DNA of 64,000 nucleotides from a virus. Below are positions 1 to 64,000 of this stretch, piece after piece. Both the position numbers and the translations under genes were made by a program. How positions within the stretch are numbered: the first letter of the stretch is position 1; each line of letters starts with the position of its first letter. The DNA is taken from the IMG/VR virus record IMGVR_UViG_3300032293_001706, positions 124,001 to 188,000 of that record; one strand, given 5' to 3'. Below the pieces are notes generated by a model, which was not told the DNA's origin, made no database searches, and was given only the letters and a program-made list of their open reading frames with translations.

Positions 1-1
1 T

Positions 2-436
2 TCACAATTAAACCAATTAAGACTTTATGGACCAAAACCATATGTTGAAGGTGTTCCTGTAATAAAACAAGGAAAAATCGTTGGGTTGGTAAATAGAATC
101 GCACCTAATTATACGGCATATACATATAATGACCAACTTTATTATGATTATCCTGAAGGGTATACATTATTCATTACAGGATATTCAGACCCAACAAATC
201 CTGATAAAATAGTACCAATTACATCAGGATTAACACAAGAAATGATAACATTAATACCAATTGTAAAAGAAGAAATATTATTAGGTATGGTAAGTGATAC
301 AGAAATACAATCAAATGTATTTATAGATAGAGGAAAATTATCGGTAACCGAAAGTCTGTTAAGACTTGGAGAAGTTGATAGTATGAATGACCTCATAAAT
401 TATGGATATGGATACTTTAAAATAACGGAAATCTAA
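2..436 (+). CDS. Virion-type protein, 5'-truncated by window edge
   Basis: The reading frame is open from the first bases of the window, so only the C-terminal 144 residues are present. The visible part is acidic and rich in Tyr, Ile and Thr with no recognised motif. It ends at the first base of the next start codon, and the block it leads (next gene, then a tail protein I-like gene) points to a baseplate or tail role. That role rests on position only. A start at the internal TTG at 86 is unnecessary because the frame continues upstream. Confidence 0.6.
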   Translation, partial: SQLNQLRLYGPKPYVEGVPVIKQGKIVGLVNRIAPNYTAYTYNDQLYYDYPEGYTLFITGYSDPTNPDKIVPITSGLTQEMITLIPIVKEEILLGMVSDTEIQSNVFIDRGKLSVTESLLRLGEVDSMNDLINYGYGYFKITEI

Positions 437-1347
437 TGGCTTTAGGAACCTATGGGATAACAAGACCTGCTGACATGTCACCTGAAGATGTGGAAATCAT
501 AATGATTTATACACCTTCAAGAGATTATACTGCAACTCCTGTTATCAAGAAATTAAACGCAGCACAAATACTAACACCTTACTTTAACAACTCTAGTACG
601 GGTGGAGGAGCAAATGAAATTCTGGGGGGTATGTATAATTTAAGACTACCTTCAAATGAATTTAATAATATTGGAATCTATTCATTAATGATTAGGCCCG
701 CAGAAATCAGAACAACATTAACTGATTGTGGTGTATTGGCATCACTTCCTTCTGTTAAAGGTTTAATTGTTGATTTAAATAATGTTCCTGTAACATTCAG
801 GTCAAGATTTATATCTCAAGGACTTGTTGGATATAGAGTTGAATATTTAAATAGTGACGGTACAAAAATACCTAATTTTTACAGAGTTATCACATCATCA
901 TTTTATGTGGATACTGTTAACACTCAACCAACAGGTGCTAATGTGAATAGTGTAAGATATAGGTACATTGATTCACCAGCAGCAAGAAATTTGGTTTTTA
1001 TGACAGTGACACCATCAAGTTCACCATCTAATAATCCTGCAGCAATACCATATATAGGTCAGCCTGGTCAACAAGTTATTCTAACAAATACATTCTTTAA
1101 TCCGTTTATGATAGAAATTGAAATGGCGGAATATGACCTAAATTCAGTTGCTATTGCTCTTTATGGTAATCAGGTTAAGGCGGTTGAACCTGGATTATAT
1201 ACCATTTATGATTCACAAAGTAGAATCTATAAACAATATAACCTATTTGAAATCAGAAGCGACTTTAATGATACATTATATGAAGTTCGTCAAGATAGGG
1301 GTAATAATATCGATACAAGTCAAAGTTTTGATAATATAGTTCAATAA
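436..1347 (+). CDS. Putative baseplate/tail structural protein
   Basis: A 303-residue protein starting with MALGTYGITRPADMSPED and overlapping both neighbours by one base, so it is probably translationally coupled to them. It has no signal peptide or membrane segment; the composition (Asn, Thr, Val, Ile, Pro rich) suggests a beta-rich structural protein. It lies immediately before the tail protein I-like gene, where baseplate wedge proteins are common. I recognise no named family, so the call is contextual. Confidence 0.6.
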   Translation: MALGTYGITRPADMSPEDVEIIMIYTPSRDYTATPVIKKLNAAQILTPYFNNSSTGGGANEILGGMYNLRLPSNEFNNIGIYSLMIRPAEIRTTLTDCGVLASLPSVKGLIVDLNNVPVTFRSRFISQGLVGYRVEYLNSDGTKIPNFYRVITSSFYVDTVNTQPTGANVNSVRYRYIDSPAARNLVFMTVTPSSSPSNNPAAIPYIGQPGQQVILTNTFFNPFMIEIEMAEYDLNSVAIALYGNQVKAVEPGLYTIYDSQSRIYKQYNLFEIRSDFNDTLYEVRQDRGNNIDTSQSFDNIVQ

Positions 1348-4271
1348 TGACTAGAATAGTTGTTCCAAATACAGGTGCGGGATTTAATAGTCCTACTGAA
1401 AATTTAGTAGGTTTTCAGTCAGTGCAAGGTGGTGGTTTGACAAATACAAACTTCACATTTGATTATGGTATTACTGAAAAGATAAATCAAGAATATCAAA
1501 CAGGTGTATTTTCAGAACCTATTACACTTTCTACGTTAAACATTGAAACAATTGAGGAAGCAAGAGTTACTGCATCCAAAGATTTAAAAGTATATCCAAA
1601 TTTTGATTTAACGGAAGTAACAAACTTCACACTATATGGTTCATTAACAAAAAGACTTGAAGTATCGTTAACACAAATTATCAATTTCTTTCCCGCAGCA
1701 CTTGAAGTTGACCAAGTGTATTATGATTACACAACAGGTTATACCGCAACAAATGTAATTTATAATCAGAATGAAGATTTTACAACATTTGATATTGATG
1801 TAACAAGAATAAAAAATATTTTCGATATTGATTATTCTGTTAATGCTGAAAGAAATATATTATTAAGACCAACACCTGTAAGTCCGTTAAGGGCACTTAC
1901 AACAAGATATCAAGACTATTCATTATTCATTTCAACTGGAAGTACAGAATATAGAGTAATTTTATTTGAACCTAGTGATAGTTTAACAACAGGAACAATA
2001 ACATTTACTGTTTCAGGTAATCCGTTTTCGAGTCAAACATCAATTATTGATTCACTTGTTATTAGACCTAGTAAGTTAAAAACTGAAATGGTTTTTGCAA
2101 ATGATTTTGATGAGGTTGAAAAATTCTTATTAAATAGATTTGTTACACCAAAATATACATCACAATTTAAAATACCTCGTCAAACAGATAATGGAACTTA
2201 TTATACTGCATATGAATATCTTACTTGGCCGTTATTTGGTATCTGGAATATTGATATCCTAACTGCGGCATATGATTCATATGTTGAACAATTGGCACAA
2301 TTTGGTGCTGAAATAGATGATTTTAAAACAAACTTAATAAGTAGGTTTTTAACAACAGGAGCGTTTCATGAATTTGATACTCCTGACCAAAAAATTGAAA
2401 AGGTTCTTCAAATTTATTCAAGAAGTTTCGATGAAACAAAAAAATTCATTGACGCATTGGCAACAATGACTTCTGTTTCATATGTATCAGGTGATGACAT
2501 TCCATCGGCATTATTGATATATTTGGCAAAAACATTAGGATGGGATACAAACATATCTCCAATTTCAAATGAAGATTTTCTAAAATCGGTTTATGGGGTT
2601 AAAAATAAATCAATTTATGAAGGTTGGACAAGAGACCAAACACCAACAGAATTAAATTTTAAATATTATAATAAATTAATTTTAAATTCCGCTCACTTAT
2701 ATCGTTCAAAAGGAACAAGACGTTCAATTGAATTCTTAATGAAAACTATTGGCGCTCCACAAGCACTTGTCGAATATAATGAAACAATTTATGTTGCGGA
2801 TAGAACCATTAAATATTCAGATTTTTTAACTAAATATGCTAAAATATCTGGAGGTACATATGTTCAGAACATACCAGGATATTTGGTAGGAAGTGAATAT
2901 AAGTTTAAAGGACAAACATATACCGCCTTTACAACAAGTCAAAGTATTACAAATTCTCAATTTACATTAAATGATTATCCAATAAATGAAGATGGGTATC
3001 CTATAATGCCACAAGCAACTGATGACTTCTTTTTCCAAAAAGGAGGAGGATGGTATCAACAAACAAAGTTTCATAATTCAGGACAACAAGCGGTTGTAAC
3101 TAACCAAAATTTCACAGGTGAAAGTCCAAACTCACAACTTCAAACAATACCACCGTCATATGGGACAGATTATTTAAATAGGTTTATAAACTTTCCAAAT
3201 ATGGATGGTCTTGGTTTTAATCTAAGACAAGTTAAAACAAATGATAAATCAACATACACAACATCAAGTTCATTTGATTCAAATACATTGGTTGTTAATA
3301 CAAAAAATGTTGATTTATTTTTAAATGTTGGACAAGGTATTACATATAGTGTATGGGAAAATTCACGAGACGAAGAATATCCAATACCATATTCAGGACT
3401 TTCAAATCCATATCCAACACCAGGAAATTTAGATTGGACGGTTATAAATCCACAACCACAAATTGAAACTTTCGCAGAATTTGCACAAACATTCTATAAA
3501 AACATGATAAATGTAAGAAACAGATGGTATACCACAGATGGTAAATCATCGGGTTATCCAACATTACAATCTGTTTATTGGAATTACTTACAATCATTAG
3601 AAAAGGCGGGTATTGACATTAGTCATTACACCTATCAAAAAATGATTGATTATACTATAGGTATTGGTGACTATTGGACAAAATTGGTGGAACAAACAGT
3701 ACCATCAACAACAATATGGAATGGAGGTATAAAATATGAGAATTCCGCTTTTCACAGACAAAAATATGTTTATAGAAGACAAAGAGGATGTATCTTTACT
3801 GCGGTTCCATGTACTCCATGTCAAGCAATAGGACCGATATTTATGAATGATTGTATTGATGAAACAATTTCAGGGGCAACATATCCTTGGAGTGGAACAT
3901 CATCAACAATAGAGTCATTTTCAGACGCATTAATTAAATCTGTTAATCAAGTTTTATCATCAAGTGGTTATACATTATCAGAATGTGTAAAAGAATCTTT
4001 AACTTCAATATGGTATGTTGATTTGAGATTAGACAATACTGTTTTGGTTCAAGAACCGTTTTATACAGGGTATGGTATAAATGATATTCCAAGTGATAGT
4101 GATTGGTTGACCGCTCTTGAAAACAAACTTATGTATCTTTATCAATACGGATTAAATTATAATGTAAACGCTGAAAGAGTCATATTATCAAATTCAGGTT
4201 GTATGGAACTATTTACAAACAAGACCTTATCATTAAATGTAGGTATAAACGTATCAATCAATTGTAATTAA
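1347..4271 (+). CDS. Large baseplate protein with P2 gpI-like region
   Basis: A 974-residue protein. Around residues 445-475 it carries SAHLYRSKGTRRSIEFLMK followed by TIGAP, which resembles the conserved region of phage tail protein I / baseplate wedge proteins (P2 gpI type: a Y(R/L)-x-KGT segment before a helical part). The preceding 200 residues are helical and contain WPLFGIWNIDILTAAYDSY; the C-terminal third is Cys-containing and may attach fibre proteins. One-base overlaps on both sides fit a co-translated baseplate operon. A baseplate protein linking tail tube and fibres is the best reading; its exact T4 counterpart is uncertain. Confidence 0.65.
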   Translation: MTRIVVPNTGAGFNSPTENLVGFQSVQGGGLTNTNFTFDYGITEKINQEYQTGVFSEPITLSTLNIETIEEARVTASKDLKVYPNFDLTEVTNFTLYGSLTKRLEVSLTQIINFFPAALEVDQVYYDYTTGYTATNVIYNQNEDFTTFDIDVTRIKNIFDIDYSVNAERNILLRPTPVSPLRALTTRYQDYSLFISTGSTEYRVILFEPSDSLTTGTITFTVSGNPFSSQTSIIDSLVIRPSKLKTEMVFANDFDEVEKFLLNRFVTPKYTSQFKIPRQTDNGTYYTAYEYLTWPLFGIWNIDILTAAYDSYVEQLAQFGAEIDDFKTNLISRFLTTGAFHEFDTPDQKIEKVLQIYSRSFDETKKFIDALATMTSVSYVSGDDIPSALLIYLAKTLGWDTNISPISNEDFLKSVYGVKNKSIYEGWTRDQTPTELNFKYYNKLILNSAHLYRSKGTRRSIEFLMKTIGAPQALVEYNETIYVADRTIKYSDFLTKYAKISGGTYVQNIPGYLVGSEYKFKGQTYTAFTTSQSITNSQFTLNDYPINEDGYPIMPQATDDFFFQKGGGWYQQTKFHNSGQQAVVTNQNFTGESPNSQLQTIPPSYGTDYLNRFINFPNMDGLGFNLRQVKTNDKSTYTTSSSFDSNTLVVNTKNVDLFLNVGQGITYSVWENSRDEEYPIPYSGLSNPYPTPGNLDWTVINPQPQIETFAEFAQTFYKNMINVRNRWYTTDGKSSGYPTLQSVYWNYLQSLEKAGIDISHYTYQKMIDYTIGIGDYWTKLVEQTVPSTTIWNGGIKYENSAFHRQKYVYRRQRGCIFTAVPCTPCQAIGPIFMNDCIDETISGATYPWSGTSSTIESFSDALIKSVNQVLSSSGYTLSECVKESLTSIWYVDLRLDNTVLVQEPFYTGYGINDIPSDSDWLTALENKLMYLYQYGLNYNVNAERVILSNSGCMELFTNKTLSLNVGINVSINCN

Positions 4272-6391
4272 TGGCTAATTTTTTATATAATTTTTCAGTA
4301 ACTGGTGATTGTAATAATTCAGGCTCAGGAGCCATTAATATATCTTTATCGGGTGGTGTTGCACCATATACAGTAGATTGGGTAAATCCTAACTTAGGTT
4401 CAGGTAGCACAAAAACAGGATTAAATTCAGGGACATATGTTGTTCGTGTAAACGATTCATTAGGGGATACAAATAATGAGTTTTATATTAATATAATTGT
4501 TTCAAGTGGAGGATGTTTAAATGTATCAACAGTTTCAGGAACAACTTGTGGAGAAAATAACGGAGTTGTTACTTTAAGTGGAACTTCAAATGCATATCCA
4601 ATTACAATTAAATTATTTAGTGGTACGACAGAAGTATTATCAGGTATAACATATAATGGTGTGTTAAGTTTTACAAATGTACCTTCAGGTGTATTCAGAG
4701 CGTATTACCAAGATTATGGTGGTTGTAGTGGGTATTCAGAATCGATTATCGTCCAACCATCAAGTGAACTTGATTGGGGATTTTATGTTGTAGACAATAC
4801 TAGTTGTTATGGTAATGTTGGTAAGTTACAAATAACAGGACTTACGGGTACTGCTCCATATACATACTTATGGAATAACGGTCAGACAGGAACAACAATA
4901 ACTGGATTAACAGCAGATACATACTCTGTCACAATAACAGATTATTATGGTTGTCAAAAAACGAAAAGTGCAACTGTAAATAATGCTGACCCATTAACAA
5001 TTGCCTCAATAACCGCAACAAATCCAACTTGTTTTTCGGGTAATGGGACGGTTACATTAATACTTACGGGAGGTACGGGACCTTTCTTCTATTCAGGTAG
5101 TAATGGTACAACATTAATTTCATATGCAACACAAGTAACATTTTCAGGTTTCACACCTGGTGTTGCAACTTTTCTTGTTACTGACGCTACTTTATGTAAT
5201 ACAACTAGCTCGGTTTATTTACAAGCAGATGCGGGATTCACAGTAACTAACATACTTGTTAAAAATTCTACATGTTCAGTAGAAGGTGGAAGTGTTACAG
5301 TAAATGTGGTTGGGAATGGTCCATTTACATATACTTTAATATATCCTGACTCAACAACAAATGTAGTAACTCAAGTTTCACCAACAATAGTATATGACAA
5401 TTTAGATGAAGGCGAATATACAATTGTAATTGAAAATACGACAGGATGTCAATATAGTCAGACATTTAATGTTTACACTCAAGATAAATTTTCCGCAACA
5501 ACTTTTGTAACTGGAACGACTTGTGGATTAAACAATGGTATATGTTATCTTGAAGTTGGAAGCGGATATACAGGACTACTTGATTTTATTATAACAAGAA
5601 ATGACATACCGTTAATCCAATATGTTGATGTTGCATTTTCATCAGTAACGTTTAACAATTTATCTTCAGGAAATTATAAAATACAAATTAGAGACGAGGA
5701 TAATTGTTCGGTTTATAGAAACATAACAATTCAATCATCAAATAGTTTAGAATATATTTTGGTTCCAACAAGTTGTGGTAATAACAACAACGAAGGAACG
5801 ATAACTACCACAATATTTAACGGAACACCACCTTATACTTATCAATGGTCTGAAAACGCAAATAACGCTACCACACAGAATCTAACAGGATTAAGTGGTG
5901 GGACATATACTTTAACAATAACAGATTATTCAGGATGTAGTTTAACTAAAAGTGTTATTGTACCTTGTACACCACTTGTTTCAGGTTATGTTTATTTATC
6001 AGTTTTATCAGATGGATTTACGGTAACACCAAATTCTGAAAGAGATTTTTCATCTATGGTATCTGAAGGTTTTTACGATTTAACAACAGGTAATACAAAT
6101 TGTATTTTATCTTCTGCGACATATACAGCATTTGTTGAAGTAAGTGGAACAACATATACACAACCATTCTTCACAGGAACGACATTAAGTGGAGTCCCAA
6201 CAGAGTCACAATGGATACAAGCACTTGAAACAATATTGTCAGGGGTTACGGGTGTTAGCACATATACTTTTGATACCGTTAATAATGTTGTAACAGTTAA
6301 ATCAGTTTGTAATGGTACTGAAGATGATTTAAGTGATTCAGAGTTTGTAATAGGATTAACTATTGATTATAATATTAATTGTGAAACTTAA
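4271..6391 (+). CDS. SprB-repeat virion adhesin
   Basis: A 706-residue protein made of about seven Ig-like repeats of 70-90 residues. Repeats show the SprB signature (C..NNG.i..t..GG..PY.Y.W.nG.....t..L..G.Y.v.i.D..GC), for example GTAPYTYLWNNGQTG then TADTYSVTITDYYGC. SprB repeats are known from gliding-motility adhesins and cell-surface proteins of Bacteroidota. There is no signal peptide, and the gene lies between baseplate and lectin-like genes, so it is probably a virion fibre or adhesin rather than a secreted protein. The Ser/Thr-rich surface could be a target of the glycosyltransferases encoded downstream. The final ~110 residues (from SGYVYLSVLSDGF) differ from the repeats and may be an attachment domain. 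Confidence 0.7.
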   Translation: MANFLYNFSVTGDCNNSGSGAINISLSGGVAPYTVDWVNPNLGSGSTKTGLNSGTYVVRVNDSLGDTNNEFYINIIVSSGGCLNVSTVSGTTCGENNGVVTLSGTSNAYPITIKLFSGTTEVLSGITYNGVLSFTNVPSGVFRAYYQDYGGCSGYSESIIVQPSSELDWGFYVVDNTSCYGNVGKLQITGLTGTAPYTYLWNNGQTGTTITGLTADTYSVTITDYYGCQKTKSATVNNADPLTIASITATNPTCFSGNGTVTLILTGGTGPFFYSGSNGTTLISYATQVTFSGFTPGVATFLVTDATLCNTTSSVYLQADAGFTVTNILVKNSTCSVEGGSVTVNVVGNGPFTYTLIYPDSTTNVVTQVSPTIVYDNLDEGEYTIVIENTTGCQYSQTFNVYTQDKFSATTFVTGTTCGLNNGICYLEVGSGYTGLLDFIITRNDIPLIQYVDVAFSSVTFNNLSSGNYKIQIRDEDNCSVYRNITIQSSNSLEYILVPTSCGNNNNEGTITTTIFNGTPPYTYQWSENANNATTQNLTGLSGGTYTLTITDYSGCSLTKSVIVPCTPLVSGYVYLSVLSDGFTVTPNSERDFSSMVSEGFYDLTTGNTNCILSSATYTAFVEVSGTTYTQPFFTGTTLSGVPTESQWIQALETILSGVTGVSTYTFDTVNNVVTVKSVCNGTEDDLSDSEFVIGLTIDYNINCET

Positions 6392-7626
6392 TGGCGTCTA
6401 GATTAATAATACAAAATATAACAGGAACAACACCTTATTATGTGTATGTATGTGATGTGTTTGAAACATTATGTGAATATCTCGGAGTGTTAACAGGAAC
6501 AACTTTGGGTAGAACTTTCACTCTATCTTCATTATATGACACAGCACCGATAATTAGAGTTAAATTAATCGATAATAATGGTTGCGAAGTAAAAAAAGAT
6601 ATTTCGTGTGATGAAAATTGTACTTTCCAATTGGAAATATACAGCGTAGATGATAATATATGTTTGGCTTCTCCAACACCTACACCAACGGTTACTCCAA
6701 CAATCACACCATCAATAACACCAACACCATCTGTAACACCAACAGTTACTCCAACAACATCTATAACACCTACACCAACGGTTACTCCAACAATCACACC
6801 GACACCATCACCTACTTGTCCAGCAGCGGCATCGATAGTTAGTGATGGGTTGGTTGCATATTTGGACCCTGCAATTTGTAATGGTTTTACACAAGCGACA
6901 AACACATTAGAAGATGCCACGGGTAATTTTAGTGGGGATAATTTTGACTTGAGGGCTTATGTAAGACCAACAACTAGTACATCAACATTATATACTGGCA
7001 CCTCAATTTATAGTAACATTGGTGGGGGTTCGCTAACTATTAGTGCATCAACAGGGTATTTTTACGAACAAGTGAATCCATATGGATACAGTGCATATTC
7101 ATTCTCAATATGGTTTTACCCATTTAATAATATTACAAGTGCAACATCTGCAAATAATCTATTAGAACTTAGAACGTATCCTAATGCTAGTGGAATTCAA
7201 TACTTAGGTCTTGGTAATGTAACAGGACCTTCAGTGTTAAACGGTGAAATTGTTACAATATTGGGGGATTATCTTCAACCAGGAAATACATATCCTAGAA
7301 CTGCAGTAATGTCATCAGCATTTACCCAATTTAGTGCAAATACTTGGTATAACGTAACATGTAATTGGAATAGTGGTTCATCAAGATATGATATTTATAT
7401 CAACAATATACTTAGAACGGTTGTTAATTCAAGTGGGGGGAATGTTCCTGTAATAAACGCTAACTTATTAGTTGTTGGTGCGGTATGGGGTGATGGTCAA
7501 ATTTCAACCGCCGCAAGAAATATTTTTACGGGTAACATCGGTGAAATGCATTTCTATAATAAAGCTCTAACAGGTGCTGAGTTAACTCAAAATTACGACG
7601 CATTAAAAACAAGATACGGTTATTAA
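6391..7626 (+). CDS. Fibre protein: VYVCD module, Pro-Thr stalk, LamG-like lectin
   Basis: A 411-residue mosaic. Residues 1-90 form a small module (IIQNITGTTPYYVYVCD ... IDNNGCEVKKD) that recurs at 8709 and 26231. Residues about 95-142 are a TPTPTVTPT-type stalk. Residues about 150-411 look like a concanavalin A/LamG jelly-roll: YSFSIWFYPF, NTWYNVTCNWNS, YDIYINN, and a C-terminal GNIGEMHFYNKALTGAEL followed by NYDALKTRYGY, the usual end of phage and bacterial Laminin_G_3 domains. This architecture suggests a receptor-binding fibre with a carbohydrate-binding tip. It starts on the last base of the previous gene. Confidence 0.7.
   Translation: MASRLIIQNITGTTPYYVYVCDVFETLCEYLGVLTGTTLGRTFTLSSLYDTAPIIRVKLIDNNGCEVKKDISCDENCTFQLEIYSVDDNICLASPTPTPTVTPTITPSITPTPSVTPTVTPTTSITPTPTVTPTITPTPSPTCPAAASIVSDGLVAYLDPAICNGFTQATNTLEDATGNFSGDNFDLRAYVRPTTSTSTLYTGTSIYSNIGGGSLTISASTGYFYEQVNPYGYSAYSFSIWFYPFNNITSATSANNLLELRTYPNASGIQYLGLGNVTGPSVLNGEIVTILGDYLQPGNTYPRTAVMSSAFTQFSANTWYNVTCNWNSGSSRYDIYINNILRTVVNSSGGNVPVINANLLVVGAVWGDGQISTAARNIFTGNIGEMHFYNKALTGAELTQNYDALKTRYGY
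6675..6800 (+). repeat. Pro-Thr stalk with 36-nt exact direct repeat
   Basis: Low-complexity coding DNA for a (T/S)PT-rich linker. The same 36 nt occurs at 6675-6710 and again at 6765-6800, 90 nt apart, so the stalk length can change by slippage or recombination without loss of frame. Confidence 0.8.
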
Positions 7627-7641
7627 AAAAAAATAATAACC

Positions 7642-7650
7642 ATATTTATT
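7642..7650 (+). promoter_or_regulatory. ATATTTATT phage promoter-like motif
   Basis: ATATTTATT lies 4 nt before the ATG at 7655, in a 28-nt gap between otherwise abutting genes. It is one of a strand-consistent set of such motifs in this window. Confidence 0.4.
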
Positions 7651-7654
7651 ATAT

Positions 7655-8704
7655 ATGCCAACAACAAGACCTTTTGCATACAACACAGGTTCAACAATAT
7701 CAGGAACAGAACAAGTAGGAAATCTTGCGATAGGTCTTCAAGCTCAAGATTATTCATCAAATATTGGGGGTGTGAAATGGTGGATGGGACCTGATGAAGA
7801 TTTGGGGTATGTTATTGTTCACCAAACTGTAAGTGGTAATCAACCAAATCCTTTAGGTGTACCAGCATATGTTGGTTTTTGGAGAACTTCAGAAAAAACC
7901 GAACAAAGTTTTATTGGTTTGTCAAATTGGGTCGCAGCCGGAACCACCGCATTTACAACAGGAGACCAAGCGAAAATATGGTTAAATAGTAATGGATATT
8001 GGACATCATTTTCAACTGAAGGTAATATCATTCAAGACGACTTATTTATGGAATTAGATGCGTCAAATTATGTTAGTGGTGAATGGGTTGATGAAACAGG
8101 AAATGGTAATAACGCAACAATTAATGGGGCGACATGGGTATCAACAGATGGAGGCATTTTTGATTTGGATGGTATTAATGATAATATTCTCATCCCACAT
8201 AACTCATCGTTATCGCTATCGACAACAACTCAAAAAACAATTCAAGTTTGGGTTAAATTTGATACTTTGGGTGGATTAAGTCAACAAATTCCTGTTTTTG
8301 GAAAACTATCATCAAGCTTTGGATTTGATGGATATTGGGGAGGATTATTTTCAAATGGAGGTGTTATCAGGTGTGTAACAAATGGTACTGCAATACAAAG
8401 AGTATCCAATTCAACACTCACTGTAACAATAAATACGTGGTATTTAATTACATTTATTTCTCAAATAACATCAACATCAAATACAACTAAAGTATATATA
8501 AATGATATTGAATATATTACAACAGCACATGGTTCAGATACCTATAATGAATCAAATCCTTTATATTTAGGGTTTATAGGGACTGGAGTTGGTTCTCTTT
8601 ATCTTAATGGTAAAATAGGTGCATGTTATTTTTATACGAAAGGATTAACTTCTGATGAAGTTTCCACAAATTACAACACAACCAAATCAAAATATGGACT
8701 ATAA
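7655..8704 (+). CDS. Tail fibre protein with LamG-like lectin domain
   Basis: A 349-residue protein. The first ~125 residues (PFAYNTGSTISGTEQVGNL, then GVKWWMGPDEDLGYVI) form an N-terminal module that may bind the fibre or baseplate. Residues about 130-349 are LamG-like: LDASNYVSGEWVDETGNGN, TIQVWVKFDTLG, INTWYLITFI, TKVYINDIEY, LNGKIGACYFYTKGL and a C-terminal NYNTTKSKYGL, matching the end of the preceding gene. The two consecutive LamG proteins are probably paralogous tips for binding host glycans. Confidence 0.7.
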   Translation: MPTTRPFAYNTGSTISGTEQVGNLAIGLQAQDYSSNIGGVKWWMGPDEDLGYVIVHQTVSGNQPNPLGVPAYVGFWRTSEKTEQSFIGLSNWVAAGTTAFTTGDQAKIWLNSNGYWTSFSTEGNIIQDDLFMELDASNYVSGEWVDETGNGNNATINGATWVSTDGGIFDLDGINDNILIPHNSSLSLSTTTQKTIQVWVKFDTLGGLSQQIPVFGKLSSSFGFDGYWGGLFSNGGVIRCVTNGTAIQRVSNSTLTVTINTWYLITFISQITSTSNTTKVYINDIEYITTAHGSDTYNESNPLYLGFIGTGVGSLYLNGKIGACYFYTKGLTSDEVSTNYNTTKSKYGL

Positions 8705-8708
8705 CTAA

Positions 8709-9056
8709 ATGAACTCAAAAATATACATAACATCAGTTTCAGGTTCATCGCCATATTCATTTTATATGTGTGGAATTAATTTGGAAAATTGTACATTTCT
8801 TGGAACGGGAAGTACCACGACACCAACATTAACATTTTTACCAGCAACAATTTTTGCGGGAGCATCACAAGTAATTTTAAAAATGATTGATGCAAACAAT
8901 TGTGAAATTTTTAAAGTATTAGATTGCGATTCAAATTGTACGTTTGATATTATAATATATGATTATGAAACATATTCTTGTCTATCTAAAGTTTCAATTT
9001 TACAAGAAAATGGATTTTTTATCTTACAAGAAAATGGTGACAAGATACTTATATAA
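8709..9056 (+). CDS. Small virion protein, VYVCD-module family
   Basis: A 115-residue protein paralogous to the N-terminus of the 6391 gene and to the 72-residue protein at 26231. All share I..I(T/S)G(T/S).PY..Y.C, a middle (T/L)FLG/YLG, IK(M/L)ID.N.C(E/T)I.K, and paired cysteines (here DCDSNC). The C-terminus contains a tandem duplication of the motif ILQENG (ILQENGFFILQENGDKILI). It is probably a fibre adaptor or decoration protein; the function is inferred from family members fused to stalk and lectin domains. Confidence 0.6.
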   Translation: MNSKIYITSVSGSSPYSFYMCGINLENCTFLGTGSTTTPTLTFLPATIFAGASQVILKMIDANNCEIFKVLDCDSNCTFDIIIYDYETYSCLSKVSILQENGFFILQENGDKILI

Positions 9057-9072
9057 TATAAATTAAAATAAT

Positions 9073-9492
9073 ATGCCAGATTTAAGAATATCGCAACTAC
9101 CGTTTATTACTTCAGCAACAAAAAATTCATTATTTGTTGTGGTAGATTATACTGTTGAACCATCAGGAACAACAAGTTCGATGGCGTATTCATCCATAAC
9201 CAATAATACGGATTATTTGGTTACAGGTGTAACTTCTTCACATACCTTAACTTGGGATAAAACATATTGGGGGATAAGTGCAACAACAAATGTTGATTTA
9301 ACATTACCGAGTACAACAGGGAAAGAAGGTTATTTTTTAATTATAAAAGATGAAGCGGGAAGTTGCGGTTCATATAGAATAAGGTTAACACCATCATCAG
9401 GTACGATTGATGGAAGTTCATATGTTGATATGAACATAAATTATATGTCTCTGACTTGTTTGGTTAGAGGTGGTAATTGGTATTTAATTTAA
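9073..9492 (+). CDS. Putative tail fibre/structural protein
   Basis: A 139-residue protein starting PDLRISQLPFITSATKNSL, an opening I associate with phage fibre or neck proteins (xDLKISQLP-like N-termini). The rest is beta-rich and Ser/Thr rich, ending LTCLVRGGNWYLI, a typical end of fibre domains (GGxWxxI). It lies in a one-directional run of fibre genes with 2-16 nt spacing. Confidence 0.55.
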   Translation: MPDLRISQLPFITSATKNSLFVVVDYTVEPSGTTSSMAYSSITNNTDYLVTGVTSSHTLTWDKTYWGISATTNVDLTLPSTTGKEGYFLIIKDEAGSCGSYRIRLTPSSGTIDGSSYVDMNINYMSLTCLVRGGNWYLI

Positions 9493-9493
9493 T

Positions 9494-10717
9494 ATGTCAT
9501 TTATATATAATAACTCAATAAAATATTCCGATAGTCCAAATTTGGATGCATTTGGTAGATTAAGAACAAGTAATGTTACTTCATTGTTGGAGTACATGCA
9601 CATACACGATAAGTTACCTCTAACTGTATCAGAATTAACCGCAGGAACGGCAACATCTGTATATGATAAAACTAATTCACAAGTTGTTATGAGTGTATCA
9701 ACAACCAATGATTTGGTTATAAGACAAGGTAAGTCAAGAGGCATATATCAACCAGGAAAAGGACAACTTGTTGAAGCAAGTTTTTCAAATTTTCAATTAC
9801 AGACAAATGTAATTAAAAGAGTTGGTTATTTTACTTCAACAACTGGTTCACCATATAATTCGGTTTTTGATGGATTTTTTCTTGAATCAAATGGTCAAAA
9901 CAATACGATATCCTTTCAGATATGGCATAGTGGTACGACGGTTTTAAGTGCGACAACATCTACTTGGTCAACAACAGACTACAATGTTTCAAATATTGAT
10001 TGGACAAAAACACAATTAATGTTTGTTGATTTTCAATGGTTAGGTGTTGGTAGACTTAGATTTGGATTGGTTATAGATGGCGAAGTTAAATTTTTTGTAA
10101 CAAACACGGCGGCAAATAATTTAACAACGGTTTATATGAAGTCACCAAATCAACCTATTAGGTATGAAATAAGAAGTTTAGGTTCAGGTAATTCAGGTAG
10201 TTTTAATATGATTTGTGCTCAAGTATCTTTGGAAGGTACAATAAATTCATTAAATAAATCAACCACAATTCAAGCATTTACCGCACAAACTAAACCAACC
10301 GCATATGTCACATATCCAATATTAGGATATAGAATTGGAGCGTCTTATAATGGTGCAAATATTACATTAAGTGATATTCAAACATTAAACATAACCAATC
10401 CATCAAAGGGTGACTACATAACAACAGTTCAATTAAATCCTACATTAAGTTCAGGTGTAACTTGGAGAACTATACCTAATACACCAATTGAATATGCGTT
10501 GTCAACAGGGCAAACAATAACAACTGAAGGACACATTATAACATCGTTTTTAGGTTCAGGAACTGGTACGCAAGTAGATTCTTTCGAATTTATGGATAAT
10601 ATGTTAAGACCTGGAATTAATGTAAATGGTACTTTTGATGAAGTTTGGTTGTGTATTAAATCAAATACTGGTAATCAGGATTATAGAGCCGCTATTAATT
10701 TAAGTTATTACGAATAA
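9494..10717 (+). CDS. Virion structural protein
   Basis: A 407-residue protein. The N-terminus DSPNLDAFGRLRTSNVTS resembles a family of structural proteins I associate with marine tailed phages. The middle has beta-sandwich-like segments (FWLESNG-type, TISFQIWHSGTT, RLRFGLVIDGEVKFFV). There is no signal peptide. The position between fibre genes supports a fibre or receptor-binding role, but no catalytic motif is visible. Confidence 0.6.
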   Translation: MSFIYNNSIKYSDSPNLDAFGRLRTSNVTSLLEYMHIHDKLPLTVSELTAGTATSVYDKTNSQVVMSVSTTNDLVIRQGKSRGIYQPGKGQLVEASFSNFQLQTNVIKRVGYFTSTTGSPYNSVFDGFFLESNGQNNTISFQIWHSGTTVLSATTSTWSTTDYNVSNIDWTKTQLMFVDFQWLGVGRLRFGLVIDGEVKFFVTNTAANNLTTVYMKSPNQPIRYEIRSLGSGNSGSFNMICAQVSLEGTINSLNKSTTIQAFTAQTKPTAYVTYPILGYRIGASYNGANITLSDIQTLNITNPSKGDYITTVQLNPTLSSGVTWRTIPNTPIEYALSTGQTITTEGHIITSFLGSGTGTQVDSFEFMDNMLRPGINVNGTFDEVWLCIKSNTGNQDYRAAINLSYYE

Positions 10718-10719
10718 TA

Positions 10720-10980
10720 ATGGCATCAGCATATACATTAAATATTTTTGTTGTTAATACCGATTCGGGTTGTACAAATACAACAATTAGTTCACAAATT
10801 GTGACAACCGCATGCACTGAAGAATTTTTAATTAGAATCAGTCAATATTCAGATGCTCAAGGACCGTTTAACGTGTATACAGGGTCAACATCAACCACTG
10901 CAATTTTTTCAGGTAAAACAAGAACACAAATGATTGATGGTGTTCAAATTATTGTGAATAACAACGACCCAATCTGTTAA
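10720..10980 (+). CDS. Small virion-associated protein
   Basis: An 86-residue protein with three cysteines and a beta-rich composition (FNVYTGSTSTTAIFSG). It starts 2 nt after the previous stop and is followed by a gap holding a hairpin and promoter-like motifs, so it probably ends a transcription unit. No family recognised. Confidence 0.5.
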   Translation: MASAYTLNIFVVNTDSGCTNTTISSQIVTTACTEEFLIRISQYSDAQGPFNVYTGSTSTTAIFSGKTRTQMIDGVQIIVNNNDPIC

Positions 10981-11012
10981 AATTGTTTTTTAATTAAAAA
11001 AAAAATAAAAAC

Positions 11013-11042
11013 TTCAATATTTATTTATTGAAAGTATTTATT
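11013..11042 (+). promoter_or_regulatory. Two ATATTTATT-like motifs and a small hairpin
   Basis: ATATTTATT at 11017-11025 and GTATTTATT at 11034-11042 lie before the ATG at 11047. The first lies inside a perfect 7-bp hairpin (TTCAATA...TATTGAA). Confidence 0.4.
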
Positions 11043-11046
11043 ACCA

Positions 11047-12669
11047 ATGAGTTTTCCATATAATAATCCGCAAACCGCAACAAGACAAAATTCACAATTA
11101 TCCGTAAATAGACAATCTAATTTCGGAGTTACGTTTTCTGTTTCAAATACAGGTGGTTATATGGAAGTTGCAAATCTATCTGATTTGGAATGGACATTTT
11201 CAGGTCAAACGGGAAATATAACAGGGTCAACAATTCCAATTCAATTTTTTAAAGGTTCAGGATTTATTCCTGATGTAATAACATTAAATTCTGATTATTT
11301 TTCTTCAGGTAGAAGAAGAATTGGAATGTTGGTTTATGTGTATGAAACCGACAAAATATATCAATATAATATTGATAATTATGAATCACTTTGGAACGCA
11401 GCTACAGGGGCGACTAACACAGTAATATTTACTGATTATGGTGCAAACGTTAGGTCGACAACACAACAAGGTATTGATTTAATAACTGCGTGGACGGGTT
11501 CAACAATTGAAGGACAAAATGGTATTACAAGAACAAACGCAAATTGGGTAATATTCAACGGTTCATATCCTGCAATTACAGGTGGAACGTATTCGGCAAA
11601 TACAATTGTATTAACAACAAATACAGGTACTGAAATTCAAATCACGGGAATTACGTCAGGTCAGGGAGCGGGGATTACAGGTGGAACTTTTGATTATAAT
11701 GCAAGAAATCTTTACCTCTACGATGTAACAGGTGGAACAATTACAATATCAGGACTTACTGACACTTACATTACAGGTGGAACATATAACACTGGTACAC
11801 AAAGTTTAACGTTAAGAGATAACTATGGTGGAACTGTGGTAATAACAGGTTTTACGACAAGTTCAGGTACGTCGGGTACTTCAGGAAGTAGTGGTTCTAG
11901 TGGAAGTTCAGGAACATCAGGCTCTTCGGGAAGTAGTGGTACTTCAGGAAGTAGTGGTATTAGCGGAAGTTCAGGAACATCAGGCTCTTCGGGAAGTAGT
12001 GGTACTTCAGGAAGTTCAGGCTCTTCAGGAAGTAGCGGAAGTTCAGGAACATCGGGTATTTCAGGTGTGGATGGAACTAATGGTTCTAGTGGAAGTTCAG
12101 GAACATCAGGTTCTTCAGGTAGTAGTGGGGTTAGTGGAAGTTCAGGAACATCAGGTTCTTCAGGTAGTAGTGGGGTTAGTGGAAGTTCAGGAACATCAGG
12201 TTCTTCAGGAACATCAGGTTCTTCAGGAAGTAGTGGTACTTCAGGAAGTAGTGGGGTTAGTGGAAGTTCAGGAACATCAGGTTCTTCAGGAAAATCAGTA
12301 ACAGGAGGAACCTTTAATTCACAAACAGTAACATTAACTTTAAATAATAATGATAATAGTAGTGTAGTTATTTCTGGTGTTACAGGTAACTATATTACAG
12401 GTGGTACTTATTTTAGCGCAACAACAACCTTAGAATTATATGATTCTACAGGTGGAACTATTTCAGTAACAGGCTTTACCGCTGGTTCAGGTGGAGGAGG
12501 TTCAGGAACATCAGGTACTTCAGGAAGTAGTGGTATTAGCGGAAGTTCAGGAACATCAGGTACTTCAGGAAGTAGTGGAACAAGTAGTGTAAACATAACA
12601 TACGGGACTGCCGCTCCTGATAATGGAACGGGAAATGATGGAGATGTGTATTTACAATATACAGCATAA
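11047..12669 (+). CDS. Collagen-like Ser-Gly/Thr-Gly fibre protein
   Basis: A 540-residue fibre. Residues about 175-270 and 418-480 contain copies of a ~32-residue beta repeat (ITGGTY...T..L.LYD.TGGTI.ITGFT). Residues about 271-416 are an uninterrupted G-x-y tract dominated by GSSGTSG, broken only by GVDGTNG, which keeps glycine at every third position as in collagen-like phage fibres, although proline is absent. A shorter tract follows at about 483-515. The C-terminus (INITYGTAAPDNGTGNDGD then VYLQYTA) resembles fibre tips. The Ser/Thr density makes it a plausible glycosylation substrate. An alternative is a flexible linker rather than a triple helix. Confidence 0.65.
   Translation: MSFPYNNPQTATRQNSQLSVNRQSNFGVTFSVSNTGGYMEVANLSDLEWTFSGQTGNITGSTIPIQFFKGSGFIPDVITLNSDYFSSGRRRIGMLVYVYETDKIYQYNIDNYESLWNAATGATNTVIFTDYGANVRSTTQQGIDLITAWTGSTIEGQNGITRTNANWVIFNGSYPAITGGTYSANTIVLTTNTGTEIQITGITSGQGAGITGGTFDYNARNLYLYDVTGGTITISGLTDTYITGGTYNTGTQSLTLRDNYGGTVVITGFTTSSGTSGTSGSSGSSGSSGTSGSSGSSGTSGSSGISGSSGTSGSSGSSGTSGSSGSSGSSGSSGTSGISGVDGTNGSSGSSGTSGSSGSSGVSGSSGTSGSSGSSGVSGSSGTSGSSGTSGSSGSSGTSGSSGVSGSSGTSGSSGKSVTGGTFNSQTVTLTLNNNDNSSVVISGVTGNYITGGTYFSATTTLELYDSTGGTISVTGFTAGSGGGGSGTSGTSGSSGISGSSGTSGTSGSSGTSSVNITYGTAAPDNGTGNDGDVYLQYTA
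11862..12296 (+). repeat. Tandem repeat encoding (G-S/T-S)n
   Basis: About 435 bp of short tandem units (TCAGGAAGTAGTGG, TCAGGAACATCAGG and variants) with higher-order periodicity near 45 bp. All units are multiples of 9 bp, so copy-number change keeps the frame. A shorter block of the same units follows at about 12487-12585. Confidence 0.85.
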
Positions 12670-12676
12670 AGTTATA

Positions 12677-12685
12677 ATATTTATA
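12677..12685 (+). promoter_or_regulatory. ATATTTATA motif abutting start codon
   Basis: ATATTTATA overlaps the A of the ATG at 12685. This close spacing does not fit a -10 box for the same gene and leaves open a role in translation initiation. Confidence 0.3.
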
Positions 12686-13554
12686 TGGGAAGCTTTACAG
12701 GGTTAACAGATTTTATAAACACAGTATCAACAAGTGGTAATGTAGAAACCGTGTTATATCAAAAAATGAATTTTTGGGTTAATACGGGAACTACGGGTAT
12801 ATCTCTTTCTGCTACATTAACAACTTCTTTATGGTGTTGGGATGGAATACCTGGTTCACCAGGATACCCACCAACAACTGCAGAAATCTGTACAAGAGAT
12901 ACGGCTGGAGCAATAAAACAAGAAAATCCAACATCAGGTAAAGAATTATATTTAACAAATTTTACTTGTTTTGGTACTTTTATTGGTGTAATGTCATTGT
13001 ATGATAGATTATGTCACGTATCAGGTTTATCGGGGAATACAACTAATGTTCAAACAATAAATACGCCAGCATTAACGAGATATAGCGGAAACAGCTCAAG
13101 TGGTAATTCTATTTATATTGAGGTATATGAAACTATGTCAGGTAATTCATTTAATATTACATACACGAATCAAAACGGAGTAGGTTCTCGTGTTACGACA
13201 GTTCAAAATCCAAGAGCGGTCAATCAATTATATGGTAGAGGTATGACGATTTATGTACCCTTAGCAAGTGGAGACACTGGAGTTAGAAGTGTTGAATCAA
13301 TACAGGCGGTAAGTGCTAGTACATTACAAGGTAATTTTGGTATTACAATTGCAAGACCAATTGCAGTATCTGGAGTTGGAGTTGGTGCGGTGGTAAATGA
13401 CCGAGATTGGATTACAGGACTACCAGGAATTCCAAAAATTGAGAACAACGCATGTTTATCTATGTTATTTACGCCGTTTAATGCTCAACCTACCGTTGAT
13501 AATTCTTCAACATTATGGTATCAATATGGTTTTTTAAGTTTAGTTCAGAGATAA
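12685..13554 (+). CDS. Virion protein, first of three tandem paralogues
   Basis: A 289-residue protein. It shares with the next two genes a core that includes YDRLCHVSGLSG, NTPALTRYSGNSSSGN, ITYTNQNGVGSR, LASGDTGVRSVES and NACLSMLF near the C-terminus. The family has no known catalytic motif. The beta-rich core and location next to fibre genes suggest a trimeric tail or head decoration protein. Tandem triplication suggests dosage or receptor-specificity diversification. Confidence 0.6.
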   Translation: MGSFTGLTDFINTVSTSGNVETVLYQKMNFWVNTGTTGISLSATLTTSLWCWDGIPGSPGYPPTTAEICTRDTAGAIKQENPTSGKELYLTNFTCFGTFIGVMSLYDRLCHVSGLSGNTTNVQTINTPALTRYSGNSSSGNSIYIEVYETMSGNSFNITYTNQNGVGSRVTTVQNPRAVNQLYGRGMTIYVPLASGDTGVRSVESIQAVSASTLQGNFGITIARPIAVSGVGVGAVVNDRDWITGLPGIPKIENNACLSMLFTPFNAQPTVDNSSTLWYQYGFLSLVQR

Positions 13555-13558
13555 AAGA

Positions 13559-14449
13559 ATGGGAGTACTTACAGATTTATCGGACATCACAAGTAGAAGA
13601 ACAGGATATCAATCAAGTAATCCTGAAAATATTTTTATTTATAAGACAAATAGTTTACCTTCAACAATAAGAAACACATTAGGTTTTAGAGTAGCATCAT
13701 GGTATGATTTATGGTTTTATGATGGTCAACCAACTTCAGGTGAAGTACCAACGTCGACTCCTACTTTATGTAATAATACAACAGAAGGCAGAATAGTAAT
13801 TACAAATCCACCTGAAGGGCAACAAAAATGGTTACTTAATTTTAATTATACTTATCCAAACACTAATGGTATAACAATATTATATGATAGATTATGTCAT
13901 GTTGGGGGGTTAACCGTTACATCAACAACAACTCAAAATATTAATACACCAACTCTAAGCAGATATAGCGGAACATCATCAGTAGGGAATAGAGTTATTT
14001 TAGAAATATTAAGTGCAACAACAATATCTAACCCTCTAACGGTTGAAATAGAGTATACTAATCAAGACGGTGTTGCGAATAGAACATTAACTGCTCAAAT
14101 ATCAACAAATGGTAACTATTTAAGATACGTAACACAAACAAGTTTACCGCCTTTATCTAGTGGAGATACGGGTGTTAGAAGTGTTGAAACTTTTAGGGTT
14201 TTAAGTGGAACATTAGGTGGGGGTTCTGGAGTTGTTTTTGGGTTAGCTATTATAAGACCTATAGAACAGTCACAAAGCATGTTGACATCAACAAATGGTT
14301 TTAGAGATACAATAATAGGTGTACCAAATGTAACTGAGGTATTATCAGGTGCTTGTTTATCTTTATTATTTTTAAATTATACCGATTTGACAACATCACT
14401 AAACAACTTAACAGGTTCATTCGGATATGTTGGTTTTGTAAATAAGTGA
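13559..14449 (+). CDS. Virion protein, second tandem paralogue
   Basis: A 296-residue paralogue of the 12685 product: YDRLCHVGGLTVTSTTTQN, NTPTLSRYSGTSSVGNRV, IEYTNQDGVANRTLTAQ, LSSGDTGVRSVETFRVL and GACLSLLFL. It follows its sister by 4 nt. The N-terminal 90 residues differ more than the core, as expected if the N-terminus attaches to different partners. Function unknown. Confidence 0.6.
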   Translation: MGVLTDLSDITSRRTGYQSSNPENIFIYKTNSLPSTIRNTLGFRVASWYDLWFYDGQPTSGEVPTSTPTLCNNTTEGRIVITNPPEGQQKWLLNFNYTYPNTNGITILYDRLCHVGGLTVTSTTTQNINTPTLSRYSGTSSVGNRVILEILSATTISNPLTVEIEYTNQDGVANRTLTAQISTNGNYLRYVTQTSLPPLSSGDTGVRSVETFRVLSGTLGGGSGVVFGLAIIRPIEQSQSMLTSTNGFRDTIIGVPNVTEVLSGACLSLLFLNYTDLTTSLNNLTGSFGYVGFVNK

Positions 14450-14458
14450 ATATTTATT
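14450..14458 (+). promoter_or_regulatory. ATATTTATT motif
   Basis: ATATTTATT begins within a few bases of the previous stop codon and ends 3 nt before the ATG at 14462. Confidence 0.35.
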
Positions 14459-14461
14459 AAT

Positions 14462-15313
14462 ATGGCATTTACATCATATACACAATATTATAACTCAATA
14501 ATTAATCCTGTTAATAAATACTATTTTAGAGGGGGGGAAATTAATGGAGATACTAGAGGGTTATTTAATGATTTTTTTAACCAAGTTTATCCCGTCGGTA
14601 ACTCACCAAGTAGAACGTTAACACCAGCAACTACGTTAGATAAAAATTCTATGGGAGCAATACCCATACCTCAACTATCTAACAGCTCTAATTATCTGTA
14701 TATATGTGGTGCGGATTTAGGTGTAATATCTAATAATCCTGTTATTGTTTATGATAGGTTGGTAATGTTTAGATATAATCCGACGACAAGTACCGCAACA
14801 ACATTGAATGGATTAAGTGCAACAACAAGATATAGTACCGATAAGAGACTTTTATTTTTTGTTGAAAATAACGCAAGTAGTTTTACAGCCAGAAAAACAT
14901 TTACTATTAATTATACAAATCAAGATGGGGTTGCAAATAGAATTGGGTCTGGACAAATTGCAGACCTTAATGTGATTTCATTAGCGAATGTTAATTATGG
15001 GACATTCGCGAATTTACAATCAGGTGATACCGGAGTTCTAAGTGTTCAATCAATAACAATAAATGGGGCGGCAGATTTACAATTATCTATTGTAAAACCT
15101 TTATGTGTAATAACCGGATATGGACCTCAAACCTCATCCCAATCATCAATACCAAATTTAATCAATGGAGGATTAAACGGGGGTCTTCCTATTATTAATG
15201 AAAACGCTTGTTTGGCTATCATGAGACCCCAATCACCTGCGCCGATACGACTAGCGATATCATCAACTTACATTGGAAACTCAATGGGTAATTTAATAAT
15301 TGCAGAAGCATGA
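14462..15313 (+). CDS. Virion protein, third and most divergent paralogue
   Basis: A 283-residue protein sharing YDRLVMFRYNP, TINYTNQDGVANR, LQSGDTGVLSVQS and NACLAIMRP with the two upstream paralogues but otherwise diverged; the CH of YDRLCH is replaced by VM. It overlaps the next gene by 4 nt (ATGA). Probably a structural protein of the same assembly. Confidence 0.55.
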   Translation: MAFTSYTQYYNSIINPVNKYYFRGGEINGDTRGLFNDFFNQVYPVGNSPSRTLTPATTLDKNSMGAIPIPQLSNSSNYLYICGADLGVISNNPVIVYDRLVMFRYNPTTSTATTLNGLSATTRYSTDKRLLFFVENNASSFTARKTFTINYTNQDGVANRIGSGQIADLNVISLANVNYGTFANLQSGDTGVLSVQSITINGAADLQLSIVKPLCVITGYGPQTSSQSSIPNLINGGLNGGLPIINENACLAIMRPQSPAPIRLAISSTYIGNSMGNLIIAEA

Positions 15314-15507
15314 GACTAAATAGATTTTTTAACGATTCTGCAACCGTAGAAATAAAGGCAATTCCAATTCAAGGTGTTACAACAGGAGGTAGTAAATTTT
15401 GGGTTAAAGTTAGTGGTGTTTGGAAACAAGCAATAACATGGGTTAATGTTAGTGGTGTTTGGAAAATTGCAACACCATTTTATAAAATAGGGGGTAATTG
15501 GAAATGA
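15310..15507 (+). CDS. Small protein with duplicated WVxVSGVWK motif
   Basis: A 65-residue protein containing WVKVSGVWKQA and WVNVSGVWKIA in tandem and ending IGGNWK. Short repeats of this type are common at the ends of phage fibre or tail-tip proteins. It overlaps both neighbours by 4 nt, so it is probably co-translated with the preceding virion protein. Confidence 0.55.
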   Translation: MRLNRFFNDSATVEIKAIPIQGVTTGGSKFWVKVSGVWKQAITWVNVSGVWKIATPFYKIGGNWK

Positions 15508-15797
15508 TAATTCAATATTATATGACATATACAGGTGCGGTAGCGAAATACGCTGAAATTTACGCAACATATCAGTTTGATAACATCTTACCTCAAATAT
15601 CAATTTCATTGTTTAATGAAGAGTATGTGTATTTGTATGACATTCCTTTGGTTGTAGATGAAAGTGTTATTTTAGAATGGAGAAGAATTGCGGAAAAAGA
15701 ACCACAAAAGGCAGGTTTTTTAGATTTTACAATCATTGCTGAATGGGCGTGTAGTAAAAGTGGAATAATACCTTTAGACCCAAACACATTTAATTAA
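15504..15797 (+). CDS. Small protein of unknown function
   Basis: A 97-residue protein. The ATG at 15504 overlaps the previous stop (ATGA) and is preferred to an upstream TTG. The sequence is acidic with many aromatics (ISLFNEEYVYLYDIPLVVD). It ends convergently with the minus-strand glycosyltransferase, overlapping by 8 nt. No family recognised; the context suggests a tail-related accessory protein. Confidence 0.5.
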   Translation: MIIQYYMTYTGAVAKYAEIYATYQFDNILPQISISLFNEEYVYLYDIPLVVDESVILEWRRIAEKEPQKAGFLDFTIIAEWACSKSGIIPLDPNTFN

Positions 15798-18078
15798 TCA
15801 TATTACTAATTTTATCAAAAACGGCAATCGGGTTAATCGATTTCTGACAAATGTGTTGTTTTTTTGTTCCTTTATATACAGGACACCAATCCCAATCTTT
15901 GGTTTCAAACACAAATTCTTCATCATTCCAACAAAATATACAAGTATTATTATTGTATATTCTTGTAACGTTAGTTGTAAATTCGTGACCTTCTTTAGAA
16001 AAACCATTTATCATAAATGTGTGTTTTCCTAACGCCCAATTTAACCAAGATAAACCTGAACCCAACCCAACAAATGCTTCGGCATGGTGTAAATAATTTG
16101 CAACAGTTTGAAACGATTCTCCCCACACATTAATGGTATTGGGAATTTCAAATTTATGTTTTGTTAATGTGACAACTTTATACCCCAACTCCATAATCAT
16201 TTTTGATAATGAAACCCAATTTTCATAGGTCCATTCTTTACATCCCATAGTTGCATTTGGACCAAACACAACATATTTTTCAGAAATAGGTCTTTTAAGT
16301 TTGGGTAAATTAAGACCATAATTTAGTTCATAAAAATCCAAACCCAAAATGTCTGTCGCTGTTTGTTGTAAAGGAATAATATTTACTTGGTTTTTATTTC
16401 TATCGGTATCATTCCATTTACCGTCTTTCTTAAACCAACCTAAACGATATACTGCTTTGCAATTAACGGTTGAGCCAGGTTCAACAAATTCAATATCTTT
16501 ATATGAATCCAAACCCGAAAATAATTTATTGTGAAATGTGGACAAAATAACTTTACATTTATGTTTTTTGGAAAAATCTACAACATAAGGAACCCACGCA
16601 ATTGTATCACCAATCGAACCAGATTCCATTGATATAAGAACCCTTTGATTTTCTAATGAAAAATTTTCAATAACTTGACCATTAATTTTTATTATCCAAG
16701 GAACGTAATATTTTAATCCACATGCTATCCACATATTGTTTTTAATAAACCCCGAATGACAAATTTTATTTGTTGAAGAATCAATAAATTCAACAAAATA
16801 TTCTTCATTTTTTTCACCTAAAATTTCAACTTTTGGACCATCTAAATATGAAATAAAAACATCGTTTTTCTTGTTATCAACCAACAAGGGTTTTCTTTTC
16901 ATAAAATCATTTATGGTATCAACGGCAATTTCACCGACTTTCTCCCAACTGAAATTATCTCTAATTATTTTTGATTCTTTTAATGATTTTTGTTTATATT
17001 TTTTATGGTTTGTATAAACATCTCTTAATTTAAGTTTTAAATCGTTAAAGTCAGGTTCATAATAATTTCCAACAGAAGTGTTAAAATGGTTGTAATCAGA
17101 ATCGCTAACAGGTTTTTCACCAATAATACTAACAGGAATACCAAGACCTTCCGCAAATTCCAACTGACCTGAACAATTCGAATAAATTGATGGAACACCA
17201 CACGCCATTGCCTCCATCAACGGAATATTCCATCCTTCGGACCTGGCACAAGATACAAACGCATCACAAGACTTTAAAATGTCGATATAATCATTCCTTG
17301 ATGGAAAATGTAAAACCTTAATTCGTTTGTCAGTCAAACCATAACGTTTTAATCTTTCCTCTGTTGTTTTTAATCCGTCATTTGAAAAAGGGTTATCAAC
17401 AGAAATAATTAAATCAACAGGTTCGTCCTTATCAAAAGTTTCTATAAAAGATTTGATAATTTCTTTGGTTGATTTTCTATAATCCCAACGGCCTGCAAGA
17501 AAGAATTTAAACCTACCATCAGAAGTTAATTTATGTTTCACTTGTGGATTTGGGAAAAACTCATGACCAACACCTTCAGGAACAACTTTAATTTTATCTG
17601 AAGGGTATCCTTGTTTAATCGTTACATCTTTTTGCCATTTTGACGGAACCCATAATTCATCAAATTCAAGTAACTTATTAAAAAAATCTTGAGGTTGTAA
17701 TGTAGATTCCCAAACATTATATGCAATTTTTGGACCAACGTAATTATCATAAAATACGTAATGATTGGTTTCACATAACACAATATTTAAATCGTGAGAA
17801 GTATGGTCTTTACCATCAGGATATATCGGATAATCACTTCTTGAATTATTAGGTCCGAATAAAATCTGTTGATGTAAAATATCTTTATCAACATCATTTA
17901 AGTATGGTTCACCATTATGAGGTGTCGAATTATAACCCTTCCAAGAATTACCAATTGTAAAGTTCCTAAATTTTACATCAAAGTGTTTGTATAATTCTCT
18001 AAAAAAATGTCTTGTGTGATAGTTATATCCTGTAGTTCCAATGTATGAACCATGACCAAAAATTTTAACTCTATTCAT
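15790..18078 (-). CDS. GT4 glycosyltransferase fused to TibC-like heptosyltransferase
   Basis: A 762-residue two-enzyme fusion. Residues 1-~400 are a GT-B family 4 transferase: GHGSYIGTTGYNYHTR at the N-terminus, VPEGVGHEFF, FFLAGRWDYRKSTKEII, and the C-terminal nucleotide-sugar region SCARSEGWNIPLMEAMACG. Residues about 480-762 resemble autotransporter O-heptosyltransferases (TibC/BAHT, GT9-like): ISMESGSIGDTIAWVPYV, KYVVFGPNATMGCKEW, FVGLGSGLSWLNWALG, and a terminal Cys set (CIFCWND ... WDWCPVYKGT ... HICQKSI) like the metal-binding cysteines of TibC. TibC enzymes glycosylate Ser/Thr-rich adhesins, so the neighbouring Ser/Thr-rich fibres are plausible substrates. It is the only minus-strand gene of the island. 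A region around residue 400-470 links the two domains. Confidence 0.75.
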   Translation of the reverse strand: MNRVKIFGHGSYIGTTGYNYHTRHFFRELYKHFDVKFRNFTIGNSWKGYNSTPHNGEPYLNDVDKDILHQQILFGPNNSRSDYPIYPDGKDHTSHDLNIVLCETNHYVFYDNYVGPKIAYNVWESTLQPQDFFNKLLEFDELWVPSKWQKDVTIKQGYPSDKIKVVPEGVGHEFFPNPQVKHKLTSDGRFKFFLAGRWDYRKSTKEIIKSFIETFDKDEPVDLIISVDNPFSNDGLKTTEERLKRYGLTDKRIKVLHFPSRNDYIDILKSCDAFVSCARSEGWNIPLMEAMACGVPSIYSNCSGQLEFAEGLGIPVSIIGEKPVSDSDYNHFNTSVGNYYEPDFNDLKLKLRDVYTNHKKYKQKSLKESKIIRDNFSWEKVGEIAVDTINDFMKRKPLLVDNKKNDVFISYLDGPKVEILGEKNEEYFVEFIDSSTNKICHSGFIKNNMWIACGLKYYVPWIIKINGQVIENFSLENQRVLISMESGSIGDTIAWVPYVVDFSKKHKCKVILSTFHNKLFSGLDSYKDIEFVEPGSTVNCKAVYRLGWFKKDGKWNDTDRNKNQVNIIPLQQTATDILGLDFYELNYGLNLPKLKRPISEKYVVFGPNATMGCKEWTYENWVSLSKMIMELGYKVVTLTKHKFEIPNTINVWGESFQTVANYLHHAEAFVGLGSGLSWLNWALGKHTFMINGFSKEGHEFTTNVTRIYNNNTCIFCWNDEEFVFETKDWDWCPVYKGTKKQHICQKSINPIAVFDKISNMIN

Positions 18079-18114
18079 GTTTAGAATTATAAAATTTATT
18101 TTAATTTTATAAAG

Positions 18115-18963
18115 ATGATTAAATTTGAATTACACAACCAACAAAATCCTGAATTATTTACTTTTAAAGTAGAATTGGATGAAAAATTAAATACAATAAT
18201 AAAAGAACCTTTAATTGTTAAATTTTCCACAATATCTAATGATGGAGGGTGGGAAATAAAATTGAACCCAGGTAATTGGGCAAGTTGGAATGGTGGAGGT
18301 TGTAGTAGATGGAATATAATTGTTATGGATAGTAACCGTAATATTTTATTCACCAGAGAATATAATTCACTTTATGATGGTAGTGATTTAGATAAAGTTT
18401 TTAGTTTATATTGTAAATTAAATAAAAACACAAAAGGAATTGTTGTTGGCGCTCATAATGGAGAATGGGGACATTGGACACAACCCGTATTAGATAAAGA
18501 TACAGAATGTCTTATTATTGAAGGTTCTAAACCGCAATTCGATAAGTTAGTGAAAAACTATGAAAAATATCATAATTGTACATTGATAAATGAAATTGTA
18601 ACAATAGACGGTAGTGATGTTGAATGGTATACAGGTGGAGAAGGATATACTGATTCAATAATAAAACAGGTTAACCAAAGGTTTCTTAAAGAAGAAGAAA
18701 TAAAAACAGAGTTAAGAAAAAGTGTTTCAATTAATGATTTAATTGAAAAACATGGATATCAAGATTATGATTGGTTACATACTGATATCGAGGGATATGA
18801 TGCTGAATTCATAATGGGGTTAAAATATTTACCTAAATTCATCATTTTTGAAAATGAACATTCTAAATTCATTAATACGTATAGTAAAGTATATGAATAT
18901 CTATCTGATTTGAAATATGAAATCATTGAATATGGTATTGATACATTGGCGGTAAAAAGATGA
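18115..18963 (+). CDS. FkbM-like SAM-dependent methyltransferase
   Basis: A 282-residue protein. The first ~95 residues are a small beta domain (WEIKLNPGNWASWNGGG). The rest has a class I methyltransferase layout: GIVVGAHNGEWGHW (motif I), CLIIEGSKPQFDKLVKNY (acidic end of beta-2), and DYDWLHTDIEGYDAEFIMG, the DIEG(Y/A)(D/E) signature of FkbM proteins. FkbM enzymes usually O-methylate sugars, which fits a capping role in the surrounding glycosylation island. It overlaps the next gene by 4 nt. Confidence 0.7.
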   Translation: MIKFELHNQQNPELFTFKVELDEKLNTIIKEPLIVKFSTISNDGGWEIKLNPGNWASWNGGGCSRWNIIVMDSNRNILFTREYNSLYDGSDLDKVFSLYCKLNKNTKGIVVGAHNGEWGHWTQPVLDKDTECLIIEGSKPQFDKLVKNYEKYHNCTLINEIVTIDGSDVEWYTGGEGYTDSIIKQVNQRFLKEEEIKTELRKSVSINDLIEKHGYQDYDWLHTDIEGYDAEFIMGLKYLPKFIIFENEHSKFINTYSKVYEYLSDLKYEIIEYGIDTLAVKR

Positions 18964-19955
18964 AACCTGTAGTAATAATTGATGCTTTTATAGAAAATAA
19001 AAAACAAGAAAATCTACTTGATAATTTTTTAAATTCTATATGTGGAATATATGATATATTCTTAATAAGTAATACGAAAATAAGTCAAGATATTTTGGAT
19101 AAAGTTAATTACTTTTTTTATGATAAAAAAAATAATTTATTCAAAAATGAGTATGATAATTATGAAGGTTTTTATATGTGGTATACATTAGACAGGTTCA
19201 AAATTTTCACACATGCAGAACACAAACAAAAACACGGGTTGTCGGTTTTGATAAATCTGTTTAGGTCTTTAGAATTTGCAAAAGAGTTAGAATATACTCA
19301 TTTTATTAGATTGGAAGGAGATGCAATTTTAGGGGAAAAAACAATCCAAGAGTTTAAGAATTTCTTTAATGAACTAAAAGTTAACAATAAGAAGTTGAAA
19401 TTTTATCTGAATGAAAATACTAATTCACATTCATTTCAATTTTTTGGTGGTGAAATAAACACTTTCTTGAAAAATTTTACAAAGATAAAGAAAGAAGAAG
19501 ATTATCTTTACTTTATTAATCAAAATTATGGTAATAATGATTTTATTACTGTCGAAAAACTAATGTTTGATTCTATCAAAAAAATACCAAATGATGACGT
19601 TATAATAGAAGATGATTTAATTTTAGTTCTGACTGATACCGTTTGGAATCAGTCAACATCTAACGCTCATTTAGATGAACATATGAAAAAATGTCAAACT
19701 GATTTATATAAAGTAAAAAATGACAATAGACTTATACTGTATAGTAGAAGTAATTCAGATGGAAGAATGAGTAGAAAAGTAGTTTTAAAAACTAAAAATT
19801 CTGAAATTATTTTTGATTATCAAATTAATAATTTAGGTGATTGGTTTATTAATTATATCGATGAAGAAATAACGCATATGATTTTATACGATAATAATCA
19901 TATTGTTTATGAAAAAGAAATTCGAGAAATAAAAAATTACATTGAACTTTTGTAA
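18960..19955 (+). CDS. Putative GT-A type glycosyltransferase
   Basis: A 331-residue protein with PVVIIDAFIENKKQENLL and a possible metal/nucleotide-sugar site HFIRLEGDAILGEKTIQEF (DxD-like EGDAIL). Overlap with the methyltransferase and the location between glycosyltransferases support a sugar-transfer role. No family signature is strong enough for a named assignment; the C-terminal ~80 residues form a beta-rich appendage. Confidence 0.5.
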   Translation: MKPVVIIDAFIENKKQENLLDNFLNSICGIYDIFLISNTKISQDILDKVNYFFYDKKNNLFKNEYDNYEGFYMWYTLDRFKIFTHAEHKQKHGLSVLINLFRSLEFAKELEYTHFIRLEGDAILGEKTIQEFKNFFNELKVNNKKLKFYLNENTNSHSFQFFGGEINTFLKNFTKIKKEEDYLYFINQNYGNNDFITVEKLMFDSIKKIPNDDVIIEDDLILVLTDTVWNQSTSNAHLDEHMKKCQTDLYKVKNDNRLILYSRSNSDGRMSRKVVLKTKNSEIIFDYQINNLGDWFINYIDEEITHMILYDNNHIVYEKEIREIKNYIELL

Positions 19956-19956
19956 A

Positions 19957-19979
19957 AACAAGAATTATTTTTTCTTGTT
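19957..19979. terminator. Bidirectional hairpin terminator between convergent genes
   Basis: An 8-bp perfect stem AACAAGAA/TTCTTGTT with a 7-nt T-rich loop. It follows the plus-strand gene ending at 19955 and covers the 3' end of the small minus-strand gene. Confidence 0.55.
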
Positions 19980-20135
19980 ATTAATTTTATAATACGTCTT
20001 CATTAGTTTGAGACTATCCTTATAGTTTTTTTCGAGTCGTTCTAATTCTTTTTCATTAACCATATTTTCACATGCGCGGTTGTACGCCTCTTCCGACTCC
20101 TTAATTAATTTTTCGATTGTTTTTAATAGTTTCAT
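19965..20135 (-). CDS. Small coiled-coil protein (56 aa)
   Basis: A minus-strand frame encodes MKLLKTIEKLIKESEEAYNR and continues as a Lys/Glu-rich helix to a stop inside the terminator hairpin. Heptad-like hydrophobics suggest a coiled coil. Support comes from an ATATTTATC motif on the same strand 4 nt before the ATG and from the otherwise empty 259-nt gap. No family recognised. Confidence 0.5.
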   Translation of the reverse strand: MKLLKTIEKLIKESEEAYNRACENMVNEKELERLEKNYKDSLKLMKTYYKINNKKK

Positions 20136-20139
20136 CAAT

Positions 20140-20148
20140 GATAAATAT
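20140..20148 (-). promoter_or_regulatory. ATATTTATC motif on minus strand
   Basis: On the minus strand ATATTTATC lies 4 nt before the ATG of the 56-residue gene, so the motif orientation follows gene orientation. Confidence 0.4.
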
Positions 20149-20214
20149 TATCTACTTAAATAAAAAAAAGATTTCTTCACTTAATAAGTGTAAAACTTAT
20201 AATTTATAAAAAAA

Positions 20215-21489
20215 ATGTTAATAATGAGAAAGATAAGAAATTCAAAAATTTTTGTTCAAATTGCATCATATAGAGACCCACAATTAATACCAACAATTAA
20301 AAATATGTTGGAAAACGCAAAAAGACCTGATAAGTTAGTTATTGGTATTGCAAGACAATTTAGTGAAGAAGACGGGTTTGATGATTTGTCCGAATATTTT
20401 TCAGATAAAAGATTTAAAATATTAAACATACCATATACCGAATCTAAAGGAGTTTGTTGGGCGAGACATTTAACCCAACAATTATATAATGGTGAAGAAT
20501 ATACATTACAAATAGATTCACATATGAGATTCGCACCAAATTGGGACGAAGAAATGATATCAATGATAAAACAATTACAAAAGAAAGGACATAAAAAACC
20601 ATTATTGACAGGTTATGTATCATCATTTGACCCTGATAACGACCCAAATGGTCGGACTAATGAACCTTGGAGAATGGCATTTGATAGGTTCATTCCTGAA
20701 GGTGCGGTTTTCTTTCTTCCTGAAGTAATACCAAATTGGAGAGAATTAAAAGAACCTGTTCCGGCAAGATTTTATTCCGCCCATTATTGTTTTACTTTAG
20801 GTGATTTCGCCAACGAAGTACAACATAATCATGAATATTATTTTCATGGTGAAGAAATATCGATATCCGCAAGAGCATATACTTGGGGTTATGATTTATT
20901 TCACCCACATAAAGTATTAATTTGGCACGAATATACAAGAAAGGGTAGAACCAAACATTGGGATGATAATAAGCGTTGGGGTACAATGAACAACCAATCA
21001 CATCTTTTAAATAGAAAATTATTTGGTATGGATGGTCTTAAACAAGAAGGACATGATGGACCTTTTGGTTTCGGACCAGTCAGAACGCTAAGGGATTATG
21101 AAAAATATTCAGGATTATTATTTGAAAAAAGAGCAGTTCAACAATACACCTTGGATAAAAAATATCCACCAAATCCTGTTAATTATGAAACAGAAGAAGA
21201 ATGGTTAAATAGTTTTGCAACCATATTTAAACATTGTATTGACATTCACTTTTCAAGTGTACCTGAAAATGATTATGATTTTTGGGTTGTTGCATTTCAC
21301 AATGAAAGTGATGAAACAATCTTTAGAAAAGATGCCGATAAGAATGAAATTAATAATATGAGAAATGACCCTGATGGGTATTGTAAAATTTGGAGAGAAT
21401 TTCAAACAATACATAAACCAAAATATTGGGTGGTTTGGCCACACTCAGAATCTAAAGGTTGGTGTGAAAGACTAACAGGTAATTTATGA
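20215..21489 (+). CDS. GlcNAc-type glycosyltransferase (GT60/PF11397-like)
   Basis: A 424-residue protein closely resembling the Skp1 hydroxyproline GlcNAc-transferase family: KIFVQIASYRDPQL at the N-terminus, SKGVCWARHLTQ, LQIDSHMRFAPNWDE with the DSH metal site (D101, H103), EPVPARFYSAHYCFTLG, YYFHGEEISISARAYTWGYD and LIWHEYTRKGR. These enzymes transfer N-acetylglucosamine from UDP-GlcNAc to protein hydroxyls. It overlaps the next gene by 4 nt. A second start (MRK at 20224) is possible. The C-terminal ~120 residues are an extra domain of unknown role. Confidence 0.8.
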   Translation: MLIMRKIRNSKIFVQIASYRDPQLIPTIKNMLENAKRPDKLVIGIARQFSEEDGFDDLSEYFSDKRFKILNIPYTESKGVCWARHLTQQLYNGEEYTLQIDSHMRFAPNWDEEMISMIKQLQKKGHKKPLLTGYVSSFDPDNDPNGRTNEPWRMAFDRFIPEGAVFFLPEVIPNWRELKEPVPARFYSAHYCFTLGDFANEVQHNHEYYFHGEEISISARAYTWGYDLFHPHKVLIWHEYTRKGRTKHWDDNKRWGTMNNQSHLLNRKLFGMDGLKQEGHDGPFGFGPVRTLRDYEKYSGLLFEKRAVQQYTLDKKYPPNPVNYETEEEWLNSFATIFKHCIDIHFSSVPENDYDFWVVAFHNESDETIFRKDADKNEINNMRNDPDGYCKIWREFQTIHKPKYWVVWPHSESKGWCERLTGNL

Positions 21490-22292
21490 ATAAAGTAGTT
21501 ATAACTTTAAGTACTGTACCCGAAAGATTAAACCATCAAGTAACAGACGGTTTTAACGAGGTAATTAAATCACTTTGTGAACAAAACCATAAAAATTATG
21601 AAGTTCATATAAATTTACCTTTAATTTATAAAGTAACGGGTGAAGAATATATAATTCCAAAATGGTTGGATGAATATTTAAACGAATATCAGCATCTAAA
21701 AATTTTTAGAACTGAAGATATTGGACCCGTGACAAAAGTAATTCCGACAATTAAACGTGAAAGTAAAGATACATTATTAATTGTGGTTGACGATGATTTA
21801 ATATATCATCCTGACATGATTAATGAGCATCTTAAATGGCAGAAAGAATTAAAAGGTAATGTAATTCTATATGACGGTAGAAATTTGGTTGAACCAAAAT
21901 ATGGTGATTTACGAGATTTTTGGGTGTTAACTGTTAAAGAAGTTTTAAGAGTAAAAAATTTACAACATTATAAATCAGTATCTTATTTTGTTAATTACTT
22001 CGAAGAAGATTTTTTTGAAAAATTTGTAGGTAAAACAATGTCGGACGATGTATTAATGTCCTATTATTTTAAATATAAAAAGATAAAGATGTTTGTCGTA
22101 CCCTTTAAAGAAGATATTGGTAATATCCAATCATTTGATGAGTGGTATGCATATCATGGTGTTTGTACATTTCCTGTTTTACGACACGCAAATAGTCCTG
22201 ATAATACGGGGGCAAATCATCCAAATATGTTTGAACCTAAGTTTTTTCTTCCTGAAGAATTTAAATATATTGATAATTTATCTTTGGATTAA
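21486..22292 (+). CDS. GT-A fold glycosyltransferase
   Basis: A 268-residue protein beginning NKVVITLSTVPERL, with a DxD-type site LLIVVDDDLIYHPDMI and a later TMSDDVLMSYYF. This is the layout of small GT2/GT32-like transferases from bacteria and large phages. The ATG overlaps the previous stop. Its donor and acceptor cannot be read from the sequence; its neighbours imply sequential sugar addition to the same glycan. Confidence 0.65.
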   Translation: MNKVVITLSTVPERLNHQVTDGFNEVIKSLCEQNHKNYEVHINLPLIYKVTGEEYIIPKWLDEYLNEYQHLKIFRTEDIGPVTKVIPTIKRESKDTLLIVVDDDLIYHPDMINEHLKWQKELKGNVILYDGRNLVEPKYGDLRDFWVLTVKEVLRVKNLQHYKSVSYFVNYFEEDFFEKFVGKTMSDDVLMSYYFKYKKIKMFVVPFKEDIGNIQSFDEWYAYHGVCTFPVLRHANSPDNTGANHPNMFEPKFFLPEEFKYIDNLSLD

Positions 22293-22297
22293 ATAAT

Positions 22298-23968
22298 ATG
22301 ATGACATTTGTAACAGGTTTATGGGATATAGGTAGGGATGAACTATCTGAAGGTTGGTCAAGAAGTTATGAACATTATTTAAATAAACTTGAACAACTTT
22401 TAAAAACAGATATTAATTTTATAATTTTTGGTGATAAAAAATTAGAAGAATTTGTTAATCAAATAAGAAGTAACGAAAACACACAATTTATTTTAAGAGA
22501 AAAGGAATGGTTTAAACAAACAGTTCCATTTGAAAAAATACAAGAAATACGAAACAATCCGAATTGGTATAATCAGGCAGGATGGTTAAAAGATTCAACA
22601 CAAGCAAAATTAGAGTGGTATAATCCACTTGTAATGTCCAAGGTTTTTTTATTACATGATGCAAAAATTTTGGATAAATTTAATTCTACCCATTTATTTT
22701 GGGTAGATGCGGGGATAACAAATACAGTTCATCCAGGATATTTTACCCACGATAAAATTCAAGAAAAGTTACCAAAAGTGTTTGATAAGTTTGGATTTGT
22801 CACATTTCCATATATTGCAAATAATGAAATACATGGGTTTTCCTATCCAAAGATAAATACTTTTGCTGATTCTGATGTGAATTTAGTATGTAGGGGAGGG
22901 TTATTTGGCGGTAGGAAAGAAATAATATCCGACATAAATACAATTTATTATAATATCTTAAATGATACAATAAATCAAGGATATATGGGAACAGAAGAAT
23001 CCATATTCAGTATTATGTTGTATAGACATTCAGATATAATTGATTATGTGGAGATTGAAGAGAATGGATTGATATCTAAGTTTTGTGAAGATTTAAAAAA
23101 CGATACATACGAAGTTAAAAATATAAAAGGAAAACGGATTAAAAACCAGAACTTAGATATAACAAAAACCGCATTATACGTAATTACTTTTAATAGTTCA
23201 AATCAATTTGAAACATTAATAAAATCAATGTTAGAATATGATGAAAATTTTATTAAAAAGCCTAAAAAATTTTTATTGGATAATTCAACGGATTTAACAA
23301 CAACACCTAGATATGAAGAATTATGTAAAGAATATGGGTTTGAACATATTAAGAAAGACAACATTGGAATTATGGGTGGTAGAGTATTTGTTGCAGAACA
23401 TTTCGATGAAACAGGACTTGATTTTTATTTTTGGTTTGAAGATGATATGAATTTTTATCCAAAAAAAGGTGAAGTATGTAAAAATGGTTTTAACAGATAT
23501 ATATCAAATTTATATGAGACATCTTTGGATATAATTAAAAAAGAAGATTTTGATTTTCTGAAGTTAAACTATACCGAATTTTATGGAGATAATGGTGTAC
23601 AATTTGCATGGTATAATGTACCAAGTGGATTTAGAAAAAAACATTGGCCTGATAAACCAAATTTACCCGTAAGAGGGTTAGACCCAAATGCTCCGAGAAC
23701 AAAATTTAATGAAATAAAATCATATAATAATGTGCCATACGCAAAAGGTGAAATCTATTTGTCGAACTGGCCAATAGTTTTAACAAAACAAGGTAATTAT
23801 AAATGTTATTTGGAAACAAAATTTCAACATCCTTATGAACAGACTTTAATGAGTTATTCTTTTCAAGAAACCATTAAAAATTTAATAAACCCAGGTGTTT
23901 TATTAATTACACCAACAGAACATAATAGATTTGAATATTACGACGCTAATTTAAGAAAAGAATCGTAA
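22298..23968 (+). CDS. Two-domain glycosyltransferase, HtrL/YibB-like plus GT2-like
   Basis: A 556-residue protein. Residues 1-~270 resemble HtrL/YibB proteins: TFVTGLWDIGRDE, then W...SYEHYL, NPLVMSKVFLLHDA, THLFWVDAGI and GGLFGGRKEII. Residues about 290-556 are a GT-A domain: ALYVITFNSSNQFETLI, KFLLDNSTD, GIMGGRVFVAEHF and the acidic site FWFEDDMNFYP. Two domains in one chain suggest two consecutive transfers. It is the last gene of the island before fibre genes resume. Confidence 0.65.
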   Translation: MMTFVTGLWDIGRDELSEGWSRSYEHYLNKLEQLLKTDINFIIFGDKKLEEFVNQIRSNENTQFILREKEWFKQTVPFEKIQEIRNNPNWYNQAGWLKDSTQAKLEWYNPLVMSKVFLLHDAKILDKFNSTHLFWVDAGITNTVHPGYFTHDKIQEKLPKVFDKFGFVTFPYIANNEIHGFSYPKINTFADSDVNLVCRGGLFGGRKEIISDINTIYYNILNDTINQGYMGTEESIFSIMLYRHSDIIDYVEIEENGLISKFCEDLKNDTYEVKNIKGKRIKNQNLDITKTALYVITFNSSNQFETLIKSMLEYDENFIKKPKKFLLDNSTDLTTTPRYEELCKEYGFEHIKKDNIGIMGGRVFVAEHFDETGLDFYFWFEDDMNFYPKKGEVCKNGFNRYISNLYETSLDIIKKEDFDFLKLNYTEFYGDNGVQFAWYNVPSGFRKKHWPDKPNLPVRGLDPNAPRTKFNEIKSYNNVPYAKGEIYLSNWPIVLTKQGNYKCYLETKFQHPYEQTLMSYSFQETIKNLINPGVLLITPTEHNRFEYYDANLRKES

Positions 23969-23990
23969 AAAAACAAACTAATGATTATTT

Positions 23991-23999
23991 ATATTTAAT
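23991..23999 (+). promoter_or_regulatory. ATATTTAAT motif
   Basis: Variant of the ATATTTATA motif immediately before the ATG at 24000, in a 31-nt gap where fibre genes resume after the glycosylation island. Confidence 0.3.
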
Positions 24000-26222
24000 A
24001 TGGCGTGTTTAAGCGGTGTTACTAGCGGTTCAGGATGGTCTTATGTGGACTGTGTTGGAAATTTTCAATCAGGGGATACTATTGGGTTGTCAGTTTGTTA
24101 TGACCCAAATCCTATATCGGGGTATTTACCTATTAACATAACGCAATCAGAAGTAGAGTGTACTCCAACTAATTATCAATTTTCTGCTTGTTGTAATGGG
24201 GCATTATATAAAACAACCTCATTTTCGACTTTCTCAGCAGGAACTTCTTATTACATTGAGAGTGATTTATTTACAGGTTGTACAACTGTTGTAACATATT
24301 CAGGTGCGGGAACAAGTATAAACTTAACATCAACAGGAGTATCATATGCAAATTGTTCTTTATGTGTTGCAGAAACACCTTGTCCACCTGCAAGTGACTT
24401 CCAATTCAGGTCATGTTGTGACCCAACCGTTACATTTATTATAAATGATTATGTTGCGGAATTAACATCGGGTGAAGTTTATTATATTATAAGTACAGGT
24501 TTCACAGGTTGTGCCGAAGTAATACCATATACAGGTTTAGGTGAAAGATATGATGCAACTTCATTAACAGGTCCTTATGATGATTGTGCATCTTGTATGG
24601 ATGATTATCCTTGTTATTGTGTTTGTAAAAATTATTTATTAAATAATACACAAGAAGTTGATACCTATGTTTCATTTTTTGATTGTTATGGTAATGAACT
24701 TACAATTACACTACCGGCAGGAAATAGTCTTGAAATTTGTGCTTGTGAAGATACCGTATTAGTTCCACCTGGAGTTATTTTAACCGATTTAGGCGATTGT
24801 ACTTTTGAAACTCAAACACCTACACCTACACCAACAGTAACACCAACACCAACTGCAACACCAACTTATAGCGCTTGTAGTGAACAGTTTTGTTTAAGAA
24901 CTGAATATTCACAATTTAGTAATTATGACGGACAATATACAAGTGGTGGGACATATAACTCAAGACCATATTATACAGGTTCAACAACAGGAACAGTATA
25001 TTATGATGGAACACAATGGTGTTTATCAAATACTTTAGGTGGTAGTTGTGTTTTATATGGTAAGACACCTTGTTTTTCTAACTGTCCTGACATTGATGAA
25101 GAAATTTGGACCGTAGGAGTTTGTCCGACACCAACACCTACTCCAACACCAAATATTTGTGTAACAGTAGACTTTAATGCGTTATTTGATTGCGATTATA
25201 CACCTGATGTAACGGTAACGTGTGAAACACCAACACCTACTCCAAGTGTAACACCCACAATAAATCCTTGTATTGGAGTTGATGCCGATATTGATATCAT
25301 TAATACCTCACCTACTCCAACACCTACTCCAACAGTAACACCCACACCTTCATTAGTTAGAAGTGTTAATGTGTCAGGGGCAACCACATACACATTAGTT
25401 GATACAGAATTTATGTGTAATTTCGTTAGAAAAATACAAGATTGTGATACAAGTGAAATACATTACGTTTCACAAGGTATAAGAACTATTAATAACACAA
25501 TAGTATCAACAGGACAAACCTTTAGTGCTTATGTTGACGGTGTTTATAAATGTTTCACATATTTAGGAATAGTATATGACCAAAGTGCTACTCTAACACT
25601 AAATTCTATTACCAATTCATTTACAGCTTGTACAGCTTGTACAAACTCATTAACACCAACTCCGACACCAACAGCAACTGTAACACCTACAATAAGTGTT
25701 ACACCATCAGTTACACCATCAGTTACACCATCAGTTACTCCATCAGTTACTCCAACATTAACTCCGACATTAACTCCGACACCGACTAAGACAGTAACAC
25801 CAACACCTTCAATAAATTCTTCAGCAACACCTACTCCAACACCGACTAAGACACCAACTCCAACACCGACTAACACACCGACTAACACGATAACACCAAC
25901 ACCAACGAGAACACCAACAAAAACACCGACACCTACACCATCAGTGACATCAACAGTCACTCCGACACCGACATTAACGCCAACACCAACATCTACTTTA
26001 ACTCCAACACCATCACAACAACCAATTAATTATTTAGTTCAAAATTGTACTGAAAGTAACATTGCGTATGTAAGTAATTTAGGTGGATTAACAATTAATA
26101 TTGGTGATAAAGTTAAACTTTCAGGTACAGGATATGAAGGTTGTTGGGAAGTAATTAACTATACATTAAGTGTTCCATCAACAACAATAATCTCGGTTCA
26201 CGCAACATGTGATTGTAACTAA
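24000..26222 (+). CDS. Cys-rich fibre/adhesin with Pro-Thr stalks
   Basis: A 740-residue protein. The N-terminal ~270 residues contain three to four related Cys-rich modules (SACCNGALYKTTSFS...YYIES...FTGCTTVVTYSG and FRSCCDPTVTF...YYIIS...FTGCAEVIPYTG). Modules are then separated by TPTPTPT stalks at about residues 275-290, 375-385, 410-420 and 435-450, followed by a long stalk at about 550-675 and a terminal module NYLVQNCTESNIAYVS...GYEGCWEVINYT that repeats the theme. The SCC/GC modules look like one duplicated family. A receptor-binding or adhesive fibre is inferred; the Thr-rich stalks are plausible O-glycosylation sites. Confidence 0.65.
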   Translation: MACLSGVTSGSGWSYVDCVGNFQSGDTIGLSVCYDPNPISGYLPINITQSEVECTPTNYQFSACCNGALYKTTSFSTFSAGTSYYIESDLFTGCTTVVTYSGAGTSINLTSTGVSYANCSLCVAETPCPPASDFQFRSCCDPTVTFIINDYVAELTSGEVYYIISTGFTGCAEVIPYTGLGERYDATSLTGPYDDCASCMDDYPCYCVCKNYLLNNTQEVDTYVSFFDCYGNELTITLPAGNSLEICACEDTVLVPPGVILTDLGDCTFETQTPTPTPTVTPTPTATPTYSACSEQFCLRTEYSQFSNYDGQYTSGGTYNSRPYYTGSTTGTVYYDGTQWCLSNTLGGSCVLYGKTPCFSNCPDIDEEIWTVGVCPTPTPTPTPNICVTVDFNALFDCDYTPDVTVTCETPTPTPSVTPTINPCIGVDADIDIINTSPTPTPTPTVTPTPSLVRSVNVSGATTYTLVDTEFMCNFVRKIQDCDTSEIHYVSQGIRTINNTIVSTGQTFSAYVDGVYKCFTYLGIVYDQSATLTLNSITNSFTACTACTNSLTPTPTPTATVTPTISVTPSVTPSVTPSVTPSVTPTLTPTLTPTPTKTVTPTPSINSSATPTPTPTKTPTPTPTNTPTNTITPTPTRTPTKTPTPTPSVTSTVTPTPTLTPTPTSTLTPTPSQQPINYLVQNCTESNIAYVSNLGGLTINIGDKVKLSGTGYEGCWEVINYTLSVPSTTIISVHATCDCN
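25645..26017 (+). repeat. Pro-Thr coding repeat with 15-bp tandem units
   Basis: About 370 bp encoding (T/S)PT runs. Within it, four consecutive 15-bp units based on CCATCAGTTACA(C/T) occupy about 25702-25752, followed by tandem ATTAACTCCGACA units. The antisense strand is open only because of this periodicity. Confidence 0.8.
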
Positions 26223-26230
26223 ATATTAAT

Positions 26231-26449
26231 ATGGGAAAACAATACATAATAAACTACATAACAGGTACACCTGAATATAATGTGTATGTTTGTGATAATA
26301 CAGGTTTAAATTGTGTTTATCTTGCGACAATAACAAATTATGATATTCCATACACACAAGATATACCAGCACCTTTTGATACAATGAGTTCATTTATTAT
26401 AAAAATTGTGGACATAAATGGATGCACAATAACTAAATCGTTTTCATGA
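26231..26449 (+). CDS. Small virion protein, VYVCD-module family
   Basis: A 72-residue protein, IINYITGTPEYNVYVCDNT ... FIIKIVDINGCTITKSF, paralogous to the N-terminus of the 6391 product and to the 8709 product. It overlaps the next gene by 4 nt. As a free-standing copy of a module that elsewhere precedes stalk and lectin domains, it may be an adaptor. The frame stops cleanly, so it is not a broken fusion in an obvious way. Confidence 0.55.
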   Translation: MGKQYIINYITGTPEYNVYVCDNTGLNCVYLATITNYDIPYTQDIPAPFDTMSSFIIKIVDINGCTITKSFS

Positions 26450-28218
26450 GTGTAATAGTTAAAAACGAATGTGGAGTTCAAACAATTTTACCGTTAGGTA
26501 TTGATTGTTTTGTGGTTGATGCGACAACACCGGTGTCATTAGATGGAACAATATACTTAAATATTACAGGTGGTACATCTCCATATTTAATTACTTGGGA
26601 TAATGGGTCAAATTCACAAAATTTATATTCAGTATCTGCTGGTACTTATACAGCAACTGTTGTTGATTTTTATGGAGACTATACCGCAACAACAACTTGT
26701 ACAGTTGGGACCGAACAAATTTATGTGGATTATTTTAAAGATTGTTCACAAACATATAATCTATATTTAACAGGGTTGACAGACACATATACCGAGGGTT
26801 CTATCTATAGGTTAAGTGCAAATACGGGTTGTTGGGAATATTCGGGTAAAGTTTTAAGTGGTACATATACTTTAAATTTTGATAATATTTTGGAAGGTCC
26901 TTATGATACTTGTGAAGAATGTGACCCGCCAACCGAACAACCGTATTTTCCAAATTCTTTATGTTTATATACAGAGAATCCATATACGACATATCAATTC
27001 TTATTTTATGGTTATGTAAATGAAAGACCAGCATATACAGGAACATCTTTAAACAGTTTAAGTTATTCCATTCAATGGACGACAGGGTTTACAAATGAAT
27101 GGAAAGTTATTGGAAAAGAAGACAATACATTAACAAACGGAAACGATACCTATAATCCTCTTGGTAGTTGGACTTTAAATGGAACTCAACAAGTTTGGAC
27201 TGCAGTTTCAGGAACTTGTCCAACGATTAAAGAGTTAACTGCAACACACGCGACATCAGACCCAAATTGTGAAAGCACATGTAACGGAAGTAGTATAGTT
27301 GTAACAGCAACAGGTGGAATATCACCATATCAATATTCGTTTGATAATGGTTTATATAGTGTTATACCAAGTAAAACATCGTTATGTCCAGGTTCACATA
27401 CATATACAGTTTTAGATAGTAGTGGAAATACATTTACAAGTACATTTACAATTAATAAAGGGGCGAAAGTATCAACATATACTTTATCTATCACTTTTAA
27501 AACCATTGACACTCAAATTGATTACGGAACTGAGGTTAGTAGAAGACTTCAATATAATGTTAATGTTTCACCTCAATTACCATCAGGGACAGAAATAACG
27601 TTACCGATATTTGTTAATGTTTTGAAAAAAGTTTCAAGTCCTGGTGTTACGACAGTTACATATACACCGTATTTGTATAGTGGAAACACTTCAGTATCAC
27701 CAAGTTCAAACACATTAATAAATACACAAATAACAAAACCAAACCCATATAACTTTAATTATCCGTATGAAACAACAGCTTATACATACAGTGTTAATTA
27801 TAGTAATGTTATTTTAAAAAATGGTTTGACGGTTTCAGGATATGTAGATACTACAATCACAAAAGTTTCTGATGGAACACCAACTTGTAATTGCAGTTCG
27901 TATTCTGTTGAAAACCCATCATCATCAGTCCAATATTATAATTGGACTAATTGTACTGGCGGAACTGAAACAGGTTACTTCTTACAACCAGGTCAAACAT
28001 CAAATATATGTGCTTGTGGGGTTACGGCAACAACACCAAGTTCATTAATCATTACAAAAGGTGGTGGAAGTTTAAATTGTTCAGGTGCGGTCACAGATGG
28101 TAACATTACGGTAAGTGCTGGTATGGGAGCGGCGTCTATAAACGGAGTTTGTAATGCTGTTAATATTCAGACACCATCAACAGAACAATTATATAGTCAA
28201 TTATATCAACTATTCTAA
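26446..28218 (+). CDS. SprB-repeat-containing fibre protein
   Basis: A 590-residue protein. SprB-like repeats are visible at about residues 20-88 (GTIYLNITGGTSPYLITWDNG...SAGTYTATVVDFYGDY) and about 268-330 (SIVVTATGGISPYQYSFDNG...CPGSHTYTVLDSSGN). Between them is a Cys-rich region resembling the modules of the 24000 product (DYFKDCSQTYNLYLTGL..., TGCWEYSG). The C-terminal half is beta-rich. This is the second SprB-bearing virion candidate in the window and probably acts with the adjacent stalk protein. Confidence 0.6.
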   Translation: MSVIVKNECGVQTILPLGIDCFVVDATTPVSLDGTIYLNITGGTSPYLITWDNGSNSQNLYSVSAGTYTATVVDFYGDYTATTTCTVGTEQIYVDYFKDCSQTYNLYLTGLTDTYTEGSIYRLSANTGCWEYSGKVLSGTYTLNFDNILEGPYDTCEECDPPTEQPYFPNSLCLYTENPYTTYQFLFYGYVNERPAYTGTSLNSLSYSIQWTTGFTNEWKVIGKEDNTLTNGNDTYNPLGSWTLNGTQQVWTAVSGTCPTIKELTATHATSDPNCESTCNGSSIVVTATGGISPYQYSFDNGLYSVIPSKTSLCPGSHTYTVLDSSGNTFTSTFTINKGAKVSTYTLSITFKTIDTQIDYGTEVSRRLQYNVNVSPQLPSGTEITLPIFVNVLKKVSSPGVTTVTYTPYLYSGNTSVSPSSNTLINTQITKPNPYNFNYPYETTAYTYSVNYSNVILKNGLTVSGYVDTTITKVSDGTPTCNCSSYSVENPSSSVQYYNWTNCTGGTETGYFLQPGQTSNICACGVTATTPSSLIITKGGGSLNCSGAVTDGNITVSAGMGAASINGVCNAVNIQTPSTEQLYSQLYQLF

Positions 28219-28238
28219 TTACGGAAATACAAATCATT

Positions 28239-28247
28239 ATATTTATA
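28239..28247 (+). promoter_or_regulatory. ATATTTATA phage promoter-like motif
   Basis: ATATTTATA 4 nt before the ATG at 28252, in a 33-nt gap. Confidence 0.4.
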
Positions 28248-28251
28248 AAAA

Positions 28252-30453
28252 ATGGCATATATTTTAAAAGATACTTCAGCGTTACTTAACACACAAATAA
28301 CTGATGTGGGAAGGAGAAAATTATCACAAGGTAATTTTAATATTTCTTATTTCCAATTAGGAGATAGTGAAGTTTGTTACAATTGTATTAGCGGTCAAAA
28401 TTTATCAAACTTACAAGTTTTTGTACCTGAATTTAATGCGCAAAATAATACAGGGGTTCCACAAAGTAATAGATTGGGGGTTAAATATCCAATATATCTT
28501 TCAAGTTCAACGGGGGATACAAATACATTTGGAATTCCATTTCAAGACTCACAAGTTGTTGATGTTTTTAATACACCAAAACCACGTGGGTTCTTTACAG
28601 GTGGTTCAGGAAATTTCTCCGCTTTTACAAATTCCGCATTAACGGTAACATCAAATTATAGTTTTAAATTATCAGGAGTGTCTGGTACTAGCAAATTTGT
28701 TGTTACATCAGGTGCTTGTGACGTTACCGTTACAGGTACACCACAAGTGAATCAATTTGTCACACTATTCTTTGATAATTCTGCAAATTGTGGGGTTGTT
28801 AATTTTCCTTATCCGATATTAACGTATAAAGTATGTGGGGTTACAGGTAATACAATTGAAGTTGATAGAAATCTTCCAATATTTAATACTTTTTCAGGTT
28901 CAGGAAGGGCAATTTTCTATCCATCAGGTATGACACCATATTATGACAGTTATACTCCAGAACCTTACTACGATAGCGGAGTTTTTTCATTTGAGTTAAA
29001 TTGTGAAATCCAAAATTCTGATGTTGAAGTATGGAATATGAATCAACCTTGGAGTGAAACACCGGCAGGGTTAACATATACACAATATAAAGACCATAAC
29101 GAATTTGGGTCCGTAAATTACATTGGAACAAAAGAATATTTAGGATATCAATCAGATACAGGACAGACCTTTGAAAATAAAACAGGAACAATATATCCGA
29201 CAAATACATTTTATAAAAACTCTTTCCAAGAACAAATTGATGTTTTTCCATCAGAACAAAAGGTAATATCGATTATTCATTACACAAATCAAAGTATTGA
29301 TAACTTTTATGGCGAAAAATTCGCAATGGAACCTTTTGATGATACACAATCAGGTGCTACAGGTCAAGCAAGAAACTTTAAATTAACTTTACCTACTTTG
29401 ATGTGGCACAAATCACAGAATAACACAATAGGTGAAACATTCTATGTGGACCCACCAAATTTTGAATCTTTGGATTTAGTTCAACCATATTTCATGAAAT
29501 CAAATGATGATGACAATTTTAATAATCCGGGATTAAGATACTATCATTTATGGGATACAAATGCTGACGCTAATGGTTATCCAAATAGAGTTGGTAAAGT
29601 ATTTCCTGATTTAAAAATTGTAACCATTGATGATGAAGAATTATGTGTGACACTTTCATATAAATCAAATAGAAATTATACACTGCCAGCGCCAAGAATA
29701 GGATTGGTAGTTCCCAATACATTTAATCAGAATATCTCCTCAACAGATGGGGTTTTAAGTGCTGAAACCGAAACAATGTTTGTTACATATAGATTTGGTA
29801 ATACAGGTTCAACAAATGGTATGCATTGTAATTATTACTCCAAAATTAAAGGGTCTACAATCACAGGACAAACTGATGATGTTATTGTAAGATTCGGTTC
29901 AGAGTTTCCATTTTTAATTGAAGAAATGACATCACAACCTTCAGGGTTTACCTGTAATTCAGTTAAATTAATTTGTCAAAAAGTAACAACAGGTGAAAGA
30001 CCAGACCCAATGAGTTGGGTTGAAATTGATGTTACATCGGCAATTACAGCAAACACAGGTTCAATAAATATAAGTGCGGCAGAGTTAACAGGAACAACGT
30101 TCCAAATTACAAAAAGTTCATATGAAAGTGCAAGTTTATATAGTTTAGAAAGTTATATTGATTTACCATTGTTAAATTATAATACAGGTATGACTTTTGG
30201 TGAAGAATATTATTTTTATGGTAATATTGAAACAGATGTTCAGGCAACAATATATGAAATGAGATATTTGGTTAATTTAGCAAACAGTCAATATATCCGT
30301 TCATCCAATCCAACTTGGAATTTTGGGGACAATGTGTATTTTACAGAGATTGGTCTGTTTGATAATGATAAAAATATGTTAATATATTCAAAACTACAAA
30401 GTCCCGCAAAAAGACAAGGGGTTCAACAAATAACAATAAAGTATGATTTTTAA
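28252..30453 (+). CDS. Large virion structural protein
   Basis: A 733-residue protein. The start LKDTSALLNTQITDVGRRK and following LSQGNFNISYFQLGDSEV resemble the N-terminus of structural proteins I associate with marine myophages (NTxITDxGRxxLxxG...FxLGD). The C-terminal region FGDNVYFTEIGLFDNDKNM resembles tail-fibre assembly domains (TEIGLFD). No enzymatic motif. Its position as the last gene of the fibre block fits a tail or baseplate-peripheral role. Confidence 0.6.
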   Translation: MAYILKDTSALLNTQITDVGRRKLSQGNFNISYFQLGDSEVCYNCISGQNLSNLQVFVPEFNAQNNTGVPQSNRLGVKYPIYLSSSTGDTNTFGIPFQDSQVVDVFNTPKPRGFFTGGSGNFSAFTNSALTVTSNYSFKLSGVSGTSKFVVTSGACDVTVTGTPQVNQFVTLFFDNSANCGVVNFPYPILTYKVCGVTGNTIEVDRNLPIFNTFSGSGRAIFYPSGMTPYYDSYTPEPYYDSGVFSFELNCEIQNSDVEVWNMNQPWSETPAGLTYTQYKDHNEFGSVNYIGTKEYLGYQSDTGQTFENKTGTIYPTNTFYKNSFQEQIDVFPSEQKVISIIHYTNQSIDNFYGEKFAMEPFDDTQSGATGQARNFKLTLPTLMWHKSQNNTIGETFYVDPPNFESLDLVQPYFMKSNDDDNFNNPGLRYYHLWDTNADANGYPNRVGKVFPDLKIVTIDDEELCVTLSYKSNRNYTLPAPRIGLVVPNTFNQNISSTDGVLSAETETMFVTYRFGNTGSTNGMHCNYYSKIKGSTITGQTDDVIVRFGSEFPFLIEEMTSQPSGFTCNSVKLICQKVTTGERPDPMSWVEIDVTSAITANTGSINISAAELTGTTFQITKSSYESASLYSLESYIDLPLLNYNTGMTFGEEYYFYGNIETDVQATIYEMRYLVNLANSQYIRSSNPTWNFGDNVYFTEIGLFDNDKNMLIYSKLQSPAKRQGVQQITIKYDF

Positions 30454-30464
30454 AAATTTATTCG

Positions 30465-30472
30465 TATATTTG
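30465..30472 (+). promoter_or_regulatory. Host-type -7 box TATATTTG
   Basis: TATATTTG fits the Bacteroidota TAnnTTTG -7 element and lies 4 nt before the ATG at 30477. No clear TTTG -33 element is visible. Confidence 0.4.
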
Positions 30473-30476
30473 TGCT

Positions 30477-30740
30477 ATGACAATGTGGGATAATGCTCAT
30501 TTTTTTCTTTTTAATCTAAAAGAAGGCGAAGGATATAATGATGTAATTTGTACAAAAAGAACCGCAAAAAAAATATATTTATCAAATGGACTTATTGTTA
30601 GGTATAAAAAAGTAAATAATTTTTTTTATCTAACATCATCATCCGTTAAAGTAGGTCATCGTAGTTATGATAGAATTAACCAAATTTTAAGGGATATTGA
30701 GGGTTTTTTAATTTATAAAATGCATTGTAACATTTGGTAA
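30477..30740 (+). CDS. Small hypothetical protein
   Basis: An 87-residue protein beginning MTMWDNAHFFLFNLKEGEG and containing TAKKIYLSNGLIVRYKKVNN. The ATG lies only 4 nt after a TATATTTG -7-like box, so the message may be nearly leaderless. Its base use and upstream signal separate it from the fibre genes; it probably opens an accessory, early-type unit. No family recognised. Confidence 0.5.
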   Translation: MTMWDNAHFFLFNLKEGEGYNDVICTKRTAKKIYLSNGLIVRYKKVNNFFYLTSSSVKVGHRSYDRINQILRDIEGFLIYKMHCNIW

Positions 30741-30764
30741 ATAAAAAAAATAGTAGTATCTTTG
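30733..30764 (+). promoter_or_regulatory. Bacteroidota-type promoter TTTG-N20-TATCTTTG
   Basis: TTTG at 30733-30736 and TATCTTTG at 30757-30764 with 20 nt between them match the Bacteroidota primary-sigma promoter closely. Transcription would begin near the ATG at 30772 and end at the terminator at 30947. Confidence 0.6.
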
Positions 30765-30771
30765 TATTGTT

Positions 30772-30903
30772 ATGGAACAGAAAGATTGGAAACAGGGAAT
30801 GTCAAATGGACACATAGCTCAAATAGTTCGTAGAAAGAATGTAATGAGGGTGGTACAGTCCAAAAAAGTGTACAACAGAAAGAAAGAACAGAAAAACTGG
30901 TAA
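30772..30903 (+). CDS. Small basic protein (43 aa)
   Basis: ATG to TAA encodes MEQKDWKQGMSNGHIAQIVR followed by a Lys/Arg-rich tail containing VVQSKKVYNRKK. It sits alone between a good host-type promoter and a strong terminator, making a mini-transcript of about 200 nt. It could be a small nucleic-acid-binding protein, or the transcript itself could be the product. No family assigned. Confidence 0.5.
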   Translation: MEQKDWKQGMSNGHIAQIVRRKNVMRVVQSKKVYNRKKEQKNW

Positions 30904-30946
30904 CCCCAAAAAAAAACTGTTCCATATCTGTAACACGACGAAAATA

Positions 30947-30975
30947 AAGAGGACCAAAAGTCCTCTTTTTCTTTT
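30947..30975 (+). terminator. Intrinsic terminator
   Basis: Perfect 8-bp stem AAGAGGAC / GTCCTCTT with loop CAAAA, followed by TTTCTTTTTTG. It is nearly identical to the terminator at 32395, and each is followed directly by an ATATTTAT motif and an array gene. Confidence 0.85.
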
Positions 30976-30980
30976 TTGTT

Positions 30981-30989
30981 ATATTTATC
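30981..30989 (+). promoter_or_regulatory. ATATTTATC phage promoter-like motif
   Basis: ATATTTATC starts 14 nt after the terminator stem at 30947-30967, within 6 nt of its T-run, and ends 17 nt before the ATG at 31007. A terminator directly followed by this motif argues that the motif starts a new transcript. The leader AAGACCTTTAAATGG is shared with the 32455 gene. Confidence 0.55.
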
Positions 30990-31006
30990 ATTAACAAGAC
31001 CTTTAA

Positions 31007-32206
31007 ATGGAAGAAGAAATTATATTTGAATTGTTAGATGATTTTACATCTGGTGGGAAGTTATATTATGATGATGAATATAAGTCAATATGGATGATAA
31101 ATCCAGATACAAAACAATGGATATTTGAATTCAAAAAAACAGGAACTTTATGGTATTCTTATCCGGTTTTTACCAAAATTTTTAAATACGTTTCGATGGA
31201 TTATCCTGATTTTAACCCGTATATTAAAAAGTGGGTTGAAAGAATCCTTCAAAAGGAGGCTAAAAACACCCAATCAATGGGGGGTCAGGAGACATTTTGG
31301 GTTGAAAGAATCCTTCAAAAGGAGGTTAAAAACACCATTGAACTTAATGGCTCAGCCGCCCCAACGGTTGAAAGAATCCTTCAGCAAGATAATAATTTAG
31401 ACTTAAATGAAAACATTAATGAAAGTGAAGAATCCCCATTAGTTGATGAAGAAATTATATTTGAATTATTAGATGATTTTACATCTGATGGGAAGCTATA
31501 TTATGATGATAAAACGGAATCCATATGGATGATAAATCCAGATACAAAAGAATGGATATTTGAATTCGAAAAATCAGGAGATTTATGGTATCATTATAAA
31601 GTTTTTGAAAGTATTTTTAAATACATTTCGATGGAATATCCTGATTTTGAACCATACATAACAAAGTGGGCTGAAAGAATCCTCCAAAAGGAGGTTAAAG
31701 ACACCGCAAACTCGTATTGGGTGCTGCCGATGGCCGCTGAAAGAATCCTTCAAAAGGAGATTAAAGACACCATTTTTGTGCAACATCTGCAAAACTCTGG
31801 AGTTGAAAGAATCCTTCAACAAGATAATAATTTAGACTTAAATGAAAACATTAATGATGGCGAAGAACCATCATCAGTTGATGAAGAAATTATATTTGAG
31901 TTGTTAGATGATTTTACTAATGATTATGATAAGTATCAATCTTATAATGGAGATACTTTTCTTATTAATCCTAATAAGAAAGATTGGTTAATAGAAATAG
32001 ATGAAGAAAACTATTTATGGTATAACAAAGATATATTTGTAAAAATTTTCAAATACGTTTCGATGGAATACCCTGATTTTGAACCATATATAACAAAGTG
32101 GGTTGAAAAAAAAATTAACATTAAAATTAAAGAAACTTATGATATTTTCTGGGGTAGAGGGGGTAAAATAATAGATGTAATTACAAATGGATTTAAAGAA
32201 ACATAA
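31007..32206 (+). CDS. Three-domain protein with two in-frame CRISPR-like arrays
   Basis: A 399-residue protein with three copies of a ~80-residue domain (EEIIFELLDDFTSDGKLYYD ... IWMINPDTKEWIFEF ... FKYVSMEYPDFEPYITKW) at about residues 1-75, 146-221 and 287-370. After the first two copies the reading frame runs through arrays of a 12-residue repeat, (V/A)ERILQKE(V/A/I)K(D/N)T, separated by unrelated 10-residue segments, and each array ends in a degenerate copy VERILQQDNNLDLNENIN. The third copy has no array (KWVEKKINIKIKET). No known family. VERILQKE resembles the amphipathic tags of other proteins in this window. The late-type motif upstream suggests expression with virion genes. Whether the DNA array, the peptide or both are functional is open. 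Confidence 0.6.
   Translation: MEEEIIFELLDDFTSGGKLYYDDEYKSIWMINPDTKQWIFEFKKTGTLWYSYPVFTKIFKYVSMDYPDFNPYIKKWVERILQKEAKNTQSMGGQETFWVERILQKEVKNTIELNGSAAPTVERILQQDNNLDLNENINESEESPLVDEEIIFELLDDFTSDGKLYYDDKTESIWMINPDTKEWIFEFEKSGDLWYHYKVFESIFKYISMEYPDFEPYITKWAERILQKEVKDTANSYWVLPMAAERILQKEIKDTIFVQHLQNSGVERILQQDNNLDLNENINDGEEPSSVDEEIIFELLDDFTNDYDKYQSYNGDTFLINPNKKDWLIEIDEENYLWYNKDIFVKIFKYVSMEYPDFEPYITKWVEKKINIKIKETYDIFWGRGGKIIDVITNGFKET
31235..31402 (+). CRISPR. CRISPR-like array 1, in frame (2 repeats + degenerate end, 2 spacers)
   Basis: Repeats at 31235-31270 and 31301-31336 (36 bp, starting GTTGAAAGAATCCTTC, ending AACACC) and a third at 31367 that matches only its first 17 nt. Spacers at 31271-31300 and 31337-31366 are exactly 30 bp, unrelated, and 50% and 53% G+C. 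A hairpin CCTT/GAGG is possible in the repeat. No cas gene is in the window, so this is array-like by geometry only. Confidence 0.55.
31670..31837 (+). CRISPR. CRISPR-like array 2, in frame (2 repeats + degenerate end, 2 spacers)
   Basis: Repeats at 31670-31705 and 31736-31771; degenerate end repeat from 31802. Spacers at 31706-31735 (60% G+C) and 31772-31801 (37%) are 30 bp each and unrelated to those of arrays 1 and 3. The first repeat has GCT for GTT and CTC for CTT, changes shared with the first repeat of array 3. Confidence 0.55.
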
Positions 32207-32286
32207 TGAGAAAAAAAGTTGGTTATGTTAAAAAATTGGCCTATATTTGTAATAGGAAATCGATGAAAAAAGTCCAAAGGTTTTGA
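32206..32286 (+). CDS. Possible 26-residue basic peptide
   Basis: An ATG overlapping the preceding TAA by one base opens a frame for MRKKVGYVKKLAYICNRKSM and six more residues, nine of them Lys/Arg in total. The one-base coupling is the only support beyond composition; a host-type promoter lies inside the frame. Confidence 0.3.
   Translation: MRKKVGYVKKLAYICNRKSMKKVQRF
32219..32249 (+). promoter_or_regulatory. Host-type promoter TTG-N20-TATATTTG
   Basis: TTG at 32219-32221 and TATATTTG at 32242-32249, 20 nt apart. It would start a transcript near 32256 that ends at the terminator at 32395, giving an RNA of about 160 nt. Confidence 0.45.
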
Positions 32287-32422
32287 GGACATAAAAATAA
32301 AAAACCTGATTGGAAAGGTTGAAGGTAACCCTCCCAATGAACCCGAAAGAAAATCTTCTTAGCAAGTCTACCGCGAACTAGAGTTAGACAAAAAAAGAGG
32401 GCCAAAAGTCCTCTTTTTCTTT
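32256..32422 (+). ncRNA. Putative short structured RNA upstream of array 3
   Basis: Between a host-type promoter and an intrinsic terminator lie about 140 nt without a convincing ORF. Local inverted repeats are visible: GGTT-GAAGGT-AACC and GTCTA ... TAGAC. The equivalent unit before array 1 carries a 43-codon ORF instead. I looked for an anti-repeat to the array repeat and found none, so a tracrRNA is not supported. Confidence 0.35.
32395..32422 (+). terminator. Intrinsic terminator
   Basis: 8-bp stem AAGAGGGC / GTCCTCTT with one G-U pair, loop CAAAA, then TTTCTTTTTTG. Near-copy of the terminator at 30947. Confidence 0.85.
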
Positions 32423-32428
32423 TTTGTT

Positions 32429-32437
32429 ATATTTATA
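32429..32437 (+). promoter_or_regulatory. ATATTTATA phage promoter-like motif
   Basis: ATATTTATA lies directly after the terminator T-run and 17 nt before the ATG at 32455, the same spacing as before the 31007 gene. Confidence 0.55.
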
Positions 32438-32454
32438 AGTAATAAGACCTTTAA

Positions 32455-33528
32455 ATGGAAGAAGAAATTATATTTGAGTTATTAGATGATTTTACATCTG
32501 ATGGAAAGTTATATTATGATGATGAATATGACTCCATATGGATGATAAATCCAAAAACAAAAAAATGGATATTTGAATTCGAAAAATCAGGAAATTTATG
32601 GTATTCTTATTCAATTTTTAACAAAATTTTTAAATACGTATCGATGGAATTCCCTGATTTTGAACCATACATAACAAAGTGGGCTGAAAGAATCCTCCAA
32701 AAAGAGGTTAAAGACACCTTTCATGGTCTTCGAAACTTTCCCGCTCCAGTTGAAAGAATCCTTCAAAAAGAGGTTAAAGACACCCGGATGGACAGCTATA
32801 CATCAACAGCGGTGGTTGAAAGAATCCTTCAAAAAGAGGTTAAAGACACCTCATCCAGTTCGCTTTTCTTAGGGAAGGTGGTTGAAAGAATCCTTCAAAA
32901 AGAGGTTAAAGACACCGAACATTTTGAAGAGCGTTTCATTGAAGTGGTTGAAAGAATCCTTCAAAAAGATAATAGTTTGGATTTAAATGAAAGTTCACCG
33001 ATTAAATTAATCCAATTATTTAAAGAAGTTTTAATTGAAGGTCAAATAGATGGAACATTAGTTAATAAAACTTATGATGGTTATAATGTTAAATTTATTT
33101 TATCTAAACATGCCGATGAAAGAAGAAATAGAGTTGATAATTATTCAGAAATAACATATGAAGAACTAATATCCGCAATTGAGGAAGCAATTCCTAAGAT
33201 TGTTGATAAAGCGTTTAAAACACATAAACGAAATATTGTAGGACCTGTTAACAATGGAATGATATATATTAGAGATAGTAAGACAGGACAATTAAATAAA
33301 AAAGACGCTCAAGAGTTTTTCATCTACAAAAAAGAATCAGAATTACAAATTAAATGTAAGGTTTTAAATTTTGATAAAAATAAGGGTTATATTGAAATTA
33401 TAATAAAAACTTTAATGAAAAGTCGTACAGATAAATTAAATATGAACGACCCGAAAAGAAACACCCTGTATTTAAATATTTTTGAAAACATTAATAACTT
33501 TGAGAATTATTTTATAATAGAAATATAA
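32455..33528 (+). CDS. Single-domain protein with in-frame CRISPR-like array and C-terminal domain
   Basis: A 357-residue paralogue of the 31007 product. Residues 1-76 are the EEIIFELLDDFTSDGKLYYD domain, residues 77-165 the array region with four copies of (V/A)ERILQKEVKDT and a fifth shortened copy VERILQKDNSLDLNES, and residues about 183-357 a separate domain (KLIQLFKEVLIEG ... VKFILSKHADERRNRVDNYS ... IYIRDSKTGQL). The KHADERR segment resembles the (S/K)xHAxxR motif of small nuclease or toxin-like domains, but this is weak. The array starts 228 nt after the ATG in both genes. Not a known family. Confidence 0.6.
   Translation: MEEEIIFELLDDFTSDGKLYYDDEYDSIWMINPKTKKWIFEFEKSGNLWYSYSIFNKIFKYVSMEFPDFEPYITKWAERILQKEVKDTFHGLRNFPAPVERILQKEVKDTRMDSYTSTAVVERILQKEVKDTSSSSLFLGKVVERILQKEVKDTEHFEERFIEVVERILQKDNSLDLNESSPIKLIQLFKEVLIEGQIDGTLVNKTYDGYNVKFILSKHADERRNRVDNYSEITYEELISAIEEAIPKIVDKAFKTHKRNIVGPVNNGMIYIRDSKTGQLNKKDAQEFFIYKKESELQIKCKVLNFDKNKGYIEIIIKTLMKSRTDKLNMNDPKRNTLYLNIFENINNFENYFIIEI
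32683..32982 (+). CRISPR. CRISPR-like array 3, in frame (4 repeats + degenerate end, 4 spacers)
   Basis: 36-bp repeats at 32683, 32749, 32815 and 32881; the last three are identical, and the fifth at 32947 matches only its first 22 nt. Spacers at 32719-32748, 32785-32814, 32851-32880 and 32917-32946 are all exactly 30 bp, mutually unrelated and 47, 53, 47 and 37% G+C. Three of the four spacers end in GTG. Degeneration of the last repeat is typical of CRISPR arrays. Confidence 0.6.
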
Positions 33529-33599
33529 TTATTTACTACTATTTAAATAATGTTAAATTATTTTTATAGATTTAAGAAATCTGTAAAATTTTTAACAAA

Positions 33600-34208
33600 A
33601 TGGATAAAAAAATTGCAAAATTAAAAAATTCCCCAAAAGTGTTGGGACTCGACATCAGCACAAAAGTTATCGGATTCGCTTTATTCGACATTCAAAGTAA
33701 AAAACTTCTCGAATTAACACACTTTTCGCCTGTAATCAAACCACAACCTGAAGATAAAATAGAGGAGATGATTTTGAAGGTAAACGCCTTTATCAAAAAA
33801 CTTCAAGATTACAAAGATATGGGAATTACTAAAGTTATTATTGAGGAACCATTGTTAGGTTCAAATAACGTTCATACGGTTGGAACATTAATGAGATATA
33901 ATGCAATGATAACAAAATCAATACATGATGCATTGAATATCGTGCCAAATTATATCTCAACATATAATTCAAGAAAGTATGCTTGGCCACAACTTATGAG
34001 TAAAAACGACAAAAATAGGGAAACTCTATTTGGTGGTTATCCTAAAGATATTGACAAAAAACAAGTGGTTTGGGAACTTGTTTCAAAAGAAGAACCACAA
34101 ATAGTTTGGTTGTATACGAAAAACATGACATTAAAAAAAGAATGTTTTGACCAAGCTGACGCATATACCTGTGTCAGGGGGTATATGAAAATGAATTCTT
34201 TTTGGTGA
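33600..34208 (+). CDS. RuvC-like/RNase H-fold nuclease
   Basis: A 202-residue protein with the resolvase motif order: VLGLDISTKVIGFALFD (D18), KVIIEEPLLGSNN (E82/E83) and CFDQADAYTCVRGYM (D184/D187). Such phage proteins resolve Holliday junctions or process branched DNA before packaging. It begins a run of replication and recombination genes with the primase. The ATG at 33600 follows an A/T-rich leader with no Shine-Dalgarno. Confidence 0.7.
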   Translation: MDKKIAKLKNSPKVLGLDISTKVIGFALFDIQSKKLLELTHFSPVIKPQPEDKIEEMILKVNAFIKKLQDYKDMGITKVIIEEPLLGSNNVHTVGTLMRYNAMITKSIHDALNIVPNYISTYNSRKYAWPQLMSKNDKNRETLFGGYPKDIDKKQVVWELVSKEEPQIVWLYTKNMTLKKECFDQADAYTCVRGYMKMNSFW

Positions 34209-34239
34209 TTTGATATCAAGATTTTTTTTATTATCTTTC
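34209..34239 (+). promoter_or_regulatory. Host-type promoter TTTG-N19-TATCTTTC
   Basis: TTTG at 34209-34212 and TATCTTTC at 34232-34239, one mismatch from TAnnTTTG, 5 nt before the GTG start of the primase gene. Confidence 0.45.
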
Positions 34240-34244
34240 TTAAA

Positions 34245-35168
34245 GTGGAAGATAACGCAATTTTAGTTGAACTTATTGAAGGTGTTTTTGGTAAAATAAG
34301 GAAACATTACCCAAACCACGGACAATTAAGTGTTGATTGTCCTGTATGTTCATATGATATAAAAGGTTTAGATAAACTTGATGGTAAGGGCAACTTAGAG
34401 ATTAATTATGCGGAGCATGTTTTTAAATGTTGGGCTTGTGGAGAATCAAATAACACACAAGGACATTTGGGATATCTTATTGATAGATATGGGAAAAAGA
34501 AAGACAAAGACCTATATAAATTAATTAGACCAGATGAATTCATAAGAACAGAAAAGAAATATGACAAATTAAAACTACCGAAAGATTTCAAATTAGCAAC
34601 CGACGGGAACAAATATCATATCCCGTTTAGGGAAATGAGGAATTATCTTAAAAGTAGAGGGATAACAGATGAAATGATTAAAAAACATAACATTGGTTAT
34701 TCTTTGGAAGGTGAATATGCATTTAGGGTTATCATCCCATCTTATGATAAAAATGGGGAATTAAATTATTTTACAGGTAGGTCATGGAATCCAAAATCAA
34801 AATTAAAATATAAAAACCCTGAAGCTGAGAAACAAATAGTTATCTTTAATGAAAATCTAATTGATTGGGAAAAAGACATATATATCTGTGAAGGACCATT
34901 CGATTCACTTTTTTTGGAAAACTCAATTGCTCTTCTCGGTAAAAAATTATCTGATACCTTGTTTACTGAATTGTATGAAAAAACGAAGAAGGATATAATT
35001 ATTGTTTTGGATTCTGATGCTTGGGAAGATTCCAAAAAAATATACTTTAATTTAAGTGGCGGAAAATTATATGGGAGAATTAAAGTTGTTAAACTTCCTG
35101 AAGGAAAGGACATTGCGGATTTAAGAGGTAATATACTACCTGAATACTTTATACAATTAGAAAAATGA
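34245..35168 (+). CDS. DnaG-like DNA primase
   Basis: A 307-residue protein with GTG start. An N-terminal zinc ribbon (C32-PV-C35 ... C62-WA-C65) is followed by a linker with RSRGIT-type helix (LKSRGITDEMIKKHNIGYS), then a TOPRIM domain: RVIIPSYDKNGELNYFTGRS, IYICEGPFDSLFLEN (catalytic Glu) and IIIVLDSDAWEDS (DxD). It synthesises RNA primers for phage replication. The helicase-binding C-terminal domain of cellular DnaG is absent, as is usual in phages. It overlaps the next gene by 4 nt. Confidence 0.8.
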   Translation: MEDNAILVELIEGVFGKIRKHYPNHGQLSVDCPVCSYDIKGLDKLDGKGNLEINYAEHVFKCWACGESNNTQGHLGYLIDRYGKKKDKDLYKLIRPDEFIRTEKKYDKLKLPKDFKLATDGNKYHIPFREMRNYLKSRGITDEMIKKHNIGYSLEGEYAFRVIIPSYDKNGELNYFTGRSWNPKSKLKYKNPEAEKQIVIFNENLIDWEKDIYICEGPFDSLFLENSIALLGKKLSDTLFTELYEKTKKDIIIVLDSDAWEDSKKIYFNLSGGKLYGRIKVVKLPEGKDIADLRGNILPEYFIQLEK

Positions 35169-35947
35169 TGGAAACAATAATAGAATTATCAAAATTTAAC
35201 GATGTTAAATATTTTGACGGACCACACAAATATTATGTAGGAACAAAAGAATATGTTTCGGCGACAACCTTTATTGGGAAATACAAGGCAAAATTTCAAA
35301 CACAATTATTGGCTGAAAAATATGCTGAAAAAAGAGGATTAGACGTTAACGAGGTAATTGCAGAATGGGAATTAAAGAAAGACATATCAACGGTAAAAGG
35401 AACTCTTCTTCATAATATGGCTGAGAATTGGTGGAATAATAAATCATTTCCATACGATTCATCATTAGTTATTAAAAAATTTGGTTATGACATAATCGAA
35501 GAGAACTATAGAAAATGTGAAACAATTTTTCATAGATTTTATGAAGATGCAAAACAAAATCTAATACCTGTAAAAATGGAATTGGTTGTTTGTGACCATG
35601 ACTATGAAATTGCCGGAATGGTAGATTGTTTATTCTATAACAAAAAGTCAGGAATGTTGGAGATTTGGGATTATAAAACAAATAAAGAAATTAAAAGTAG
35701 TAACAATTTTGGTAATAAAATGTTACATCCAATTTCCCATCTTGATGAGTGTGAAATGAATACATATTCACTTCAGTTGGGTTTATATAAACATATTATT
35801 CAAAAAAATACAAATTTAAATATTGGTAACTGTTATTTGTTGTGGATAAATGAAAATAACGATACTTATAAGATATTCACTTGTAAGGATTTATATGCTG
35901 AATTAAAATTAATGATAGAAGATTATGAAAATACCAAGAACTCGTAA
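35165..35947 (+). CDS. PD-(D/E)XK nuclease, RecB/Cas4-like fold
   Basis: A 260-residue protein with GTLLHNMAENWW, KMELVVCDHDYEIAGMVDCL, then LEIWDYKTNKEI (the D...ExK core) and NTYSLQLGLYKHI (QxxxY-like motif). There is no Cys cluster for an iron-sulfur site, so it is more like phage RecB-type exonucleases than Cas4. It is coupled to the primase by a 4-nt overlap, indicating a role in recombination or DNA end processing. Confidence 0.7.
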   Translation: MMETIIELSKFNDVKYFDGPHKYYVGTKEYVSATTFIGKYKAKFQTQLLAEKYAEKRGLDVNEVIAEWELKKDISTVKGTLLHNMAENWWNNKSFPYDSSLVIKKFGYDIIEENYRKCETIFHRFYEDAKQNLIPVKMELVVCDHDYEIAGMVDCLFYNKKSGMLEIWDYKTNKEIKSSNNFGNKMLHPISHLDECEMNTYSLQLGLYKHIIQKNTNLNIGNCYLLWINENNDTYKIFTCKDLYAELKLMIEDYENTKNS

Positions 35948-36035
35948 AGCAAAACTAAAGAAAAAGAAAAAGTATTTTGAAAAGTACACAAAGACATTAA
36001 AGAAATATTTAAAGGTTAGATATAATTGGGATTAA
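35925..36035 (+). CDS. Small very basic protein (36 aa)
   Basis: ATG inside the end of the nuclease gene (23-nt overlap, different frame) encodes MKIPRTRKAKLKKKKKYFEK and continues to RYNWD. Sixteen of 36 residues are Lys/Arg. The frame ends inside the first arm of a hairpin terminator, which supports expression. It may be a nucleic-acid-binding peptide; A-rich composition could also explain it. Confidence 0.35.
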   Translation: MKIPRTRKAKLKKKKKYFEKYTKTLKKYLKVRYNWD

Positions 36036-36055
36036 TTTATTGATTAAACCCAATT
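36024..36055 (+). terminator. Hairpin, probable terminator
   Basis: AATTGGG-A-TTAAT / ATTAA-A-CCCAATT stem with a 6-nt loop; no long T-run follows. It separates the primase/nuclease unit from the recombination unit at 36089, which has its own ATATTTAAT motif. Confidence 0.45.
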
Positions 36056-36063
36056 AAATTGTT

Positions 36064-36072
36064 ATATTTAAT
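36064..36072 (+). promoter_or_regulatory. ATATTTAAT motif
   Basis: ATATTTAAT, one change from ATATTTATA, 16 nt before the ATG at 36089 and just after a hairpin. Confidence 0.4.
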
Positions 36073-36088
36073 CATCAAAATATATTAA

Positions 36089-36871
36089 ATGATTAAAAAA
36101 CTCGTACATTTTTCAGATTTACACATTCGTTTATTTAAGGACCATGATTTATATCGCAAAATTATTAGTGATATGTTCTCAGAATTCCGAAAAATAAACC
36201 CTGATAGAATTGTTTTCACAGGTGATTTAGTTCACTCCAAAAATCAGATGACACCCGAATTAATTAATATGGTTTCTTGGGTGTTAACTGAATGCTCTAA
36301 AATTGCAAAAACAATTTTAATAATTGGAAATCATGATTTTCTTGAGAACAATACCGAAAGATTAGACGCTTTAAGTCCAATTATTGATTCACTAAATAAT
36401 GACAATATCATATATTTGAAAAATCGTGGGGTTTATTCCGACTCAAATATAGATTGGTGTGTTTATTCACTATATGAACATAATCTACCACCTGATATTA
36501 ATCCTAACTCCACGAACACCAAGATTGGGTTATTTCACGGACCTGTAGTGGGGCTATCTACGGATATTGGATATAAGTTTGAAGACGGGTTCGATAGTAG
36601 TAAATTTTCAGGTTGTGATGTTGTATTATGTGGTGACATCCACAAAAGACAGATATTTAACATACCTAATGGAAAAAAGGCGTATATGGTGGGTTCAAGT
36701 ATACAGCAAAATTTTGGGGAAAAAGTAACCAATCATGGATTCGGAATTTATGATGTGTTGGAAGATAAATATGAGTTTGTCGACCTAAAAAACCCAAAAC
36801 CATTTTTAGTGTTTAAAATCGACGATTACTCTGTCATTGAAACAGGAACTGAAACGTTAAAAAACTATTAA
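36089..36871 (+). CDS. SbcD/Mre11-like nuclease subunit (T4 gp47-like)
   Basis: A 260-residue calcineurin-like phosphoesterase with motifs in order: FSDLHIRLF (D10, H12), FTGDLVHSK (GDLVH 45-49), IIGNHDF (80-83), GLFHGPV and VVLCGDIHKRQ. It forms the nuclease half of the Mre11-Rad50-type complex with the split SbcC-like ATPase encoded at 37807/39420. In T4 this complex makes ssDNA tails for recombination-dependent replication. It is shorter than T4 gp47 (about 340 aa). Confidence 0.8.
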   Translation: MIKKLVHFSDLHIRLFKDHDLYRKIISDMFSEFRKINPDRIVFTGDLVHSKNQMTPELINMVSWVLTECSKIAKTILIIGNHDFLENNTERLDALSPIIDSLNNDNIIYLKNRGVYSDSNIDWCVYSLYEHNLPPDINPNSTNTKIGLFHGPVVGLSTDIGYKFEDGFDSSKFSGCDVVLCGDIHKRQIFNIPNGKKAYMVGSSIQQNFGEKVTNHGFGIYDVLEDKYEFVDLKNPKPFLVFKIDDYSVIETGTETLKNY

Positions 36872-37239
36872 TGGAACAACTTATTATTGAACTCAACTCA
36901 CTTGAATTACAAGAGATAGAAAAATTCTGTGAAATTAATAATTTTAATATCGATGAAACTGTTACCAAGTGTTTTAAAAACGGATTTATCATCGAGAAAT
37001 ACGGATTTTTAGGAAAAGAAATTGAAATCCCTGTTGAAAAAATAGAGAATACTGATGATGATTTGAAAGTAAAACAATTACAACAGACAATTCAGGATTT
37101 AACATTAAAAATTCGTGAAAAAGAAAATGAAATTAAAGAATTGAAAGATACAATAAAAAATTTTAATATTAATAACGAAAAAACACAAGTAACGTATTTA
37201 CGTTCATCAAATTTAGAAGATAATTTATATAAAGATTAA
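36871..37239 (+). CDS. Small protein with C-terminal coiled coil
   Basis: A 122-residue protein starting on the last base of the nuclease gene. Residues 1-60 are mixed; residues about 65-105 (VKQLQQTIQDLTLKIREKEN then EIKELKDTIKN) are a heptad coiled coil. It lies between the two subunits of the recombination nuclease and might be an accessory to the complex, but this is positional inference. Confidence 0.55.
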   Translation: MEQLIIELNSLELQEIEKFCEINNFNIDETVTKCFKNGFIIEKYGFLGKEIEIPVEKIENTDDDLKVKQLQQTIQDLTLKIREKENEIKELKDTIKNFNINNEKTQVTYLRSSNLEDNLYKD

Positions 37240-37245
37240 AAATAT

Positions 37246-37581
37246 ATGTGGTTAATAATTTGGATTTTAGCGGCTTATGGAATGAGCCAAATTTTAGTGT
37301 ATGGTTCAATATTTGAATCAACAAGACAAAAAATTCATAAATGGGGGGACAACGAATATGCCCCACTACAAGGGATAGGTAAGTTTATATCGGGTTTAAT
37401 CCAATGCATGATGTGTGTATCTACATGGATTGGATTTTTTATGAGTTTAGTTCTATTTTCACCAATAGAATATTGTTTTAATGCTCATGTTATAATTTCA
37501 ACATTTTTTGATGGAATGTTAGCATCAGGTTCAGTATGGGCAGTTAATTCAATAATCGAATGGTATGAAGCGAAAAAATAA
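37246..37581 (+). CDS. Small membrane protein, DUF1360-like
   Basis: A 111-residue protein with about three hydrophobic segments: WLIIWILAAYGMSQILVYG, FISGLIQCMMCVSTWIGFFM and a last FDGMLASGSVWAVNSII. The C-x2-C-xS-x-W-x-G pattern within a membrane segment is reminiscent of DUF1360 proteins of phages and spore formers. Role unknown. Confidence 0.5.
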   Translation: MWLIIWILAAYGMSQILVYGSIFESTRQKIHKWGDNEYAPLQGIGKFISGLIQCMMCVSTWIGFFMSLVLFSPIEYCFNAHVIISTFFDGMLASGSVWAVNSIIEWYEAKK

Positions 37582-37595
37582 TAAATTTTAATAAT

Positions 37596-37802
37596 ATGCC
37601 AGTATCTAGAAACAGAAAAAATCAGAAGAAAAAAGCTGCTCAACGCACTAAAACACAGAAACAACAAGTAAAGAAAATACAAGACTTGTATACACAAAAA
37701 ATGGTTGAAAAACTAAAAGAAATGCATGAAGAATATGTAGAAAACTCAGGTAAAACTGAAAATGATGGATTTATTCAACCCACCGATAATACCGAACTAT
37801 AA
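37596..37802 (+). CDS. Small basic protein
   Basis: A 68-residue protein beginning PVSRNRKNQKKKAAQRTKTQ. The N-terminal 30 residues are strongly basic and the rest is helical and acidic. It is 4 nt upstream of the recombination ATPase N-fragment. It could bind nucleic acid; no family recognised. Confidence 0.5.
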   Translation: MPVSRNRKNQKKKAAQRTKTQKQQVKKIQDLYTQKMVEKLKEMHEEYVENSGKTENDGFIQPTDNTEL

Positions 37803-37806
37803 TTTT

Positions 37807-38367
37807 ATGACACATAATTTAGATATAACTTCTTTAGAAAACCCATACATACAAGTGGTGTGGGAAGACACTGCGGAAAATTTTACACAAGAAAGAATTA
37901 AAAGTGTTAGAAGTTATTTCTCCAAAAAATATAATTCAACAAATGTAAATGTTTTAACTAAGGTAAAAACGACTGATGATGTTCAACAAACAGTTGACGT
38001 GTCCGTAAATATTATGGATAGGAATTATCAGTTGGAGTTGGTTAAAGAAGTGTTGAAACAAAGAGGACAGGAAAAACTTTTAGATGATATTTTGGAATTG
38101 GATAAATTCGTTGACTCAAAAATGTCATCAGATGAAGTTCAAGCATTTAAAAAGTGGTATATTAAAAAAATAGAGTTCAGCAACTTTTTATCTTATGGTG
38201 AGAATCAAGTATTAGATTTTGAAAAATGTAATGGTATCACTGTAGTTGAGTCGAATCCCCCTAATTTTGGTGGAAAATGTATTAGGTATAATACAAAAAT
38301 TGATATAGAGTATGATTTAGATTTTATTATTAAAAAATTAGGTTTTATACCTGATGAATTAAAATAA
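37807..38367 (+). CDS. SbcC/gp46-like ATPase N-fragment with N-intein
   Basis: A 186-residue product. Residues 1-157 are N-extein: a ~110-residue extra N-terminal region, then the SMC-type opening WYIKKIEFSNFLSYGENQVL and ITVVESNPPNFGGK, ending exactly at the Walker A lysine. Residues 158-186 are a 29-residue N-intein starting CIRYNTKIDIEYD (block A). The expected Walker A Ser and the rest of the ATPase are encoded 1.4 kb downstream. The ATG at 37807 is preferred to one at 37765 because the latter overlaps the preceding gene. Alone this protein cannot hydrolyse ATP; trans-splicing is required. Confidence 0.85.
   Translation: MTHNLDITSLENPYIQVVWEDTAENFTQERIKSVRSYFSKKYNSTNVNVLTKVKTTDDVQQTVDVSVNIMDRNYQLELVKEVLKQRGQEKLLDDILELDKFVDSKMSSDEVQAFKKWYIKKIEFSNFLSYGENQVLDFEKCNGITVVESNPPNFGGKCIRYNTKIDIEYDLDFIIKKLGFIPDELK
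38278..38364 (+). other. N-terminal half of split intein (29 aa)
   Basis: Begins with Cys1 right after GGK and contains only splicing block A. Such very short N-inteins are known from atypically split inteins of the AceL-TerL type. A stop codon follows directly, so the split is genetic and not caused by an internal stop in a longer frame. Confidence 0.85.
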
Positions 38368-38412
38368 TAAAACCAAATACTTTTTAATTTGATGGAAATA
38401 TTTATATGTTAT

Positions 38413-39423
38413 ATGAATAAAAAATATAATTTTAGTAATGAAGAAATTAACGATATGATAAAAAAATATGTTGATGAACTAAAACCAATATCGTTAATTG
38501 CAAAAAACTACAATGTAGACCCATCAGTTATTAAAAAAAGATTAAAAGACTCAGGAATAAAAATAGTGAAAGGTTCCGCATTTAATATTAAATTTTGGTT
38601 GGAGAAAGGATTGTCACTTGATGAGGCCAAAGAAAAAATTAAAATAATAAAACCAAGTTTAATTGAATATTGGTTACACAAAGGGTATTCATTAGAAGAA
38701 TCTAAATTCCAAACTGAATTACATTTAATGAATACAGAAAGGGCTTATATTCATAAATATGGCGAAGATGAAGGTAAAAAATTATTCTTCTTGAAGAAAG
38801 AAAAGGAAGGTAAATACCATTCACCTAGAAGAATTGAATATTGGATTAAAAATGGTTATTCAATTGAGGAATCAAGACAAAAAATAAAAGACAATCAAAA
38901 TAAATTTAGTCTTGAAAAATGTATTCAAAATAATGGGTTCGATGAAGGATTAAATATTTTTACAAGAAGACAGATTAAATGGCAAGAAACACTTGTAAAA
39001 AATGGTAATCTTAAAAAAGGTTTTTCTAAAATATCACAAGAATTATTTTACATTTTAATGGAAAAATACGATATTAATGAAAGAAGGATGATTAATTTTG
39101 CAACACATAATGGCGAATATAAATTAAAAAATCCTGAAGGTGGCGTTTTTATTTATGATTTTACCGATTTAATAAATAATAAGATTATTGAGTATCATGG
39201 GGATATGTATCACGCTAACCCTAAAAAATATAAAAAAGACGATTATCCTCATCCATTTAGAAAAACTCTTAATTCACAACAAATATGGAATAAAGATGAA
39301 AAAAAAATAAAAGAAGCTAATAACAATAATTTTGATGTTTTAATAATTTGGGATTCCGAATATAGATGGGGAAATAAAAATAAAATAGTTGAAAAATGTC
39401 TTAATTTTTTAAATAAAAAATGA
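38413..39423 (+). CDS. Free-standing Vsr-like (EDxHD) homing endonuclease
   Basis: A 336-residue protein from the ATG at 38413 (an ATG at 38392 is also possible). The N-terminus has a helix-turn-helix (SNEEINDMIKKYVDEL ... IAKNYNVDPSVIKKRL). Three copies of a W(L/I)-x-K/N-G-(Y/L)S-x-(E/D)EA/S motif follow (FWLEKGLSLDEAKEKI, YWLHKGYSLEESK, YWIKNGYSIEESRQKI), probably DNA-binding modules. The C-terminal ~110 residues are a Vsr/PD-(D/E)XK-like nuclease: FIYDFTDLINNKIIEYHGD, then MYH, QIWNKDEKKIKEA and FDVLIIWDSEYRW, as in the I-Bth0305I family. It lies between the two halves of a split intein gene, the known fractured-gene arrangement, and its stop overlaps the C-fragment start (ATGA). Confidence 0.8.
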   Translation: MNKKYNFSNEEINDMIKKYVDELKPISLIAKNYNVDPSVIKKRLKDSGIKIVKGSAFNIKFWLEKGLSLDEAKEKIKIIKPSLIEYWLHKGYSLEESKFQTELHLMNTERAYIHKYGEDEGKKLFFLKKEKEGKYHSPRRIEYWIKNGYSIEESRQKIKDNQNKFSLEKCIQNNGFDEGLNIFTRRQIKWQETLVKNGNLKKGFSKISQELFYILMEKYDINERRMINFATHNGEYKLKNPEGGVFIYDFTDLINNKIIEYHGDMYHANPKKYKKDDYPHPFRKTLNSQQIWNKDEKKIKEANNNNFDVLIIWDSEYRWGNKNKIVEKCLNFLNKK

Positions 39424-39791
39424 AAAAAACAATAACAATTAAAGAGTGTTTTAATTTATTTGAGAAATATGGTAACATAGGACTTAAAGTTAATACGCCA
39501 TATGGATACAAAAATATTAATGGATGTGAGATAACGGAAAAAAATGCAAATATTTTAAAAGTTGTGTTAGAAAATGACAAATATCTCGAATGTTCTATAA
39601 ATCACAAAATAAAAACAAGTAAAGGGGATTTTGTTAAATCTTCAGAATTAAATACAGATAGTTATGTTCAAACCAAAGAAGGCTCAATAAAAGTTAAGAG
39701 TGTTATTAATGAAGGATTAATCGAAGATTTATTCGATATTGAAGTTGATGATGTCAGACAGTATTATTCTAATGATATAGTATCACACAAT
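39420..39791 (+). other. C-terminal part of split intein (124 aa)
   Basis: Contains blocks B, F and G with the catalytic block B His (NHKIKT) and the C-terminal His-Asn, followed by Ser+1. With the 29-residue N-part the intein totals 153 residues, a mini-intein without an endonuclease domain. Confidence 0.85.
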
Positions 39792-41645
39792 TCAGTTTTA
39801 AGCGTTGACTTACCTTTATTTTTATTTTTTAATACTACAACAAAAACAAGTAAAGCTGAGGAAATTTTTAACAGATTTAGTAATAAAGATAAAGTTTATG
39901 TGAAAGGTGAAATTAGAATTGATGGCGAAGATTATATTTTAGTAAGACAAATAACAAGAAAACTATCCAAATCTGGTGAATGGAATGTTAAAACAGAATT
40001 AGATTTCTTTAAGAAATTACCAAACGGAGAATTACAAAATTTTACGGGAGAACAAAGAAGAGAAACTGAAAGTTTTATCAAATCTTCAATTGGAACTATG
40101 GAAGATTTCTTAATGACCATTTTAACAACTGCGTCAAATTTGGAAGATTTAATTGAATCAAAACCAACTGCTAGAGGACAAGTCTTATCAAGATTTTTAG
40201 GTTTGGAATTCTTAAAAAGAAAAGAAGAAATTGGTAAAGAGGTATATTCCACTTTTAGTAAATCAATGATTTCAAATCTTTATAATACAGAAACACTGAA
40301 GAATGAAATTCTTGATTTAAATAATAGTATTCTAAAATATAGAAATGAGATTAATGACATTAATGAGAAAATATCTGATTGTAATCAAAAACTTGAAACA
40401 GGTAAAAAGTTTAAAGAAGAATTGTTATCTCAAAAGTATAATGACATTGACCACGAATTATTAATTTTAAACCCAAATAACCTAAATAATGAAATTGAAT
40501 CGGTTAAAAATAAAATTAGTGATATAGATAGACAGATTCAACAAATAAAAGTTATTGAACCCAAAGAGTTTTATCACGAAGATAAACATGATGAAATCAA
40601 AGACCAAATATCTACCAAACATAAACAAAAAACAATGGTTGATATTAAAATTGATGGATTAGTTCAATTATCTAAAACTGTTTCAGGAGGAATTAAATGT
40701 GAACATTGTGGCATTGATTTAATGAATGCTCAAATCACAGCTGCAAAACTTGCCGAGATGGATTCATTAAGAAATGAAAGTAGAATATTTGGGGATGAAA
40801 TTTCTGAATTGCAAATACAAGAAAAAGGTTATGTACAACTTAAAAAAGATTTTGATGAATACGAGAGAAATAAACTAATCAAAGAAAAGTATGAACTAAG
40901 TCTTGAGTCTGAAAATTTAAAACTTGAAAAGCATCAAAGCAAATTGGAAAGGTATTATGAAGTTCAAGAAAAAATTCAAAAAAACAAACAGATTGAAGAA
41001 AAATTAATCAAGGCTAACTTACGTATTGAGGAAATTGAAAGAGATAAAACACAATACAATAATAAGATATCTTCAAATAATACAATGATTGGAAATTTTG
41101 AAAAAGATATTGCACAAAAGAATGATAAGATTTTAAAAATTGCTGAAGAATTTGAAAAAGAAAAAATCTACAAAACTTATTTGGACATCTATGGTAAAAA
41201 TGGAATATCAAAATTAATAATGAAGACAATGATGCCTCTGATAAATGATGAACTACAAAGATTGTTACAGGATAGTGCATTTTTTAGATTAGAAGTAAGA
41301 ATTAACGATAAGAATGAAGTTGAATTTATCATGATTGATAATAATACTCAAGTTGAAAAGTTGATGTCTTCAGGTTCGGGTTATGAAAGAACAATTGCTT
41401 CACTGGCTTTAAGAGCGGTATTAAGTAAGATATGTTCATTACCAAAACCAAATATAGTTGTAATGGATGAAGTATTCGGGAAAATATCAAATGATAATCT
41501 TGATATGGTAGGTGACTTTTTCGTTAAGATTAAAGAATATTTTGAGAAAATTTTTGTTATTAGTCACAACCCTTTGATAAATAACTGGGCGGATAATACT
41601 GTTAGGATTACTAAGTCAGATAATATATCAAAAGTGATTCAGTAA
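39420..41645 (+). CDS. C-intein plus SbcC/gp46-like ATPase C-fragment
   Basis: A 741-residue product. Residues 1-124 are C-intein: block B (LECSINHKIKTSKGDFVKSS), block F (LFDIEVDDVRQYYSNDI) and block G (VSHN before Ser+1). Residues 125-741 are C-extein starting SVLSVDLPLFLFF, which restores GGKS of Walker A. It then has SGEWNVKTELDFF, long coiled coils around the zinc hook CEHC at about residue 424, the ABC signature region SSGSGYERTIASLALRAVL, Walker B NIVVMDEVFG and the D/H-loop region VISHNP. Spliced with the N-fragment it would give a ~774-residue ATPase partner of the gp47-like nuclease. Confidence 0.85.
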   Translation: MKKTITIKECFNLFEKYGNIGLKVNTPYGYKNINGCEITEKNANILKVVLENDKYLECSINHKIKTSKGDFVKSSELNTDSYVQTKEGSIKVKSVINEGLIEDLFDIEVDDVRQYYSNDIVSHNSVLSVDLPLFLFFNTTTKTSKAEEIFNRFSNKDKVYVKGEIRIDGEDYILVRQITRKLSKSGEWNVKTELDFFKKLPNGELQNFTGEQRRETESFIKSSIGTMEDFLMTILTTASNLEDLIESKPTARGQVLSRFLGLEFLKRKEEIGKEVYSTFSKSMISNLYNTETLKNEILDLNNSILKYRNEINDINEKISDCNQKLETGKKFKEELLSQKYNDIDHELLILNPNNLNNEIESVKNKISDIDRQIQQIKVIEPKEFYHEDKHDEIKDQISTKHKQKTMVDIKIDGLVQLSKTVSGGIKCEHCGIDLMNAQITAAKLAEMDSLRNESRIFGDEISELQIQEKGYVQLKKDFDEYERNKLIKEKYELSLESENLKLEKHQSKLERYYEVQEKIQKNKQIEEKLIKANLRIEEIERDKTQYNNKISSNNTMIGNFEKDIAQKNDKILKIAEEFEKEKIYKTYLDIYGKNGISKLIMKTMMPLINDELQRLLQDSAFFRLEVRINDKNEVEFIMIDNNTQVEKLMSSGSGYERTIASLALRAVLSKICSLPKPNIVVMDEVFGKISNDNLDMVGDFFVKIKEYFEKIFVISHNPLINNWADNTVRITKSDNISKVIQ

Positions 41646-41649
41646 GGTC

Positions 41650-42195
41650 TTACTTACCTTTTACACTTTTGGAACCTCTTTTTTGGTTTATCTTTGCAAC
41701 CGCTTTATAAACCCTCTCAATTAAAGAATCACCATATAAAACATATAGTGTTTCAATAATTGACTGAGGGTTTTTTCTCATGTACCTTAATACATCATCA
41801 GGTACTTGGTCCCAATATTTACCAAAAATAGTTGATAATTCAAATTCACGGGGCATTTTTGATACCCAAGGTTCAACAGTGAAATTATCTTCATCACTTT
41901 CTTGAACCATATCTTTCCTTTTTAGTTCGTTCATCAAAAAATCGAACACTTGGTCCATATTATTCTTGGCTTCAGAAATATGGTCTGCAGCCCAATCGTG
42001 ACCATCATTAAGAATACCATCCACTTCATCATGGTTTAATTCTAATAATTTCTCCGCTTGTCTGTGCATTTGAGAAAGATTACTAAAGAACATATAGTAC
42101 TCAATTTCTGACATATTTCCTTCATTCAGTTTGTCTTTCTGAATTTTTTTAACTAATTTTGAAAGCTGAGATTCATTAACGATAATTGTTTTCAT
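41650..42195 (-). CDS. Tagged protein of unknown function (LTES-type N-terminus)
   Basis: A 181-residue minus-strand protein. Its N-terminus KTIIVNESQLSKLVKKIQKD matches the amphipathic tag seen in several proteins here. The remainder is helical and acidic (SQMHRQAEKLLELNHDEVDG, DDVLRYMRKNPQSIIETLYV) and ends with a basic tail. Its own ATATTTATC motif lies on the minus strand upstream. It could be an internal virion protein; no enzymatic motif is visible. Confidence 0.55.
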   Translation of the reverse strand: MKTIIVNESQLSKLVKKIQKDKLNEGNMSEIEYYMFFSNLSQMHRQAEKLLELNHDEVDGILNDGHDWAADHISEAKNNMDQVFDFLMNELKRKDMVQESDEDNFTVEPWVSKMPREFELSTIFGKYWDQVPDDVLRYMRKNPQSIIETLYVLYGDSLIERVYKAVAKINQKRGSKSVKGK

Positions 42196-42199
42196 AAAA

Positions 42200-42217
42200 A
42201 TATTTACAGATAAATAT
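42200..42217. promoter_or_regulatory. Divergent ATATTTA motifs between 41650 and 42216 genes
   Basis: Minus strand: ATATTTATC (42217-42209), 13 nt before the ATG of the minus gene. Plus strand: ATATTTACA (42200-42208), 7 nt before the ATG at 42216. The two divergent genes each have a motif in their own orientation. Confidence 0.4.
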
Positions 42218-42752
42218 GCGGAAGAGCAGAAAAAGTGACGAAAAAACTAAATACTTTTTAGTTGCGTTTGGAGACTTTAGTGGTAAAAAAGAGTTACTTA
42301 CACAAATACTTATGCAGTTTCAACCAATATTAGCATCTAACTTCCTAAAATTTAATTTTGGTGATGATTATATATTAGCCCATTTTGAAACTAATGAAAA
42401 ACATAGGGATGTAATAGAGTTTTGTGATATCATTTTGTCAGGTACATTAAAAAATTATATGGTCATACCACATAATAAAGATGTCTTTATATCCTTTCCG
42501 ACAAATTTTAAAGATTTTTTACTTGATTTGGATAGTAATACAAAATTTGAGAATGACATAATGTCAGTAGATGATTTCACGGATGAAGATGAAGAGATAA
42601 TGGAACAAATATTGTCAGCGATGCTCCACCAAAAAGAAATTGAACCTAAAATATCATTAAACGAGTTATTGGAGAAGGTACATACCAAAGGATTTAAAAA
42701 TTTAACAAAAAAAGAAAAAAACATACTTTATGAATATTCAAAAAGAGTCTAA
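42216..42752 (+). CDS. Hypothetical protein upstream of sigma factor
   Basis: A 178-residue protein beginning MRKSRKSDEKTKYFLVAFGD. The C-terminal ISLNELLEKVHTKGFKNLTK followed by KEKNILYEYS resembles the short helical motif (LDKIxxxGxxSLTxEEKxxL) found at the C-terminus of many Bacteroidota proteins. It overlaps the sigma-factor gene by 23 nt, so the two are probably co-expressed. A regulatory role linked to the sigma factor is possible but not shown. Confidence 0.5.
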   Translation: MRKSRKSDEKTKYFLVAFGDFSGKKELLTQILMQFQPILASNFLKFNFGDDYILAHFETNEKHRDVIEFCDIILSGTLKNYMVIPHNKDVFISFPTNFKDFLLDLDSNTKFENDIMSVDDFTDEDEEIMEQILSAMLHQKEIEPKISLNELLEKVHTKGFKNLTKKEKNILYEYSKRV

Positions 42753-43554
42753 CACATTTTCAAAAAACACAGGTGTAATCAATCAAGAAGAAATTTCTTC
42801 ATACCTTAAAGACATTAGAAAACTAAAAGTAATGACAGTAGAACGAGAAAAAGAACTGTCTGAAAGAATGTTATCGGGTGAATGTAGTGAAAGAGAAAAA
42901 CAAGAAATTTACAATGAACTTCTCGAAGGTAATCTCAGATTTGTAATTACTGTTGCAAAACAATATCAAAACCAAGGGTTGGATTTACCAGACCTAATTG
43001 CTGAAGGTAATTTGGGTCTTATGAAGGCTATTCAGAGTTTTGATTGGTCAAAGAAACTTAGGTTTATATCATATGCCGTATGGTGGGTTAAACAGTCAAT
43101 TATTCAATCATTGAATGAAAATGCAAGAACAATTAGACTTCCTGTTAACGTAGTACAAGAATTGCATAAAGCAAAAAAAGAAGTTGAAAAAGGATTGTCA
43201 GAATTAGATGACAAGTTTTCCATACTACCATCAACGATTAACTTGGAGTCAACCATTAATGAAGACGGTGACACATTGCTGGACATGATTGAAAACCCAA
43301 ACGCAATTCAACCAGATGAAGAATTAAATAATGAACACAATATTAAAGACAAACTTATGTCAACAATGAAAGTTTTAGATGAACGAGAAAGGGCAATTGT
43401 TGAAGATTATTTTGGTCTAACAGGTACTCCAAGAACCTTGGAAGATATTGGGGAAGACTTTAACCTAACAAAGGAAAGGGTTAGACAAATTAAAGAAAAA
43501 GCTTTGAGAAAGTTGAGAAACGAATGTTCTATACTTTTAGACTATTTGCAATAA
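42730..43554 (+). CDS. Phage RNA polymerase sigma factor, sigma70 family
   Basis: A 274-residue protein with sigma regions in order: 1.2 (EISSYLKDIRKLKVMTVERE), 2 (NLRFVITVAKQYQNQGLDLP, AEGNLGLMKAIQSFDW, LRFISYAVWWVKQSI), 3 (TIRLPVNVVQELHKA) and 4 (RTLEDIGEDFNLTKERVRQI, KEKALRKLRNE). Region 1.1 is absent, as in Bacteroidota RpoD (about 285 aa). It would redirect host RNA polymerase to phage promoters. The ATATTTAT(A/T/C) motif before virion-type genes is a candidate target. Confidence 0.85.
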   Translation: MNIQKESNTFSKNTGVINQEEISSYLKDIRKLKVMTVEREKELSERMLSGECSEREKQEIYNELLEGNLRFVITVAKQYQNQGLDLPDLIAEGNLGLMKAIQSFDWSKKLRFISYAVWWVKQSIIQSLNENARTIRLPVNVVQELHKAKKEVEKGLSELDDKFSILPSTINLESTINEDGDTLLDMIENPNAIQPDEELNNEHNIKDKLMSTMKVLDERERAIVEDYFGLTGTPRTLEDIGEDFNLTKERVRQIKEKALRKLRNECSILLDYLQ

Positions 43555-43558
43555 AATT

Positions 43559-43567
43559 ATATTTATA
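43559..43567 (+). promoter_or_regulatory. ATATTTATA motif
   Basis: ATATTTATA just after the sigma-factor stop and 13 nt before the ATG at 43581, where a new run of membrane and lysis genes begins. Confidence 0.45.
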
Positions 43568-43580
43568 AATTAAAAACATT

Positions 43581-43865
43581 ATGAAATTTTTAGATTTTTT
43601 GAAAAAAAACCAACAACAAATATTGGTATTTCTTTTTATTCTTCTTCTATTTAGAACTTGTGGAGTTGGTTCAGAGGTTACAAGATTAAGAAAAGAAGTT
43701 GAATCACAAAGGAAAATATTGGTTAACTTACCAACAAAGAACGACATTAAGATTGAAGGTCTTAAAGTTGAAAAAAGAATGATTCAATCAACAGACAGAA
43801 CTATGATGGATGTTGAACGTCAAAATGAAATTGAAAGAGAAATAGAAAAAATACAATCAAAGTAA
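43581..43865 (+). CDS. Small single-pass membrane protein
   Basis: A 94-residue protein with a hydrophobic segment at residues 11-28 (QQILVFLFILLLFRTCGVG) and a charged coiled-coil C-terminus (VTRLRKEVESQRKILVNL). The arrangement resembles small inner-membrane proteins with a soluble coiled coil. It is 2 nt upstream of a multi-pass membrane protein and may form a complex with it. Confidence 0.55.
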   Translation: MKFLDFLKKNQQQILVFLFILLLFRTCGVGSEVTRLRKEVESQRKILVNLPTKNDIKIEGLKVEKRMIQSTDRTMMDVERQNEIEREIEKIQSK

Positions 43866-43867
43866 AA

Positions 43868-44722
43868 ATGAAAAAGTGGTTAAATAAAAATCTTAATTCT
43901 GTTATTATTGGAAGTTTTCTTATTCCAATTCTACTGGTTGCATTTGTATCAATATCGCACGTAACAACTTTCTATAAACTTTCTAACCCATTTGTATGGG
44001 CTATTTATCTATCAGTTGCAGTTGAGGTGGCAGCTCTTGCGGCTCTTGCTGGTGTATCAGCAAAGTTTGGAAAATTTATTTATATACCTTTTGGTATTGT
44101 TACGTTAATACAGTTTATAGGTAATTTCTTTTTTTCATATACTTGGATTAATATTAACTCTAAAGAATTTAAGGATTGGGTTGATATGGTAGGGGCAATT
44201 TTAGAACCAATGGGTATTGATTCTGCCGACCTATCTAGTCAAAGAAGAGTCCTTGGATTTTTAACAGGTGGTTTACTACCATTCATTTCATTAACTTTCG
44301 CACACATGTTGATTGTTTATTCGAATAAAATAAAAGATGAAGTTGTTGAGAAAGTCGACACTAATCAAGTTGAAAAGAATAACCGTTCAAAAAAGAATAA
44401 ACAAAACGATGATATGGTTAAAGTTGAAGATTTGACCGAAAAAGATATTGAAAGAATATCAAGAAGAACCGCAAGGAGAGAAAAAGAAAGAATGGATAAA
44501 GAAAAACCATATGTTCCATCACAAGAAGACTTGGAAAAATTAAAAAATATTATGGAAAAACAATTTGGATTTACTGAACCTAAAAATGAAAACCAAGAAA
44601 TAAAGGTTGAGGATAATACCCCACAAGTTACCCCTGAACCAAGTTATTTTGTTGATGATGAACCGGTAATGGACGAAGAAAATAAATCGAATAGATTGGT
44701 TTATTCAAAAGATGAAGGATGA
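43868..44722 (+). CDS. Multi-pass membrane protein
   Basis: A 284-residue protein with four likely membrane segments at about residues 11-32 (SVIIGSFLIPILLVAFVSIS), 38-58 (VWAIYLSVAVEVAALAALAG), 66-88 (YIPFGIVTLIQFIGNFFFSY) and 130-152 (LGFLTGGLLPFISLTFAHML). A long charged cytoplasmic tail follows, Lys/Glu rich. It overlaps the amidase gene by 11 nt. A lysis or superinfection-related role is possible from position; it does not look like a canonical small holin because of the tail. Confidence 0.55.
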   Translation: MKKWLNKNLNSVIIGSFLIPILLVAFVSISHVTTFYKLSNPFVWAIYLSVAVEVAALAALAGVSAKFGKFIYIPFGIVTLIQFIGNFFFSYTWININSKEFKDWVDMVGAILEPMGIDSADLSSQRRVLGFLTGGLLPFISLTFAHMLIVYSNKIKDEVVEKVDTNQVEKNNRSKKNKQNDDMVKVEDLTEKDIERISRRTARREKERMDKEKPYVPSQEDLEKLKNIMEKQFGFTEPKNENQEIKVEDNTPQVTPEPSYFVDDEPVMDEENKSNRLVYSKDEG

Positions 44723-45272
44723 AAGTCAAGGGAAATCCCAAATTATATTAACACACACGTCAAGAATAGGAGAGGATTACTTAAAATCTCTCGATTTTAG
44801 ATATAATGGTAACTACGATAAGTTACCACATTATCTTATTTTAAAAACGGGTGAAATTAAAAAAATATTGGACGAAAGTAAAAGCTCCAATTTTTTTGAT
44901 TTAAAAAAAATTAACGATAATTCTATAATTATTTCTTTGGAGAACTTAGGTTGGCTAAATAAAATACCCAACTCAAATAAGTTCTCCAATTGGATTGGAA
45001 ATAAAGTGGAAAAAGTTAAAGAAAAAAGGTGGAGATTAAAATCATATTGGGATTTATATACTGAAGAACAGACAGAATCATTAATTAAATTATGTAATGA
45101 AGTCTGTGAAAGACATCAAATAGAGAAAAAATTTATTGGGAATAATACCTTAATTTCGGGTGCTGAGAACTTTAAAGGTATAATAACAAGAAGTAATTTA
45201 AAAGAAGATTACACAGATTTGTCGCCATCTTTCAACTTCGTATATTTATTAGAAAGATTTAACTATGAATAA
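44712..45272 (+). CDS. N-acetylmuramoyl-L-alanine amidase-like endolysin
   Basis: A 186-residue protein of the amidase_2/PGRP layout: IILTHTSRIGEDYL, KLPHYLILKTGEIKKIL, NSIIISLENLGWLNKI, LYTEEQTESLIKLCNEVCER and GIITRSNLKEDYTDLSPSFNF. The order matches phage amidases (YHYLI..G.I, SIENLGWL, Q...L, ..K.DPSP.F), but the usual GH zinc ligand in the last motif appears as TR. It is followed by spanin-like genes, so cell-wall lysis is the probable function; the altered site leaves activity uncertain. Confidence 0.6.
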   Translation: MKDESQGKSQIILTHTSRIGEDYLKSLDFRYNGNYDKLPHYLILKTGEIKKILDESKSSNFFDLKKINDNSIIISLENLGWLNKIPNSNKFSNWIGNKVEKVKEKRWRLKSYWDLYTEEQTESLIKLCNEVCERHQIEKKFIGNNTLISGAENFKGIITRSNLKEDYTDLSPSFNFVYLLERFNYE

Positions 45273-45801
45273 CGAGTATGATGAAATAAAAAATCTACTA
45301 AAGAAAAGTAGAATGTTGACCGAACAAACAGGTCCTGGTCCAATTAATCTTGCAAAAGATATTGAAAAAAACGTAACACAAAGTGTTGAGGTTGAAGAAG
45401 GAACACCAAAAGAAAAGAATAAGAAATACAGAATATCGGGGGGTATTTTATCTATATATGGTGACACAACAACTGAAATAACGTTAACCACAGATGATAA
45501 AATTGCATTTCAGGAAACAATGGATGAATTTGTTAATGAAGTTTCTGATTTGGTTGATTTTGAACCTTTAAATTTATATAAAAACTCTGTTGAATGGAGC
45601 GGAAAAATTATTGACTTTGATGTTGAGTTTTTTATGACTATTGGTGAGGAAAATGGAGTTTATATAAATGGGAATCAATTAAAACTTGATGAAAAGTTTA
45701 TGGATGTAATTTCTAAATTGGTGACTTTTTATAATAAGTTTAAATCTAAATGGGCTAGAGTAATAGCATCTAAGAAAAAAACTAAAGTAACTCAAAAATA
45801 A
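45265..45801 (+). CDS. Putative virion-associated protein with short tag
   Basis: A 178-residue protein with an N-terminal tag-like helix YDEIKNLLKKSRMLTEQ and then GPGPINLAKDIEKNVTQSVE. The remainder is acidic and beta/alpha mixed (GKIIDFDVEFFMTIGEENGV). It overlaps the amidase gene by 8 nt. The tag resembles those of other probable internal virion proteins here; function otherwise unknown. Confidence 0.5.
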   Translation: MNNEYDEIKNLLKKSRMLTEQTGPGPINLAKDIEKNVTQSVEVEEGTPKEKNKKYRISGGILSIYGDTTTEITLTTDDKIAFQETMDEFVNEVSDLVDFEPLNLYKNSVEWSGKIIDFDVEFFMTIGEENGVYINGNQLKLDEKFMDVISKLVTFYNKFKSKWARVIASKKKTKVTQK

Positions 45802-45802
45802 T

Positions 45803-46093
45803 ATGAAAAGAAGAATTAAATTAACAGAATCAGAATTGATTAAATTGATAACTCGTGTTATTAATGAGCAAGATGATGTCAGAAGTAGTAAATTATCTTT
45901 TGATGAATATATTGGTGATATCGTAGATGAACTTAATAAAAGATTTGATTTAACATCAAAAGAAATTGACGAAATAGTTGAATGGTATAGAGATGATATA
46001 GAAGATGGTTTCTTTGGTGGTAAAGGATATATTAATGCAAAAACATTAGTCAATTCTTTTGTTACGGATGGAAAACTGAAATGGAAAAGATAA
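45803..46093 (+). CDS. Small tagged protein (LTESELIKLITRVINEQ)
   Basis: A 96-residue protein whose first 20 residues, RRIKLTESELIKLITRVINE, are the clearest copy of the recurring tag. The rest is acidic with DEYIGDIVDELNKRFDLTSK and a C-terminal KWKR. It begins 1 nt after the previous stop. Likely an internal or virion-packaged protein if the tag is a targeting signal, which is inference. Confidence 0.55.
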   Translation: MKRRIKLTESELIKLITRVINEQDDVRSSKLSFDEYIGDIVDELNKRFDLTSKEIDEIVEWYRDDIEDGFFGGKGYINAKTLVNSFVTDGKLKWKR

Positions 46094-46192
46094 TTTATTA
46101 CTTATAACGCCTGAATAATCTAATTCATAAGTTTTTGATGGCATTTCTTCTTCGTACACATCTAAAAAGTTTTTTTTTTGAAGAACACTCAT
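46046..46192 (-). CDS. Possible small minus-strand protein (48 aa)
   Basis: A minus-strand frame MSVLQKKNFLDVYEEEMPSK continues to FSIRNKRID. Codon use looks natural (GAA, AAA, TTA, TAT), and otherwise the 174-nt gap after 46093 is empty. It overlaps the plus gene by 48 nt and has no clear motif upstream, so support is weak. Confidence 0.25.
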   Translation of the reverse strand: MSVLQKKNFLDVYEEEMPSKTYELDYSGVISNKLSFPFQFSIRNKRID

Positions 46193-46267
46193 CAGAATTG
46201 AATACAAGCGGTATATCTGATATTTATATAAGAACAATAAAATTTATGGTTGTAAATAAAAAATAAT

Positions 46268-46612
46268 ATGAAAGTATTTAACATATTTTTATCATTAGCT
46301 GTCGTTTTTTTAATCATTTTAAGTTTTGAATTTTATTTTGGTAGAAGTAAAACTAATATAGAAATTGAAAAAATTAGGAGACAAAACGATTCTCTTTTTT
46401 TAGTTATTTCACAAAACAATCATCTTATTGATAGTATTGGGAAGAATAATGAAATTTTATTTTCCAAAAATGATTCATTAAAACAAAGATTAACAACTCT
46501 AAACCAAAAATCTGAAAATTATAGAAAACAACATGAAAAAGATATTGACTACATTAATGATTTGTCTGATAACGATATTGCCAAACTATTCGCAGACAAG
46601 TTCAACGATTAA
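46268..46612 (+). CDS. Spanin-like inner-membrane protein
   Basis: A 114-residue protein with an N-terminal membrane segment (FNIFLSLAVVFLIILSFEFY) and a coiled-coil periplasmic domain (IEIEKIRRQNDSLFLVISQN, NDSLKQRLTTLNQ). This is the i-spanin (Rz) layout. A second secreted protein starts inside it in another frame, the usual nesting of Rz/Rz1-type pairs, and the amidase lies upstream. Confidence 0.55.
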   Translation: MKVFNIFLSLAVVFLIILSFEFYFGRSKTNIEIEKIRRQNDSLFLVISQNNHLIDSIGKNNEILFSKNDSLKQRLTTLNQKSENYRKQHEKDIDYINDLSDNDIAKLFADKFND

Positions 46613-46949
46613 TAGTAAAGACACAATGGTAATGGTTCCAGTATCATCATTAAGAAAGGCATTAATAGTACTAGAAGAAAAAAAATATTGTAATCAACAA
46701 CTTGGTATTGTTAGAGACAGTATTTTAAATCAAAAAGAGATTATTAATAATAATGATACAATCATTTCAAATCAGAATAAGGTAATATCACTTTTATCTG
46801 AAAATAATAAAAATTATGAGAAAATTATAATAAATAAAGATACGGAAATTAAACATTACCAAAATCTTTATAACAAAGAAAAAAGAAACAAGTGGATTGC
46901 CATTGGTGGAGGAGCGTTCACATTTATAGTTTCAATTTTCTTTTTGTGA
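46533..46949 (+). CDS. Secreted coiled-coil protein nested with spanin gene
   Basis: A 138-residue protein beginning 80 nt inside the previous gene in another frame. It has a signal peptide (KKILTTLMICLITILPNYSQ), a coiled coil and a C-terminal hydrophobic segment (WIAIGGGAFTFIVSIFFL). The nesting suggests the second spanin component, but there is no lipobox Cys at the cleavage region, so it is not a standard o-spanin lipoprotein; the C-terminal membrane segment could anchor it instead. Confidence 0.5.
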   Translation: MKKILTTLMICLITILPNYSQTSSTINSKDTMVMVPVSSLRKALIVLEEKKYCNQQLGIVRDSILNQKEIINNNDTIISNQNKVISLLSENNKNYEKIIINKDTEIKHYQNLYNKEKRNKWIAIGGGAFTFIVSIFFL

Positions 46950-46957
46950 TATTTATA
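46949..46957 (+). promoter_or_regulatory. ATATTTATA motif at insertion-sequence border
   Basis: ATATTTATA lies at the left border of the tnpB element. It would otherwise be positioned a few bases before the gene now starting at 48320, which suggests the element landed between motif and gene. Confidence 0.4.
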
Positions 46958-46973
46958 TGACACCACCGAAAAA

Positions 46974-46996
46974 CCCACAAATCTTTAGTTTGTGGG
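46974..46996 (+). repeat. Left-end hairpin of tnpB element
   Basis: 8-bp perfect stem with loop TCTTTAG, matching the right-end hairpin loop; the expected structure for single-strand transposase recognition. Confidence 0.75.
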
Positions 46997-47098
46997 ATGT
47001 AAGGTGATTTTAATTTAACATAAATTATTTTTTTTTCAAAAAATGAAACTTTTTGTAATTTAATATATATTTATACTATATAAGGTAATTTAGTATAA

Positions 47099-48310
47099 AT
47101 GTTAAAATCATATAAATATAAACTTAATCCGAATGAGGAGCAAATTGTTTTGTTAAATAAACATTTTGGTTCTATTAGGTTTGCGTATAATTATTTTCTT
47201 AATGAAAGAAAAAAAGAATATGAAACAAATAAGCAAAGTTTAAATTATTATGATAATGCAAAATCATTAACCGAACTAAAAAAACAAGAAGAATACTCTT
47301 GGTTAAACGAAATTAATTCACAATCATTACAAGTATCATTAAAACATTTGGATGATGCATATAACGGATTTTTTAAAAAAAGAACAGGTTTTCCAAAATT
47401 TAAATCAAAACACACAAAAAATAGTTTTAAGGTTCCACAGTTTGTTAAATTGGAAAAAGGCAAGTTAAAAATACCAAAATTTAATAAGGCAATTGATGTT
47501 ATTTTACATAGAAGTTTTAATGGCAAAATTAAATCTTGTACAATATCAAAAACACCAACAAATGAATATTTTGTTTCCATCCTTGTGGAAACCAAACATA
47601 AGAAATTGGACAAAACCGGAAAATCAATCGGGATTGATTTGGGGCTGAAAGATTTTCTTACAACCAGCGATGGTTATAAATATAAAAATAATCGTTATAC
47701 AAAAACTTATCAAACATTACTTAAAAAAGCTCAACAACATTTGAGTAGAAAAACAAGAGGTTCAAACAAATATCAAAAACAAAAACTGAAAGTTGCAAAA
47801 CTACACAAGAAGATAACCAATTCTCGTTTAGATAATTTGCACAAAGTATCCACAGATTTGATTCGAAAATACGATTTAATTGTATTAGAAGACTTAAATA
47901 TTAAAGGAATAATTAAAAATCATAAACTTTCAAAACATATTGCTGATGCCAGTTGGTCAAAGTTCATAGAACTTTTAAAATATAAAGCGGAATGGAATGA
48001 AAAAGAAATTGTTAGAATTGATAGATTTTTTCCTTCCAGTAAAACTTGCAATTGTTGTGGATATATAAATCAAAATCTAAAATTAAATATGAGAGAATGG
48101 ACTTGTCCATCTTGTAATACAAAATTAGATAGAGATTTAAATGCTAGCCAAAACATCCTTAATGAAGGATATAAAATAATATCGGACGGGACATCCGATA
48201 ACAGAAGTCGAGGCGAAATAAGACCAACTTTAGTTGGCACAACCGATGAAACTTTTAAAGTTCTGAATATTTATAATTCAGAAGCCCAACCATCTTTAGT
48301 GGTTGGGTAG
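47099..48310 (+). CDS. tnpB: TnpB RNA-guided nuclease
   Basis: A 403-residue intact TnpB: N-terminal MLKSYKYKLNPNEEQIVLLN, RFAYNYFLNER, GFPKFKSKH, then RuvC-I IGIDLGLKDFLTTSDG (D180), RuvC-II LIVLEDLNIKGI (E264), zinc finger C317-x2-C320 ... C336-x2-C339, and RuvC-III LDRDLNASQNIL (D344/D346). All catalytic positions are present. TnpB cleaves DNA using an omega RNA from the 3' end of its own gene and right end, with the guide read from flanking DNA. Its stop codon lies just after the right-end hairpin. It is close in length to known active TnpBs (about 400 aa). Confidence 0.9.
   Translation: MLKSYKYKLNPNEEQIVLLNKHFGSIRFAYNYFLNERKKEYETNKQSLNYYDNAKSLTELKKQEEYSWLNEINSQSLQVSLKHLDDAYNGFFKKRTGFPKFKSKHTKNSFKVPQFVKLEKGKLKIPKFNKAIDVILHRSFNGKIKSCTISKTPTNEYFVSILVETKHKKLDKTGKSIGIDLGLKDFLTTSDGYKYKNNRYTKTYQTLLKKAQQHLSRKTRGSNKYQKQKLKVAKLHKKITNSRLDNLHKVSTDLIRKYDLIVLEDLNIKGIIKNHKLSKHIADASWSKFIELLKYKAEWNEKEIVRIDRFFPSSKTCNCCGYINQNLKLNMREWTCPSCNTKLDRDLNASQNILNEGYKIISDGTSDNRSRGEIRPTLVGTTDETFKVLNIYNSEAQPSLVVG
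48285..48307 (+). repeat. Right-end hairpin of tnpB element / omega RNA 3' scaffold
   Basis: 8-bp stem CCCAACCA/TGGTTGGG with loop TCTTTAG, overlapping the last codons of tnpB. In this family the region upstream of the right end forms the omega RNA scaffold, and sequence from about 48311-48320 onward would be the guide. Confidence 0.7.
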
Positions 48311-48319
48311 TTCACAGTT

Positions 48320-49063
48320 ATGTCAAATCCAACGTCAAAAAAATTTCAGGAAGAAAAAGATAAGGTTTCGTTTGATAATGAATTCGCAAGGAAAATAAAA
48401 ATAGAAAACGAAACTAAGGAAGCCACTTCATCTGCTGGCTCAGGACAATTCACAGCACCGGCATTTTCTTTATTTGCCGATGAAGCCCCTAAAAAAACAA
48501 AACCTAAAGGAGGATTCGTTGAAATGAAAGAGAATAAATTAAAAGGAGGTGTTTCAGATGGTAAAACATTAGAAGATATTGCTAAAAAGCACAAAGTATC
48601 TTTATCATCAGTTATGAATCAATTTATTATGGGTATTAAGATTGAAAAAGAACATACTGAAGATACAAACATTGCTGAAGAAATTGCAATGGACCACCTA
48701 TATGAAGACCCAAATTATTATACCAATCTTAAAAGAATTGAAAAAGGTGAATTTAAGGAAGCGACAGGGGCGGCATCTGCCGGTCAATATTCAGGACCAT
48801 CATTTCTTGCAAAATCACAAAATAAAAAAGATTGGAGAGGAGCGGCAAAACCCCTATATAAAGGCGGAAAATTTGTAAGAGTTAAGAAGAAATGTAAAAC
48901 ATTTCCATATTGTAACCAAGGAGATATTAAAGCGTTAGAACTTTGGGAAGACGATAAATTAACTGAAGCAATAAAAAACGTATCAAAAAGTAAAAAAATT
49001 CATGAAAATGTTATCAGAGCAATCATTTTAAATGAAATTGAGAAAAAACTTTTTGGTAATTAA
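48320..49063 (+). CDS. Putative internal virion protein with DUF5661-like domain
   Basis: A 247-residue protein. Two copies of a short motif, EATSSAGSGQFTAPAF and EATGAASAGQYSGPSF, flank a helical domain (TLEDIAKKHKVSLSSVMNQF, GIKIEKEHTEDTNIAEEIAM, DHLYEDPNYYTNLKRIE) that matches the G..(V/I)E.EHT....A..IA.DHL.E.P.YY..L...E pattern of DUF5661. The C-terminus HENVIRAIILNEIEKKLFG is tag-like. The paired motifs may be protease or packaging sites. The tnpB element sits directly upstream. Confidence 0.6.
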   Translation: MSNPTSKKFQEEKDKVSFDNEFARKIKIENETKEATSSAGSGQFTAPAFSLFADEAPKKTKPKGGFVEMKENKLKGGVSDGKTLEDIAKKHKVSLSSVMNQFIMGIKIEKEHTEDTNIAEEIAMDHLYEDPNYYTNLKRIEKGEFKEATGAASAGQYSGPSFLAKSQNKKDWRGAAKPLYKGGKFVRVKKKCKTFPYCNQGDIKALELWEDDKLTEAIKNVSKSKKIHENVIRAIILNEIEKKLFGN

Positions 49064-49065
49064 AA

Positions 49066-49074
49066 GTATTTATA
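49066..49074 (+). promoter_or_regulatory. GTATTTATA motif
   Basis: GTATTTATA 12 nt before the ATG at 49087, in a 23-nt gap. Confidence 0.4.
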
Positions 49075-49086
49075 TAGAAAAGAAAA

Positions 49087-50358
49087 ATGGAAAAATCAAT
49101 TTCAAAATTAGTAAACAGATTCATTAATGAATCTTTCGTAGATATTACAGATAAAACTGCAGAAGAAGCATTTAAAGAAGTTACTGAAAGGTTACACGGT
49201 AAACAACACAAGTTGGATGTCGCAAAACCAAAAGGAAAAATTACAAAGGCGGATTTTGACATGTTAAGAAAAAGAAAAAAATCTGGTAAACATATGGAAG
49301 AAGCCGAAACTGAAGAAGGTAATGAATTTACAGGTGAATTGGCAAAGGCTAGAAAAGAAGGTAAAGACACATTTAAGGTAGGTGATAAAACATATCCTGT
49401 AAAAGAAAATGTGAATAGAAAAATTGAAAGAATCATTGAAAGAAGAAAAAGAGAATTGGAAGAAAAATCTGAAGATAGCGTTGACGTTATTAAAACAGGT
49501 TCTTACCACGGTAAAGACCTAAAAGAACTTCAAAGAGAATTGGCTTCAATGAATTCAAAAATTGATAAGTATGAGGAAGATGGTAAAGAAGTACCAGGAA
49601 GATTAAAAAGAGAATTACAACAGATTAAAAACGCTATTAAATTCAAAAGAAAAAATTTGAAAGAAAATAAAGTTATATTCACAGAGTCACAATTAATTGA
49701 TTTTATTGAAAGAATTGTTGAGTCTGAGATTAAAACAGATAAAGAAACTTCTAAGAGTTTAAATACGTCTAAGAAAGTTAATAGCGATGCAATAAATTCC
49801 GTTGTTAATAAAATGAAAGACTATATGAAAAATATGGGTACAGAATACAATCCAAACTCTGAAAGTTTTCCTAAAGGAAATGAAAAAATGGCAAGACAAG
49901 GAAAAGATGGTGAAGTAACTGATGGGGTTAAGAAAGCATATAAAGCGTCTCCAAGTATTGAAGAATATATAGAAAATTTTACAGCGGCAGGACTTGAAAA
50001 TATAGATTACGACAATATAAAACCTAATGAAGATTGGGTAACAGATAATATTGAAGGGTCTTCAAGAACAGGAAATAATCCTGAATGGGCAAATGCGGTT
50101 GAAACACCTGTTAATAAGAAAATAAATGAAAAAAGAAAGAAAAATCTTTTGGCGGTACTTAAAAAACAGGCATACAATAAATCACCACAACCTGTTCATT
50201 CTGATGAAGCAGGAGAATCAGTTCCAAGTTCATTAGCAGGAGCAAAGAATGCGGAAGTTAATAAGATAATGACAAGTGAATCATTAAAAGCGAAAAAAGT
50301 TATTAATGAGATGGAAAAAATGAAAAACTTGTTTAACTATAATCAAAAAACACAGTAA
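49087..50358 (+). CDS. Multi-tag internal virion protein candidate
   Basis: A 423-residue Lys/Glu-rich protein. Tag-like helices occur at the N-terminus (MEKSISKLVNRFINESF), around residue 115-125 (NRKIERIIERRKREL) and at about 199-214 (VIFTESQLIDFIERIVE). Residues about 80-110 (EEGNEFTGELAKARKEGKDT then FKVGDKTYPVKE) match a short domain I associate with many large-phage proteins. The C-terminal half is disordered-looking (SPQPVHSDEAGESVPSS). No enzymatic motif. Several tags in one chain suggest a processed precursor or scaffold-like protein; this is inference. Confidence 0.55.
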   Translation: MEKSISKLVNRFINESFVDITDKTAEEAFKEVTERLHGKQHKLDVAKPKGKITKADFDMLRKRKKSGKHMEEAETEEGNEFTGELAKARKEGKDTFKVGDKTYPVKENVNRKIERIIERRKRELEEKSEDSVDVIKTGSYHGKDLKELQRELASMNSKIDKYEEDGKEVPGRLKRELQQIKNAIKFKRKNLKENKVIFTESQLIDFIERIVESEIKTDKETSKSLNTSKKVNSDAINSVVNKMKDYMKNMGTEYNPNSESFPKGNEKMARQGKDGEVTDGVKKAYKASPSIEEYIENFTAAGLENIDYDNIKPNEDWVTDNIEGSSRTGNNPEWANAVETPVNKKINEKRKKNLLAVLKKQAYNKSPQPVHSDEAGESVPSSLAGAKNAEVNKIMTSESLKAKKVINEMEKMKNLFNYNQKTQ

Positions 50359-50402
50359 AAATAATATTTTCTTTAATTGGTCCATACTTATATTTCATAA
50401 TA

Positions 50403-50891
50403 ATGGAAATGAAGTATAATATGGACCAATTTTTTAATTGGTTAACCAAACCAATGTCACCCGAAGAAATTGATGCTTGGTATAAAGCAAATAACATTAT
50501 TCTTGAGGTTAGTGACTTGTTTAAAGACTTTTGTTTTTCTCTTTTAAAATTAATAGAGGAAACTTATTTGGGTGATGAAGATAATGAAAAAAATGTAACA
50601 ACGATTGGTCTAACACAAGAAGATAAATTATCGCATTTCACATGGTGTTGGAAAAAAACAATTAATAATTTTGAGAAAGAAAATATTATCTTTATCGATA
50701 ATAAAGAAACATTTGAATATTTTAAAGTTTTCTTTATGGAGGTGTTTTATAACCAAACACAGGACGAGATTAAGAAGTCTTTAACTAGTTTTTTCACTCA
50801 AATTTTCGATAAGAATACAAGAAGAAGTAAATCAGATGTTGAAATGTTTACGGAGCTGTATAAGTCATTAGAAAGAAGCTTACAAATTTAA
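50403..50891 (+). CDS. Hypothetical protein
   Basis: A 162-residue acidic helical protein starting at the ATG at 50403. It contains MSPEEIDAWYKANNIILEVS and FKVFFMEVFYNQTQDEIKKS, and ends KSLERSLQI. It has no signal peptide or membrane segment and belongs to no family I recognise. It follows the tagged protein by 44 nt. Confidence 0.55.
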   Translation: MEMKYNMDQFFNWLTKPMSPEEIDAWYKANNIILEVSDLFKDFCFSLLKLIEETYLGDEDNEKNVTTIGLTQEDKLSHFTWCWKKTINNFEKENIIFIDNKETFEYFKVFFMEVFYNQTQDEIKKSLTSFFTQIFDKNTRRSKSDVEMFTELYKSLERSLQI

Positions 50892-50946
50892 TAATTCTAT
50901 TTACATTATACCATAAAAATTTAACTTTAAATACAAACAAATAACT

Positions 50947-51123
50947 ATGGAAACATTAGAACAAATCAAACTCCTAATTGAAACTTTGTCAACAGACACC
51001 AATAAGTTTTATCAAGGTAATCAATCCGCAGGAACAAGAGCAAGAAAACAATGTCAAGAATTGAAGGCTCTTGCGCAGAAATTAAGAACCGAGATATTGG
51101 AAGAAAGAAAAAATGATAACTAA
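50947..51123 (+). CDS. Histone H1-like protein, Hc1 family (58 aa)
   Basis: METLEQIKLLIETLSTDTNK then FYQGNQSAGTRARKQCQELK and ALAQKLRTEILEERK. This closely follows the Bacteroidota Hc1-like pattern (F...V..L...L..D..KFY..GN..AGTR.RK..Q.LK.LAQ.IR.EI). Hc1-like proteins bind DNA and may condense it. The gene overlaps the next by 11 nt. A virion-genome packaging or host-chromatin role is possible. Confidence 0.75.
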   Translation: METLEQIKLLIETLSTDTNKFYQGNQSAGTRARKQCQELKALAQKLRTEILEERKNDN

Positions 51124-51301
51124 TTTACTGTCAAATATCAGTCTTTTTGTTTTTGTTTTTACCTTCTTGGTATTGATAAGGTTTATTTTCAAATTTATAA
51201 GTTCCCTCGTATCCTATGAAAAAATGACAATAGAAATGAGGGAACTTATTTTTTATGGTATTTGTTTGTCTTATGTTATTACATATATTTTTAGAGTATG
51301 A
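51113..51301 (+). CDS. Small two-helix membrane protein
   Basis: A 62-residue protein with hydrophobic stretches LFVFVFTFLVLIRFIFKFI and LIFYGICLSYVITYIF. It overlaps both neighbours (11 nt and 4 nt), which supports translation. It could be a holin-like or membrane-modifying peptide; evidence is topology only. Confidence 0.45.
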   Translation: MITNLLSNISLFVFVFTFLVLIRFIFKFISSLVSYEKMTIEMRELIFYGICLSYVITYIFRV

Positions 51302-51699
51302 GTTTATATAAAGAAATTGAAAATATTATTGAATACACCAACTCAATTAGAAAACTTGAAAAATATTTAAGTTTTGATATCGTATTCCCCGCAACTTGGT
51401 CAATTTTAAAGACTCAAGTTGATGAAACAAAAACCGTTTTTCATAAAACTGATGAAAAAGGTAAAACAGTTTCATTTTTATCTGATTTGAATGAAGAATC
51501 TGTAACAGAAACCGTTGGCAGAATTGAAAAGATAATTACATATAATAAAGAAAAAGAGGAAAAACAAAGATTGTTTAACTTAAAAGTAACCGAGCTTAAA
51601 AATCTCTTTGAGAAAGAAGGATTGGATGAATTAAAAAGCTTAAAATTTGATTTAGATGAAACGCCAAAACTCGGAGGAGCCGAAGAACCAATACCTTGA
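51298..51699 (+). CDS. Hypothetical acidic helical protein
   Basis: A 133-residue protein coupled by ATGA to the membrane peptide. It contains YTNSIRKLEKYLSFDIVFPA and ends in an acidic ETPKLGGAEEPIP. No family recognised. Confidence 0.5.
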   Translation: MSLYKEIENIIEYTNSIRKLEKYLSFDIVFPATWSILKTQVDETKTVFHKTDEKGKTVSFLSDLNEESVTETVGRIEKIITYNKEKEEKQRLFNLKVTELKNLFEKEGLDELKSLKFDLDETPKLGGAEEPIP

Positions 51700-51880
51700 T
51701 AGGTTGTTAACCACATATGAAAAATCAAAAGAATCGGATTCTTTTGAAATAAAAAAATATAAGACTGAAATCATTAATGATATCAGAAAATTAAATAAAG
51801 AAGAGATTGTAAATACACTTAAAGAAGATAAGAAAATTACAATATGGATGAGAATAAAGAAAACACTAGGAATTGGTTAA
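51656..51880 (+). CDS. Hypothetical small protein
   Basis: A 74-residue charged protein (LLTTYEKSKESDSFEIKKYK, IINDIRKLNKEEIVNTLKED). It overlaps the previous gene by 44 nt and the next by 37 nt in other frames. The continuous use of overlapping starts in this stretch supports it, but a later start is possible. Confidence 0.4.
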   Translation: MKRQNSEEPKNQYLDRLLTTYEKSKESDSFEIKKYKTEIINDIRKLNKEEIVNTLKEDKKITIWMRIKKTLGIG

Positions 51881-52068
51881 ATGATTTGGCGACTATTGTT
51901 GAATCTATTGAAAAAACTTTTATTTCTGAAAATTGTAAGATAGTTGTGGAATTAGAAGAAGAAAAGTTCAGAAAATTTCAAAAAAATTTTAGGGATATTG
52001 ATAAAATTAACGATGAAATCGTGGTTGTAATCGATAAGGTTGAATTTACTTTCTTTCTGAAAAAGTAG
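51844..52068 (+). CDS. Hypothetical small acidic protein
   Basis: A 74-residue protein (NTRNWLNDLATIVESIEKTF ... [15 protein letters not shown]), overlapping its upstream neighbour by 37 nt and ending 23 nt inside the 3' end of a convergent minus-strand gene. No recognised family. Confidence 0.45.
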   Translation: MDENKENTRNWLNDLATIVESIEKTFISENCKIVVELEEEKFRKFQKNFRDIDKINDEIVVVIDKVEFTFFLKK

Positions 52069-52687
52069 TACTTTGTCTGTATAATCTTTTTTTATCAACA
52101 CCATTCTTTTCAAGTAACTCATATAGATATTTTCTATGAGCCGTATCAAGGTCCTTAACAAATAACCCATCACTTCTTTTTTCACTTACCATATATTCTT
52201 GTAAAACATATAGGAACCTTTCCGATTCTTTTATGTTTTTCATTGAAAAAATGTTTATCTGGTCGTCAATTTGAACGACAACTTTATTATTTATGGTGTA
52301 TATACTTTTAAGTTCTTTTGTTTTAAAATAAAACGAAATGAATTGTTCAAAAGTAATTCTTTTATTTTTATTCCAGTCAAATATTTTTTCGGGAATATTA
52401 TAATCTTCAAGACGTAATATCTTATAATCAGAATCAACAAGTTCCAACTTTAAGTTTCGACCCAATTCATCTTGTTTATATTCTAATATGTTCAAATTAT
52501 CGTTTAATGACAATAATAATAATTCGTGTTTTACTTCATTTGCATTTTCAACCTCTAAACCGAATTTAACCTTTTTTGATTCTTCTATTTTTTTATTAAA
52601 ATACGATTCGGCTTTCTTTTTTGTTATAAAAGATTTGAAAATTTTTTTTCTTTTCTTATTTTTAAACAATACAACTAAATAGTTCAC
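52046..52687 (-). CDS. Hypothetical phage protein, conserved C-terminus
   Basis: A 213-residue protein with a GTG start 1 nt from the divergent dnaJ start. The C-terminal [20 protein letters not shown] followed by [10 protein letters not shown] resembles a terminal motif I associate with other marine phage proteins ([12 protein letters not shown]...LYRxST). The N-terminus is Lys-rich. Function unknown. Confidence 0.5.
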
Positions 52688-52688
52688 A

Positions 52689-53669
52689 ATGAAAGATTAC
52701 TATAAAATATTAGGAATTAAAGAGGATACAAGTCAAGCTGAGATAAAAAAAACTTACAGAAGTTTATCTAAACAATATCATCCTGATGTTAACCCTGAAG
52801 GTAAAGAAAAATTTCAGGAAATATCCGAAGCATATAACATTATTGGTGACGAAAATAAGAGAAAACAATATGATGAGGAAAGAAAAAATCCATATTCACA
52901 TAATGAATTTGGAGACCTTTCAGACCTAATTAATAGAGGATTCAACCCATTTACCCAACAAAGAAGACAAAGAGCACCAGATAAGGTCGTAACATTGAAT
53001 TTAACGGCATTTGAATCGTTTTTAGGGGTAAAGAAAGATTTAAAGTTTCAAAGAAAAGAATCTTGTAACACTTGTAATGGCCAAGGTGGTGAGAGAATTA
53101 AATGTAATGATTGTTCTGGTTTCGGTGTTAAACAAAGTAGGAGTCAAGTAGGCGGAATGATATACATCCAAAACGTTACATGTTCATCATGCCAAGGATT
53201 TGGTTATTCATTAACTAATGTGTGTTTTAATTGTTCAGGACAAGGTGTGAAGGATAGTTTATCTTCAATAACTATAGATATCCCAAAATCTGTAGATGAC
53301 GGTGATTTTTTAAGAGTTCCAAATTCAGGTGATTTTAGACCTAATTTGGGGGTGGGTGACTTGATAGTACAGATTAAGATAATTAATGACGGAAAACATC
53401 AAAAAATGGGTCAAAATCTTTATTATAATTTAATGTTATCACCTGAAGATATTTTTAAGAAAAAAGACATCAAATTAGAACATCCTGAAGGACAATTAAT
53501 GATTAAATTCCCAACAAAATTTAACACTTCAATACCTGTGAGATTAAGAGGTAAGGGATATTATTTCCAAGAAGGAAGGGGAGATTTTATCATTAAAATC
53601 GATATTGATGGTGGTCTATCTAATATAGACGAAGAAAAACTTGAAAAAATTAGGAATATTTTAGAATAA
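52689..53669 (+). CDS. dnaJ: DnaJ/Hsp40 co-chaperone
   Basis: A 326-residue type I J-protein: J domain 1-65 ([23 protein letters not shown] at 31-33), a short G/F-poor linker, four CxxCxGxG zinc-finger repeats ([33 protein letters not shown]) and the C-terminal substrate-binding domain ([30 protein letters not shown]). It would act with host DnaK, perhaps in virion protein folding or replication. It is slightly short for DnaJ (about 375 aa), mainly from the missing Gly/Phe region. Confidence 0.85.
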
Positions 53670-53798
53670 AGACATAATGTACTTTATGATAAAAACAGTA
53701 CCAACCAATGATGTTATTAATAAATAAACTGAAAAAGGAATAACAATTTGATTATAACTTTTTAAAGTTCTTTTTTTACATTTCTTACAATCGCTCAT
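53661..53798 (-). CDS. Small membrane protein with N-terminal CxxC
   Basis: Minus-strand ATG at 53798 encodes [20 protein letters not shown] and a membrane segment [19 protein letters not shown]; 45 residues in all. The start is chosen because a divergent ATATTTATA/plus-strand gene lies just beyond it. It overlaps the dnaJ 3' end by 9 nt. No family assigned. Confidence 0.45.
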
Positions 53799-53811
53799 GA
53801 TATTTATAATT

Positions 53812-53982
53812 ATGAATAATCTAATTTTAGAAGTATTACGTCTATACGTAAATGAAAAAGAACAAAAAAAGTTTAAAAAAAATAGAAAATATAAAAAATC
53901 GTATTGTTTATCGACACCTTGTAATAAAATGGGTTTCACACAAAAAGCTTCTTGTCGACCATATAAAAATTGTTATAACTAA
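53812..53982 (+). CDS. Small basic protein with CxxK/CYN tail (56 aa)
   Basis: Starting at the ATG at 53812 (an upstream ATG at 53797 would put the promoter-like ATATTTATA in the coding region). The N-terminus NNLILEVLRLYVNEKEQKK is tag-like; the C-terminus STPCNKMGFTQKASCRPYKN ends CYN. The C-terminal motif resembles a small-protein family I associate with marine phages (KMGFxQxxSC). Function unknown. Confidence 0.5.
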   Translation: MNNLILEVLRLYVNEKEQKKFKKNRKYKKSYCLSTPCNKMGFTQKASCRPYKNCYN

Positions 53983-53985
53983 TAA

Positions 53986-54016
53986 TTGCTTTTTTAATTT
54001 TTTTTTACTATAATTG
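53986..54016 (+). promoter_or_regulatory. Host-type promoter TTG-N20-TATAATTG
   Basis: TTG at 53986-53988 and TATAATTG at 54009-54016 (one change from TAnnTTTG), 5 nt before the methylase ATG. Confidence 0.4.
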
Positions 54017-54021
54017 AAAAT

Positions 54022-54867
54022 ATGTTAAGCTGGATAGGAGGAAAATCACGTATAGGCCGGTGGCTAGTGGAATATTACCCACAAGATATGGAAATATATA
54101 CTGAAAGTTTTGGTGGTATGATGTGGTCATACTATAATATGGACTTGAGTAAGTTTCCAAATTTAAAAAAAATCGTATATAACGATTTAAACTTTCTTAA
54201 TTACAATTTGTTTCTTTGTATACAGAATCCTTCAGAATTAAAAAGGGCTATGGATGAAATTACGGTACAACAACTCGGTGTAACAAACACACCACCGCAG
54301 TTTAAAGAAAAATTCATACAATTTCAAAAAGAATTATTTTCAACCGATTTCACGACAACCACACCAAATTATGAAGTTGCGTCAAAATATGTATATATTG
54401 TAACAAGTGTATTTTCAGGTTCAAAACCTGAAACATCTTCATTTATTGACCTTAAAGGAAAATATAAAGCGAAATATCTTTCATTTAAAGACAAGTTAAC
54501 GAACCCCAAGTGGATTGATTATTTTCTGAAAATAACAGATGTGGAAAACTTAGATTTTGAAGATTTGATTATGAAATATGATGGTGAAAAAACCTTTCAT
54601 TATGTGGATGCACCATATTGGAAAACAGAATCATATTATTCAAATCATGATTTTGATAGGGATGACCATGAAAGATTGTCTTTGGTTTTGAAAAAAATAA
54701 GTGGTAAGTTTGCAATGTCGTATTATGATTTTGAGTTATTACATCAATGGTTCCCTGAAACTGATTTTAGATGGGAAAAGAAAGAATTTGCTAAAGCCGC
54801 GGCAGCAAAAAAAGGTAAAACTCAAAATATGGGCGAAGAACTTTTAATTATGAACTACAATTTGTAA
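54022..54867 (+). CDS. D12-class DNA adenine methylase
   Basis: A 281-residue protein with Dam/D12 motifs: LSWIGGKSRIGRWLVEYYP (SAM-binding motif), YTESFGGMMWSYYNM (motif I region), KKIVYNDLNF and HYVDAPYWKTESYY (motif IV, DAPYW in place of the usual DPPY; residues 196-200). The late region has MSYYDFELLHQWFP. It probably methylates adenine in phage DNA to evade restriction. The P-to-A change in motif IV is unusual but found near an intact aromatic pair. Confidence 0.75.
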   Translation: MLSWIGGKSRIGRWLVEYYPQDMEIYTESFGGMMWSYYNMDLSKFPNLKKIVYNDLNFLNYNLFLCIQNPSELKRAMDEITVQQLGVTNTPPQFKEKFIQFQKELFSTDFTTTTPNYEVASKYVYIVTSVFSGSKPETSSFIDLKGKYKAKYLSFKDKLTNPKWIDYFLKITDVENLDFEDLIMKYDGEKTFHYVDAPYWKTESYYSNHDFDRDDHERLSLVLKKISGKFAMSYYDFELLHQWFPETDFRWEKKEFAKAAAAKKGKTQNMGEELLIMNYNL

Positions 54868-54875
54868 GAATCGCA

Positions 54876-54884
54876 ATATTTATA
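54876..54884 (+). promoter_or_regulatory. ATATTTATA motif abutting start codon
   Basis: ATATTTATA overlaps the A of the ATG at 54884, the same arrangement as at 12685. Confidence 0.3.
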
Positions 54885-56740
54885 TGGAAAACACAATAGA
54901 GATGAGATTAACACCGTTATTGACAAAAGTCATTTTAAAAGAAGTTTCACAAAAACTAAAAAAAGAACTTATTACTAAGTTTAAACAACAAACAAATGAT
55001 AATGAAAAAACAATTGACGCTATTATCAATGGGTTTGAAAAATATAAAGAAGGTTTAGACACCGATAAACGAGATATTACTCGATATGGCTATGATGATT
55101 TAAAATCATTGGTTGTCGGTAAAGAAATGGAAAAAAGTGTAAGCGCAACACTTACCCAATTGAAGAAATCTTGGGATACAAAAAAAGAATCACTTCCTGA
55201 TGAACAAAAAGGACCATACAGATATGAAAGTTCTGTTTTAAAGAACTTACTTACTAAATTCTATGATATTTATCCTTTTATTTCTGAGAAAGAAAGGGAC
55301 ATTAAAAATTATGATTATCTATCATTAACCGAATTCATTAATAAAAATTATGCTAAAATAATGAATAAGGTTATTAGTGATAAGATGTCAAAAGACCAAG
55401 ACTTTGTACAGGCAGGTTCAAACCCTGATACACTATTATTTTATACTCAAGCGTTTATTCAAAATAGAGCCAGAGTACCAAGAGGTACTAAACCAATTTA
55501 TTTTATGACTTTTCATGAATTGGAACAATTGGTTGATGGTTATCTATCTGAAGGTGATGAAAATGCTGAAAAATATAAAGAAGATTTGTCAGGTATTGAT
55601 ATTGTTTATGACAAAAATAATCTATTGGTTTTTGCTCCAAAAACCAAAGACCAATGTGTTAAGTTAAAAAATGGTAGAAGTTGGTGTACAAGTAGAGAAG
55701 GTGGAGGAAACTTATATTATAACTATAGACTCAATAACGAAAGAACTCTTTATTATGTTATTGACCAAGACAAACCATTTAAGGATTTAAATTATGCTGT
55801 AGTTATATTGGTTGACCCTGATGGTAGAAAGTCTCTGGCCGATGGTTCAAATTCTGGCAAATATTCAGGACACCAAAATATTCCTTGGAGTGAAATTTCA
55901 GATAAATTACCGAAATTGGCTAATTTGGAATCTTTATTTGTACCAAAACCATTAACACAAGAAGAAAGACAGTTAATTAAAAAAGTTACAGGTGTTAGAG
56001 TTGGTGACAATCCATATGACGCTTTAGGGGATGAACAATCAGTTGAGATGTGGTTGGAATATAACAGCCCTAAGTTAAATGACACACAATTTGAAAACTT
56101 ATCAACAGAACTTCAAAAGAAATATATTTCTTTAGGATTTGATTTAACAGGGTCACAACTTAGAGTTGCATCAGAGTCAGTTTTGAATTATTATATAAAT
56201 AAGAAAAAAGAAAAATTGGCAAACACATCATTTGATAGGTTATCTGCGGATGATATAGAACTTTTAAGTCTACCGATGATGAAAAGATTAAAAGAATCAT
56301 TGAAAGAAAAATTTGCAGTTAGCTTGGTTACAGGTACTGGTGATAATAAGTCAATTGATATTAAATTCCCTGAAAGTCCAACGGCTAAATTTATTGCTCT
56401 TTATGGTTTTGACGACTTCTTTAATTTGTTACCTAAAGATATTGTAAGACTTGAAATTAGCGGTACAGCCAATAAAGCATTCCCGATACCTAGTACAATT
56501 TCTGAACTTGAAAATTTACAAGGTATTCTTATTGAAGGGCTTGTTTCTGAGGTTCCTGATGAAATATGCAAGTTGAATAATCTAAAATACTTATCACTTC
56601 AGAACAGTACAACTTTGAAATCACTTCCAGACTGTATGGCAAATATGAAAAACCTTAGATTGATGAGTATTAGGGGTTGTCCAAATCTTGTTTTATCCGA
56701 TAATTTAAAATCTAAGATTAAGATTTACGACAGTAACTAA
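54884..56740 (+). CDS. WCT-domain and leucine-rich-repeat protein
   Basis: A 618-residue protein. N-terminal tag-like helix (MRLTPLLTKVILKEVSQKL). Residues about 243-345 carry a domain shared with the 60353 product: IVYDKNNLLVFAPKTKDQCV, KNGRSWCTSREGGGNLYYNY, LYYVIDQDKPFKDLNYAVVI. Residues about 510-605 are leucine-rich repeats (ISELENLQGILIEGLVSEVP, LNNLKYLSLQNSTTLKSLPD, MKNLRLMSIRGCPNL). LRRs imply protein binding. The shared domain has an invariant-looking W-C-T and could be enzymatic or structural; it is not a named family to me. Confidence 0.6.
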   Translation: MENTIEMRLTPLLTKVILKEVSQKLKKELITKFKQQTNDNEKTIDAIINGFEKYKEGLDTDKRDITRYGYDDLKSLVVGKEMEKSVSATLTQLKKSWDTKKESLPDEQKGPYRYESSVLKNLLTKFYDIYPFISEKERDIKNYDYLSLTEFINKNYAKIMNKVISDKMSKDQDFVQAGSNPDTLLFYTQAFIQNRARVPRGTKPIYFMTFHELEQLVDGYLSEGDENAEKYKEDLSGIDIVYDKNNLLVFAPKTKDQCVKLKNGRSWCTSREGGGNLYYNYRLNNERTLYYVIDQDKPFKDLNYAVVILVDPDGRKSLADGSNSGKYSGHQNIPWSEISDKLPKLANLESLFVPKPLTQEERQLIKKVTGVRVGDNPYDALGDEQSVEMWLEYNSPKLNDTQFENLSTELQKKYISLGFDLTGSQLRVASESVLNYYINKKKEKLANTSFDRLSADDIELLSLPMMKRLKESLKEKFAVSLVTGTGDNKSIDIKFPESPTAKFIALYGFDDFFNLLPKDIVRLEISGTANKAFPIPSTISELENLQGILIEGLVSEVPDEICKLNNLKYLSLQNSTTLKSLPDCMANMKNLRLMSIRGCPNLVLSDNLKSKIKIYDSN

Positions 56741-56751
56741 TAATTTCTAAA

Positions 56752-57018
56752 ATGAATTTAGACGTTGAAATTTATTTATCAAATTTTAAAGATTTCTTTA
56801 AAAGAAATCCTAATGACTTGTTAGAATTAATTGGAGAAACAGACGAACAAAAATTTTTTGAACTAGTTGAAGAAAAAGTAATTAAAAATCATGAAAAAGG
56901 TGAACAGTTTGAACTCACAAAAAATCAAGTGATTGAAATTATAATTGACTTAAAAAAATCTAAAATTGTCGATAACACAATAATTGAAACTAACTTTGGA
57001 AAAATTTTTTTAAATTAA
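56752..57018 (+). CDS. Hypothetical small acidic protein
   Basis: An 88-residue acidic helical protein (SNFKDFFKRNPNDLLELIGE, QVIEIIIDLKKSKIVDNT) 11 nt after the LRR gene. No family recognised. Confidence 0.5.
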   Translation: MNLDVEIYLSNFKDFFKRNPNDLLELIGETDEQKFFELVEEKVIKNHEKGEQFELTKNQVIEIIIDLKKSKIVDNTIIETNFGKIFLN

Positions 57019-57074
57019 ATTTGAAATTTAATTATTTTAAACTATCATTAAACTAAAATTAAGAAAAAAATAAA

Positions 57075-57224
57075 ATGGCAGGAAAATCAAAAACCAGTTC
57101 AAGCTTCTCATCTATTTACAAGATTAAACCTAAAGTAAACAGACCTGGAGTTCACGCAAAAACAAAATCTTCAAACCATAAAAGGTCAAAAAACTATGTG
57201 AAAAAGTATCGTGGACAGGGATAA
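57075..57224 (+). CDS. Small basic protein (49 aa), KPKVNRPGVHAK type
   Basis: ATG to TAA encodes MAGKSKTSSSFSSIYKIKPK then VNRPGVHAKTKSSNHKRSKN and YVKKYRGQG. The RPGVHAK ... SKNYVKKYRGQG pattern resembles a conserved small protein I associate with Bacteroidota phages. It is strongly basic, so nucleic-acid binding is plausible. It overlaps the next gene by 14 nt. Confidence 0.6.
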   Translation: MAGKSKTSSSFSSIYKIKPKVNRPGVHAKTKSSNHKRSKNYVKKYRGQG

Positions 57225-57540
57225 CAAACAATTAATACCTAAACATATTTTGGATATTTATTCTAATATCCATCCTGAAAAACCAATCCCATCTATTTGG
57301 GATTTTGGTTTTGTGGAAAAATCAATTTTAAGTATAACAAAAAAAAATCCTTATTATGAAACGATAATGAGTGACGGTTCAATACTTGAAACGTATTATC
57401 GTACTCCTGAATACGATATTTACATAATTAATTCAATAGAATCCTTTGAATTATATTTTTTATATGACTCTGAAGTTAAAGAATCTGTACAAATTGCCGC
57501 AAATTTATTTAATAAACATAAAGTTAAAATAGAAGAATAA
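57211..57540 (+). CDS. Hypothetical protein, GTG start
   Basis: A 109-residue protein with a GTG start inside the small basic gene. It contains IHPEKPIPSIWDFGFVEKSI and EYDIYIINSIESFELYFLYD. It is 1 nt upstream of the thioredoxin gene and probably co-translated. No family recognised. Confidence 0.5.
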   Translation: MDRDNKQLIPKHILDIYSNIHPEKPIPSIWDFGFVEKSILSITKKNPYYETIMSDGSILETYYRTPEYDIYIINSIESFELYFLYDSEVKESVQIAANLFNKHKVKIEE

Positions 57541-57541
57541 A

Positions 57542-57856
57542 ATGGAACTAAATCCTGAACAACTAAAAGAAAAATTAAATTCAAATGAAAAATTCATTGT
57601 GGATTTTTATGGTACGTGGTGTATGCCCTGTAAACAACTTGTACCAATTCTTGAAAGAGTTAACACAAAACTAAAAGAAGATAAATCAGAAGTGTCAATT
57701 TATAAGTTTGATATAGACCAAGATATGGAATTAACGAAATCTTTATCAGTATCTGTATTACCAACAATTAAATTTTACTCCAATGGAGAAAACATAAAAA
57801 CATTTAAAGGTTTAATGAGTGATTTTGCACTTTTAAAAGAAATTGAAACACTATAA
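57542..57856 (+). CDS. Thioredoxin
   Basis: A 104-residue thioredoxin fold protein with active site FYGTWCMPCKQLVPIL (C27/C30), the cis-proline VLPTIKFYSNGE and the usual length. WCMPC differs from WCGPC, which can shift redox potential. It is probably a reductant for a ribonucleotide reductase or a virion-protein reductase. It shares one base with the glutaredoxin gene. Confidence 0.85.
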   Translation: MELNPEQLKEKLNSNEKFIVDFYGTWCMPCKQLVPILERVNTKLKEDKSEVSIYKFDIDQDMELTKSLSVSVLPTIKFYSNGENIKTFKGLMSDFALLKEIETL

Positions 57857-58146
57857 TGAAAAAAATTTTTTTATTTACAATGAAAGGATGTCCACATTGT
57901 TTGGATTTAAAAGAAATGTTATATGATGAAGATATTGATTTTGTTGAAAAAGACATTGATGAAAATGATTCTGAATATGAAGAATTTAAGTCCATTGTTG
58001 ACGGAAATGAATATGTACCAGCATTTCTATGTGTCAAAATAGACCAAAATAAAATTGAAGACTATGCAGCTTTAGTTCCCGAAAGAGATTTTCAGGAACT
58101 AAGCGAAGCGGTTGAAATGGTTAAGAATTTCTTAACCAAAGATTAA
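57856..58146 (+). CDS. Glutaredoxin-like protein
   Basis: A 96-residue protein with KKIFLFTMKGCPHCLDLKEM (C12/C15) and the TxP-like position as NEYVPAFLCVK. It is coupled to thioredoxin by a one-base overlap. A pair of dithiol reductants next to each other suggests supply of electrons to nucleotide reduction. Confidence 0.8.
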   Translation: MKKIFLFTMKGCPHCLDLKEMLYDEDIDFVEKDIDENDSEYEEFKSIVDGNEYVPAFLCVKIDQNKIEDYAALVPERDFQELSEAVEMVKNFLTKD

Positions 58147-59009
58147 ACAAATCTTATATCTCTAAGTCTATCTCTTTTTAACCAAGAATAGTTAGTGTTT
58201 TCCTGTAATATCTCGTTTGAAAAGTTATAATTATCCAAATTCAAATGAGATATTACTTTTTCAGGTTCAAAATCAAAAATATCAAGTACTAAACTTTCCA
58301 CCCAATTCTTATTATATAAGAATGAATTACTTTCTATTGAAAGATTAATGGTTTCCCAATTTATATCATTAATGCTAGAATCAGTTGATAAATTTATGGT
58401 AACATCTTTACAAATATTAGATTCAAAAAGAGTGTGTGCAATATATTTGGATAACATGTGAAAATATTTAACACTCCTAATGTCCTTACCAAAAATAGGG
58501 TCAGACTTAAAAGTTTTATTTGTGCTTAGTAGTTCAGTATATTCAGATGGAATTTCAAGATGTGATTCATTAAAGACCACATTAACATATTTGTTATTTT
58601 TAAACACTTTAATGTTAGTATATAATCCTTGACGATTCCAATTTAATATTTGTTGATATTCATCAAAGGAATCTGTATAATCTTTAAATTCTTTATTATA
58701 TGTGTTACTATAAAATATAGTAGTAGTTTCTCTTTCAACACCATATGAAACCATATCAAACACCTTAACAATTATCCTCATTGATTCGGGTATGGTGTCC
58801 ATAAAATTGTTAAACAGTTCTGTTAAATTTATTTTTTTTGTTGATGATGTTTTACCAAAAACAATTAAAAATTCACTTACATTAGAGACACTAATATCTA
58901 CAAAATGTTTCGGGTTATCAGATTTTATTTCTTCGACAATAGAATTTGCCAGTAAATTACAAAGGTTTTCACCAAAATAGGGGTTGTAAATCATATTTTC
59001 ACTAATCAT
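58143..59009 (-). CDS. Hypothetical protein
   Basis: A 288-residue minus-strand protein, convergent with glutaredoxin (4-nt overlap). It contains ISENMIYNPYFGENLCNLLA, KHFVDISVSNVSEFLIVFGK and VINYSWLKRD-type C-terminus (NTNYSWLKRDRLRDIRFV). The first third could be a homodimerising domain; no family recognised. An ATATTTATT motif lies upstream on its strand. Confidence 0.55.
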   Translation of the reverse strand: MISENMIYNPYFGENLCNLLANSIVEEIKSDNPKHFVDISVSNVSEFLIVFGKTSSTKKINLTELFNNFMDTIPESMRIIVKVFDMVSYGVERETTTIFYSNTYNKEFKDYTDSFDEYQQILNWNRQGLYTNIKVFKNNKYVNVVFNESHLEIPSEYTELLSTNKTFKSDPIFGKDIRSVKYFHMLSKYIAHTLFESNICKDVTINLSTDSSINDINWETINLSIESNSFLYNKNWVESLVLDIFDFEPEKVISHLNLDNYNFSNEILQENTNYSWLKRDRLRDIRFV

Positions 59010-59024
59010 GTGAAAATATTAAAA

Positions 59025-59033
59025 AATAAATAT
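59025..59033 (-). promoter_or_regulatory. ATATTTATT motif on minus strand
   Basis: On the minus strand, ATATTTATT 15 nt before the ATG at 59009. Confidence 0.4.
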
Positions 59034-59039
59034 CATTAG

Positions 59040-60077
59040 TTAAATATTATCTTTAAAATATTCATTATAATTTGAAACAACTTCAGACCAAGATGGGCTT
59101 GTATTATCTAAGTATACACGTAAACCTTCATATGTGTCTTTTATAAAAGTATCTAATCTACCATGATAATCAAGTAATTCATTTGAATCCTCCATTTTCC
59201 CTAAATAAGAACTAATAGAGTCTTTAACCATATTATCAAAAACATTTGTAATATTTACACCATATTCATAGTTGTTAACTTTTTCACCATTTTTTAAAGT
59301 TTTTGTTTTTGTAAAATTTTCGTATAAAGGTTCATCTCTAGATAAAAGTAAAAATTTTCTAATGACATTAGTTACTAAACTATAGTATTCATCTGAAAGG
59401 GCCGATTCGTAAGCCTGATTATATAAAGAGTTCAAATCAACTTTTAAGTCATTAAATTCATCACAATTTTTTATTAAATCGTAAATCTCTTTAGATTCAA
59501 CTATCTTATTTAACCTATCAGTGGTCAGTATAAACGTATTATCGTCATTATCAGACTCAATAAAATCAAGTATAACTCCACTACTACCATTATAATATAA
59601 TTCTTTATTAAGACCATTTTCTTTAATTATTTCAATGAGTTTTTTAAAGTTATCATTAGATAAATCATCTATTATTGATGACTCATAATTTTCATAATAA
59701 AAACCATAATCTAAATTACCTTCTAATATATTTCTAATAAATTCTTCACTGGCACTATTTCTTGAACTGCTAAATAAATCGGATAAATCACCAATTTCAC
59801 TTAACATTAAATAATATTTATTATTCTCGTATTTAACATCAGGTAATTGTTCCGCAAAAAAGTTAAGAACATCCTTTATTGATTTTTCTTTAATCCAAAA
59901 ATCAAAATATTCGTTAGGTAAAAGGTCAATCATCGAATCATCTAAATGTTCGCCACTAATAATACCCTCATCAATTAGATGATTGAAAAAAATATCAAAA
60001 TGTTTGAAGAAGTACTTACTAATTATATCTGTTAGTTCATCACGGTCTCCATTACTTATTATTTCTTCTAAATCCAT
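59040..60077 (-). CDS. Hypothetical acidic protein
   Basis: A 345-residue minus-strand protein rich in Asp, Glu, Leu and Ile (DLEEIISNGDRDELTDIISK, EYFDFWIKEKSIKDVLNFFA). It is all-helical in appearance with no membrane segment. It has its own upstream ATATTTATT right after a terminator. No known family. Confidence 0.55.
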   Translation of the reverse strand: MDLEEIISNGDRDELTDIISKYFFKHFDIFFNHLIDEGIISGEHLDDSMIDLLPNEYFDFWIKEKSIKDVLNFFAEQLPDVKYENNKYYLMLSEIGDLSDLFSSSRNSASEEFIRNILEGNLDYGFYYENYESSIIDDLSNDNFKKLIEIIKENGLNKELYYNGSSGVILDFIESDNDDNTFILTTDRLNKIVESKEIYDLIKNCDEFNDLKVDLNSLYNQAYESALSDEYYSLVTNVIRKFLLLSRDEPLYENFTKTKTLKNGEKVNNYEYGVNITNVFDNMVKDSISSYLGKMEDSNELLDYHGRLDTFIKDTYEGLRVYLDNTSPSWSEVVSNYNEYFKDNI

Positions 60078-60080
60078 ATT

Positions 60081-60089
60081 AATAAATAT
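60081..60089 (-). promoter_or_regulatory. ATATTTATT motif after terminator
   Basis: On the minus strand ATATTTATT lies 3 nt before the ATG at 60077 and immediately after the terminator at 60093-60114, so transcription must restart here. Confidence 0.5.
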
Positions 60090-60092
60090 AAA

Positions 60093-60114
60093 AAAAGGGG
60101 AAAAATCCCCTTTT
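60093..60114 (-). terminator. Intrinsic terminator of small minus-strand gene
   Basis: 8-bp stem AAAAGGGG/CCCCTTTT with a 6-nt loop; on the minus strand it is followed by a T-run. Confidence 0.75.
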
Positions 60115-60135
60115 AATCCAACACTAAAGATAAAT

Positions 60136-60261
60136 TTATTTTTTAACAGTTTTTTGGTAATACTTCTGAACTGTTTTTTTAACAGCGTTTACAACTGATT
60201 CATTAGTTGTTTGAACTGGTTGTGTTGGTTGTTGAGGTTTTTTGCATCCGCATCCTGACAT
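60136..60261 (-). CDS. Small Cys-containing protein (41 aa)
   Basis: Minus-strand ATG at 60261 encodes MSGCGCKKPQQPTQPVQTTN then a basic VVNAVKKTVQKYYQKTVKK. A CxC near the N-terminus and a Pro/Gln/Thr linker make a distinctive layout. It has its own ATATTTATA upstream on the minus strand and a strong terminator downstream, so it is probably a real monocistronic gene. Confidence 0.6.
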   Translation of the reverse strand: MSGCGCKKPQQPTQPVQTTNESVVNAVKKTVQKYYQKTVKK

Positions 60262-60289
60262 AATTGTAGTTTTTAAATTAGTTTATTAT

Positions 60290-60298
60290 TATAAATAT
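60290..60298 (-). promoter_or_regulatory. ATATTTATA motif on minus strand
   Basis: On the minus strand, ATATTTATA 28 nt before the ATG of the 41-residue gene. Confidence 0.45.
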
Positions 60299-60329
60299 GT
60301 GAATAATGTATAAATATAGAAACGATAGT

Positions 60330-60338
60330 ATATTTATA
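60330..60338 (+). promoter_or_regulatory. ATATTTATA motif
   Basis: ATATTTATA 14 nt before the ATG at 60353, oriented with the plus-strand gene and divergent from the motif at 60290. Confidence 0.45.
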
Positions 60339-60352
60339 AATAAAATAAAGAA

Positions 60353-62140
60353 ATGAGTCTATTGCAAATATTAACAGAAGGTAGAAAAGAAGATTTTGTT
60401 GCAAGGTTTTCAAAAAAATTTAATGAAACTCAATTACAACAAATAATTAACGTTTCTGAATCATTACCAGGACAAAACAAGTATTTAAATTTTATTGGTA
60501 ACGTAGTTAACCCTAATAATTTTGACACTGATATGTCTAAATTAGAAAGTTTATTAGAAAGATTTTCAACAATAGGTCCTAACTTACCAATAAAAGATAT
60601 CAACCAATATAAAACAATAGAACAGTTAAAAAATGTTATAGACGAATATAACAATAAAATAAGAAGAGAGGTAAAAAGTGATGAGCAATCTGATTTAGTA
60701 TATGAAGATGACGATATGGTTGTAATTCAACCAAAAACTTATGAGGCGTCTTGTAAATATGGTGCTGGTACAAAATGGTGTACGACCTCAACCAAATCCC
60801 ATTTTGATAATCATAATAAAAATGGTAAATTATTTTATTTCATTGATAAAAAGAAACCAACATCAGACCCACTTTATAAAGTGGCGTTATATTACACTTT
60901 TGATGATAATATGAAGTTTTATAATGCAACTGATGACGTTATAAAATCAGGTTGGATTTTTGGTTCAAAAAAGTTAAAAAATATTTTGGATAGAGTGGTT
61001 GTATATATTCAAACAAATTTTGGTGAAGAGTATGAACGAATAAGAGAAGAAAATAGAATCCGTCGTGAAGAAGAAGCTCGTAAAATGAGGGAAAGAATGG
61101 CAGAACAACAACAAAGGAGAGAAGAAGATTTGTGGAAATTACCAACTGACGATGAGGAGGCTCTCAAAGCAAATGCGTTATTTAAATTTCTTGTCACTGA
61201 AAATAATATTGATTATATGACAGATGAAGAAAAACAAAGGTTACGTGATTTAAAACAAGAATTAGAAAGATTACAAGAAATATATAATGAAACTGAAAAC
61301 GCAGATGAAAACACTGATTTAGTGTCGAATATTGAAGTAATTGAGAATGAAATAAATGAACTTGAAGAAAAAATAGATGTTTATTATTTAATACCTGAAC
61401 AGTATCCACATTATGGATTACAAATGTTTGATTATAACGATGAACAATGGGTGGTAGGAACTGAAGATGAATTTGATGAAGCCGCTTATGAATCTGCTAA
61501 ATCATTGATAGATGAACTTGGGATTGAATCATTTAATTCATCATTTGTTGAAGGACATATAGACGATAAAAAAGTTAAAGATTATATTAAAGATTTTTTC
61601 TATGATATGGTATATGAAGAACCTAGTGCTTATTTAGATGATAGTGATAGAGAACTAAGTAAATCTCAGATGAGAGAAATTAACGAACTTCAAAAAGAAA
61701 AAACTACTCTCCAAGTAAAGATTAAAATGTTAGAACAAGAAAAAAAACAATTAAACATGGAAGAAGATACTTGGGAAGTAGACTATGATGAAATGAATGA
61801 TAATATAACCGAGATGGAAGATAGAATTTCAGAAATTGAAGATGAAATTGAAAGTATAACATCTAACCCAGAAGGGGACTTTTCAGATGAAAAAATTGAA
61901 GGAGAAATAGAATCTCAAGTAGATTATTATGGTGGAAATGCAAAAAACTTCTATGACAATTTTTGGGGTGATAATGATTTTACAAAATGGATGGTAAATA
62001 ACAGGTTAATAGACATTGAAAGTTTAATTAAAGACTACATAGAATCAGATGGATATGGTAATGTTTTAAGTAGTTATGATGGGGATTACTATACAGAAGA
62101 AATTGAAAACGTTAATTATTACATTATAAGAGTTAATTAA
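60353..62140 (+). CDS. WCT-domain protein with coiled coils
   Basis: A 595-residue protein. It begins SLLQILTEGRKEDFVARFSK, an opening I associate with large-phage proteins. Residues about 118-210 hold the WCT domain: LVYEDDDMVVIQPKTYEASC, KYGAGTKWCTTSTKSHFDNH, GKLFYFIDKKKP, paralogous to the 54884 product. Coiled coils follow at about 225-265 and 290-345, and again at about 435-505. The C-terminus is acidic (ENVNYYIIRVN). A structural or internal virion role is likely given the late-type motif upstream. Confidence 0.55.
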   Translation: MSLLQILTEGRKEDFVARFSKKFNETQLQQIINVSESLPGQNKYLNFIGNVVNPNNFDTDMSKLESLLERFSTIGPNLPIKDINQYKTIEQLKNVIDEYNNKIRREVKSDEQSDLVYEDDDMVVIQPKTYEASCKYGAGTKWCTTSTKSHFDNHNKNGKLFYFIDKKKPTSDPLYKVALYYTFDDNMKFYNATDDVIKSGWIFGSKKLKNILDRVVVYIQTNFGEEYERIREENRIRREEEARKMRERMAEQQQRREEDLWKLPTDDEEALKANALFKFLVTENNIDYMTDEEKQRLRDLKQELERLQEIYNETENADENTDLVSNIEVIENEINELEEKIDVYYLIPEQYPHYGLQMFDYNDEQWVVGTEDEFDEAAYESAKSLIDELGIESFNSSFVEGHIDDKKVKDYIKDFFYDMVYEEPSAYLDDSDRELSKSQMREINELQKEKTTLQVKIKMLEQEKKQLNMEEDTWEVDYDEMNDNITEMEDRISEIEDEIESITSNPEGDFSDEKIEGEIESQVDYYGGNAKNFYDNFWGDNDFTKWMVNNRLIDIESLIKDYIESDGYGNVLSSYDGDYYTEEIENVNYYIIRVN

Positions 62141-62150
62141 AAAAAAAAAT

Positions 62151-62882
62151 ATGAATACAAATTGGATGTTATGTGAACCGATTGATTTTGAATATCAAGA
62201 ATATAAGATGATGGCGTATTTTCAAAAAGTTAGTAATGATTTGGATAACTTTAAATTATATCCACACTTTAGAGATATTTCATTAAACTACGCAAATTTT
62301 TCAAATTTAAAATCAAAGGACAAATATATAAAATTAATTAGTAAATTAGATGATATTGATGAGGAAATTTTAATTACTGATTTAGAATATTATGACGTAC
62401 CACAAATGTCACCAAAAGATTATTCTGAATACAGAACAATAATAGATTTCGGAGAATCAAAATTTAAAGACTATTTTTTAATCGCCAAATCAATTTGGAC
62501 GATAATATATGAATCACTTTGGATTGATGTACTTGAAAATGAAAACGAATTAAAACGAGGAAAAGGATTCTTATTCTTTCAATATGGGGATATTAATTAT
62601 CTATACAGGTACGAGAAAAAGAAATTAAAAAGAAATAAAAAAGAGACAAAAATAGTTTTAACTCCAATCAAAATATCTGCTGATAATTTAAATATTAGTG
62701 ACTTAATATCGGAAGACAAATATGAAATAAAAAAACCAGGACATCCAATATTTTTTATTAAAATTAGAAAAAACACAGAAAATATTGTTCCTTTAAATGA
62801 AACAATATTACCTCTTATTAAAAGAAGAATTGCAACTTTTCAAACCAAAGAAACACAAAAAAAAGGACAGTTTTATAACTGA
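62151..62882 (+). CDS. Hypothetical protein
   Basis: A 243-residue protein beginning NTNWMLCEPIDFEYQEYKMM. The pattern W.L.EPIDFE...Y....Y.QK resembles proteins I associate with other large phages, of unknown function. A helical C-terminus ends in a basic RRIATFQTKETQKKGQFYN. It follows the WCT gene by 10 nt. Confidence 0.5.
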   Translation: MNTNWMLCEPIDFEYQEYKMMAYFQKVSNDLDNFKLYPHFRDISLNYANFSNLKSKDKYIKLISKLDDIDEEILITDLEYYDVPQMSPKDYSEYRTIIDFGESKFKDYFLIAKSIWTIIYESLWIDVLENENELKRGKGFLFFQYGDINYLYRYEKKKLKRNKKETKIVLTPIKISADNLNISDLISEDKYEIKKPGHPIFFIKIRKNTENIVPLNETILPLIKRRIATFQTKETQKKGQFYN

Positions 62883-62914
62883 TTTGTTTTTTTAAAATCT
62901 TTTGCATAGATTTG
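62883..62914 (+). promoter_or_regulatory. Bacteroidota-type promoter TTTG-N20-TAGATTTG
   Basis: TTTG at 62883-62886 and TAGATTTG at 62907-62914, 20 nt apart, 5 nt before the ATG at 62920. This is the best host-type match after that at 30733. Confidence 0.6.
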
Positions 62915-62919
62915 TAGTT

Positions 62920-63522
62920 ATGAAAGCTCTTTTTTTGGACCATGATGGTGTTATTTGTCTCAGAGACCAATGGGGAAGTAGATTTAAAAAGGAAACGAAG
63001 CTTAGAGAAAAGACAGGAATATCAAGAAATTTGAGTTCACCTGACTATGTACTGCCTGTTGATTGTAGATTTGATAATTTTGATAAAAAGGCAATCAAAA
63101 TCCTTAATAAAATTTTGGAAGTAACAGATGTTGAAATTGTTGTATCTTCAGATTGGAAAAATTGGGCAAATGTTGAAGAAATGGGGGAATATTACCTATC
63201 ACAAGGTATTATTAAAAAACCAATCGCATTTACACCAAGGCTGAGTGAATGTACCAATTATGATAATGAAACATTTCCTTGGAGCCGTCAATGGGACTTG
63301 GAACAAAGTCGTTCACTTGAAATCAAACAATATCTTCAAAATAACCCACAAGTAACACATTGGGTTGCGGTAGATGATTTGAATATGGGTAAAACAGGAA
63401 TGAGTTACAGCATAAAGTTTGAACATGATTGGGGACTTGATAATTTTGTCCATACACCACTTTCAAATGAAGGAATTAAACAAAGTGGGGTAAAAGAAAA
63501 AATAATTAATTTCTTGATGTAA
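62920..63522 (+). CDS. HAD-like phosphatase
   Basis: A 200-residue protein with motif I FLDHDGVICL (D7/D9), motif II VVSSDWKNW and motif IV WVAVDDLNMG. The start at 62920 is chosen because a host-type promoter directly precedes it and a TTG further upstream would lie inside that promoter. This resembles the HAD domain of RNA-repair (Swiss Army knife) proteins, so a 3'-phosphatase or nucleotidase role is possible. Confidence 0.65.
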   Translation: MKALFLDHDGVICLRDQWGSRFKKETKLREKTGISRNLSSPDYVLPVDCRFDNFDKKAIKILNKILEVTDVEIVVSSDWKNWANVEEMGEYYLSQGIIKKPIAFTPRLSECTNYDNETFPWSRQWDLEQSRSLEIKQYLQNNPQVTHWVAVDDLNMGKTGMSYSIKFEHDWGLDNFVHTPLSNEGIKQSGVKEKIINFLM

Positions 63523-63560
63523 TATTGATAAAAAAATAATTAAAACCTATAATTTAAAAT

Positions 63561-63734
63561 ATGAAGACAATTAGGAATAAAAAAACAGGAGAACTAAAAC
63601 GTCTAAACGACAGAGAAGCCCACAAAATGATTGTAACAACTTATTTAGGTTGGGAGTATGTACCAAAACAGATTTGGAAAAATGAAACAAGAACAGAATC
63701 TGTTAAAAAGAATAATCCCAAACTTAAAAAATAA
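63561..63734 (+). CDS. Small basic protein (57 aa)
   Basis: ATG to TAA encodes MKTIRNKKTGELKRLNDREA then HKMIVTTYLGWEYVPKQIWK and a Lys/Asn-rich tail. The WEYVPKxxWK pattern resembles short phage proteins. It is 1 nt upstream of the next gene. Function unknown. Confidence 0.5.
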   Translation: MKTIRNKKTGELKRLNDREAHKMIVTTYLGWEYVPKQIWKNETRTESVKKNNPKLKK

Positions 63735-63735
63735 T

Positions 63736-63927
63736 ATGAATCAGAAAGAGGAAAAACTTTTGATGTCGAAATTAAGGAGTCCTCTCCATATTAGTTACAT
63801 TGCACATATTCTCAAATGTGACATTGAAAAAGCGACTGAAATTATTCAAGAATTGGAAAAAAACGATATTGTTGTTGAATACAACAGAGAAGTTGCAAAA
63901 GGATATTACGTAATAAAAAATAAATAA
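63736..63927 (+). CDS. Small winged-helix-like protein
   Basis: A 63-residue protein from the ATG at 63736; an upstream in-frame ATG overlaps the previous gene. PLHISYIAHILKCDIEKATE and IIQELEKNDIVVEYN resemble a DNA-binding winged helix. A small transcriptional regulator is possible; the length leaves this uncertain. Confidence 0.5.
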   Translation: MNQKEEKLLMSKLRSPLHISYIAHILKCDIEKATEIIQELEKNDIVVEYNREVAKGYYVIKNK

Positions 63928-63928
63928 T

Positions 63929-64000
63929 ATGAAAGTTTTTTTAGAATATATTTGGTTGGATGGTTATAAACCAGAACCAAATCTTAGAAGTAAGGTAAAA
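63929..64000 (+). CDS. Probable glutamine synthetase, 3'-truncated by window edge
   Basis: The first 24 residues, MKVFLEYIWLDGYKPEPNLR plus SKVK, match the N-terminus of eukaryotic-type (GSII) glutamine synthetases (AEYIWIDG....LRSKTR). The start follows the previous stop by 1 nt. Only the N-terminal beta-grasp start is visible, so catalytic residues cannot be checked. A phage-borne glutamine synthetase would be a nitrogen-metabolism auxiliary gene. Confidence 0.65.
   Translation, partial: MKVFLEYIWLDGYKPEPNLRSKVK

Follow-up and report, generated by a model that had tools for sequence, protein, structure and literature searches.

The stretch of DNA analysed here (the window) covers 64,000 nucleotides, bases 124,001-188,000 of the 190,552-bp record of a T4-like phage (G000), which has homologues of the portal, the major capsid protein, the prohead protease and T4 RNA ligase. 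Two ORFs on the plus strand contain the features of interest. ORF A (31007-32206, 399 aa) consists of three tandem modules of about 435 bp, each with a copy of an N-terminal domain, and the first two modules are followed by an array. Domain copy 1 (MEEEIIFELLDDFTSGG...YIKKW, 31007-31234) abuts array 1 (31235-31366) on its upstream side. This array comprises repeats at 31235-31270 and 31301-31336, spacers S1 (31271-31300) and S2 (31337-31366), and then a degenerate terminal repeat (31367-31402). The same arrangement is found after domain copy 2 (31442-31669), where array 2 (31670-31801) has repeats at 31670-31705 and 31736-31771, spacers S3 (31706-31735) and S4 (31772-31801), and a degenerate terminal repeat at 31802-31837. 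Domain copy 3 (31877-32128) has no array and is an 'empty' site (KWVEKKINIK). ORF B (32455-33528, 357 aa), for which a Pfam search gave nothing above the cut-off, is composed of the domain, array 3 (32683-32946, four full repeats with spacers S5-S8), a degenerate terminal repeat (32947-32982) and a C-terminal region.

The window thus holds, between 31235 and 32946, eight full 36-bp repeats and eight spacers of exactly 30 bp, all in frame. The initial annotation had described three translated arrays of this geometry in two ORFs, and the present analysis confirms them with the same coordinates. The repeats are nearly identical among themselves, whereas the spacers are mutually unrelated and GC-rich (37-60%, compared to 30% for the window), and the 3' half of the terminal repeat of each array (31367, 31802 and 32947) is unrelated to the repeat. 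Near-identical terminator-like stretches (AGTCCTCTTTTTCTTTTTTGTTATATTTAT) lie upstream of both array genes, at 30942-31006 and 32390-32454, suggesting that gene and upstream region were duplicated together. Elsewhere in the window, at 11859-12310, a phage protein has collagen-like tandem repeats, and ORFs in the same half of the genome match Pfam Collagen and SprB.

The claim of the initial annotation stands for the window but covered only two of five such genes and 8 of 25 spacers. In the complete record, five genes share the N-terminal domain of about 80 aa followed by arrays, the array beginning immediately after the domain (...YITKW) in each of them, and all 25 spacers are 30 bp long and in frame. 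The window repeat recurs at 18.7-19.8 kb of the record in a 718-aa ORF, whose final 210 residues match phrog_36119 (no assigned function) and whose matches to nucleotidyltransferases are weak; because of this recurrence, the window arrays are not a chance occurrence. A diverged version of the repeat is present at 41.2-41.7 kb in a 640-aa ORF (40.1-42.0 kb), which is found in an independent contig as well; the spacer at 41.67 kb is AT-rich and its flanking repeats are degraded. The fifth gene (189.99-190.55 kb) contains nine copies of a sister repeat, GTTGAAGACACCATTCAAAATGGGGTTAAGAACACC, with 27-28/36 identity to the window repeat and the ninth copy cut by the end of the record, together with 8 further spacers. 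A probable head/scaffold-region protein of the same phage (20869-22101 of the record; 4870-6099 of contig L015) has the motif VEKILSKYF at 21820, its DNA showing 25/36 identity to the window repeat, and the viral contig L012 has SKVERILQKYF. Judging from this likeness, the array repeat may have been derived from a native phage peptide motif.

The origin of the spacers was examined by joining them with runs of N and comparing them with whole genomes, the E-values being given per genome. In the freshwater Flavobacteriales MAG RE-26jul17-241 (G003), S6 and S7 match at 30/30 positions (E 3e-8) and S8 and S15 at 28/30. The 70 genomes of the family of this MAG provide further matches for S5 (28/30), S18 (29/30), S23 (27/30) and S25 (28/30), of which S25 is the least secure, because it lies at a gene start and is in part a widely shared motif. 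With reversed spacers as a control, nothing in the same 70 genomes matched at E<=0.001, and one match was obtained at 0.011. The initial annotation had proposed to search the spacers against genomes, with matches to homologous proteins of related phages at graded divergence pointing to an ordinary repetitive protein; what is found instead is bacterial chromosome, at up to 30/30, with no comparable matches in the reversed control. At the sequence level, the spacers are thus identified as captured bacterial chromosomal DNA.

Within the window, S5 (32719-32748) is antisense to a YyaL/DUF255-type thioredoxin-like gene, S6 (32785-32814) is sense to an unnamed gene, S7 (32851-32880) is antisense to thrS, and S8 (32917-32946) is sense to the gene of a large protein, possibly of gliding or surface type. 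S10 matches at 25/30 at the DNA level, and its complement encodes FSVVRYGNVI, a motif of the pseB-type genes that it matches. Taken together, the antisense sites are in thrS, a glutamate/leucine-type dehydrogenase gene, the YyaL/DUF255-type gene and pseB, and the sense sites in relA/spoT, accA and two genes of surface or unnamed type; these gene names come from reading translated ORFs, with annotated records for RelA/SpoT and pseB only. Sense and antisense sites are about equally frequent and the frames are mixed, which agrees with a random capture of chromosomal DNA but not with protein mimicry or the selection of antisense guides. Inspection by eye of about 13 flanks, which were taken from relatives rather than from the source strain, showed no apparent protospacer-adjacent motif. 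For most of the 25 spacers the source strain was not found (the MAGs are incomplete); S15 had no exact copy in genome contigs, the core of S12 had none in viral contigs, and annotated phage records contained nothing matching the domain or the spacers.

The arrays are not confined to one assembly. A profile of the domain detected 27 viral loci, 26 of them besides a near-identical contig found earlier, and the repeat pattern GTTGAAGAYACCATTCAAAATGGGGTKAA detected 109 stretches of viral DNA. From 104 loci, 134 arrays with 328 distinct 30-bp segments were obtained, some of the contigs being near-copies of one another, and the domain with its arrays recurs in more than 100 other viral contigs. In L116, positions 1204-4200 are occupied by successive array stretches, at least two of which are separate genes with the domain. 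The spacers of at least six other phages match bacterial genes in family or order relatives of the host, including clpX, ftsH, a GH92-type gene, PBP1A and rpoB. In L116, spacers #1 and #2 match G053 and #4 matches clpX of G071/G073; L122 #1 matches G054/G057, L107 #6 matches ftsH of G348/G353, L144 #6 matches G373, L164 #4 and L168 #6 both match G130, and L201 #6 matches rpoB of many genomes. Since the spacers of other phages also match genomes around G003, host capture is a general property rather than a peculiarity of a single assembly. Large phages of freshwater bacteria carry translated CRISPR-like arrays with in-frame 30-letter pieces of host chromosome.

The reading frame is conserved very strictly. 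A search for repeats on the DNA alone, in which open frames were not required, returned 337 distinct spacers. All 337 spacings between repeats are multiples of three, and 298 of them are exactly 66 bp. The 298 distinct 30-bp spacers contain no stop codon in the coding frame, whereas there are 109 and 170 in the two alternative frames, and for the 25 spacers of G000 alone the chance of finding no stop is 6e-4. Because the CRISPR arrays of the host family mix 29-bp with 30-bp spacers, a filter acting on the frame is the simplest reading. The arrays are strictly coding. Segments common to several phages, which must be old to be shared, have a pN/pS of 0.29, indicating from the sequences that these older segments are under purifying selection. 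Among the options raised in the initial annotation, the hypervariable peptide cassette is accordingly the best supported, on account of the conserved frame and of this selection.

The arrays also show turnover of whole units. L155, L201, L213 and L220 have the distal units EVDGMRIRSG, VLAKTDRLVG and SDRPFTFGSS in common, while upstream units have been gained and lost whole. Across 14 arrays, the farther a unit lies from the domain, the lower are its repeat identity, its adherence to a length of exactly 30 bp and its GC content (p 1e-4, 1e-4 and 0.003, respectively, values that are optimistic because the 14 arrays are partly related). The polarity is CRISPR-like, the young units being those next to the domain. 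Recombination between repeats contributes as well, since some of the differences are internal and the same units occur in non-homologous arrays. Conserved segments of 10-27 residues, such as EYGDWLDGDER, EKSLQIDGSCV and TPSGYLGSIEMKGKIVHQIESPKQNNE, are common to non-homologous arrays of different phages. A near-identical array of 23-24 units is present in 14 contigs from different metagenomes (L144, L147, L148, L150, L156, L181, L184, L189, L191, L199, L200, L204, L206 and L209), which shows that an old array can persist almost unchanged.

The product would be a repeat protein in which a constant 12-residue segment (VERILQKEVKDT or VEDTIQNGVKET) alternates with a variable 10-residue segment, the latter being effectively random because it derives from either strand of host DNA and from any frame. 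Structure prediction of ORF B from an alignment of 28 relatives (the prediction without alignment was unusable) gave a fold for residues 1-80, the domain, with a pLDDT of about 90 or more, and the array repeats were predicted poorly, with low confidence. A comparison of the domain fold with the PDB returned no relative, and the only structural matches of the model were uncharacterised proteins of uncultured phages. One array gene, at 18.5-20.6 kb of the record, lies near head genes, in line with a possible location in the virion. The benefit to the phage may, with a chance of about one half, lie in having a protein that diversifies rapidly and is possibly part of the virion.

The best explanation of the whole, to which we assign a probability of roughly 0.5, is that these are translated CRISPR-like arrays fed by host DNA and giving rise to a variable repeat protein. 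The anatomy, the host origin of the spacers, the strict frame, the gain and loss of whole units and the selection on old units are observed. According to the proposed mechanism, the repeat in the phage gene, at a fixed site after the domain of about 80 aa, would receive 30-bp fragments of the host chromosome. Each event would insert one fragment and duplicate the 36-bp repeat, thereby adding one 66-bp (22-codon) unit, and only units that keep the frame open would survive. Some of the captured segments would later become fixed and then be kept by purifying selection.

Cas1-Cas2 catalyses a reaction of just this type, inserting a fragment of fixed length (30 bp) and duplicating a 36-bp target in the process. 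The most likely integrase, at about even odds, is the CRISPR adaptation complex of the host acting in trans. The CRISPR arrays of the host family have spacers of 30 or 29 bp, predominantly 30 bp, and G008, a genome with Cas9-Cas1-Cas2 and 30-bp CRISPR spacers, matches phage spacers in relA (28/30) and accA (27/30). Cas1 is present in only 10 of the 70 host-family genomes, and it was not detected in G003, G004, G053, G054 and G057, which are MAGs and probably incomplete. A Cas1 encoded by the phages themselves was considered and rejected, as a Cas1-like gene is absent from 21 phage records, five of them larger than 200 kb. A precedent for integration in trans is found in Flavobacterium columnare, where the Cas1 of one system (II-C) supplies the array of a second one (VI-B), whose 36-bp repeats are alike mostly at the leader-distal GTTGT end and which acquires DNA from host and phage alike (PMC8092290). 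By analogy, integration in trans would be plausible for the phage repeat. No leader is evident here, since synonymous conservation is not elevated in the codons at the end of the domain.

The repeat itself is phage-specific. None of the 70 host-family genomes contains it within 3 mismatches, and the comparison with CRISPR repeats suggested in the initial annotation showed no close likeness, the identity to eight host-family repeats being at most 19/36 and the likeness confined to the ends (GTTG...ACACC vs GTTG...ACAAC). A supposed likeness to Cas13b repeats could not be confirmed and was dropped. Host CRISPR spacers compared with these phages gave nothing convincing. The CRISPR-like reading of the initial annotation hence holds for spacer capture and for the gain and loss of whole units, but not for cas genes in the phages or for a match to a host repeat. 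Given these two results, and with no evident protospacer motif, its other suggestion, a solitary-repeat or crRNA decoy, is not supported.

The main rival to host Cas1-Cas2 is a phage enzyme, so far unrecognised, that would introduce 30-bp pieces of host DNA, such as breakdown products of the host chromosome, through a 36-bp staggered cut. Such an enzyme would account for the phage-specific repeat and for the presence of the arrays in over 100 viral contigs even where Cas1 was not detected in the host, as is often the case. However, most of the approximately 104 array loci share only the array genes themselves, and no other gene of G000 adjoins arrays in more than 11 loci (with flanks of at most about 12 kb). 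The phage records, as noted, have no Cas1-like gene, and spacers of exactly 30 bp are found in the host-family CRISPR arrays, too. We consider this enzyme about half as probable as the host complex.

It is less probable still that the arrays act as a sink for adaptation, diverting the spacer-integrating complexes of the host to harmless in-frame sites of the phage, so that no anti-phage spacers enter the host array and the peptides are by-products. The multiplicity of array genes (five in G000 and several in tandem in L116), the host origin of the spacers and the strict tolerance of frame would all be expected of a sink. Conservation of old segments between phages under purifying selection would not, nor would a 24-unit array that is almost unchanged in 14 contigs.

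The 36+30 geometry, the matches to host genes, several of them housekeeping, and a TnpB/Cas12f-like gene in the phage might suggest that the arrays provide crRNAs that guide a nuclease, from the host or from the phage, to genes of the host. This is very unlikely, as the repeat is not host-like, folds no better than shuffled sequences and has no Rfam CRISPR match (gathering threshold and E-value mode), the sites show no apparent adjacent motif and a similar number of sense and antisense positions, and the conservation of frame would be left unexplained. The gene at 47099-48310 of the window encodes an IS605-type TnpB with a Cas12f-like TNB domain, has hairpin-like sequences close to its 3' end and is apparently a separate mobile element. 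It was rejected as an effector of the arrays, being an ordinary TnpB about 14 kb away whose flanks are unlike the repeat by eye. Finally, an ordinary tandem-repeat protein with drifted variable segments and chance bacterial matches, although in frame and translated with a 22-aa period, can practically be dismissed in view of the 30/30 matches with a clean reversed control, their occurrence on both strands and in mixed frames, and the near-identical repeats next to unrelated GC-rich spacers that show no graded divergence.

The preferred reading, that host DNA is written into the arrays by host Cas1-Cas2, can be extended to the proposal that widespread phages have made the host CRISPR adaptation machinery an engine of protein diversification, writing 30-bp pieces in frame, some of which become functional; this proposal falls somewhat short of even odds. 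If true, it would constitute a new route to protein novelty, in which short stretches of host DNA are captured into coding sequence without a template, and a new use of the CRISPR-type integration reaction outside immunity, and past hosts would have left a record in the phage genome. Whether Cas1-Cas2 does write into a viral gene, the core of the argument, can be tested directly. As the spacers point directly to the hosts, they can serve to assign hosts to over 100 contigs of uncultivated phages.

With the type II CRISPR arrays of the host family (e.g., C20 of G008, with Cas9-Cas1-Cas2, and L096), the phage arrays share direct repeats, unique spacers of predominantly 30 bp, a degenerate last repeat and the turnover of whole units. 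They differ in being located inside coding sequence without cas genes nearby, in their 36-bp repeat (mostly 46-48 bp in the host, with unrelated sequences) and in having spacers that match the host chromosome. In terms of what defines a CRISPR locus, constant repeats with unique spacers, captured DNA, and polarity with a degenerate terminal repeat are all found, while cas genes in the genome or a repeat matching a host CRISPR are not. Diversity-generating retroelements, which use a reverse transcriptase, a template/variable repeat pair and adenine-directed mutation, likewise direct hypervariability to a phage protein. In the arrays, by contrast, the variation consists of insertions of captured host DNA; no template repeat is seen, and there is no reverse transcriptase among the Pfam matches listed for G000.

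Viral CRISPR mini-arrays and single repeat units are likewise array-like elements in viral genomes, but the mini-arrays use the host's own repeat with one or two spacers that in most cases target related viruses (PMC11656645), whereas the present arrays have phage-specific repeats, up to 24 units, translation and host-derived spacers. The F. columnare VI-B case resembles them in its 36-bp repeats, limited repeat similarity and uptake of host and phage spacers, its target array being bacterial, non-coding and Cas13b-linked (PMC8092290). Our searches of the open-access literature found no description of arrays such as these. They match neither the pattern of an ordinary repeat protein nor that of a conventional CRISPR locus, and look like a so far undescribed viral way to build variable proteins from host DNA.

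What the first reader, a model, noticed from the sequence alone, without database searches (positions are those of the whole stretch)
37807..41645. Fractured SbcC/gp46 gene with atypically split intein and Vsr-like homing endonuclease
The recombination ATPase gene is broken at the Walker A motif (GGK | S). The upstream gene ends in a 29-residue N-intein (Cys1, block A only); the downstream gene starts with a 124-residue C-intein (blocks B, F, G, ending His-Asn before Ser). An EDxHD/Vsr-like homing endonuclease gene lies between and overlaps the C-part by 4 nt. This is the fractured-gene arrangement known for split inteins with I-Bth0305I-type enzymes, combined with the very short N-part of AceL-TerL-like inteins. 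I do not know of it in this ATPase.
Basis: partly seen in the sequence, partly recalled or inferred. Interest (0 to 1): 0.92.

Follow-up and report, generated by a model that had tools for sequence, protein, structure and literature searches.

The report
Mobile split intein in phage recombination ATPase
A phage DNA-recombination gene is cut in two, inside its ATP-binding motif, by a mobile element made of two self-splicing protein tails and a DNA-cutting enzyme gene; related phages show the site empty, filled, filled without the enzyme, and re-joined, so the life cycle of such elements can be followed at one site.

Summary
A phage SbcC/gp46-type ATPase is split at Walker A (GGK|S): N-fragment 37807-38367 ends in a 29-aa N-intein, a 336-aa Vsr/EDxHD-like endonuclease gene follows (38413-39423), and the C-fragment (39420-41645; ATGA overlap) starts with a 124-aa C-intein ending in HN. 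Catalytic residues are intact; 157+617 = 774 residues would be rejoined. No second copy exists in the 190.6-kb record. Related viral contigs carry 81 distinct gp46 alleles at this site: 61 empty, 15 split with endonuclease, 3 split without it, 2 contiguous mini-inteins. One pair (L082/L233), about 97-98% identical in DNA, differs by a footprint-free 1,539-bp insertion. Inteins are far more alike than their exteins (except the window's own, a divergent outlier), and element synonymous distances are below extein ones: homing-type horizontal transfer. A contiguous homologue folds like the VidaL intein; the endonuclease model matches Vsr and I-Bth0305I. The same family sits in P-loops of ClpB-, TerL-, DnaB-, UvsX-, UvsW- and gp44-like genes. 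The kind (fractured gene, atypically split intein) is known; gp46 as host gene and the allele series appear new. Splicing and cleavage are untested.

The parts
37807..38277 (+). N-extein: residues 1-157 of the SbcC/gp46-type ATPase, ending in the first part of Walker A (NPPNFGGK)
   Evidence: PHROG 77 match E 3.5e-5; 80% identical over its full length to the intein-free allele L002
38278..38367 (+). N-intein, 29 aa (Cys1, block A), plus stop codon
   Evidence: the junction region is 67-69% identical to the same region in L009, L010, L082, L083
38368..38412 (+). short spacer with a promoter-like ATATTTATA 6 nt before the endonuclease ATG; a similar spacer precedes the endonuclease gene in the other elements
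   Evidence: the motif is enriched upstream of ORF starts in the window (8 of 13 copies)
38413..39423 (+). Vsr/EDxHD-like homing endonuclease, 336 aa: long helical N-terminal region, nuclease domain at about residues 227-334
   Evidence: model pLDDT 76.7; Foldseek Vsr 1cw0 prob 1.00, I-Bth0305I 3r3p prob 0.97; Vsr active-site alignment
39420..39791 (+). C-intein, 124 aa (block B His, block F Asp, terminal His-Asn)
   Evidence: phmmer hits to gp41-1, CatC, VidaL, NrdJ-1 inteins, E 2e-6 to 1.6e-4
39792..41645 (+). C-extein: residues 158-774 of the ATPase, starting with Ser+1 of Walker A; CxxC zinc hook, SGSG signature and Walker B visible in the sequence
   Evidence: PHROG 77 E 6e-39; SbcC_Walker_B E 3e-5; about 71% identical to intein-free L002
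36089..36871 (+). partner nuclease gene, SbcD/gp47-like metallophosphoesterase (context)
   Evidence: PF00149 E 9e-13; PHROG 100

Best explanation
This is a mobile fractured-gene element at the Walker A motif of a phage SbcC/gp46-type recombination ATPase. Steps inferred from the anatomy: (1) N-fragment, endonuclease and C-fragment are translated separately; (2) the 29-aa N-intein and 124-aa C-intein associate into one HINT-fold class 1 intein; (3) Cys1, Ser+1 and the terminal Asn carry out protein trans-splicing, restoring GGK-SVL and a 774-residue ATPase that pairs with the gp47-like nuclease encoded upstream; (4) the Vsr-like endonuclease cuts uninterrupted gp46 alleles in co-infecting phages and repair copies the element in. 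Shown by sequence: the parts, the exact site, empty and filled alleles, a footprint-free insertion, purifying selection in relatives, and horizontal transfer. Inferred: splicing, cleavage, and the repair route.
For: Complementary halves with intact catalytic residues. Same element at the same residue in 14 other alleles; contiguous mini-inteins of 147 and 151 aa at the same site in L167 and L170 show that the two halves together make one intein. HINT fold for L170, best hit VidaL, E 2e-10. 61 distinct empty alleles, junction GGK|TVL or GGK|TTL. L082/L233: GGTAAA|TGT...AAT|ACAACA, exact insertion, flanks mostly 95-100% identical per 120 bp over about 5 kb. Presence on the extein tree needs at least 6 changes (9 by parsimony). 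Inteins are 54-93% identical (window excluded) even where exteins are about 30%. dN/dS below 0.35 for every part with a finite estimate, e.g. L091/L182: 0.05-0.14; element dS is below extein dS, e.g. L097/L100: 0.21 and 0.37 against 2.4 and 1.4. Endonuclease fold and active site match Vsr/I-Bth0305I. No second gp46 copy and no Rfam intron.
Against: No splicing or cleavage data. The window's intein is the outlier of its family (41-51% to all others; branch 3.0 against a median of 0.14), its block F has Arg where relatives at this site have His, and dN/dS could not be measured for the window itself for lack of a close relative. Pfam and NCBIfam intein models hit the window only below their cut-offs. 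Foldseek E-values for the endonuclease are only 0.03-0.4, and hhalign with Vsr is weak (E 0.004, Prob 8). Record completeness is unknown.
Confidence: 0.88

Rival explanations
1. The gene is a broken remnant: an endonuclease gene invaded it and the two fragments no longer make a working ATPase.
For: The window's C-intein is unusually divergent; no splicing evidence.
Against: Both halves are full length and open; all catalytic intein residues are kept; in relatives with the same split both exteins and both intein halves are under purifying selection; the arrangement persists in 15 distinct alleles; no other gp46 copy.
Confidence: 0.05
2. The two fragments act as a two-subunit ATPase by non-covalent association, the intein tails being mere docking domains without splicing.
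For: Split-intein halves bind before they splice (general knowledge); no call here tests splicing.
Against: Walker A would be cut between Lys and Ser with 29 and 124 extra residues in the nucleotide site; nucleophiles at both splice junctions are conserved although docking would not need them; contiguous versions would have no reason to keep Cys1, HN and Thr+1.
Confidence: 0.03
3. Splicing happens at the RNA level (group I or II intron carrying an endonuclease gene) and the intein resemblance is accidental.
For: Phage homing endonucleases often sit in group I introns (PMC3943268).
Against: No Rfam intron match in the window; the ends of the insert are translated in frame with intein motifs and conserved as protein; contiguous in-frame versions exist.
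Confidence: 0.01
4. A real split intein but no longer mobile in this phage: the endonuclease is inactive and the element is now inherited vertically.
For: Endonuclease activity untested; three alleles have lost the gene altogether; the window's element is the most diverged.
Against: Vsr-type active-site residues are kept in the window copy; endonuclease dN/dS 0.13-0.33 in relatives; patchy distribution and low element dS show movement in the family.
Confidence: 0.2

Closest known systems
Fractured genes with split inteins and EDxHD (I-Bth0305I-type) endonucleases (Dassa et al. 2009; paper not held, cited through PMC13014065, PMC7090010, PMC6892783)
   Same: Gene in two pieces, each ending or starting with an intein half, free-standing endonuclease gene between them; Vsr-like nuclease fold
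   Different: Host gene is SbcC/gp46; the split lies after 29 intein residues, not at the canonical site where intein endonuclease domains usually sit
Atypically split inteins AceL-TerL and GOS-TerL (split after the first helix, PMC13014065)
   Same: Short N-intein followed by a long C-intein; the consensus-engineered atypically split CatC is a sequence match
   Different: 29-30-aa N-intein against 25 aa for AceL-TerL; host gene gp46; here an endonuclease gene lies at the split point (I could not check this for the TerL cases)
VidaL atypically split intein (PDB 6vgv)
   Same: Best fold match of the contiguous homologue L170; also a phmmer hit of the window C-intein
   Different: VidaL N-intein is 16 aa (PMC13014065); about 25% identity; different host gene
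TerL1-a P-loop inteins of mycobacteriophages (PMC5050341)
   Different: Not described as split there; here split, in another ATPase family
MIJ3 PolB split intein and AceL NrdHF (PMC6892783, PMC7891396)
   Same: Fractured phage-type gene with an endonuclease gene in between
   Different: HNH or GIY-YIG endonuclease; canonical split position (98+48 aa for AceL NrdHF)

Membership tests
Class 1 split intein | Cys or Ser at position 1 directly after the N-extein | tested here: met
   Cys1 after GGK, kept in all 20 gp46 inteins
Class 1 split intein | Block B His, block F Asp, C-terminal His-Asn, then Cys/Ser/Thr+1 | tested here: met
   H62, D106, H123-N124 invariant in the seven-sequence alignment; Ser+1 in the window, Thr+1 in relatives
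Class 1 split intein | HINT (horseshoe) fold | tested here: met
   On the contiguous homologue L170 only: 54 PDB matches at E<=0.001, the 50 listed being inteins or intein-like domains; window halves not folded together
Class 1 split intein | The two halves splice in trans | not testable with these tools
   Needs co-expression
Atypically split intein (short N-part) | N-intein of 15-37 aa | tested here: met
   29 aa; range from PMC13014065
Fractured-gene arrangement | Endonuclease gene between the two gene pieces, at the split point | tested here: met
   38413-39423 between 38367 and 39420; same in 14 other alleles
EDxHD / I-Bth0305I-type homing endonuclease | Vsr-like nuclease fold | tested here: met
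   1cw0 prob 1.00 TM(target) 0.58; 3r3p prob 0.97 TM(target) 0.65; E-values 0.03-0.4
EDxHD / I-Bth0305I-type homing endonuclease | Conserved catalytic acidic and His residues | tested here: met
   D249, E260, D264, H267, D295 invariant in A1; four Vsr active-site positions match. Not aligned residue by residue with I-Bth0305I
EDxHD / I-Bth0305I-type homing endonuclease | Sequence profile match to the family | tested here: not met
   Profile A1 finds no PDB chain, no meaningful Pfam or NCBIfam hit; hence called Vsr/EDxHD-like, not a proven member
EDxHD / I-Bth0305I-type homing endonuclease | Cuts the empty allele at or near the insertion site | not testable with these tools
   Needs a cleavage assay
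SbcC/Rad50/gp46 ATPase | Split ABC ATPase with Walker A, zinc hook, signature and Walker B; SbcD partner next door | tested here: met
   PHROG 77, SbcC_Walker_B (below the Pfam cut-off), SbcD-like gene at 36089-36871

The most novel reading that the evidence does not exclude
At one codon boundary of phage gp46 the whole life cycle of a homing split intein is preserved in living lineages: empty site, invasion by an element already split at an atypical position with its endonuclease gene, loss of the endonuclease leaving a bare split intein (L184 keeps part of the endonuclease's upstream region), and re-fusion into a contiguous mini-intein (L167, L170). The fractured form would then be a stable mobile architecture that spreads across P-loop ATPases (gp46, ClpB, TerL, DnaB, UvsX, UvsW, gp44), and contiguous inteins can descend from split ones, not only the reverse.
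Probability: 0.4. Interest if true: 0.75.

Novelty: new member of a known kind. Interest (0 to 1): 0.62.

Why it matters
How naturally split inteins arise and persist is unresolved, and most known ones are isolated cases. Here a single site in one phage recombination gene holds empty, split-plus-endonuclease, split-only and contiguous alleles, with a near-isogenic empty/filled pair, so splitting, homing, endonuclease loss and re-fusion become directly testable. It also supplies 18 candidate natural split inteins with 29-30-residue N-parts, short enough for chemical synthesis, of use for protein semisynthesis.

Tried and rejected
RNA intron: no Rfam match. Second intact gp46 copy: none. Other copies of this endonuclease family in the record: none. 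Endonuclease homologues in 84,980 bacterial and archaeal genomes by this profile: none confirmed, so the family seems viral, within the limits of that pattern scan. Endonuclease by sequence search of the PDB: nothing informative; only the fold search and the pairwise Vsr alignment were informative. My first junction script used a wrong frame for the N-fragment and was redone. The intein tree is too weakly resolved to decide whether split or contiguous is ancestral: 9 of 17 inner branches are drawn open. Literature: the founding fractured-gene and I-Bth0305I papers are not in the held library; 'split intein + phage + gp46' gave 0 papers; of nine papers that hold intein, SbcC and phage I searched three by term and saw no SbcC intein; so absence of prior reports in gp46 is not proven.
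Full report
Observation. The window is bases 124,001-188,000 of a 190,552-base virus record. The three reading frames described are present at the stated coordinates. The N-fragment (ATG 37807, stop ends 38367) consists of 157 residues of an SbcC/gp46-like ATPase ending ...NPPNFGGK and a 29-residue tail CIRYNTKIDIEYDLDFIIKKLGFIPDELK. The C-fragment (39420-41645) starts with 124 residues ending YYSNDIVSHN, followed by 617 residues starting SVLSVD. The middle gene is best read from ATG 38413 (336 aa); its stop overlaps the C-fragment start as ATGA. PHROG 77 (SbcC-like) matches the N-fragment up to profile position 329 and the C-fragment from 337. An SbcD/gp47-like gene lies upstream.

Intein identity. 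The C-part matches solved inteins by sequence: gp41-1 E 2e-6, engineered CatC 4e-6, VidaL 1.7e-5, NrdJ-1 1.6e-4. Pfam's intein model hits it weakly, below its cut-off. Cys1, block B His, block F Asp, His-Asn and Ser+1 are all present; these positions are invariant or conserved in relatives. The strongest evidence that the two tails form one intein is that L167 and L170 carry the same intein at the same residue as one unbroken chain of 147 and 151 aa, against 29+124 here; the split falls between ...KLGFLPDEL and ITIGEL.... An AlphaFold model of the L170 intein (mean pLDDT 84) matches VidaL best (E 2e-10) and then dozens of other inteins.

Endonuclease. The model of the middle protein (mean pLDDT 76.7, pTM 0.42) has a long helical part and a C-terminal nuclease domain. 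Among PDB matches the specific, high-probability ones are Vsr (1cw0, prob 1.00) and the I-Bth0305I catalytic domain (3r3p, prob 0.97), with modest E-values of 0.03-0.4. Aligned with E. coli Vsr, D249, H262, H267 and D295 fall opposite D51, H64, H69 and D97 (active-site residues of Vsr from general knowledge); D249, H267 and D295 are invariant in the family, H262 is Asn in two members. I therefore call it Vsr/EDxHD-like; no sequence-profile match to the family was obtained.

Allele series. Scans of viral contigs gave 81 distinct gp46 C-exteins with a readable junction: 61 without an insert and 20 with one. Of the 20, 15 (window included) are split with an endonuclease gene, 3 are split without it (L173, L183, L184; elements of 489-558 bp) and 2 are contiguous. 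The N-intein is 29 or 30 aa in every split form. The near-isogenic pair L082 (filled) and L233 (empty) has 98% identical C-exteins; the DNA flanks are mostly 95-100% identical per 120 bp for about 2.9 kb upstream and 2.2 kb downstream, and the two alleles differ at this point by an exact 1,539-bp insertion with no footprint. L184 keeps, between its two halves, part of the sequence that precedes the endonuclease gene in other elements, which indicates loss of the endonuclease.

Mobility. On the C-extein tree, presence of the intein needs 9 changes, at least 6 of them forced by well-supported branches. Leaving out the window, inteins are 54-93% identical to one another (mostly above 60%), while exteins across the two main gp46 lineages are only 27-38% identical. 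In pairs where both alleles are split, dN/dS is below 0.35 for every part with a finite estimate, and synonymous distances in the element are mostly lower than in the exteins (L097/L100: N-intein 0.21, endonuclease 0.37, C-intein 0.69, exteins 1.4-2.4; L091/L182: 0.40-0.73 against 1.0-1.7). L167 and L184 have 93% identical exteins but 77% identical inteins in different states. Together these point to repeated horizontal transfer, as expected for homing. These selection estimates are from relatives: the window has no close relative and its intein is the outlier of the set (41-51% to all others; branch 3.04, median 0.14).

Wider family. The same C-intein/endonuclease family occurs at P-loops of ClpA/ClpB-like, terminase, DnaB-like, UvsX, UvsW and gp44-like genes and other gp46 lineages, with N-inteins of 24-43 aa in most cases where the N-part could be read. 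The window's own phage has a second fractured gene outside the window: a ClpB-like ATPase at record positions 14,982-17,520 (minus strand), split within the first Walker A as GEPG|CGKT, with a 24-aa N-intein, a 133-aa C-intein and no endonuclease gene.

Known and new. Fractured genes with split inteins and EDxHD enzymes, atypically split inteins with N-parts of 15-37 aa (PMC13014065), and inteins between Lys and Thr of the P-loop (PMC5050341) are all known. I found no report of an intein, split or not, in phage gp46/SbcC, but the library is partial and the founding papers could not be read. New here: the host gene, the combination of atypical split, endonuclease gene and P-loop site in one large family, and the allele series. 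Filed as a new member of a known kind.

Limits. Trans-splicing, endonuclease cleavage and homing are inferred. The record's completeness is unknown. Whether contiguous inteins derive from split ones or the reverse is not decided by the present tree; the remnant in L184 supports only the step from split-with-endonuclease to split-without.

Noticed in passing
outside the window: L229:2983-5521 (record G000:C1:14982-17520, minus strand): Second fractured gene of the same phage: ClpB-like AAA+ ATPase split inside the first Walker A (GEPG|CGKT), 24-aa N-intein and 133-aa C-intein, 7 nt between the two frames, no endonuclease gene.
   Followed up: partly
outside the window: L229:6696-7771 (record about 18,695-19,770): CRISPR-like 36-nt repeats (GTTGAAAGAATCCTTCAAAAGGAGGTTAAAGACACC) at a 66-nt period with 30-nt variable spacers, in three small clusters, all inside one 718-aa open reading frame that also holds a repeated ~255-nt coding unit. 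No exact copy of the repeat in the viral or genome collections.
   Followed up: partly
38368-38412 and homologous spacers: A conserved sequence resembling CTTTACCTTTTTGGTTANNNGGTTATATTTATA precedes the endonuclease gene in the gp46 elements (weaker in the window); ATATTTATA is enriched just upstream of ORF starts in the window (8 of 13 copies), so it may be a phage promoter element.
   Followed up: partly
L184:3918 and following: Split intein without endonuclease keeps a remnant of the endonuclease's upstream region: trace of endonuclease loss.
   Followed up: partly
L085, L214, L222: Endonucleases of the UvsX-type elements share the repeat-like N-terminal region but have a different C-terminal part, by eye GIY-YIG-like in L085; Pfam gives no nuclease match.
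   Followed up: partly
42730-43554: Phage-encoded primary-type sigma factor with regions 1.2, 2 and 4.
   Followed up: no
15790-18078 (minus) and 58143-59009 (minus): Two-domain glycosyltransferase (groups 1 and 9) and a protein with a match at the cut-off to the C-terminal domain of S-adenosylmethionine synthetase.
   Followed up: no
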